The translations under genes and the position numbers were made by a program. A stretch of DNA of 33,953 nucleotides. Origin: Candidatus Iainarchaeum sp. Its GTDB lineage: Archaea; Iainarchaeota; Iainarchaeia; Iainarchaeales; GW2011-AR10. The stretch lies in assembly GCA_016198165.1 (NCBI GenBank), contig JACQJF010000049.1, positions 1 through 33,953 on the forward strand. Direction: 5' to 3'. Under the pieces are notes generated by a model, which saw nothing but the letters and a program-made list of their open reading frames with translations, searched no databases and was not told the DNA's origin. Position 1 is the stretch's first letter. Every line of letters begins with the position of its first letter. Positions 1 to 33,953 of this stretch are shown here, one piece after another.

Positions 1-45
1 CGTCCAGATGCCCCGCGCTCTTGGCGCGGGGTAATTCACTTTTTT

Positions 46-2892
46 TCAGGCTTTTTTTACTTCCACGTAAAAGCTCTTGTCAAGGAGTTTTTCCAGTTTT
101 CCGCCCGCGTTTTTTGTCACGGTCAGGGTTTCTTCCTCAAGCCTTTTGCGGAATTTTTCCAGGAACTCTCTGTCATCACAATCAATGAGGAGGATTGCCT
201 GTTCGCGGGGGTTTAACCCGGCTTGTTTTCTTTTCTCCTGCACCTGCCTGCGCAGTTCCGTGAATTCCCACTCGCCGCGCAGGTCATCGTCGACCGTTTT
301 TTCAATGAACAATGCGAATGCGGCTGTTTCTTTTTCCGCGAAATCGCCTGTGGGTTTTTCCGTTGACTCATTTATTTCCATGACATTGCACATGCCTGCA
401 AGCACTTTGAGGGTTTTTGACAATTCGTGCCCGGTTTTTGTTTTCACGACGAGTTTTTTGAGGGGCCAGCGCCTTCGGAATCCAAGCTCTTCGCGCAGGC
501 TGAATGCCGCCTGTGCGGCTTCTTTTGCAAGGCCCATTTCCTTTTCAAGCGCTTCATCAATTTCATGCTCTATTGGACAACAGAGTTCGAGCAGGTGCAC
601 CGATTCGGCCGCTCCTTTGTCTTTCACCTGCCGGTAATAGTGCTCTGCAAAGTGTGGCATGAGGGGTGCAGTCAGGCGCAGAAGCGAGTGGATTGCCTCT
701 TTCAGTGCAAATGCGGCTCCGCTTGCGCTGCTCGTGTCTTCCCTGTCGCGGATAATCTGTATGTATGTCCTGCTCAGGTCTTCGAGTATGAATTCCTGGA
801 GCAAAGTGGTTGTTTTCGAGAAAGTGTAGTTGTTGTAGTTTTCCAGGCATTCTTTTTCAAGTTTGCCAAGCCTGCTTAAAAGCCACTTGTCTTCAGTTAA
901 AAGCCCCGGTTTTTTGGAAGCCTTGTCCGCGTAGTATGTCATGTAATAGTTGAGCGTGTTGTGGAACGTGTTTGCAATGCGCGCAATTTCCTTGAAAGCG
1001 TTCCAGTCAAACGAGAAATCCTCGCCCCTGGATTCTGACGCGAGAAAGTAGCGCAGGAAGTCGCGGTTGTGTTTTGCAATCGCTTCATGGGGCGTGATTA
1101 TGTTTCCCTGGCTTTTGCTCATCTTGTTGCGGTTCATGTCAAGCACCAGGCCGTGCATGGCGATTGCCTTGAATGGCTTTTTGTCAAAGGAAATCACGCT
1201 CGTGATGAGTTGTGAGTTCCACCATCCCCTTATCTGGTCCTTGCCCTCGATGTTGAGGTCAGCGGGCCAGAATTTTTCAAACTCCCCCTTTTTCTGCGGG
1301 TATCCAAGCGAGCTCCAAGAGGCCGGGCCGGAGTCAAACCACACGTCCAAAACTTCCGGCACGCGCTTCATTTCGCCGCCGCACCTGCACTTGATTGTCA
1401 CTTTGTCTATCCATGGCTTGTGCAGTTCAAAATCGTTTTTTGTCCCGGAGAGTTTTTTGAGTTCCTGTTTTGAGGAAACGACCTTTTTCTCCCCGCATGC
1501 ACCGCAGACCCATATTGGGAGGGGCGTGCCCCAGTAGCGCTGCCTTGAAACCGGCCAGTCGGATAGGCTTTCAAGCCAGTTCTCAAACCTTGACCTGCCG
1601 TAAGGTGGTGTCCAGTAGACTTCCTCGTTGAGCTCCATGAGGCGCTTCCGTATGCCAGTTATCCTGAAGAACCACTGGGGGCTTGCAAGCATTAAAAGCG
1701 GGTTTTTGCATCTCCAGCAGAAGGGGTAATCATGCGTGTACTTTTCTTCAAGCAGCACCGCGCCTTTTTCCTTTAAGTCCTTGATTATTTCCGTGTTTGC
1801 TGGCCTTGCTTTTTTTCCCTCGTATTTTCCGCCCAGTTTGTTGAATGTCCCGTTGAGTTCCACGGGCACTATGACAGGCAGGCCGTGTTTTGTTCCTTCC
1901 TCGAAGTCTTCTTTGCCGTGCCCTGGCGCGGTGTGGACAAGGCCGGTTCCTTGCGCGAGGTCCACGTATTTTTCGCTTGGAATCACCCTGTAAGCTCCCT
2001 TCAATTCCCCGACATTGATTAGGTCCTTGAGCGGGTTTGTGTATTCGAGGCCGACGAGCTGTTTTCCGCTGAACTCTTTTTTCACTTTGAACTTTGCCCT
2101 CATTTTTGCAGCCACTTTTTCAACCATGGCCTTTGCAATTATGAGTGTTTGGCCATCGTGCTCTGCTTCAACGTAGTCGAAACCCGGGTTGGCCATTACC
2201 CCCGTGTTTCCGGGGAGCGTCCATGGCGTGGTTGTCCAGATGACGAGAAACTTTCTGTTTTCTCCCCTGACTGGAAATTTTACGTACACCGAGTCGTCTG
2301 TCTGTTTTGCATACTCGATTTCGTTGAATGCAACCGCGGTTTCGCACCTCGGGCACACGTGCACGGAGTACTTGCCGAGGTAAAGGAGGCCTTTTTCGTG
2401 CGCGCGGGAAAAAGTCCACCACATTGACTCGATGTACCTGTCGTCAAGCGTGAGGTACGGGTTTTCCCAGTCCATCCACACGCCAAGGTCGTAGAACTCG
2501 CCGTTCATGATTTCGATGAATTCGGTTGCGAATTTTTTGCATTCGTTGACGAACTTTTCCACGCCGAATTCTTCTATCTGTTTCTTGTTTTTGAAACCCA
2601 GCTTTGCCTCGACCTTGTTTTCAATGGGCAGGCCGTGCGTGTCGTATCCAGGCTGGTCGCGTACTTCAAATCCCTGCATTCGCTTCATCCTCATTGCAAT
2701 GTCCTTGAGGACTTTGTTGAGGGCGGTTCCCATGTGGATGTGCCCAGAGGCGTATGGCGGGCCGTCAATTAGGTAAAAAGTTTTTTTCGCGCCTTTGTTT
2801 TTCGTGCGCGCTTTTTGCGGTACGCGGTTTTTTTCCCAGAATTGCCGCACTTCCTCTTCCGCGGCCAAAGAATAGGGTTTTAGTGTCTGCAT
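46..2892 (-). CDS. ileS: Isoleucyl-tRNA synthetase
   Basis: 948 aa; class I signatures (PPYASGHIHMGTALNKVLKD = HIGH region; NKMSKSQGN = KMSKS), WWNSQL and C-terminal IleRS-like regions. Confidence 0.96.
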   Translation of the reverse strand: MQTLKPYSLAAEEEVRQFWEKNRVPQKARTKNKGAKKTFYLIDGPPYASGHIHMGTALNKVLKDIAMRMKRMQGFEVRDQPGYDTHGLPIENKVEAKLGFKNKKQIEEFGVEKFVNECKKFATEFIEIMNGEFYDLGVWMDWENPYLTLDDRYIESMWWTFSRAHEKGLLYLGKYSVHVCPRCETAVAFNEIEYAKQTDDSVYVKFPVRGENRKFLVIWTTTPWTLPGNTGVMANPGFDYVEAEHDGQTLIIAKAMVEKVAAKMRAKFKVKKEFSGKQLVGLEYTNPLKDLINVGELKGAYRVIPSEKYVDLAQGTGLVHTAPGHGKEDFEEGTKHGLPVIVPVELNGTFNKLGGKYEGKKARPANTEIIKDLKEKGAVLLEEKYTHDYPFCWRCKNPLLMLASPQWFFRITGIRKRLMELNEEVYWTPPYGRSRFENWLESLSDWPVSRQRYWGTPLPIWVCGACGEKKVVSSKQELKKLSGTKNDFELHKPWIDKVTIKCRCGGEMKRVPEVLDVWFDSGPASWSSLGYPQKKGEFEKFWPADLNIEGKDQIRGWWNSQLITSVISFDKKPFKAIAMHGLVLDMNRNKMSKSQGNIITPHEAIAKHNRDFLRYFLASESRGEDFSFDWNAFKEIARIANTFHNTLNYYMTYYADKASKKPGLLTEDKWLLSRLGKLEKECLENYNNYTFSKTTTLLQEFILEDLSRTYIQIIRDREDTSSASGAAFALKEAIHSLLRLTAPLMPHFAEHYYRQVKDKGAAESVHLLELCCPIEHEIDEALEKEMGLAKEAAQAAFSLREELGFRRRWPLKKLVVKTKTGHELSKTLKVLAGMCNVMEINESTEKPTGDFAEKETAAFALFIEKTVDDDLRGEWEFTELRRQVQEKRKQAGLNPREQAILLIDCDDREFLEKFRKRLEEETLTVTKNAGGKLEKLLDKSFYVEVKKA

Positions 2893-2904
2893 TCAAAACC
2901 AAGC

Positions 2905-2992
2905 TCTCATATTACCGGGGCCTGTGCAGGGCTAGCGGCCAAGGGTAATACTGTCCTACCGCCCCGTCGCAGACGGGGCCATGCACGCGGTG
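2905..2992. repeat. Multi-hairpin intergenic repeat, copy B
   Basis: Shares exact GGTAATACTGTCCTAC and GCCATGCACGCGGT linkers with 11101-11148; intervening stem CCCCGTC-gca-GACGGGG. Confidence 0.75.
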
Positions 2993-2994
2993 TG

Positions 2995-3063
2995 ACAACA
3001 AACAGGCAACTGAACAATAACTTCAATGTTTCTTTTGCCGGTTTGTTGCGGACGCAACCGTTC
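2995..3063 (-). repeat. About 70-bp intergenic repeat, also present at 26036-26105
   Basis: Reverse complement ACGGTTGCGTCCGCAACAAACCGGCAAAAGAAAC... matches ACGGTTTGCGTCCGCAACAAACCGGCAAAAAAAAC... at 26036; similarity continues through TTGTT..TTGC.TGTTT.TTGT. Confidence 0.75.
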
Positions 3064-3065
3064 AT

Positions 3066-3177
3066 GGGAATAGGAGGATTTGAACCTCCGACACGTGGCG
3101 CGCTTACGCCAATCAACAAAAAAATTTCCTGAAAGGTGTTATAAGACCACTGCTCTACCAGGCTGAGCTATACTCCC
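3066..3177 (-). tRNA. tRNA-Ile (anticodon UAU) with a 39-nt intron at 37/38
   Basis: Acceptor GGGAGTA/TATTCCC, D-arm GCTC AGCCTGGTA GAGC, anticodon stem GTGGT/GCCAC, T-arm GGAGG TTCAAAT CCTCC. Intron 3101-3139 gives a bulge-helix-bulge: central helix CTTA/TAAG, 3-nt bulges TA^A and CG^C. Confidence 0.85.
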
Positions 3178-3323
3178 GAAAAAGCAAGAAATTACCTGAA
3201 TAAACTCTCCACCAAAAAGGGTTAAATACTTTATCTGCAGGCGCTCGTAGCACTTGCCTTTCCCTGTGGGTGGAAAATAAAAAAAAGAAGAAAAAAAGGG
3301 AGGTTTTTTTTTGGGGAATGTTT

Positions 3324-4010
3324 TTATTTGATGTTTTTCCTGAATTCCTGGATGAATGACCTTGCATCATCCCTGAATGCAAGCCCTATGCTCAACCCGA
3401 ATATGAGTGCGAGCGTGAGCACGAATGCCCCGAATGCCAGGAGGAAAACGCTTTCAAGCACGAAAATGTCTATTCCGACTGCCCTCAGTGAAACGAGAAC
3501 CATGACATAAACAACCGTGAATTCAATTATGGTGCCAATGGTTTTCTTGTACTTGTGGTCAGTTGCTTCGAACTTGTTTCTCACGAACCTTCCAAGCAGC
3601 ACTCCCATTGTCACTACTATTGCTGCAAACAATGCGAGCGGTGCAAAGTAAGTGACTGCGTTCATGAATGTCCTGATTGAGGCAAGTCCCACAAACTCTG
3701 TTGACTGTGCAATGAAAATGATTATTATGTACCATTTTATGAATGACCCTGCAAGGCTTGAGAGTTCTACTCCTCCGATGGAGTCGTGGAGATGGTGCTG
3801 TTCGGCCCATTCATCGAGCTTGAGTGCTTTCAGCGCGTTTTTGACAACTATTTTTGCAAAGTACCCAATGACCCATCCTATGATTATCAGGAGGACTGCC
3901 ATTGCGATTCCCACAATCACCTGGGGCAATTGTGCAAAAATTTTCCTTTGCGCTGTCAAAAGAGCGTCCCAGAGCAATGATAGAGTATAATCCAAGTATG
4001 TTGTCGCCAT
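3324..4010 (-). CDS. Conserved multi-TM protein, small-conductance mechanosensitive channel-like (MscS/CmpX TM-helix type)
   Basis: 228 aa with several hydrophobic helices and a glycine-rich helix (LLIIIGWVIGYFAKIVVKNAL). Confidence 0.6.
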   Translation of the reverse strand: MATTYLDYTLSLLWDALLTAQRKIFAQLPQVIVGIAMAVLLIIIGWVIGYFAKIVVKNALKALKLDEWAEQHHLHDSIGGVELSSLAGSFIKWYIIIIFIAQSTEFVGLASIRTFMNAVTYFAPLALFAAIVVTMGVLLGRFVRNKFEATDHKYKKTIGTIIEFTVVYVMVLVSLRAVGIDIFVLESVFLLAFGAFVLTLALIFGLSIGLAFRDDARSFIQEFRKNIK

Positions 4011-4193
4011 TTGAAAAAATCACTAATTGAAGTAGACATAACTAATATATAAGCTTTACTGGCCGCTGTTTTTTTTTCCACCGGTGGCGCTGTAAAAAAA
4101 ATCTGCGGGATTTATTTTTTGGAAATTTTTTTCCCCTCTCGGAATCTGTCCGGGGGCAAAATAAAAAAAAAGAAAATAATTTGGAATGGAGTT

Positions 4194-5852
4194 TTACATG
4201 TCCATTCCTTCCATTCCGCCCATGCCGCCGCCCATTCCGGGTGGCATTTTTCCGCCTCCGCCTTTGCTGCTTCCTGCGATGATGTCATCTATTCTCAGGA
4301 GCATTTCCGCGACTTCGGTGGCACTCGTGATTGCCTGTGTTTTGACTGACAATGGCTCAAGCACTTTTTTGCTTTTCATGTTCTCAAGCTTTGCCGCAAA
4401 CACGTCAACCCCGATAAACTGGCCGCCTTTTGCAGAGTGCTTGGAGCGCAATGACACTAAAGTGTCAAGCGGGTCCATTCCAGCGGTTTCTGCCAGTGTG
4501 CGTGGGATTATTTCGAGTGTTTCGGCGAATGCCTCGATTGCGAGCTGTTCGCGGCCCCCGACGGTCTTTGCATAGTTGCGGAGCCTGTGTGCGACTTCGG
4601 CTTCGCAGCTTCCGCCGCCTGCAAGGACTTTTCCATCGCGCAGTGCTGCGGTTGTGGAGCCGATTGCGTCAGTGACTGCGCGTTCTGCCTCGTCTATGAC
4701 GTGCTCTGTCCCGCCCCTGATTAGGAGTGAGACTGCTTTTGGGTTCTTGCACCCTTCGATGAAAGTCATGCTGTCCCCTGCGATTTTTCTTTCGCGAACA
4801 ACCTGTGCTTTTCCGAGGTCCTGTGCTGAAAGGTCCTTTATCCTTGAGACTACGCGTGCGCCTGTTGCGCGGGCGAGTGCATCCATGTCGGATTTTTTCA
4901 CCCTGCGCACTGCAAGGACTCCTTCTTTTGCGAGGTAGTGCTGTGCAATGTCGTCGATTCCCTTCTGGCAGACAAGGACATTTGCCCCCGCTTTTTTCAC
5001 GGTTTCAACCATGTCGCGCAAAATTTTTTCCTCCTGTTCGAGGAATGCCTGCATTTGCTCCGGGTCGGAAATGCTGATTTTAGTGTCGGTCTCTGGTCCC
5101 TTGATTTCAAATGCCGCGTCGACGAGCGCGATTTTCGCGTCCTCGATTCTTTTGGGCATGCCTGAGTGGACGACTTCCTTGTCGACGATTATGCCTTTCA
5201 CGAGTTCGGAGTCTGCCATTGACCCGCCTGCTTTCTTCTCGACTTTGATGTTTTCCTTGTCGATGACTGTTTTTCCTTCCTCTTCGACCGCGACCTGCCT
5301 TACCGCGGTTACGACGAGTCTTGAAAGCTCCTGTGCGCCATCGGCATTCTTGCCGGTCATTGAAGTGAGGGCGATGTCTTCAAGGGTTTTTGAGTCCTTG
5401 AGGTTGAGTGCCTCGGAAATGTCCGCGTACTCTTCCTTTGCCCTCTTGGCTGCAAGCCTGTATCCCTTGATTATGACCGAAGGGTGGATTTCGTCGTCCA
5501 AAAGCTTTTCGGCTTTCTCCAACAGGCCGCCTGCGAATACTGCCGCAGTGGTCGTGCCGTCGCCGACTTCGCTGTCCTGGGTCTTTGCAACCTCCACCAT
5601 CATTTTTCCTGCCGGGTGGTCAATGCTCATCTCGCCAAGGATTGTCGCCCCGTCGTTTGAAATAGTGATGTCCCCAAGGTCATCGACAATCATTTTGTCC
5701 ATTCCCTTCGGGCCAAGCGTGCTCCGCACGGCGTTTGCCACTGCTTTGGCTATGAGGATGTTTATTCTCTGGGCATCCCTGCCCTTTACTCTCTTGCTTC
5801 CCTCTGTCAGGAAGATAACAGGCTGGTTATAGCCCTGTTGATTGTCAGCCAT
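4194..5852 (-). CDS. Thermosome subunit (group II chaperonin)
   Basis: 552 aa; [46 protein letters not shown]-terminal GGM-rich tail. Confidence 0.97.
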
Positions 5853-6002
5853 TGAAAAAAATCCCTCCCATTTTTTTGCTTGTTTTTCAAAAAAAAAAGC
5901 TGAAAAAAACGCTATTTTTTCGCATTGATTTTTTTTCTGCGAATTAACCTATTTTAAGCCTGAAAACCTTTAAAAAACTAATGACTTTTTTGCTGGATAT
6001 GG

Positions 6003-6068
6003 GCTGCAGGCGTCAGCCCGCACCGCGGTTTATGCGCCATCTTGCGATGGCGCGGTAATACAATCCTG
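6003..6068. repeat. Hairpin repeat, copy C
   Basis: GGGCTG..CAGCCC hairpin, then CACCGCGGTTTAT + GCGCCATC-ttgc-GATGGCGC + GGTAATAC; same layout as 11068-11108. Confidence 0.6.
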
Positions 6069-6120
6069 AAATCAAAGCGTTTTTTCTGCTTTAAATTTTC
6101 TTTGCAGGGTCATTTTTTTT

Positions 6121-6693
6121 ATGAAGGAAAGTTTTGTCGTGGATAACCGGGTTTTTTTTGTCGTTGAAAAGATTTCCAAGGGTTATACAAGCGACGTTTT
6201 TTTGGTTGAAGACAAAAACCACAAGCGTTTTGCCCTCAAGGCGGAAAAGCAAAAGTCCCCGCGCAGGGACATGGCTGGAAAAGAGGCCCTTCATCTTTTG
6301 TTTGTGAACGGTTTTGGAATCGGGCCGGCACTTGAATGCTTTGACACGGCACAGCGCGTGGTCGTGCTTGAGCTTGTGGATGGCATGACTTTTGACCGCT
6401 GGCTGTTCCAGAAAAACCCTTCGAAAAAAGTTTTGTCGGCTTTCGTGGAAGAGCTTTTGGAGCAGGGCGGGGCCCTTGACCGAATCGGTATCTCGCATGG
6501 CCAGTTGGCTGGAAAAGGACGCAACATCCTTGTGGCAAAAAACCGGCCCGTGATAATCGACTTTGAAAAAGCTTCCTCCACGAGGCGGTGCAGGAACGAA
6601 AACCAGTTGCGCGCGCTTCTCTTTGAGAACCCCGGCTCTGCGGTTGCGAAAAAGGTCAGGGAAATCCTTAATAATGGAAAAAACCATGAGTAG
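6121..6693 (+). CDS. Predicted archaeal Ser/Thr protein kinase (COG2112-like/Bud32-RIO-like fold)
   Basis: 190 aa; KISKGYTSDVFLVE, FALKAEKQ (Lys), ISHGQLAGKGRNILV (catalytic-loop equivalent), PVIIDFEKAS (metal-binding Asp). Confidence 0.75.
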   Translation: MKESFVVDNRVFFVVEKISKGYTSDVFLVEDKNHKRFALKAEKQKSPRRDMAGKEALHLLFVNGFGIGPALECFDTAQRVVVLELVDGMTFDRWLFQKNPSKKVLSAFVEELLEQGGALDRIGISHGQLAGKGRNILVAKNRPVIIDFEKASSTRRCRNENQLRALLFENPGSAVAKKVREILNNGKNHE

Positions 6694-6979
6694 ACTTTGG
6701 TGCGAGGTGAAATCCGGTTTGCCAGGAAATAGAAAACGCGTTAAGCCAAAAAGAGCAATCCCAAAACGACAAATTGCTTCAAATATTAAAAAGATAAGGT
6801 ATCAAATAATCCGCTCTGAATCGATTCTTGCTGGCTTGAGGAAAAATCGTGCCAAACTTGTTTCAGATTGGGCAGCCAGCCATCCACGATACCAAAGGCC
6901 ACGCACATCAGAACAAGCAAAGCAACAGAAGCTGGAATATACTGAACATGTGGGTCTTTTGAGGGCACTTGACATGTAA
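6674..6979 (+). CDS. Hypothetical small basic protein
   Basis: ORF from ATG 6674, overlaps the end of the kinase gene; Lys/Arg-rich, coiled-coil-like. Confidence 0.35.
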   Translation: MEKTMSRLWCEVKSGLPGNRKRVKPKRAIPKRQIASNIKKIRYQIIRSESILAGLRKNRAKLVSDWAASHPRYQRPRTSEQAKQQKLEYTEHVGLLRALDM

Positions 6980-7123
6980 ATAAATGCAAATGAAGTGGTG
7001 CTTGCATCACAGAGGACGGCGCTTAATCTGCTGGAAGAGCCTCGGGATTGATGCGGGGGATTGAGTTTTTCTTGTTTTGTGTGAAAAAAACCGTGGAATT
7101 ATTTTTTTTGCCGGTGGTGAAAA

Positions 7124-7528
7124 ATGTCTAGGGCTTTTAGGAGAAGGGTCAGGAGACAATTGGCTAAGGTGACGCCGGGTTTTGCAAGGAAACCTATTTT
7201 TAATGCGCATGTCTGGCTCTTGAGAAAAAAACAGGCAATGCGGCTTAAATCGGAAATAAGGGAGTTGAGGAAAAAGCTGGAAAGGGAAAATCTCCTCAGA
7301 GGCCAGGAACTGGCTCTGCTTAGAAGTGCAGCTGATGGGAGTAGGCGAATTTACCCTGGATATGTGCGCGGGGATTCCGGCGAGTATCTATCTCTGCGGA
7401 GGACTAAGTTTGATTTGGCTGCAGCTCAAAAAAACAGTGCTGAGTACATTGCAGAGTTGTCAGCCCAGCTTGAAGGAAAACAAGAAAGGCTTGGAGCGCT
7501 TTTAGCCAGGTTCAGAAAAGGAAAATAG
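7124..7528 (+). CDS. Hypothetical basic coiled-coil protein
   Basis: 134 aa, strong heptad-like charge pattern (LKSEIRELRKKLERENLL). Confidence 0.55.
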   Translation: MSRAFRRRVRRQLAKVTPGFARKPIFNAHVWLLRKKQAMRLKSEIRELRKKLERENLLRGQELALLRSAADGSRRIYPGYVRGDSGEYLSLRRTKFDLAAAQKNSAEYIAELSAQLEGKQERLGALLARFRKGK

Positions 7529-7541
7529 CGCGTTGGTGTTT

Positions 7542-7931
7542 TCATTTCACGAATTTTCTGTCGACTTCGTTGATTAACACGTCGCAGGCTGCCTTGATTG
7601 ACTCAAGCTGCTTGATGATTCTTTCTTTTTCCTTTTCGATGTCCTGGAGGTTCTCATAGGGTTCCACGGCATCGCGAAGCATTGCCCCATCAACATAGGT
7701 GTATGGGTGTGAATCCATTTTTTTCGCGATTCTTTCCACGATTTTTGCAAGCCAGATGTTCATCTGGTCCTTTACCTGGCCTTTTATCTGCTTGCCAGGG
7801 GTCAGGTGTTTTCTGAGCATGTTGACAATCGTTGCCCGTGGAAATGGGAGTTTTGACTCGTCTATTTCGGTTTCATCCCCCGTTTCAACTGCCGTTTGCG
7901 CAAGTTCTTCCTTTACTTCCAAAAAAAACAC
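7542..7931 (-). CDS. Putative histone-fold protein with C-terminal coiled-coil extension
   Basis: LPFPRATIVNMLRKHL...KGQVKDQMNIWLAKIVERIAKKMDSHPYTYVDGAMLRDAVEPY fits a histone-fold helix pattern, followed by about 40 aa heptad-like tail. Confidence 0.5.
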   Translation of the reverse strand: MFFLEVKEELAQTAVETGDETEIDESKLPFPRATIVNMLRKHLTPGKQIKGQVKDQMNIWLAKIVERIAKKMDSHPYTYVDGAMLRDAVEPYENLQDIEKEKERIIKQLESIKAACDVLINEVDRKFVK

Positions 7932-8113
7932 CCCTGCCTGATTTTTTTTTTAAAAACCTAAAAAAGCCTGAAAAAAGCCTTCGACTAAATAGGATTATTT
8001 TGCTCCGATAAGTTTTAAATTGGATTTAATCCGGCCTGTTTCAGGGTTTTTCGGGCCGTTTCCTTGGGAACGTTTTAATACCTTTTGATGGAATCTGTTC
8101 AATATTCATTCCA

Positions 8114-8518
8114 TTGATTTTTGGGGGGGTTATTTTTGTGGAGGCAGCAAAAAACAATCTGGTTCTTTCCTTTTCACAGTCTGAAGACATAGTAGGGGAA
8201 ATCAAGAAGTTCATGGAAACCGAAAAAGTCGATTACGTGGAATTGCTGTCCGCAAAAGGAAAAGTAATGGACTTCACGGTCCTGTGCTCCGGGCAGAATG
8301 CGGCCCTGACACAGATGTCTTTTCGGGAAGAATTCGGCGTCCGCGCGATTTCAGGGAAAATAGAGAAGGCAAACGGCAGGTTTGTGCCAAACATCTACAT
8401 TTCGCTTTCAAAGGACGGCGTGGGCTCTTTCTCGGGCCAGCTTGTGAAAGCACTTGCGACAGAAGGCCTTGAAGTGAGGCTCCGAAAAATCAACCTTAAA
8501 AAAATAATCAACGGTTAA
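8114..8518 (+). CDS. PPC/DUF296-like domain protein
   Basis: Layout GKVMDFTV...ISGKIEKANGRFVPNIYISLSKDGVGSFSGQLVKAL; likely GTG start near 8138. Confidence 0.5.
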   Translation: MIFGGVIFVEAAKNNLVLSFSQSEDIVGEIKKFMETEKVDYVELLSAKGKVMDFTVLCSGQNAALTQMSFREEFGVRAISGKIEKANGRFVPNIYISLSKDGVGSFSGQLVKALATEGLEVRLRKINLKKIING

Positions 8519-8555
8519 AAGCAAAACAGTTTTTTTTCAAGGAGAGTGTATTTCT

Positions 8556-8759
8556 TTGGATTCATTGACAAGATTTGAGTTAACACGCATTGTGAGTGCA
8601 CGTGCACTCCAGTTGTCCTATGGCGCGCCAGCGCTTGTGAAGGCGACAAAAGACAAGTCAAACTTTGACATCGCCAAAAAGGAAATCGAGGACCAGGTGA
8701 TACCGTTTGTCGTGCTGCGCAAGCTTCCAAACGGCGAGACAATCAGGGTAAGCCTCTGA
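8556..8759 (+). CDS. rpoK: DNA-directed RNA polymerase subunit K (Rpo6)
   Basis: 67 aa; LTRFELTRIVSARALQLSYGAPALV...IAKKEIEDQVIPFVVLRKLPNG; TTG start. Confidence 0.93.
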   Translation: MDSLTRFELTRIVSARALQLSYGAPALVKATKDKSNFDIAKKEIEDQVIPFVVLRKLPNGETIRVSL

Positions 8760-8786
8760 AATCTTTTTTCCTCAAAGTCTTTTTTT

Positions 8787-9479
8787 TCACTCCAGGTGTT
8801 CAAGCACCCTTTTTTCGAGCCCTTCTGCCTGTGCAGAAGAAATTTTTTCTATTGCGCACCTCCAGTGGACTGAAACGAGTTCCCCTTTTTCCGCGGTTAT
8901 CCCAAAAGGGTTTTCAAGCAATGTTTTTTTCCGCATGAATTTTCCGTTCAGGCCGTCGAGCCTGCAGTCGACTGCGGTTATGGTTTCAGGCGTGCATTCA
9001 ATGACTTGTGCGGGCAGGGCCAGGCAGTTTGAAAAGTTTTCAATTGTTTTTTCAACCTTGTCCGTGACAAACCTGATGCGCAGGACGTGGAAAGCATGAT
9101 CCAGGAAAACATCCCCGTTGATTTCACCGGATATTTTCTTTGCTCTTTTCACGTCAAGGCCTTTTTTCGTGAGTGCCTCAAGTACAAACCGCCTGGCTTT
9201 TTCCGCGCTCACTTTTCCGAGTTCTCCTGTGCCCCAGTAGTGCGAGATTGTCTGTTCGTCGAACTCTTCAAGGCCGAATTCCCTGGCCAGGAATTCGTAG
9301 TACGAGAAAAGAATGGGAAAGCCCCGTATCTGTGCCATTATTTCCCCCGTTTTTTCCCATGCGGGGCGCCTTGCAAACCCTGCAAAGTCAAGGTGCGCGT
9401 TTTTCGGCCCGCAGTAGTTTTTCATGTTAGTCGGGTAACTATAGCGGCAGCTTTGCGCAAGGCCGTTGGTTGTAATCAT
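8787..9479 (-). CDS. Conserved hypothetical, possibly DUF6390-like
   Basis: YSYPTNMKNYCGPK N-terminus and YYEFLAREFGLEEFDEQTISHYWGTGELGKV; ATGA overlap with upstream EamA gene. Confidence 0.4.
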   Translation of the reverse strand: MITTNGLAQSCRYSYPTNMKNYCGPKNAHLDFAGFARRPAWEKTGEIMAQIRGFPILFSYYEFLAREFGLEEFDEQTISHYWGTGELGKVSAEKARRFVLEALTKKGLDVKRAKKISGEINGDVFLDHAFHVLRIRFVTDKVEKTIENFSNCLALPAQVIECTPETITAVDCRLDGLNGKFMRKKTLLENPFGITAEKGELVSVHWRCAIEKISSAQAEGLEKRVLEHLE

Positions 9480-10501
9480 TGGGTTTCACGGGGGAACGTG
9501 AAAGGGTTTTGCCGTGTTGAAATGCTTTTCGAATAGCCTATTGCAAGTATCACGCCCGCGATTATGAGGCCCGCGGATACCAGTTCAATGGTTTTTGGCA
9601 TTGCCCCGTTGAACAGGAAGGAAAACGCGAGTGTGACCGGCTGGCCAAGGAGAAGTATTGCCGCGGCTTTGCTTGCCTCGACGTGCTTGAGGCCGTTGTA
9701 GAGGAAAAAAACGTAGAAGAACAATGGCACGGCGGTTGCCAGGCCCCAAAAGAGCGTTGGGCCGTCAAATGCCAGGAACTGGTTTCCCTGGCCTGTTGCA
9801 AATAGCAGGCCGGCAAGCACTATCGAGCCAAAGAACATCCTGCCAAACGCCACCTGGTTCCCGGAAAGCTCTCGCAGTGCCCATTTGCTTAAAACGTTTT
9901 CAATCGCCCACAAAATGATTGCAGTGAACAGCAGGAGTTCTGGGAACCCAACGCCAAGCAAGTTTTGTGCCAGGAGAAAATTCCCGGCAAGCAATAGGAG
10001 GCCGCCTGCAAGGAATCCCTTGGAGATTTTTTCCCTGAGGAAAACGACTGCAAGGATTGTCACAAAGGCAAAGAGCGTTGCCTTGTGGAAAAAACCAGCG
10101 ACGACACCATACGGCGTGGAATAGATTTCCGAACCGATTTTTATAGCGTAAAAATAAAGCCAGAATGGAATGCTTCCGCCGATTATTCCGATGGCGGCAA
10201 GCTTTGCCCATTGTTTTGCCGGGAGTTTTTTGAGTGAATTGAATTCCTTTGCAAGAAAAAGAAGCCCCAAGAGTAAAAAAGCGACTATGATGTTTTTCGT
10301 TGTAGTGAAAACAAACGGGTTCAGTCCCTTGACTGCGAGGCTGTTGAAGTAGATGGAGAAACCGCTTACAAGCGCGGTCAGGAAAACGAATGCAAGGCCT
10401 TTTTGGTAGTTGTCCAAGAAAAAATCACTCAAGAAAGCCAAAAAACTTTTTTTTCGCGGACTCGAAAAAGCCGAGCCTTGGCTTGTGCGGGTGGTCTGCA
10501 A
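9476..10501 (-). CDS. EamA/DMT-family transporter
   Basis: About 10 hydrophobic helices, two EamA-like halves; start may be TTG 10432, overlapping the upstream smORF stop. Confidence 0.85.
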   Translation of the reverse strand: MQTTRTSQGSAFSSPRKKSFLAFLSDFFLDNYQKGLAFVFLTALVSGFSIYFNSLAVKGLNPFVFTTTKNIIVAFLLLGLLFLAKEFNSLKKLPAKQWAKLAAIGIIGGSIPFWLYFYAIKIGSEIYSTPYGVVAGFFHKATLFAFVTILAVVFLREKISKGFLAGGLLLLAGNFLLAQNLLGVGFPELLLFTAIILWAIENVLSKWALRELSGNQVAFGRMFFGSIVLAGLLFATGQGNQFLAFDGPTLFWGLATAVPLFFYVFFLYNGLKHVEASKAAAILLLGQPVTLAFSFLFNGAMPKTIELVSAGLIIAGVILAIGYSKSISTRQNPFTFPRETQ

Positions 10502-10601
10502 TTATCTCATTTATCTTGTTATAATACTCCGGGTCTTTTTTCGCCAGTTCCTCATGCTTTAGGTTGATGAGCTCGCTGTATGAAACTTTCTGCTTCTGCA
10601 T
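10425..10601 (-). CDS. Small ORF (58 aa) upstream of and overlapping the EamA gene
   Basis: MQKQKVSYSELINLKHEELAKKDPEYYNKINEIIADHPHKPRLGFFESAKKKFFGFLE*; below the length cutoff of the supplied ORF track. Confidence 0.55.
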   Translation of the reverse strand: MQKQKVSYSELINLKHEELAKKDPEYYNKINEIIADHPHKPRLGFFESAKKKFFGFLE

Positions 10602-10649
10602 TTCAAAAAACCCCCAAATAATAAATGCTCTTTACTATTAAATTCTTTT

Positions 10650-11033
10650 GTGGAGCCAAGAAAAGTCCTCGTTTTCGGGAATATACTGCTCAAAGAGGAT
10701 TCCCTTCCCCTGCGCATTATCCCTGCGCTGCGGGAAAAACTGCCGGGTGTTGATTTTGCGGTTTTTGACCCCAACGAACAGCTTGAAAAAGAAGGGCATG
10801 ACCTCGTGATTCTTGACACCGCGCTTGGGATAAAAAAGGTCACCTTGTTTTCCGAAAAAGACCTTGCACGGCTTGAAACCGAGAAGCGCTACTCCGCGCA
10901 CGACTTTGACCTCGGTTTTTCCCTGCGCTTTCTTTTGAAGCTTGGCAAGATAAAGTCCGTGAAGATAATAGGTGTCCCGCCACGCTACCCGGAGAAAAAG
11001 GCAGTGGAGGAAATAGCTGAAATACTTGGATAG
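10650..11033 (+). CDS. Hydrogenase maturation protease-like (HycI/HyaD, M52-like) protein
   Basis: KVLVFGNILLKEDSLPLRI...VDFAVFDPNEQLEKEGHDLVILDTALGIKKV...KRYSAHDFDLGFSLRFLLKLGKIKSVKIIGVPPRYP; GTG start. Confidence 0.7.
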   Translation: MEPRKVLVFGNILLKEDSLPLRIIPALREKLPGVDFAVFDPNEQLEKEGHDLVILDTALGIKKVTLFSEKDLARLETEKRYSAHDFDLGFSLRFLLKLGKIKSVKIIGVPPRYPEKKAVEEIAEILG

Positions 11034-11168
11034 CTCCGGAGAGATCCGAAGAACCCTTGCGCGGGTTCACGGCGCGTATGTGCCCTTTCTGTGAAAGGGC
11101 GGTAATACTGTCCTACTGCACCACTGAAAGTGGTGCCATGCACGCGGTACACCCGACCGCAATCGGGT
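11031..11168. repeat. Multi-hairpin intergenic repeat, copy D
   Basis: Hairpins GAACCC/GGGTTC (11051-11068), GCCCTTTC/GAAAGGGC (11082-11100), GCACCAC/GTGGTGC (11118-11136), ACCCGA/TCGGGT (11151-11168) separated by linkers shared with copies B and C. Confidence 0.75.
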
Positions 11169-11169
11169 A

Positions 11170-11195
11170 TAGCCCCAGAGAGATTCGAACTCTCG
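11170..11195 (-). repeat. tRNA-3'-end-like fragment (T-arm plus acceptor), copy 1
   Basis: Reverse complement CGAGAGTTCGAATCTCTCTGGGGCTA; no 5' tRNA half adjacent. Confidence 0.7.
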
Positions 11196-11277
11196 CCTTC
11201 CTTTGTCCTTTTTGACACGTTTTGAATGCCGAATTTTGCTTAAGTAAACTTTAAATATTGTTATCATATATATTTAT

Positions 11278-11562
11278 ATGATTGTTATGGAAGCGAGAAC
11301 CACTGTTTTACATTACCCTCGCCTTGACACGGTTTTGATGGTAGAGGAAGCAATAAAAAAAGCGAAGGATTACCCTTCAAGGACGCAGTTATGGAAAAAA
11401 CTCCCAAAGAAAGTAATGTACCAGACTTACAAAACCGTTATAGATTACCTTATTAATTCAAGAAAAGTAATTCTTACAAAAGACGACAAACTTGTCTGGA
11501 TATTTGCCGACTCGCCAAAAGCCAGAAATCTCATTGAAAAAAGTGTTCCGGCACATGCATGA
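11278..11562 (+). CDS. Putative antitoxin / winged-helix-like partner of RelE-like toxin
   Basis: 94 aa; stop overlaps the toxin start (ATGCATGA). Confidence 0.55.
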   Translation: MIVMEARTTVLHYPRLDTVLMVEEAIKKAKDYPSRTQLWKKLPKKVMYQTYKTVIDYLINSRKVILTKDDKLVWIFADSPKARNLIEKSVPAHA

Positions 11563-11899
11563 AATACGCTACTCGGAAGAATTCAACAAAGACTATGTGA
11601 AATTAAGGGAAAAGGCGGACAAGGGCAACGGTGAAGCAAAATACCTGCTTGAACTCATAAGCAAAGCAACCGCAAAACTTGCCTTAAACCGGGAGGCAGG
11701 TAAAAAAATTCCACACAAACAATGGCCAAGAGAATACATTGACAAGCATGACGTTACAAACCTCTGGAAACTCAACCTTGACTCATACTGGCGGCTCGTT
11801 TACACAATAACCGGAACAGAAGTCAGCATGTTCCTGATTTACCTGGAATACTTAAACCACAAAGAATATGACAGAAAATTCAAGTACAAAACGAGCTGA
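11555..11899 (+). CDS. RelE/ParE-family toxin
   Basis: MHEIRYSEEFNKDYVKLREKA...LWKLNLDSYWRLVYTITGTEVSMFLIYLEYLNHKEYDRKFKY. Confidence 0.7.
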   Translation: MHEIRYSEEFNKDYVKLREKADKGNGEAKYLLELISKATAKLALNREAGKKIPHKQWPREYIDKHDVTNLWKLNLDSYWRLVYTITGTEVSMFLIYLEYLNHKEYDRKFKYKTS

Positions 11900-11904
11900 A
11901 AAAA

Positions 11905-12231
11905 TTATTTTTTGTCAGTTACACGCCTGCCAGAAGAAATTCGTCTATCACTTCCAAGTCTTCTATCAAAAAAAACTATGCGATGATCTTGATACCTCTC
12001 AGGGTGGGCAAGAATTTCTCCTAAGCCTACTTCTTCATCAAACAATCTCCTGTTCCTAACAAACACTCTTGAAGGCTTGATTTTCAACCGTAAAAAATCT
12101 TGCAAACCCATTGAAACATAAGACTGTTCCTCTTCGCCCAAGATATTAATACGTCCAACTTGCTTCCTTCTTCTGTTAACTGGATGGCGCCTTGGATTTA
12201 CCATTCGATGAATTAACGGCAAAAAAATCAC
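11905..12231 (-). CDS. Hypothetical Arg-rich protein
   Basis: 108 aa; contains VNRRRKQ and FFDRRLGSDRRISSGRR; convergent with the RelE-like toxin. Confidence 0.5.
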   Translation of the reverse strand: MIFLPLIHRMVNPRRHPVNRRRKQVGRINILGEEEQSYVSMGLQDFLRLKIKPSRVFVRNRRLFDEEVGLGEILAHPERYQDHRIVFFDRRLGSDRRISSGRRVTDKK

Positions 12232-12319
12232 CTAAATACCATACCACTATAGCATATATAGAAGTAATGCCTGTTAAAATTTCAAAAAAAAACCTGCAAA
12301 ATTTGTTTGTAGGCGTGCC

Positions 12320-12375
12320 AAATCGGACGATAGCCCCCAGAGAGATTCGAACTCTCGTGGGTAGTTGTCCGATTT
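12320..12375 (-). repeat. tRNA-3'-end-like fragment, copy 2, flanked by 9-bp inverted repeats
   Basis: AAATCGGAC (12320-12328) ... GTCCGATTT (12367-12375) bracket CGAGAGTTCGAATCTCTCTGGGGGCTA (reverse complement). Confidence 0.7.
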
Positions 12376-12464
12376 AGTACAGCAGGAACAAAAAAATTCA
12401 GGCTCTCGCTTTTTATGCAAACCATTTTAATTTGGTTGCACATAATAGTTATAAATTGGTTTAA

Positions 12465-12653
12465 ATGGGTAATGAAAAAAGCGTGACTTTAATCCAAGTT
12501 TACAAAAAACTTGAAAACCTTGAAAAATTAATCAAAAAAATTGAAAAACATGAAACCCAAGATGGAAGAAAGGAAATTCATTTCCTGAAAGCTTCCGAGT
12601 CAAGTATTGCATTTTGGGACAACGAAGAAGACGAGATCTGGAATGAGTTATAA
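12465..12653 (+). CDS. Putative MazE-like small antitoxin
   Basis: 62 aa, acidic C-terminus FWDNEEDEIWNEL; overlaps the start of the MazF-like toxin. Confidence 0.65.
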   Translation: MGNEKSVTLIQVYKKLENLEKLIKKIEKHETQDGRKEIHFLKASESSIAFWDNEEDEIWNEL

Positions 12654-12987
12654 CCAACGCGAAATTGTGCTTGTACCATTTCCATTTACCGACCTCTCTT
12701 CAATCAAGCAAAGACCCGCATTAATAATTTCAACAAATTCTTTCAATGAAAGAGAAGATGTTTTTGTTCTTGCAATAACTTCAAAAATCAAGCAAGACAA
12801 GTTTCGCATAACAATTTCTCAAAAAGAACTTGAAACCGGAAACCTGCTTTTGACAAGCCAAGTCCGATGCGACAAAATCTATACAATCAACAAATCAATA
12901 ATAAGAAAAAAAATAGCAAAAATAAACGAAGAAACCTTTGAACAAATTATTGCTTTTTTTGAAAAAACCTATAAAAACAAACAATAA
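12643..12987 (+). CDS. MazF/PemK-family toxin
   Basis: QREIVLVPFPFTDLSSIKQRPALIISTNSFN...VFVLAITSKI...LLLTSQVRCDKIYTI. Confidence 0.88.
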   Translation: MSYNQREIVLVPFPFTDLSSIKQRPALIISTNSFNEREDVFVLAITSKIKQDKFRITISQKELETGNLLLTSQVRCDKIYTINKSIIRKKIAKINEETFEQIIAFFEKTYKNKQ

Positions 12988-13008
12988 AACTTATGGCCGA
13001 AATAAAAC

Positions 13009-13070
13009 GTAGAAAATTTAGGCCACAAAAACTACGACAGAAAACTCGGATACAAAACGAGCTGAAAAAA
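13009..13070 (+). pseudogene. Remnant of RelE-like toxin 3' end
   Basis: GGCCACAAAAACTACGACAGAAAACTCGGATACAAAACGAGCTGAAAAAAATTATTTTTTT encodes GHKNYDRKLGYKTS*, matching NHKEYDRKFKYKTS* and 3' flank of the toxin at 11555-11899. Confidence 0.75.
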
Positions 13071-13139
13071 ATTATTTTTTTGGTTTTTGTACAGATTTAC
13101 TGGAAAGAAGTTTTCGGAGTTTTCTTTTAGCTCTTTTAA

Positions 13140-13180
13140 TAGCCTCGGGTAGATTCGAGTTCTCGTGGCTTGTCCGATTT
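13140..13180 (-). repeat. tRNA-3'-end-like fragment, copy 3 (degenerate)
   Basis: Reverse complement AAATCGGACAAGCCACGAGAACTCGAATCTACCCGAGGCTA. Confidence 0.6.
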
Positions 13181-13438
13181 GGCATTGCTGTTATAAAAAA
13201 TTGCAGGGTAGGGGGAATTTGGGAGTTAAGGAAAAAGCAAACAAGAAACAGGAGGTTTTTTTTTCCTTAACTCTTTTGTCTTCCCAATTTGTGAGCTTTG
13301 AACAATTATCCTTTTTGGGGTTTTTTAAACGCACGGGACACCGCATTGCCGGTGCGGTTTTTTTTCCCTGTCTTTTTTCCGCTAAACCTATTTTAACACC
13401 CTGCAAGCATAATTATTTGTGGCAGGCCGTTTTTTTTT

Positions 13439-14569
13439 ATGAAGTCGAATATTTTTGAGAAGCTGGGGGTGGATGGAAGCGTGTTTTTGGATGAGCGCCA
13501 CCTTTACCCTGATTTTGTCCCGGAAAAGCTTTTGCACCGGGACCGGGAAATCGAGGGCCTTGCGCGCATCTTCAACCTCCTTGTGAAGGGCAGAAAGCCT
13601 CACAATGTTTTCATAACCGGCCCGACAGGCGTGGGGAAGACGACTGTTGCGAGGTTTGTCTTAAGCGAGGCAGAAGAATTCACTGAGCGCGTCAAGAGCC
13701 TTTACCTGAATTGTTTTGAATTCAATTCGCGCCACTCGGTTCTTTCAGGCATCACGAATTTTCTTGGCCGGGCTTCCCCGAGGCGGGGCATTGCAACTGA
13801 CGAGATTTACACGTCAATGCTAGAGTCCCTGTCCAAAGCCGCTTTTTCGCCGATAATTGTGCTTGACGAGGCTGACCAGTTGTTTGTGTCCTCTGAAGGG
13901 CAGAAGCTGTTGTATGACCTGCTTCGCGTCACGGAGTTTGGAAAGAATTCTTTTTGCCTTGTATTGGTTTCAAACAACGAGTCGCTTGCTTTTTCGCTTG
14001 ACGAGCGCGTGAGGAGCTCCCTTGGCGAGGAAACAATCAGGTTTTCACCTTATTCTCCAGAACAGTTGAAGGACATTTTCCGCGAGAGGGTGGGTCTTGC
14101 GTTTTTGCCGTCAAGCGTTGAAGAGGAGGTCATTGGTTTTGTCGCAGCCAAGTGCGCGCTCCTTGGCGGGGACTGCAGGATTGGAATCGAGACTCTCCTC
14201 AAGGCGGGGCGCGAGGCGGAAAAGCACGGCTTGCGCAAAGTGTCGCTTGTTCACGCGAAAAAGGCCTTTGAGTCCGTTGAAGGGGCTTCGCTCCTCAAGG
14301 GCGTGAAATACTTGTCCGCTGCGGAGAAAACGATTCTTTCGATTGTCGCAAAAAACGGTGAAATCAAGTCCGGCAGGGTTTTTGAATTATTTTCAGGGTC
14401 TTTTTCACAGGGCATGTCTGAGCGCAGGCTGCGCGACCTGTTGAACGGGCTTGAGAAAAAGGGTTTTCTATTATCTGAACAGATAATTCTTGGCAACCAG
14501 GGCAAGACACGGTCGTTTAAGTGCATGGTTCCGGCCGGCCTTTTGCTCAAAGAGATTTCAAAAAACTGA
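13439..14569 (+). CDS. cdc6: Orc1/Cdc6 family replication initiation ATPase
   Basis: Walker A GPTGVGKTTVARF, Walker B IIVLDEADQL, RDREIEGLARIF N-terminus, C-terminal winged helix. Confidence 0.93.
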   Translation: MKSNIFEKLGVDGSVFLDERHLYPDFVPEKLLHRDREIEGLARIFNLLVKGRKPHNVFITGPTGVGKTTVARFVLSEAEEFTERVKSLYLNCFEFNSRHSVLSGITNFLGRASPRRGIATDEIYTSMLESLSKAAFSPIIVLDEADQLFVSSEGQKLLYDLLRVTEFGKNSFCLVLVSNNESLAFSLDERVRSSLGEETIRFSPYSPEQLKDIFRERVGLAFLPSSVEEEVIGFVAAKCALLGGDCRIGIETLLKAGREAEKHGLRKVSLVHAKKAFESVEGASLLKGVKYLSAAEKTILSIVAKNGEIKSGRVFELFSGSFSQGMSERRLRDLLNGLEKKGFLLSEQIILGNQGKTRSFKCMVPAGLLLKEISKN

Positions 14570-14643
14570 CTGCAAGCAGGCCGAAACCAATAAAAACTTG
14601 TTAAGCCAACATTAATGGTACAAACTCTGAAGGCTTGGCTGTA

Positions 14644-15498
14644 ATGGTTGAAGAAGCAAAAGTTCCGTTGGAAATCAAAAAAGAGATAAAGTCTGCCAGT
14701 ATAAAGGCAAAGTCTGCTGACACAAAGGCTGAAAAGGCGCTTTCCCAGGATGAAACGCAGAAGTCTGAACTCAAAAAGCTTGCACAGGACGTGGCTTCCC
14801 TGAAAAAAAAGGGCGCAAAGAAAAAGCAGTTGAGCGAGTACAATCTCTTTGTTAAGCGCCAGTTGCAGCAGGGAAGGACTTTTTTGCAGGCAGTGCGCCT
14901 GTGGAAGCGCCAGCAGAAGGCTACAAAGTCCCTGCGCAAAAAAACAATAAAAAAGATTGCCAAGCCTATAAAGAAGAAAACCGTGAAAAAAGTCGCCAAG
15001 CTCAGGAAAAAGGCGAAAAAAACAGTTGTGAAAAAGAAAACAATTGCAAGGCCGAGATTGAAAAAGAAATCAAAAGCCCTGCCAAGGGTTTCTTCTGTTA
15101 AAAAAGTTATCCACACTTTGCGAAAGCGCAGTGCGGGGCTTGTTTTTTCAAGCGAGCAAATGAAATCCTTGTCCGAAAAAATCGTGGGCCTTGAAAAAAA
15201 ACTCGGCTCTGCGCAGATGCATGTTTCACAAAACACCACGTCCCCTTTTTTCCTTGACCTGCTTGGCTCTGTTTCATCAGAGGGAACGCATGAGGTTTCA
15301 GACGAGGAAATCGCGTTAAAGCTTGCAGGCCTTTACTTCAAGGAAGTCGCCAGGCTTGGCTTTAAGCGCTCCCTTGAACTTGACTCCGTAATCAATGCGT
15401 ACTTTTATTCCCTTGCAAGAATCAGGAGAAAGGACACCGAGTCAAAGGAAATAATCAGTGCTGTCAGGGATTCGAATATCAGCTCCAAGGGCTTTTGA
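14644..15498 (+). CDS. Hypothetical: Lys-rich linker plus C-terminal conserved domain
   Basis: Lys-rich central region; C-terminal domain SDEEIALKLAGLYFKEVARLGFKRSLELDSVINAYFYSLARI shared with next gene. Confidence 0.75.
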   Translation: MVEEAKVPLEIKKEIKSASIKAKSADTKAEKALSQDETQKSELKKLAQDVASLKKKGAKKKQLSEYNLFVKRQLQQGRTFLQAVRLWKRQQKATKSLRKKTIKKIAKPIKKKTVKKVAKLRKKAKKTVVKKKTIARPRLKKKSKALPRVSSVKKVIHTLRKRSAGLVFSSEQMKSLSEKIVGLEKKLGSAQMHVSQNTTSPFFLDLLGSVSSEGTHEVSDEEIALKLAGLYFKEVARLGFKRSLELDSVINAYFYSLARIRRKDTESKEIISAVRDSNISSKGF

Positions 15499-15507
15499 GG
15501 TGAAAAA

Positions 15508-15831
15508 ATGAAGAAAAATATTTCAGACGAGGAAGTGGCTTTCAAAATAGTGAACATTTATTTCGAGGAAATCGCACGCCTTGGTTTTAAGAGAAGCCTT
15601 GACCTGGATGCAATAATCAACGCTTATTTTTACACGCTTCAGCGCATAAAAAACAAGGACAAGCTCCTGGTGGAAATGGGCAAAAAAGTCATGGAGGAAG
15701 AAGCGCGCCTCAAGACCCAGTCCAGGGAAGAAATGATTCCTTCGATGCAGGAGCGAGCCCCAGGCATGCAGGCGGAAACTTCTTCCGGTACAGAAGGCCT
15801 AAAAGCCCTACCCACTGAAAAAAAACTGTAA
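15508..15831 (+). CDS. Hypothetical, paralogous to the C-terminal domain of the preceding gene
   Basis: ISDEEVAFKIVNIYFEEIARLGFKRSLDLDAIINAYFYTLQRI. Confidence 0.75.
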   Translation: MKKNISDEEVAFKIVNIYFEEIARLGFKRSLDLDAIINAYFYTLQRIKNKDKLLVEMGKKVMEEEARLKTQSREEMIPSMQERAPGMQAETSSGTEGLKALPTEKKL

Positions 15832-15837
15832 GGCTAA

Positions 15838-16125
15838 TCAGTATTTCCCGCGCTTGCCTTTTCCCGTGGGATTTTGCTTGTAAATCTCTATTTTGGCGTG
15901 TTTAATATAACTTCTGGAGATTTCTCTTCCTGTTTGGATTTCTTCTCTTGTTTTTTTGGCTAGTCCTCTCAATGCCTTTGAATTCTTTTCCAAACTCCTG
16001 AGTTCAGATTCCTTTGCAGTTTCTCTCAACCTCCTTGCAACCCTATTCAAGGCTTTAGCGTATTCAATATGAGGCCGTGCAAGAGGCGGTATTACTCTTT
16101 TCTGTGGTTTTCTTGTGATTGGCAT
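15838..16125 (-). CDS. Hypothetical small basic protein
   Basis: 95 aa ORF, Arg/Lys-rich helical. Confidence 0.5.
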   Translation of the reverse strand: MPITRKPQKRVIPPLARPHIEYAKALNRVARRLRETAKESELRSLEKNSKALRGLAKKTREEIQTGREISRSYIKHAKIEIYKQNPTGKGKRGKY

Positions 16126-16131
16126 TTTTTT

Positions 16132-16419
16132 TCACCTCAGTTCTTCCGGTATAATTGGCGGCCTTTCATCGGTTGAGCACATGAGGTATGCCGTCATTTT
16201 TGCGCGGTAGCCAATGCTCATTGCGACAAACCTGCTTATGCTCAAAAACTTTTTCCCGAGGAAAAGGATGCTCAAAACGTTCACTATGAATGCAATGCCT
16301 CCGATTATTCCAAGGATTGCCGAAACGATTATGAGTGGTATCCAGTACACAAGCCTCACCAAGAGCTCTACACGGCTTGCTTTTTCCTGTTCCTTTACCT
16401 GAAAATCAATCGTCTGCAA
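16132..16419 (-). CDS. DUF4389-like membrane protein
   Basis: RLVYWIPLIIVSAILGIIGGIAFIVNVLSILFLGKKF...AMSIGYRAKMTAYLMCSTDERPPI. Confidence 0.65.
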   Translation of the reverse strand: MQTIDFQVKEQEKASRVELLVRLVYWIPLIIVSAILGIIGGIAFIVNVLSILFLGKKFLSISRFVAMSIGYRAKMTAYLMCSTDERPPIIPEELR

Positions 16420-16462
16420 AAAAACTCACCTCGACATATGGTGTGCTTTTGAAGAATTAAGC

Positions 16463-17653
16463 TTATCCTTTGAACACGATTTCAATCGCATCGCGGTGCT
16501 TGAGCACGTGTTCGCGCCCCACGACCATTTTGGTTTTGGAGTCAATTGCGCGGATGAACCCGTTCCCGATGTCTGTGTGGAGCTTGAAGGCAAAGTTGAG
16601 TGCAGTTGACCCGTTGGGAATCAGGAAACAGTCCGGGATGTAGTTTCCATGCTGGTCTTTGAGTTTTCCGCCTGCCGGGAACACCGCGATGTACTTCAGT
16701 TCTTCGAAAACCGTTTTGTCAAGCACTTCCTGCACGCCAGTTGAACCGAATTTTTCCAAAACATTTGCCTTTATGTAATCCAGGCCTTTTTTTTGCTTTT
16801 CCTCCAATGCCTTGAGTTCTTTGAACCCCCTGTCACCAGGCATGTACTCGATTGCTTCTTCTTTTGAAGCGCGTTTGAGTGCAAGTTCTGAAACCGCGCT
16901 GCAGCCAATGACCAGGGTGTCGGGGTATTTTTCCTTTATCCTTTCCACGTTTTTTTCAGCACCGGGCAAATCAATCTTGTTTGCGGCAACCACCATCGGC
17001 TTTGTCGCCTTCCTTAATTCAACAGCAAAGCTCATGGTGTCCTCGTCCGTCCAGGTGAAGAGTTTTTTGTCCAGTAGCCCTGACTTGTTCAGCGCGGTTT
17101 CAATTGTGTGCACGGTTGCCCCGATTCCGGATAGGCTCTGCTGCATTGCCTCAAAGAGCTTTGCCTTGGAGTCAATCGGGTGTTTGCCGAACTTTGGCCA
17201 GTTTTTTTTGATTACTCCAAAGAACCATTTGTCTATTTCCTCGCGCAGGAATGAAACAAAGTTCACCGGGTCATAAGTGCCGGGCGGGACGGTTTCGCCT
17301 TTCTCGTTGGTGCTCCCGCTTGCGTCAATCACCTGTATAAGTGCGTCTGCACGCGAAAGGTCGGACAGAAACTGGTTGCCCATTCCCTTTCCCTCACTAG
17401 CCCCAGGCACGAGTCCGGCAACGTCTATAAGCTCGACTGGGACAAAGCGTGTCCCGTTTTTGCAGTACCCTGTTCTAGGGTTGCATTGGACGCCAAATTC
17501 GCGGTCAATGCACTGTACGCGCACAAAACCCACCCCCACGTTGGGTTCAATCGTGGTAAAGGGATATGAAGCCATGGGCACGTTCAAAAGCGTTGCCGCG
17601 TTGAAAAAAGTGCTCTTACCACTCGAAGGTGCACCTACCAAACCGATCTGCAT
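16463..17653 (-). CDS. Obg-related GTPase, YchF/Ygr210-like
   Basis: GLVGAPSSGKSTFFNA, ASYPFTTIEPNVGV, LIDVAGLVPGASEGKGMGNQFLSDLSRADALIQVID; C-terminal TGS domain. Confidence 0.93.
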   Translation of the reverse strand: MQIGLVGAPSSGKSTFFNAATLLNVPMASYPFTTIEPNVGVGFVRVQCIDREFGVQCNPRTGYCKNGTRFVPVELIDVAGLVPGASEGKGMGNQFLSDLSRADALIQVIDASGSTNEKGETVPPGTYDPVNFVSFLREEIDKWFFGVIKKNWPKFGKHPIDSKAKLFEAMQQSLSGIGATVHTIETALNKSGLLDKKLFTWTDEDTMSFAVELRKATKPMVVAANKIDLPGAEKNVERIKEKYPDTLVIGCSAVSELALKRASKEEAIEYMPGDRGFKELKALEEKQKKGLDYIKANVLEKFGSTGVQEVLDKTVFEELKYIAVFPAGGKLKDQHGNYIPDCFLIPNGSTALNFAFKLHTDIGNGFIRAIDSKTKMVVGREHVLKHRDAIEIVFKG

Positions 17654-17711
17654 TATCTCACCTTTAATTAAACGAATTTTTTGCTCCGCTATTGTTTTTA
17701 ATTCAACTGAA

Positions 17712-18104
17712 TCAGATTAGTTCTTTCTTTATTTTGTCGAATTTTTCAAAATGTTTGTCTTTTGTTAAAACCGTAAGGCCGTTTTCTTCTGCGATAGCGG
17801 CTATAATACAGTCAATTAGCCCAACCTGTTTTACCTTTTTGCCAGTTGATTTGTTGACTTGAACCCAGAGTTCTCCAGCCAGTTCTTCCGAAAATCTTGT
17901 TGTATGCACTATTTCCGATGATATTTCAATTCTCGAAATTTTTTGGGCTACATCGATTTTGTTTAAATGGCACCATTTGCTTATTTCGGCAATGCTGGCA
18001 CTTGCTGTAAACAAGGAGACATTAAAAAGTTTTATAACAACCTGTTTTCCTTTTGGTGTTTCTTGAAATATTTCTATCCAAACAGATGTATCGACCAAAT
18101 ACAC
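17712..18104 (-). CDS. vapC: VapC-family PIN toxin
   Basis: MYLVDTSVWIEIF ... GLIDCIIAAIAEENGLTVLTKDKHFEKF. Confidence 0.88.
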   Translation of the reverse strand: MYLVDTSVWIEIFQETPKGKQVVIKLFNVSLFTASASIAEISKWCHLNKIDVAQKISRIEISSEIVHTTRFSEELAGELWVQVNKSTGKKVKQVGLIDCIIAAIAEENGLTVLTKDKHFEKFDKIKKELI

Positions 18105-18310
18105 TAGAATTCCCTGTCCTCTTCTTCCCTTTTGAAAGGCTTTGTTCCTTTGGCAGAGCCAAGCAATTCCAAAAGTGCCTCTTTTTGCCTTGGTTTAATT
18201 ACTGAAAATTTGACTCTTTGGTTGAATTTGAGCCTGTTTTTTTCCAGGTCTTTTTTGGAAATTGAAATTGCGGCAGAATTCCCCACCCTGATAACTTTTC
18301 CTTCAAGCAT
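18104..18310 (-). CDS. vapB: VapB-like (AbrB-fold) antitoxin
   Basis: KVIRVGNSAAISISKKDLEKNRLKFNQRVKFSVI; adjacent to vapC. Confidence 0.75.
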   Translation of the reverse strand: MLEGKVIRVGNSAAISISKKDLEKNRLKFNQRVKFSVIKPRQKEALLELLGSAKGTKPFKREEEDREF

Positions 18311-18404
18311 TAAAACACCTCTAAGTAATAACATGTTATAACAAGTTTTTATTCTTTTCCACGTTACGGTTTTAAAGAAATTCCAGTTTAATTTTCTTTG
18401 AATC

Positions 18405-18475
18405 GCAGCTGTGGTTCAGTGGCAGAATGAAACCTTCCCAAGGTTTTGATGCGGGTTCGATTCCCGCCAGCTGCA
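18405..18475 (+). tRNA. tRNA-Gly (anticodon CCC)
   Basis: Complete cloverleaf: GCAGCTG/CAGCTGC acceptor, AAACC TTCCCAA GGTTT anticodon arm, GCGGG TTCGATT CCCGC T-arm. Confidence 0.95.
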
Positions 18476-18709
18476 TTTATGCCGGAAAGCAGGGGAAAAA
18501 GAAGTATTTTTTCTGTCAGGCCGTATTTAAGGCGAATTGGAGCGCGAAATAGTGGAAGCCTTGCAAAAAGATGGCATTCAAAAATTCCTGAATATTCAAG
18601 TGGTTCTGCCAGGGAAACAGCTTCTTGGCTAAAGTTTCCGCGTTTTGGGAAACTTTTCATTGCATCCTTTGCAGACCGGCAATCAGTTGGCAGGAGCAAG
18701 CGTATTCTC

Positions 18710-19354
18710 ATGTCCATTATTAGTTCTCCTTATGAATCTCCCTTGAGTTTATCATTATTATTTGGGGGAAAGTTAGATCGTTTCGATGCACGCCTGGGTT
18801 TTGACAGTGAAGCCGTATATATTGAAGCTCTTCAGGGTCCGAAAGATTCTTCTGACAAGGCAAATTGGATTCGCCAGGAACTTGGCATGCCTTGGCCAGA
18901 TTTTTTGCTTAGACAGATTGAAGAACACGCAAGAGGGCTTGGGTTTCGTTATGTGAGAATTCATGACCCTTCAACAAGCCTTTATTTCAATATGCTTACA
19001 GAAACCGTGCCGCTTTCGAATGCAGAGTTTAAAAAAATTAAACGGCGTGTTGACTCCCTGGTTAAATGGGGAGAACGGCAAGGGCCATTGGAGTTATCTG
19101 ATGAAGAAATAACTGCATTAAAAATGGTTAAGCAAAAAGAAGGCGTGCGTTTAGTTGGCAGAAAAATTTTTTTGGAACGCACGCTGAATCCTAGCGAAAG
19201 GGAGGCGTTTTGGGCCAGGTTCGAGCGGGCTGTCGAGATCCAGCAAAGCACTGTAAAACTGCAGCAAAGAATAAAAAGTTTCATTAACCGAGTGGCAAAA
19301 AACAATGGCTACACAAAGAAGGGGGATATTTTCCAAAAAAGCTTAAGCCTGTAA
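18710..19354 (+). CDS. Hypothetical protein
   Basis: Protein-like from MSIISSPYESPLSLSLLFGGKLDRF; upstream part of the 302-aa ORF reads through the tRNA and looks non-coding. Confidence 0.6.
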   Translation: MSIISSPYESPLSLSLLFGGKLDRFDARLGFDSEAVYIEALQGPKDSSDKANWIRQELGMPWPDFLLRQIEEHARGLGFRYVRIHDPSTSLYFNMLTETVPLSNAEFKKIKRRVDSLVKWGERQGPLELSDEEITALKMVKQKEGVRLVGRKIFLERTLNPSEREAFWARFERAVEIQQSTVKLQQRIKSFINRVAKNNGYTKKGDIFQKSLSL

Positions 19355-19373
19355 AATCCAGGGGCGTGCAAAA

Positions 19374-19778
19374 ATGAAACCCCATGAGCAAATCCTCCTT
19401 TCCGCAAAAACCATTGCCGTGGTTGGCTTGTCGCGCGACCCGAAAAAAGACTCTCACTCCGTGGCAAAGTACTTGCAGGAAAAAGGCTACAAAATAATCC
19501 CGGTCAATCCATCTGGCGGGGAGCTGCTTGGTGAAAAAGTTTACACATCTCTTTCCGAAATAAAAGTGCCGGTTGGCATAGTGGATGTTTTCAGGCCTTC
19601 AGAGGAATGCGCAGAAATCGCGGAGCAGGCAATCAAACTCCGCCCAAAAATGGTGTGGCTGCAGCTTGGAATAACCAGTGAAAAAGCACGCGAAATCTGC
19701 GAAAAAGCAGGGGTTGTTTTTGTGCAAAACCACTGCATCCGCACCGAACACAAGCGCCTGGCTGGCACAGGGTTTTAA
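19374..19778 (+). CDS. CoA-binding domain protein (YccU-like)
   Basis: KTIAVVGLSRDPKKDSHSVAKYLQEKGYKIIPVNP...VWLQLGI...NHCIRTEHKRL. Confidence 0.9.
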   Translation: MKPHEQILLSAKTIAVVGLSRDPKKDSHSVAKYLQEKGYKIIPVNPSGGELLGEKVYTSLSEIKVPVGIVDVFRPSEECAEIAEQAIKLRPKMVWLQLGITSEKAREICEKAGVVFVQNHCIRTEHKRLAGTGF

Positions 19779-19804
19779 CTAATTTATCGCCCTTTTTTTC
19801 GTGT

Positions 19805-21151
19805 ATGGGTAGTTTGTGGACGGAAGAGTTTTTTCCCAAGAATTTTGAGGAATTCATTGGGAACAGCGAAGTCGTTGAGAATTCCGTTAAATGGGCCAGG
19901 TCCTGGCAGGACGGAAAACCACAAAAGCCGCTCCTATTGTTTGGCGCGCCCGGCACAGGCAAAACCTGCCTTGTTTATCTTCTTGCAAGCCATTTCAAGT
20001 GGTCTGTCTTTGAGATGAACAGTTCGGATTCGCGCGACAAGGACTCAATCGAGAGAACCGCGTCAGCCGCGGCCATGAACTCTTCGCTTTCAGGTGAAAG
20101 GCGCCTTGTCCTGTTTGACGAAATCGACTGCATTTTGTCGGATGACCGTGGGGGCATTGGGGCAATCCTATCGGTTTTAAAGGAAGCAAAAAACCCGGTC
20201 ATCCTCACTGCAAATGACCTTTACTCTGACAAAAAACTTGCCCCGCTGCGCGAGTACTGTGAAAAGGCGGAGTTCAAAAAAATAAATTATCTTTCAATTG
20301 CAAAACGCCTGCGCGAAATTCTTTCGCTTAAAGGCGTGGAGTTTGACGAGGAGGCAGTCAAAGAGCTTGCGAAAAACTCCAGCGGGGATTTCCGCGCGGC
20401 CTTGCTTGACTCACAGTCGCTTGCGCTTTCCGGAAAAATAGGGAAAAAAGACATAGAGCTTTTTTCAGGGCGCGAGCGTGAGGAAAAGATTTTCTCCGTT
20501 CTCTCAAAGGTTTTTTTCGGTAAAACGAGTGACGAAATCCGCAGAGCCGTTTTTTATTCTGACGTAAACCAGGATCTTCTTATGCGCTGGGTTGAGGAAA
20601 ACATTCCGCGCCAGTTCCGGGGCGAGGATATAGCGCAGGCTTTCAACCGCCTCAGCCGGGCAGATGTTTTTTCCGGCAGGATAATGCGCAGGCAACACTA
20701 TGGCTTCATGAAGTATACGGGGGATCTCCTGACGCTTGGGGTGAACTCCGCAAAAACCACAAGCACCCACTCGTTTAACCCTTTCACTTTTCCAACCCTT
20801 CTTTCAAAACTTTCCCGCTCAAGTGCCGAGCGTGAGACGAGGAAAAGCGCTTCGCTGAAAATAGGGCGGAAAACGCATGCATCCGTAAGGAAAACAAGCG
20901 TTGAATCAATGCCTTTTCTTCCGGTTATTCTTGGGGACAAGCAAAAGGCTGCGCTTTTTTTTGCGGAATTCGATTTTTCCGCCCAGGAAGCCGGTTTTTT
21001 GGTTGGGGCAAAGCATGACTCGAAAAAAGTTGAAAACCTGCTGGCTGAGGCGGAAAAAATAAAGGCAGAAAGGCTGGTTCAAAAAAACAAAAAAGCTTTC
21101 CCGGCGATTGCACAAGAGGATTTTTCAGAATCCCAGACAAGGCTATTCTAG
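19805..21151 (+). CDS. rfcL: Replication factor C large subunit
   Basis: LWTEEFFPKNFEEFIGN, Walker A FGAPGTGKTCLVYLLA, FEMNSSDSRDKDSIE, Walker B LVLFDEIDCI. Confidence 0.93.
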   Translation: MGSLWTEEFFPKNFEEFIGNSEVVENSVKWARSWQDGKPQKPLLLFGAPGTGKTCLVYLLASHFKWSVFEMNSSDSRDKDSIERTASAAAMNSSLSGERRLVLFDEIDCILSDDRGGIGAILSVLKEAKNPVILTANDLYSDKKLAPLREYCEKAEFKKINYLSIAKRLREILSLKGVEFDEEAVKELAKNSSGDFRAALLDSQSLALSGKIGKKDIELFSGREREEKIFSVLSKVFFGKTSDEIRRAVFYSDVNQDLLMRWVEENIPRQFRGEDIAQAFNRLSRADVFSGRIMRRQHYGFMKYTGDLLTLGVNSAKTTSTHSFNPFTFPTLLSKLSRSSAERETRKSASLKIGRKTHASVRKTSVESMPFLPVILGDKQKAALFFAEFDFSAQEAGFLVGAKHDSKKVENLLAEAEKIKAERLVQKNKKAFPAIAQEDFSESQTRLF

Positions 21152-22786
21152 TGGAACTTCTACAACGATTGTTTTTTCCTCTAAACCAAAGTTGCTCAGC
21201 GTGTCACTGTTTATTTCCCCTATGAAGCCTTCGCGCCCGTTTACAAGCACTTTTGCGCTTCTGCCTTTTTCAAGGAACGGCTCTTCTGCTTCAAGGGTTT
21301 TCAGTTCAAGGCCCATGGTTTTGCAGAAGGACTCAAGCATGGATTTTGCGCGCGTAAAATCAGCGTTTTTCTCGCAAACAACCATGCAAACAGTGTCGGT
21401 TTCGTTTACACCTGTTTCCTGTGTAGGGTCTATTGCAACTGTTTTCCCGACTTCAAATATCCTTTGTGGGAGGGGGTTGTGCTTGTTTTTGTTCAAAAAC
21501 TCCAATAACTCTGGAAATATTCTTTTCCTGAAAACACAGTAGTTTTGTGACATCGGGTTTTCAATTTCCACAAGCTCCTCGTTTTTGAGCCCAAGGGCGG
21601 CTGCTTGTTTTTCTTTTGAAGTCAGGTTATAAGTCAAAACTTCCTGCAGTCCCATACCAACGCATGCTTCGCGGCAGTTCTCCTTCAAAATTGTCTGGGG
21701 CAGGAGGTTTCCGCGCGTTAAGAGCCCGGTTTTTTGGGGTGTTATTTTGTCGTAGCCCATGGAAATCAGGATGTCTTCTATAGCATCTATGGGGTGAAGG
21801 ATGTCGTGCCTGTACCCTGGGTATGCCGCTTCTATTTTTTTGCCTTTTATTTTTGGCTCGTACCTTGCACTTGACAGGAGTCTCGAGATTTCTTTTGCAT
21901 TCATTTTTTTTCCACAGATTTGCTGGACATAATCAATGCCAAGCGAGATTTTTTTGTTTTCAAGCCTTGGCGTCACGATTGTTTTTTTCCCGTATCTTAT
22001 TTTCACCTGGTGGACCTGCGCCCCGCGCTCTTGGAATGCAAGGGCCATTACGAGGACCGCGGTGTCGACTATCTCTTGTTTGTTGCCGGTTGCTTCGAGG
22101 AATACGTTTTTCGTGCCGGTCATTATCCTCCCTGTTTTTTCAGAATTGATGATTGGCGGGAGTGAAAGGATTTCCCCTTTCGAGTCAATCCACAGGGGGT
22201 ACTTTTCCTGCCCGCGTAAAAGGTGCCCGAATTCTTTTCCTTTTGCGTGCTTTTCGAGTATTTCCTCAAGCGAGAGTTCTTCTGTAGAATCAAGTGCCCT
22301 GAATTTTTTTTCTCGCGGAGAAAATCCCTTATAGTGAATCGGGGGCGTGATTCTGTCAAACTCGTATACTCCGAGTGCGGCTTCTTTTCTCCTGCGGCCA
22401 AATGTTTGCGCGATTTTTTCCTGCAATTGTATTACCTGTTCCAAAAATTCCGGGGTTATTTTCGCGTTTTTGATTACAGCCGCGCTTGCGCATGTCCTTG
22501 CGCGTGTCGATTCATGGTCTACGATTACTTCAATAAGCGGTTTTGCGAATTTCTTTCTCGGAAGGCCTTTTTCCTTCCCAAGTCTTGCGCGAAGCTCGCG
22601 TGCGATTCCTTCAACGCTCCACAGGTCAGGTCGATTGGTCTCCTTCACGTCAAGGGTTATCCTGTCGCCTTCAGCCTTGTCCACCTCGCCCTTGACAAAA
22701 AGCAAGGCGTTTTCGAGTTCTATCTGGGAGAACTTTTTTCCCACGAGCCCTTCGAGGTCTTTTTTGCTGAACTGTATGGTCGGCAT
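21143..22786 (-). CDS. pheT: Phenylalanyl-tRNA synthetase beta subunit
   Basis: MPTIQFSKKDLEGLVGK, B3/4-like and B5 domains, archaeal-length 547 aa; follows pheS. Confidence 0.95.
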   Translation of the reverse strand: MPTIQFSKKDLEGLVGKKFSQIELENALLFVKGEVDKAEGDRITLDVKETNRPDLWSVEGIARELRARLGKEKGLPRKKFAKPLIEVIVDHESTRARTCASAAVIKNAKITPEFLEQVIQLQEKIAQTFGRRRKEAALGVYEFDRITPPIHYKGFSPREKKFRALDSTEELSLEEILEKHAKGKEFGHLLRGQEKYPLWIDSKGEILSLPPIINSEKTGRIMTGTKNVFLEATGNKQEIVDTAVLVMALAFQERGAQVHQVKIRYGKKTIVTPRLENKKISLGIDYVQQICGKKMNAKEISRLLSSARYEPKIKGKKIEAAYPGYRHDILHPIDAIEDILISMGYDKITPQKTGLLTRGNLLPQTILKENCREACVGMGLQEVLTYNLTSKEKQAAALGLKNEELVEIENPMSQNYCVFRKRIFPELLEFLNKNKHNPLPQRIFEVGKTVAIDPTQETGVNETDTVCMVVCEKNADFTRAKSMLESFCKTMGLELKTLEAEEPFLEKGRSAKVLVNGREGFIGEINSDTLSNFGLEEKTIVVEVPLE

Positions 22787-23283
22787 TATACTGGCCGCCT
22801 TGGTTTTTTTTTCTTCAATACTTCATTTGAAATTGTTCTTATTCTTCTTTTTCCGTTTCGTAACAACTGTATGTCTTTCCTTATTTTTTCTAAAGTATAT
22901 TTTTCTAGGAACACAAACAGTCCTTTAATTCTTTCATGATCACTCATAAAAGCCGTTATTAAATACCGTGTTTCCTCCTCATTTAATCCTTTTTGCGATG
23001 CAGTGAACTTTAGTCTATTTAATGTATCCTGCCTTCTTAATGCAAACCCGTGTATTTCTTCTGCTTGTCTCTTTCCGCCTTTTGCATCATTTATCCATCT
23101 CGTTAAACTTGTAGAACCATAGTCTAATCCATTGCGTATGATTGTATCTAACTGTTTTGCTTGTAGTGGGTCATTTGGATTAAAATTTTTAAACAAAAAA
23201 GTTGCGTCTGAAGGTGTTAACCAGTTATTTTTTACAGCCATTTTTAGCCAAGGATTGTCTATGTATGATTTTTGAACTGCCAT
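22786..23283 (-). CDS. Orphan all-helical protein encoded between pheS and pheT
   Basis: MAVQKSYIDNPWLKMAVKNNWLTPSD...; TAATG overlaps with pheS stop and pheT start. Confidence 0.75.
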   Translation of the reverse strand: MAVQKSYIDNPWLKMAVKNNWLTPSDATFLFKNFNPNDPLQAKQLDTIIRNGLDYGSTSLTRWINDAKGGKRQAEEIHGFALRRQDTLNRLKFTASQKGLNEEETRYLITAFMSDHERIKGLFVFLEKYTLEKIRKDIQLLRNGKRRIRTISNEVLKKKKPRRPV

Positions 23284-24716
23284 TAATCGGTCACCGTTTT
23301 TGTTTTCCGAAGCCACGCTAAATCGTCCGAGAATAGGTGGCGTATGTCGCTTATGCCAAGCTTGAACATTGCAAGGCGGTCAAGCCCCATGCCCCATGCA
23401 AGCACCGGGCCTTTGATGCCGAGGTTCTCGGTTATCTCCGGCCTGAAAATGCCTGCTCCGGCGAATTCTATCCAACCGAGTTTCGGGTGGCGCGCGCTAA
23501 GCTGGCAGCTCGGTTCCGTGAACGGGTAATAGTCGGGGATGAATTTCACGTCTGTAGCGCCTGCGATTTCCTGTGCAAAGTCTTTCAGTATGCCGAGGAG
23601 CTTTGGAAAATTCAATCCCTCGCCCACGATGAAGCCGTCAAGCTGGTTGAATTCAAGAAGGTGCGTCGCGTCCAATACATCGGGCCGAAAGCACCTGTTT
23701 ATGACAAAGAATTTTGCCGGTGGTTTCACGCCCTCGGTCATTTTGCGTGCGTCCGCGCTTGTCCCGTGCGCGTTTGGCATGAGCCTTGAGGCTATTTCTT
23801 CGCTCCACGCGTATCCCCATCCGCGTGAGAGTGTTTTTCCACCCGTTTCGTGTGCGGCTTTCACTGCGTTTACTTTTGCCTTGTCCGGCAGTTTTCCGTG
23901 GACTGGTTTTTTGAGTTTGTAAGTGTCTGTCCATGTGCGCGCAGGGTGGTTTTGGGGCTGGAACAATACGTCAAAATTGTAAAACTCCTGGGTAATAAGC
24001 CGTTCGGGCATTTCTTCAAAACCCATTTCAGAGAGCTTTCTTTTGATTGATTCCAAAAATTTTTGGTAGGGCTGTTTTTTTCCAGCAAAAATTTCCGGCA
24101 CGGGGTCAAAAATGTTGAAGTGGCGTTCCGAAACCGCGCCAAGCATTTGTTTTGCCTTTTCACCTTCAGGAGTCAGGCCTGCGCTTACCTGTGCAATTTC
24201 TTTTTGTTCCACGATGCCGCGCTTGACGAGTTCTTTTAATAGTTCTTGCTCGCTCTCTTCGAGTCCGCCGGTTCCTTTTTCGGGAATTTTTTCCACGAGT
24301 TTTTCTTCAGGCAGCGTGTCTGTCAGGAACTCCTCTCCGACGCTTGTCAGGCTGATTGCACCTCCTTCAATTGAGATGAGGTTAAGTTTTTTTAGTTTTC
24401 CAAGGCAAAAACTCAGTTCTTTTTCCCCGAGTTCTTTTTTCATTTCATCAATGGTTTTTTTTCCGTTTGAGAGAATATTCAGCATTTTCCGTTCGGCAAG
24501 CTCTCCTGCCTTGTTTGCCTGGAAAACTGTTGTTTTTTGTTCAAGCAGTTCCACGAGCCCTTTTTGGGAGAGCCATTGGAGTGCGCGCCTGACTGAGTCC
24601 ACATGCACCCCTGACTGGCGTGCAATGTCTTTGAAGGCTTTTTTTTGCAGGGTTATGGCGTTAAGCGTTCTTCGTTCAATGTCACTTAGCTGTAACACCG
24701 TTTTTTCAAGGTTCAA
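23283..24716 (-). CDS. pheS: Phenylalanyl-tRNA synthetase alpha subunit
   Basis: N-terminal winged helices, class II motifs (HPARTWTDTY, FFVINRCFRPDVLDATHLLEFNQLDGFI, GAGIFRPEI, AWGMGLDRLAM). Confidence 0.96.
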   Translation of the reverse strand: MNLEKTVLQLSDIERRTLNAITLQKKAFKDIARQSGVHVDSVRRALQWLSQKGLVELLEQKTTVFQANKAGELAERKMLNILSNGKKTIDEMKKELGEKELSFCLGKLKKLNLISIEGGAISLTSVGEEFLTDTLPEEKLVEKIPEKGTGGLEESEQELLKELVKRGIVEQKEIAQVSAGLTPEGEKAKQMLGAVSERHFNIFDPVPEIFAGKKQPYQKFLESIKRKLSEMGFEEMPERLITQEFYNFDVLFQPQNHPARTWTDTYKLKKPVHGKLPDKAKVNAVKAAHETGGKTLSRGWGYAWSEEIASRLMPNAHGTSADARKMTEGVKPPAKFFVINRCFRPDVLDATHLLEFNQLDGFIVGEGLNFPKLLGILKDFAQEIAGATDVKFIPDYYPFTEPSCQLSARHPKLGWIEFAGAGIFRPEITENLGIKGPVLAWGMGLDRLAMFKLGISDIRHLFSDDLAWLRKTKTVTD

Positions 24717-24786
24717 GCAAAAAACACTCTTTTTTTTGGCTTCTTTTGCAGGTTATTTATTATTTTGTTTTGTTAAAACATTTATT

Positions 24787-25206
24787 ATGACTTATTATTT
24801 GATTGACGCGGCTGTTTTGCTCAACGACGAGCAGTTTGCATTCATGCCTGGCAAAAAGTACGTTACAACGTCCCTTGTGGCCATGGAGATAAGGGACTTT
24901 CGCAGCCGCGCCCTTTTGGACAATGCCCTAAAGAACAATTTTTTGCGCATAATCGACCCGAGTTCTGAAGCCCTGCATAAGATAACTGATTTGGCTGCAA
25001 ACATCGGTTTTAGGCTTTCAAAAGCGGATTTTTCCCTTCTTGCCCTTGCCCTCGACTTCAAATCCAAGAGAAAGCGTGTCAGGGTCGTCACGGATGATTT
25101 CAGTGTCCAAAACCTGCTTTTAAGGCTCAGGATTTCTTTTGACTCTGTTATCCAGGGCCGCATAAAAGAATTCCGGGTTTTGAGGAAAAAAAGCTTAGGC
25201 TTCTAG
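24787..25206 (+). CDS. Nob1-like PIN-domain rRNA maturation endonuclease
   Basis: MTYYLIDAAVLLN, YVTTSLVAMEIRD, LSKADFSLLALALDFK, VVTDDFSVQNLLLRL; lacks an obvious zinc ribbon. Confidence 0.8.
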   Translation: MTYYLIDAAVLLNDEQFAFMPGKKYVTTSLVAMEIRDFRSRALLDNALKNNFLRIIDPSSEALHKITDLAANIGFRLSKADFSLLALALDFKSKRKRVRVVTDDFSVQNLLLRLRISFDSVIQGRIKEFRVLRKKSLGF

Positions 25207-25992
25207 GTCTATTTCTTCTTCCGGCCGTGAATGCTCCAATTCCGAGTGCTTCACGACATAGTTCTCTATTTTTTCCGTGACTGCCTTTCTTTTAGCGTAA
25301 ATAACCGTTGCCACCACCACGGCAATAACCAATAGAATGAAGTTTGGCGTGCTTGAGGCAAATTCCCGCAGTGCCTCAAGTATGTTGAAAGTCGAGGAAA
25401 GCGGTTTTTGCACCGAGTACTCAAGCTTAAACGAGCTTGTCCTGATTCCGCTTAGGAAAATGTCGTTGTTTTCCACTCTTATGCCTGCTGTGGGTTCGAG
25501 TGAAATTATTTCCGCGTTTTTCGGGATGCTGATTTTAACTGAAGTGTTTTCAGGTATGAATATGAGCCCCTCGACTTCAAATGCAAGCAGGTTTTTTGCC
25601 GGCACTGACCAGATTGTCTGCCTTGGTTCTTCTTTGGTTATCTGTGCAAACCTGTTTGCAAGGATATAGTTCAGGAAAAGCGTGCGCGTTTCCTCTTCGT
25701 ATGCAACAGAGGATTTTTCAATAATGTTCTGCACTACCTGCCCGATGCGCGGGTAAAAAAAATTGTAGTCTGACTGCCATGCAAGCAGGCTTGAGGAATT
25801 CCGCGTCGCGTTTTCCTTGAATTCAAGGACTTCCCGTGTAGTGCCAAAGTCAAGGGTGTATTTTTCGACCACGCTTGCAAACCCGGCCTCGTCAACTTCT
25901 ATTTCCACAAGATGGGTGCTCACTTCCAGTGAGTGCACAAACAGCGGCATTAAAAAAAACGCGATTGCAACTGCTGCAAGCAGGTTTTTCAT
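25195..25992 (-). CDS. Putative secreted/membrane-anchored hypothetical protein
   Basis: N-terminal signal-like helix, beta-rich ectodomain, C-terminal TM (FILLVIAVVVATVIYAKRK). Confidence 0.7.
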   Translation of the reverse strand: MKNLLAAVAIAFFLMPLFVHSLEVSTHLVEIEVDEAGFASVVEKYTLDFGTTREVLEFKENATRNSSSLLAWQSDYNFFYPRIGQVVQNIIEKSSVAYEEETRTLFLNYILANRFAQITKEEPRQTIWSVPAKNLLAFEVEGLIFIPENTSVKISIPKNAEIISLEPTAGIRVENNDIFLSGIRTSSFKLEYSVQKPLSSTFNILEALREFASSTPNFILLVIAVVVATVIYAKRKAVTEKIENYVVKHSELEHSRPEEEIDLEA

Positions 25993-26035
25993 GCAAATAC
26001 TAAGTGTGTTTTTGGTTAAAATCCTTTCCCCCAAA

Positions 26036-26105
26036 CGGTTTGCGTCCGCAACAAACCGGCAAAAAAAACAATTACGGCCATTTGTTCCCTTGCTTGTTTA
26101 TTGTA
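26036..26105 (+). repeat. About 70-bp intergenic repeat, second copy (inverted relative to 2995-3063)
   Basis: ACGGTTTGCGTCCGCAACAAACCGGCAAAAAAAAC plus downstream similarity. Confidence 0.75.
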
Positions 26106-26245
26106 TGTTTCAATTGGCAAAGTTTTGGTGGACCCTGCAAAGGGTTCAGATTGAGTGAACTCGCGCAAGATGTTCGGGTAAACCTTTATATTCCGCAAAA
26201 ACTTTACTTTACTAGGCTCACTTACATGCAAGAACTGGTTGTTTC

Positions 26246-26929
26246 ATGAGGATAGAGTATTTCGGTCACTGTTTTTTCCGCGTTAGTTTCGGGAAAACCA
26301 GTGTTTTGTTTGACCCTTTCATAAACACCGACCTGCCGGGGACACGCATGAAGAGGCTTGTCGGGTGTGCAGTGAAAGAGCGCGATGTCGGTAAGAGCGA
26401 TGTGGCGGTCATTTCAAGTGATGACTTTGACCACTTTGATTCAAAGGCCCTGCGTTTTTTTGCGGACAGGGATAACTGCATCATAATAGCCCATGACTCT
26501 GCACTTGACAAGCTTGAGGTTTCCCCGCACCTGAAAAAACCGGTGAGGGTGAATGATTCTTTTTCCATGCGCGGGATAGACTTCCGGGTCCTGCCTGCGC
26601 ATTGTCCCGGGTGTTTTTACCCGCTGAGTTTTATTGCAAGCAAGGATGGTGAAAGCGTTTTTTTCCCCGGGAAGACTGCCCTGATGGATAATTTCAGCGA
26701 GGTCCGTGCGAATGTCGCGATTCTCCCGATTGGGGGTGGCATGGGTATGGACGTGGTTGATGCGGTGAGGGCCGTGAAAACAATCAAGCCTGATTATGTC
26801 ATTCCGATGCATTACAACACTTTTGACTCCATTAAGGCAAACCCGCTTGACTTTAAGGCGCGCATAGAGAAAAGCATCCTGAAGACAAAGCCGGTCATCC
26901 TGAAGGAAGGCAGTTCATTCAGGATTTAG
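26246..26929 (+). CDS. Metallo-beta-lactamase-fold protein with altered metal motif
   Basis: MRIEYFGHCFFRV...VLFDPFINTD, VAVISSDDFDHFD in place of HxHxDH, FFPGKTALMD in place of FxGDT, VIPMHYNTFDSI. Confidence 0.75.
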   Translation: MRIEYFGHCFFRVSFGKTSVLFDPFINTDLPGTRMKRLVGCAVKERDVGKSDVAVISSDDFDHFDSKALRFFADRDNCIIIAHDSALDKLEVSPHLKKPVRVNDSFSMRGIDFRVLPAHCPGCFYPLSFIASKDGESVFFPGKTALMDNFSEVRANVAILPIGGGMGMDVVDAVRAVKTIKPDYVIPMHYNTFDSIKANPLDFKARIEKSILKTKPVILKEGSSFRI

Positions 26930-26939
26930 TGCGTGCGAT

Positions 26940-27662
26940 TCACTGTATCTGTGGCAAAGTTTTTTCCGCTGCCGGGAGGTCCTGCATGTCCCCAAGGTGG
27001 ATGTAGGGGCCGATGTGTTTTTTCGGCACTACTATCCCGCCTGCCTGGATGAGTTTTTTTATCGAGTCGACGAGTTCAAACTCGTTTCTTTCACTCAGGG
27101 CGGTTTCGCGGATTGCACTGAAAATGAGTTTGTCAAACCGGTATATCCCCATTGAAACGCTTTTGCTTGGCTCCTGTCCAGGCGACGGCTTTTCTATGAT
27201 GTCAGCCACTTTGCCATTCTGTATTTTGAGGCACCCGTACCTCCACGTGTCTTCAACTTCCTGTGTAAGTATAATGCCGTCGGTAATGTCGAATTCGTCC
27301 GTCTGGCTGAGCTCTTTCAGGGTTTCAGTGCTTACAATGACGTCCCCGTTGAGTGCAACGAATTTCCCGTCGACGAAGTCTTCCACGAGGCTCAAGGCAT
27401 GCGCGGTTCCGAGTTGTTTTTCCTGGACGAAATAATTGAGTTTCATTTTCCGGAATTTTTCGCCAAAATGTTTTTCAATGGCTTCTTTTTTGTATCCGAC
27501 AACCAGGTGTGTTTCCTCAAAACCGGCTTTTTCGAGCTTTGAAAGCAGGTGTTCAAGGAATGGTTTTCCGGCAACCCGTATCATTACCTTTGGCACGCTG
27601 TCAGTCAGTGGCCGAAACCGGACTCCCTTTCCTGCGGCCATGACCACTGCAATCATTTGCAA
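26940..27662 (-). CDS. NDP-sugar nucleotidyltransferase
   Basis: VVMAAGKGVRFRPLTDSVPKVMIRVAGKPFLEHLL; LGTAHAL; NGDVIV. Confidence 0.9.
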   Translation of the reverse strand: MQMIAVVMAAGKGVRFRPLTDSVPKVMIRVAGKPFLEHLLSKLEKAGFEETHLVVGYKKEAIEKHFGEKFRKMKLNYFVQEKQLGTAHALSLVEDFVDGKFVALNGDVIVSTETLKELSQTDEFDITDGIILTQEVEDTWRYGCLKIQNGKVADIIEKPSPGQEPSKSVSMGIYRFDKLIFSAIRETALSERNEFELVDSIKKLIQAGGIVVPKKHIGPYIHLGDMQDLPAAEKTLPQIQ

Positions 27663-27737
27663 TCAAGAAAAATTAGTGCCTGGTTGAATATTAAGCTTGT
27701 GTTGAGTCCGTGCGTGGAACCCCCTGGTCAGGGTTCA

Positions 27738-28421
27738 TTAGTCCATGGCGTGGCTTTCAACAAAACTATAGTACCTGTTTTTGGCGAGGATGACGTGGTC
27801 AACCAGGGTAATTTCAAGTTTTTCAAGTAGTTTTTTCAGTTCCGCAGTTGTTTTTTTGTCTTCGTCTGTGGGGGCGACGTTTTGCGAGGGGTGGTTGTGG
27901 CAGATGATTATGCCGGCTGCGCCGTGCTTTAACGCTTCCTGGACCAAAGAACGGGGGTTGATTGTGGTGCTGTCGAATCTTCCTTTTGAAACTGATTCTG
28001 AAATAATCTGGTTTTTTTTGTCAAGGAAAACCACTGCAGTGCTTTCTTCTTTTGCTTCCGAGAGTTCGCCTTCGAAGAAATCAAAAACGTCTTTTGCGCA
28101 AAAAACCCGTTTTTTTTGCCGGATTTTCTGTTTTTTCATGCGCTTGTGGATTTCAAAGCAGGCTTTCAGCCTTGTTGCCTTTGCGGCTCCAATGCCGTTT
28201 ATTTTCATGAGCTCGCTTAAATTTGCATCTGAAAGCCCTGCAAAGCTTTCGTATTTTTTTAAAAGAGTGCGTGCAAGGTCAACGGCGGAGACGTTTTGGC
28301 TCCCGTTTCCAAGAAGAAGGGCCACGAGTTCAGAGTCAGTCAGGGCTTTTTCGCTTTGGAAAATCATTCGTTCCCTAGGCCTCTCGCTTTCAGGCCAGCC
28401 GGGAATGCCGTGTTTGCCCAT
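27738..28421 (-). CDS. radC: RadC family JAB-domain protein
   Basis: GIPGWPESERPRERM, SDSELVALLLGNG-like region, HNHPSQNVAPTDEDKKTT (HxH..D). Confidence 0.93.
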   Translation of the reverse strand: MGKHGIPGWPESERPRERMIFQSEKALTDSELVALLLGNGSQNVSAVDLARTLLKKYESFAGLSDANLSELMKINGIGAAKATRLKACFEIHKRMKKQKIRQKKRVFCAKDVFDFFEGELSEAKEESTAVVFLDKKNQIISESVSKGRFDSTTINPRSLVQEALKHGAAGIIICHNHPSQNVAPTDEDKKTTAELKKLLEKLEITLVDHVILAKNRYYSFVESHAMD

Positions 28422-28486
28422 GCATTCAATTTGTTTCTTTGTTCTACAAAAAAAGCTTTTCGGAACCGGGTTTCCGCTGCGCTTTG

Positions 28487-28738
28487 TTAAATTGATTTCT
28501 TTAGGTATTCTTTGCCTTTTTTTGTAATTGAGTAAACCCGGTAATTGTGCCTTTTTGGCGTTTTGCAGTCGACAAACCCGTGGTCTTTGAGGTCAAGCAG
28601 GACTTGGCTTATTGTTGAGCGGTGGTTGTCAAGTTTCTTTGCAAGCTCTGTTGGCGTCAGAGCGTTTGTTTCAAGTGCCTTTAGGACGTGTTTCCTGTTT
28701 TTGCTGCTTTTCAGGTAAACCAGTTCATACCAGTCCAT
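28487..28738 (-). CDS. Winged-helix DNA-binding regulator
   Basis: MDWYELVYLKSSKNRKHVLKALETNALTPTELAKKLDNHRSTISQVLLDLKDHGFVDCKTPKRHNYRVYSITKKGKEYL. Confidence 0.8.
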   Translation of the reverse strand: MDWYELVYLKSSKNRKHVLKALETNALTPTELAKKLDNHRSTISQVLLDLKDHGFVDCKTPKRHNYRVYSITKKGKEYLKKSI

Positions 28739-28877
28739 GCTATTGAAAGTGAATTGGCCGTTCAAATAGATTGGTAGAATAAACGTAGAGAGTTTATAAA
28801 CATAATGTAGGCATATACTTTTGTTTTTTTGAATAAAATTTCCGCAAAATTTTTTCGTCAAAAATGGGGTTTGGGTA

Positions 28878-29483
28878 ATGGCTCGTGTCAGGACTGGAAT
28901 ACCTGGTTTGGATGGCCTCATCGGGGGCGGTTTTGAAAAAGGCTCCATTGTGGAGGTTGCGGGCAGTGAGGGGGCACTCAAGTCTACTTTTGGCCTCCAG
29001 TTTGCCATTGAAGGGGTTAAAAGGAATGAAAAAGTTGTTTATGTCTCCCTTGAAGAGCAAAAAGAGAGTTTTGAAAGCACTGCCAGGGTTTTTGGCTGGG
29101 AAAAAAATTTTTCAAGAATCGATTTTCGCCATATTGACGTAAAGCAGGTGATTGCAAGCCTTGGGGTTTCATACAATGCTGATGGCCCGGAACATCTTGC
29201 AAAAAAACTGCTTCAGACTTTTGATGGCGGCATTGACAGGCTTGTCCTGGATTCTGCCACCACGCTTGCGCTTTATTCTTCAAGAACTTCCGTAAAGCTG
29301 ACGGGGAGCAAAAAATGGGGTTTTGTAAAGCCAAGCTGCGGGGACATCAGGGTAATGCTTTATTACCTGTCAAGCGAACTCAGGGAGTCAGGCAGCACCG
29401 TTGTTTTTCTGGCTGAAAGCGGGAAAGGCGAGCTCTATGTTGCCGAAGAGGTGCTGAAGTATGTTTGTGACGCAAAAATCTAG
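28878..29483 (+). CDS. KaiC/RAD55-like ATPase, possibly truncated by an in-frame TAG
   Basis: RTGIPGLDGLIGGGFEKGSIVEVAGSEGALKSTFGLQFA; ORF resumes in the same frame after TAG and runs to 29624. Confidence 0.85.
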   Translation: MARVRTGIPGLDGLIGGGFEKGSIVEVAGSEGALKSTFGLQFAIEGVKRNEKVVYVSLEEQKESFESTARVFGWEKNFSRIDFRHIDVKQVIASLGVSYNADGPEHLAKKLLQTFDGGIDRLVLDSATTLALYSSRTSVKLTGSKKWGFVKPSCGDIRVMLYYLSSELRESGSTVVFLAESGKGELYVAEEVLKYVCDAKI

Positions 29484-29625
29484 CTGAAAAAAAGTTCGCT
29501 TGGAACAGAATCCCCAAGGACAATAATTATCCGCAAAATGAGGCACACAAGCCATCCGTTGGACGAAATGTCACTGCTTATTACAAAAGGCGGTCTGCAG
29601 GTCAGGGAGCTTTCGGGTAAATGAT

Positions 29626-30258
29626 ATGCTTGCGGAAAAAATACGCCAATACATTTCCTCCAGGTACCTGCGGTTTGGCGAAGAAGAAATATGGTTCGGA
29701 AAAGAACGGGTTTTGTTTTATTTTGCGCCGCATCTTGCAGAAGAATTTTCAATAAACCGCCGAATTTTCGGGTTGAAGTATTGTGCGGCGTGTTTTCTTG
29801 CCGGGCGCACTGCGGGCCATGCTTTTGTGGAAAAACACGGCGTACCTCTCAAGAAAATCCTGACTCCGGTTGTTGAACTGAGCTGCACTGTCCTTACTGC
29901 TTTTGGTTTTGGTTCTTTCCGGACACTCAAGGTCAGGGAAGAAGGCTTTATGGTTGTTGCCGGAAAATCCACTCTTGCAAAAGAAATCAAGCAGAAAATG
30001 TTTTCACAAAAACCGGTTGATTTTGCCCTCGCGGGGGTATTTGCCGGGGCACTCTCGTGTTTTTCTTCGGAAAAATTTTATGCAGTTGAAACAAAATGCT
30101 GTGCCCAAAAAAACGTGGATGAATGCGTGTGGGTTGCAGGAACGGAAAAATCCATTCTTGGCCATGTAAACGAGTTTTCCCCCGAGAACCTTATGTGGGC
30201 AAAAGAGTTTTTGGCCGAAGTAAAAACGCTTGAAAAAGAGGCAGGTGGCGCCCCGTGA
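29626..30258 (+). CDS. V4R-domain-like protein
   Basis: PVDFALAGVFAGALSCFSSEKFYAVETKCCAQKNVDECVWVAG. Confidence 0.6.
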   Translation: MLAEKIRQYISSRYLRFGEEEIWFGKERVLFYFAPHLAEEFSINRRIFGLKYCAACFLAGRTAGHAFVEKHGVPLKKILTPVVELSCTVLTAFGFGSFRTLKVREEGFMVVAGKSTLAKEIKQKMFSQKPVDFALAGVFAGALSCFSSEKFYAVETKCCAQKNVDECVWVAGTEKSILGHVNEFSPENLMWAKEFLAEVKTLEKEAGGAP

Positions 30259-31427
30259 TTTCAGGGAACCCCCGGGTTGAAAATTTGTCGGGGCAGGCTG
30301 AAAATAGCCTGTGGTCTTTGGCTTTGCGGGATTTTTGGGATTATGTGCAGAAAAATCCTTCAATGCCGCTTCGTTTCCTGGAGTCAGGCATAACTGATGT
30401 CATGAACGGCCCAAGGAGTGAGTTTAATTTGTTCCTGATTCCTGACGGAAACGCGAGGATGGCTGCAGTGAAAATACTCCAAAAGGAGCATGGGTTGCCG
30501 GTTATTGGAGAAAACATGGCTAAAACGCTCAAAAAACTTGAAAAAGGAATCAATGAAATCCTCAGGCATCCCGAAGAATATCTTGGGCTTGTTGAATATG
30601 AATATCAGAGAAGCGGTTTTGCAACATCCCTGCTTTCCAGGGAGCTTCAAAGGCACAGTTTTGGCGACCAGGTAACCTGTGTCTACAATGAAATAAACCG
30701 CCAGGACAGGGTGTACTTTGACATTTTTGAGAAAATGCTTAACGGCATAGGCCAGGCGAATGTCGACCTTCTTCTGGCAAGCAGGGTAAAATGTTTTGTC
30801 GTTGGAAGCGATGCGGAAAAATGGGCCGGGAAAATAAATAACCTGGAAGTGCTGTCAAGGCCCCCTGAAAAGTCCAAGTCAAGAGTGATAATCATAGCGG
30901 GCCTCTATTCCAATCCGAAAAAGGCGCTCAAAAAAATCGAGGATGAAGCGGAAAAAATTTTCCAGGAGTTTCCGGATGATTCAGAAAAGCGCTGCTGCGG
31001 CCTTGTAAACGAAGCTATCGGGGACATCATTGATGAGCGGCTTGAAAAATATGCAAGGGAATCAAACGTTTTCCTAAGGCCCACGCATGTAAGGATTTCA
31101 GGAATGTATTCATCAGCCTACAATAACGCGGCGATGGGTTTTTTGTTTTCGCCTTTCAGCAGTTTTAACCCTGCAAGCCTTGCAATGCAGCTTTTGGGCG
31201 CGTGGAAAACAGATTTTGACCGCCTGAGTAAAAGGCTTGACATTTATTCCCCTGAAAGCTATGCGCTTTGGATGAATCATTTCGGCGACAACAGCATGGC
31301 CGCTCCAAAAGACTTTAACGCTGTCCTGCCATGCAAAAGAAACCCGCCGTTTCTTTCAAAAATAAGCAAGTGGAGTGAAAAAGACCTGGAAAAAGAAATA
31401 AAACCGTTTTACAGCGGGAAAATCTGA
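30255..31427 (+). CDS. Hypothetical 390-aa protein
   Basis: GTG start overlapping V4R-like stop (GTGA); long ORF consistent with coding; no family recognised. Confidence 0.75.
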   Translation: MISGNPRVENLSGQAENSLWSLALRDFWDYVQKNPSMPLRFLESGITDVMNGPRSEFNLFLIPDGNARMAAVKILQKEHGLPVIGENMAKTLKKLEKGINEILRHPEEYLGLVEYEYQRSGFATSLLSRELQRHSFGDQVTCVYNEINRQDRVYFDIFEKMLNGIGQANVDLLLASRVKCFVVGSDAEKWAGKINNLEVLSRPPEKSKSRVIIIAGLYSNPKKALKKIEDEAEKIFQEFPDDSEKRCCGLVNEAIGDIIDERLEKYARESNVFLRPTHVRISGMYSSAYNNAAMGFLFSPFSSFNPASLAMQLLGAWKTDFDRLSKRLDIYSPESYALWMNHFGDNSMAAPKDFNAVLPCKRNPPFLSKISKWSEKDLEKEIKPFYSGKI

Positions 31428-31470
31428 CTTGCCCGTTGCCGGAATGTAACTGCATTTCGATGCAAACCTA

Positions 31471-32382
31471 TCATAATTCGATTTCCAGAAAGTCCGTTGC
31501 AGCCACGACGTCGCCGAATTCCTTTCTTGCCTCGTTTTCGAGTTTTTTTTCCTCCTTGTGGCGGGAACTCAGGTGGGTGAGTGCGAGTTTTTTGCAGCCT
31601 GTTTCAGCCGCGACTTTTCCCGCTTCGCGTGCAGTGGAGTGCCTTGTTTTTATCGCGCGCGACAATAATTCTTCGCTGAAGGTGGCTTCGTGTATGAGCA
31701 GGTCGGATTCCTTTATCTCACTGTAATAGCTTTTTGCTGGGCGCGTGTCAAACACGATGCTGATTTTTTTCCCCAAAACGGCTTTTGACTCGTCCATTAC
31801 CTGTTTTGGGTAAAACTTTTTTCCACTGACTTCTATGGATTCGCCTTTCTGGAGTTTTCCCCAAAGCGGCCCCTCGGGTATGCCGAAGTCGAGTGCTTTT
31901 TGGCGCTGGAACTCGCCCTGCTTGTCTTCTTCCTTGAATGCAAAGCCAAAGCATTCCACTTCGTGCCGCAGTGGAAAAGAGCGCACAAAGTAATCCGCGC
32001 CTTCAAGGCAAACGCCTTTACCAAGCTCGGCAAACCTGATTTCAAAATTCACGTTCATGATTGAGGCGTGTATTGCCTGCATCGCCATTTTTTTGATTCC
32101 GCTTGGCCCGAAAATCGTCAGTGGGTAGTCCCGCTGGTGGATGCTCATTGTAGCCACGAGGCCGGGTATCCCAAGCACGTGGTCTGCGTGCAGGTGCGAG
32201 ATGAAAATGCTTTTTATTTTGAGCATGGAGACGCCCGCCGCAAGCATCTGCCTCTGCGTGCCCTCCGGGCAGTCGAAGAGGAACCACTCGCCTTTGCGCT
32301 TGAGTGCCACGCTTGACAATCCCCTTTCCTTTGTCGGGGTCGAGGCTGCGGTTCCCAAAAAAACTACTTTTATTTTTTCCAT
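31471..32382 (-). CDS. rnz: Ribonuclease Z
   Basis: VVFLGTAASTPTKERGLSSVAL, LFDCPEGTQRQML, IFISHLHADHVLGIPGL, HEATFSEE, THLSSRH. Confidence 0.95.
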   Translation of the reverse strand: MEKIKVVFLGTAASTPTKERGLSSVALKRKGEWFLFDCPEGTQRQMLAAGVSMLKIKSIFISHLHADHVLGIPGLVATMSIHQRDYPLTIFGPSGIKKMAMQAIHASIMNVNFEIRFAELGKGVCLEGADYFVRSFPLRHEVECFGFAFKEEDKQGEFQRQKALDFGIPEGPLWGKLQKGESIEVSGKKFYPKQVMDESKAVLGKKISIVFDTRPAKSYYSEIKESDLLIHEATFSEELLSRAIKTRHSTAREAGKVAAETGCKKLALTHLSSRHKEEKKLENEARKEFGDVVAATDFLEIEL

Positions 32383-32551
32383 GAGACAAGAAATAGGGCG
32401 GCAAAAAGTTTAAATCACGAGCCAGGCGGCCTTATCCTATTTTTTCCAAGCATTTTTTGCACTAGTATCCTGTTGCACTGCTTTTTTTTCTTTTTACTCT
32501 TTTTTTTGTACCAGAATCCTTTATTAATTATTACAAGGCAATGGATATTTC

Positions 32552-33601
32552 ATGGCGCGCAAGGAAAAAAACAGGAAACTTGTAAAGCCTGTTGTCGAGG
32601 GTGTTTTTGAAAACACTGCAGGCATACCTGTGCCAGGAAAGCTCGTTGACCAGGTCGTGGGGCAGGAAAAAGCCGTTGAGATAATCAAAAAGGCTGCTGC
32701 ACAGAAAAGAAACGTACTGCTTGTAGGCCTTCCAGGGACCGGGAAAAGCCTCATTGCACAGGCAATGGCAGAGATTCTCCCAGTCAGCGAGCTTCAGGAC
32801 GTGCTTGTTTACCCCAATCACCAGGACCCGAACACCCCGCGCATACGGAAAGTCGTGGCAGGAGAGGGGAAAAAAATCGTTGAAAAGGGAAAGCTCGAAG
32901 CCCGCGCCCAGGAAGACAACCTGCGCCTGGTGAGCCTCGTTTTTCCAATGGCGTGGCTTTTGATAAGCTTTGTTTTCTGGAAACTCGGCTGGATACCAGA
33001 TGTAGTGTACGCCGCGACACTGATTGTCGGAGTTCTCTTGTTCATCGGCTTTGCCCTCGGCTCACAGGTCCGCACAAAGTCAACAGCCAGCGTGCCAAAA
33101 CTCTTGATTGACAATAATTCAAAAAAAATCGCGCCATTCATTGACGCAACGGGTGCGCGCGCAGGGGCACTGCTTGGTGATGTTCGCCACGATCCACTTC
33201 AATGCTTTGTTAACGTGAATCAGTTAATTGTAGCTTCTGCTGATGGGTCTAAAGAGTTGATTTCATTTGAAGCTTTGTGGGGAAGAATTACAGGAAAGCA
33301 CCCGGAACTTATCGAAAAACACGAGAATGGTTATGAAGCAATAGTTTTTCCAAAAGAAGAAAACGCTTATACTTATGGTTTTAAAGATGGTCAAGTTGTT
33401 TTGTCAAGAATTTATTCAATGAACCGAAAACCACACAATGGGAAAATTGTTGACATTAACCTCAATGGAAAAACCCTTTCAGTCACACCTGAACATAAAA
33501 TTGTTACAAAGTCAAAAAGCAAGCAGGCGGAAAAAATCTCCCAAATGGATAAATTAATTTTTTTGAGCACTGAAAAAGAACTGGTTCCAGCTGTTGCTTA
33601 A
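32552..33601 (+). CDS. lonB: Archaeal LonB N-terminal region fused to N-terminal intein segment
   Basis: VVGQEKAVEIIKKAAAQKRNVLLVGLPGTGKSLIAQAMAE, two-TM segment, GARAGALLGDVRHDPLQ then CFVNVNQLIVASADGS...NGKTLSVTPEHKIVT (intein blocks A and B). Confidence 0.88.
   Translation: MARKEKNRKLVKPVVEGVFENTAGIPVPGKLVDQVVGQEKAVEIIKKAAAQKRNVLLVGLPGTGKSLIAQAMAEILPVSELQDVLVYPNHQDPNTPRIRKVVAGEGKKIVEKGKLEARAQEDNLRLVSLVFPMAWLLISFVFWKLGWIPDVVYAATLIVGVLLFIGFALGSQVRTKSTASVPKLLIDNNSKKIAPFIDATGARAGALLGDVRHDPLQCFVNVNQLIVASADGSKELISFEALWGRITGKHPELIEKHENGYEAIVFPKEENAYTYGFKDGQVVLSRIYSMNRKPHNGKIVDINLNGKTLSVTPEHKIVTKSKSKQAEKISQMDKLIFLSTEKELVPAVA
33203..33598 (+). mobile_element. Intein N-terminal segment in LonB
   Basis: Cys1 after GDVRHDPLQ; block B TPEHK; ORF ends without C-terminal HN/C-extein. 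Confidence 0.82.
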
Positions 33602-33783
33602 TTTGCTAGACTTCTTTATGTGTTACTTATTTCGCACCGGAAGTGACCTCTTTCCAAAACAACAAATACAGTTTTGACCTAATCAAGTGAATAGCATGTT
33701 ATTGGCATTAATCGGTATTTAAATGAAAAAATAGTGTTTTGGTAGTGAATATATTTAAATTCTTTTTGTGCAACTATTAGGTA

Positions 33784-33953
33784 ATGAATGTTATTTGGAC
33801 AAGGCATGCAAGGGAGAGATTTTTTGAGCGCGCCTTGATGTATGGAATCGGCGTAGGTGAGGCCGAACAAAACATTTTAAGGCAAAGGGTTAAGGAAAAA
33901 CAAAAGGACGACAAAATTAAAACAATCTTTAAAATAATGGATTATTATTTTAC
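33784..33953 (+). CDS. Start of a small ORF, DUF4258-like (HARERFFER), truncated by window end
   Basis: MNVIWTRHARERFFERALMYGIGVGEAEQNILRQRVKEKQKDDKIKTIFKIMDYYF...; AT-rich TATA-like tract upstream. Confidence 0.45.
   Translation, partial: MNVIWTRHARERFFERALMYGIGVGEAEQNILRQRVKEKQKDDKIKTIFKIMDYYF

Follow-up and report, generated by a model that had tools for sequence, protein, structure and literature searches.

A KaiC-like ATPase gene of Candidatus Iainarchaeum sp. is interrupted by a TAG codon, and the same frame continues beyond it with sequence resembling the missing C-terminus. This raises the question of whether the TAG is translated, ends a deliberate short product, marks a damaged gene or is an error in the sequence. 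We examined the locus within its window, the whole stretch of 33,953 nucleotides from contig JACQJF010000049.1. From an ATG at 28878, the 5' part of the gene (28878-29483, plus strand) runs for 201 codons to the TAG at position 202 (29481-29483). It is followed in frame by 46 open codons and a TGA (29484-29624, plus strand; TGA at 29622-29624), giving 248 positions in total. This TGA ends 1 base before the ATG of a V4R-domain-like gene (29626-30258, plus strand). On re-reading, the start, both stops and the neighbouring ATG fell exactly where the original prediction had placed them. A third gene (30255-31427, plus strand) completes an apparent operon and encodes a 390-aa protein without a Pfam match. 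A divergent gene for an HTH regulator (HVO_A0261_N / ArsR-like) occupies 28487-28738 on the minus strand, with a predicted start.

The 46 codons after the TAG

A 46-codon open frame has a chance of about 9% given the base composition, so its length alone is unremarkable. The encoded residues were more specific: by themselves they matched positions 187-228 of the 231 in the PF06745 (KaiC) model with an E value of 1.1e-5. Including them raised the PF06745 score from 92.6 bits for the 201-aa product to 133.2 bits for the 248-position read-through product. As the Pfam gathering score is 26.6 bits, the read-through product belongs with the KaiC-like ATPases; it fell below every NCBIfam KaiC equivalog cut-off. 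KaiC-like homologues were present in 52 of the 53 related genomes searched. In many related genomes the alignments ran on to query residues 230-245, many of them reaching residue 240 or beyond. The TAG would have been an ordinary terminus if homologues ended there, but none of those examined did, and similarity to the tail was found instead. Across 30 aligned sequences, K220, M221, R222 and H226, all encoded after the TAG, were invariant. By this comparison the tail is genuine KaiC C-terminal protein sequence and not a chance frame, as had been proposed, and is best annotated together with the disrupted KaiC-like gene to which it belongs.

The remaining hallmarks of the family lie upstream of the TAG. 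These include the catalytic Glu pair (SLEEQ) and the Walker B motif (RLVLDS), with D125 invariant in the same 30-sequence alignment. The C-terminal strands bearing K-x-R are present too, yet they are encoded 3' of the TAG. The Walker A motif reads GSEGALKS (window 28962-28985, residues 29-36) and departs from the GxxxxGK[ST] pattern that is typical of KaiC-like ATPases but is no requirement of the PF06745 model. Its second Gly is replaced by Leu here and by Tyr in the closest orthologue (GSAGTYKS), while both genes keep the K-S pair along with Walker B and the Glu pair. Because both have lost this Gly, the ATPase activity of the family is itself putative.

The structure predicted for the 248-position product (mean pLDDT 82, pTM 0.84) matched archaeal KaiC-like proteins and the CI domain of KaiC, with a Foldseek E value of 1.4e-19 to 2zts. 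Together with the PF06745 score and the alignment, this bears out the proposed KaiC/RAD55-type identity. The nearest known counterparts are archaeal single-domain KaiC-like ATPases of the RecA superfamily, for example PH0186 (2zts) and PH0284 (2dr3) of Pyrococcus horikoshii. Like them, the read-through product scores well over the PF06745 cut-off, has the same predicted fold and carries KMR and H in its C-terminal strands. Unlike them, its gene has an in-frame TAG at codon 202 and its Walker A motif has lost the second Gly. It also shares its domain with cyanobacterial KaiC CI, but it is single-domain, without CII, and no clock role is implied.

In the predicted model, codon 202 falls within a strand spanning residues 199-205, while strands 214-221, 230-236 and 239-243 come from the tail. 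Translation stopping at 201 aa would therefore break off within a core beta strand. Such a protein would be missing its three final strands together with the K-x-R motif, which in KaiC extends into the ATP site of the neighbouring subunit. In KaiC CI, K224 and R226 of the neighbouring (n+1) subunit contact and stabilise the ATP phosphates (PMC2777353). A phmmer alignment to KaiC chain 1u9i ended at query residue 243 against chain residue 247, a shift of 4. Provided that the tail contains no gaps, this shift places K220 and R222 on K224 and R226, to which they appear equivalent. A cut inside a core strand combined with loss of the trans-acting Lys and Arg would leave the 201-aa product non-functional, and we infer that it is most likely misfolded or catalytically dead.

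A different fate for the short product is that it works as a truncated regulator or decoy subunit. Retention of both Walker motifs and of the Glu pair fits this idea, as does the occurrence of inactivated KaiC-like domains in archaeal signalling (PMC5847659). However, a functional short form would have to tolerate the predicted break halfway through a core strand, and no examined homologue shares its terminus. We consider it unlikely.

Codon 202 in an intact orthologue

Peptide patterns applied to genome contigs found no close relative of the KaiC-like protein, so the search was routed through the downstream V4R gene, which led to two relatives. The closest orthologue lies in a Candidatus Micrarchaeota MAG (L151; JAGWHK010000005.1, 4590-5336). 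It is uninterrupted and encodes 248 aa, as many as the window gene would if read through, with 51% identity between the two. Identity is spread evenly, at 51% in the body and 50% in the tail, and the tail of the window gene carries no other lesion. Alignment at the TAG position, the check that the original prediction had called for, gave Glu (GAG) in this orthologue, with identical flanks (KI-x-LKKSSLGT). The residue at this position varies among paralogues. The second relative (SBBR01000079.1, contig C86 of genome G035) covers only about the last 22 codons of the KaiC tail, and the TAG position lies outside it. The KaiC on contig C14 of the same genome is a different paralogue. A search of viral contigs returned nothing.

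An intact orthologue thus stands one base away from the stop (GAG against TAG), as expected of a nonsense-mutated gene. The proposed nonsense mutation survives, but since the orthologue has GAG, the simplest ancestral codon is GAG and not the suggested CAG or TGG. The ancestral KaiC-like gene was very probably whole. A KaiC-like homologue in a related genome (G045, contig C78, 34786-35502) contains a single in-frame TAA, so the window is not the only place where a lone nonsense codon occurs in this family.

We conclude that the TAG is probably a recent nonsense mutation in an otherwise intact KaiC-like gene, leaving a dead product. In this account a single base would have changed at codon 202, most simply G to T (GAG to TAG). 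The gene hit would encode a single-domain archaeal KaiC-like ATPase, would carry no other damage and would lie alongside a gene for a putative sensor of V4R type. The reading frame, the homology of the tail, the intact orthologue with its Glu and the failure to detect recoding machinery or a second unexplained TAG-interrupted gene are shown directly; the reality of the base, the recency of the change and the product's loss of function are inferences.

The tail's lack of decay weighs against a mutation, since it fits a base-call error equally well. The TAG may instead be a consensus error or a minority-strain base in the metagenome assembly, with the real gene intact and probably reading GAG. 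Everything downstream is intact and conserved, one base separates the TAG from the orthologue's codon, and the assembly is fragmented into 66 contigs, all of which accord with such an error. On the other side, the site bears no direct sign of error, and neither an indel nor any other mark of bad sequence was seen near the TAG. This explanation is a serious but clearly less probable one. The absence of poor-sequence signs nearby is the sole ground on which we favour mutation over assembly error.

TAG in the host genome

We surveyed stop usage over 960,434 bases (~960 kb) of the 67% complete host assembly, taken in stretches, with three small contigs read as N. The 782 predicted genes ended in TGA (428), TAA (278) or TAG (76). 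In-frame runs after TAG averaged 23.7 codons, against 36.7 and 49.0 after the other stops. Coding-like continuations followed four of the TAG-ended genes. Two of these ran into a downstream gene with its own Met start, one was a long but poorly scoring frame, and the last was that of the KaiC-like gene. By extension scores, none of the 76 was a second TAG-ended gene with an unexplained coding continuation. TAG is an ordinary stop in this genome, and on its usage (76 of 782) and the extension scores we reject genome-wide reassignment. When, as a control, scoring was confined to the codons preceding the first potential start, the KaiC-like gene ranked 8th of 200. The codon-bias signal alone is accordingly weak, and homology carries the argument.

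The pyrrolysine genes mtmB, mtbB and mttB likewise have a TAG in frame with conserved coding sequence behind it. Unlike these, the window gene encodes no methyltransferase, an ordinary Glu codon stands in its orthologue, other TAGs of the host act as stops and pyl genes were not found in the genome. In the host's own genome (67% complete), PylS gave no match over cut-off and PylB no match; across the 83 genomes searched from the phylum, PylS never exceeded the cut-off. Pyrrolysine decoding is hence not supported. No CUA anticodon occurred among the tRNAs detected, in an assembly that is 67% complete and with tRNA-Pyl being unusual in shape. The only PylS-like match, a weak one in the window (23334-23747), proved to be phenylalanine-tRNA ligase alpha.

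The default ARAGORN run missed a tRNA-Ile (anticodon TAT) with a 39-nt intron at window positions 3065-3177 (minus strand). It adjoins ileS (46-2892, minus strand), and introns also occur in several other tRNAs of the host.

These results bear on whether the TAG is read through to give a 248-aa protein, be it with the help of a suppressor tRNA, of a pyrrolysine tRNA or of programmed leakiness. The fully conserved tail, with its invariant KMR and H, and the equal conservation of body and tail are what read-through would maintain. An unassembled suppressor tRNA is possible in a genome 67% complete, which also counts against a nonsense mutation. Against read-through stand the negative pyl searches, the lack of a CUA anticodon among the tRNAs detected and the ordinary terminator role of TAG in 76 genes, none besides this one showing an unexplained continuation. 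Moreover, the region downstream of the TAG showed no stable RNA structure (z 0.68), and the orthologue has Glu at a paralogue-variable position rather than at a special catalytic site. Archaeal read-through was listed only for selenocysteine and pyrrolysine in a 2021 review (PMC8211752). We judge read-through improbable, slightly more so than a functional short form.

A genuine TAG with partial read-through, owing to a suppressor tRNA missing from the assembly or to a leaky context, would yield short ATPase-dead and long ATPase-competent subunits from one gene. If true, partial read-through would tune the V4R-coupled signalling pair. No homologue examined stops at this point, no stable RNA structure follows it and the short form would lack an invariant catalytic motif, so that two-isoform expression has no positive support. 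This is the least probable of the readings.

Among the four options first raised for this codon, nonsense mutation and sequencing error therefore stand, whereas recoding and two-isoform expression are not supported. With a recent nonsense mutation preferred, the TAG looks like an ordinary lesion or base error, and not a new reading of the genetic code. When a metagenome-assembled archaeal gene contains an amber codon in frame, this does not by itself point to pyrrolysine or recoding; such a claim needs pyl genes, a tRNA that decodes UAG or a further example.

The KaiC-V4R pair

In three archaeal genomes, a V4R-domain-like gene lies directly 3' of the KaiC-like gene. Besides the copy in the window, these are a single gene on the G035 contig (L066, 81-731), which follows the KaiC tail and is 56% identical, and two copies in the Micrarchaeota MAG (5341-5991 and 6001-6654). 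Close relatives of the V4R gene are sparse in the phylum. Conservation of the pair across the three genomes suggests a putative sensor-ATPase pair.

Genes of isoprenoid lipid metabolism were observed nearby. On the G035 contig, the next gene after V4R encodes a cis-prenyltransferase (719-1390; PF01255, E 1.1e-32), and a geranylgeranyl reductase-like gene lies near the pair in the Micrarchaeota MAG (6849-8297). The 390-aa window protein carries a 20-aa cis-prenyltransferase-like motif, LFLIPDGNARMAA, shared with the cis-prenyltransferase whose gene takes the same place in G035. A link between the KaiC-V4R pair and isoprenoid lipid genes is possible. For archaeal signalling, the pair is a more useful lead than the nonsense codon.
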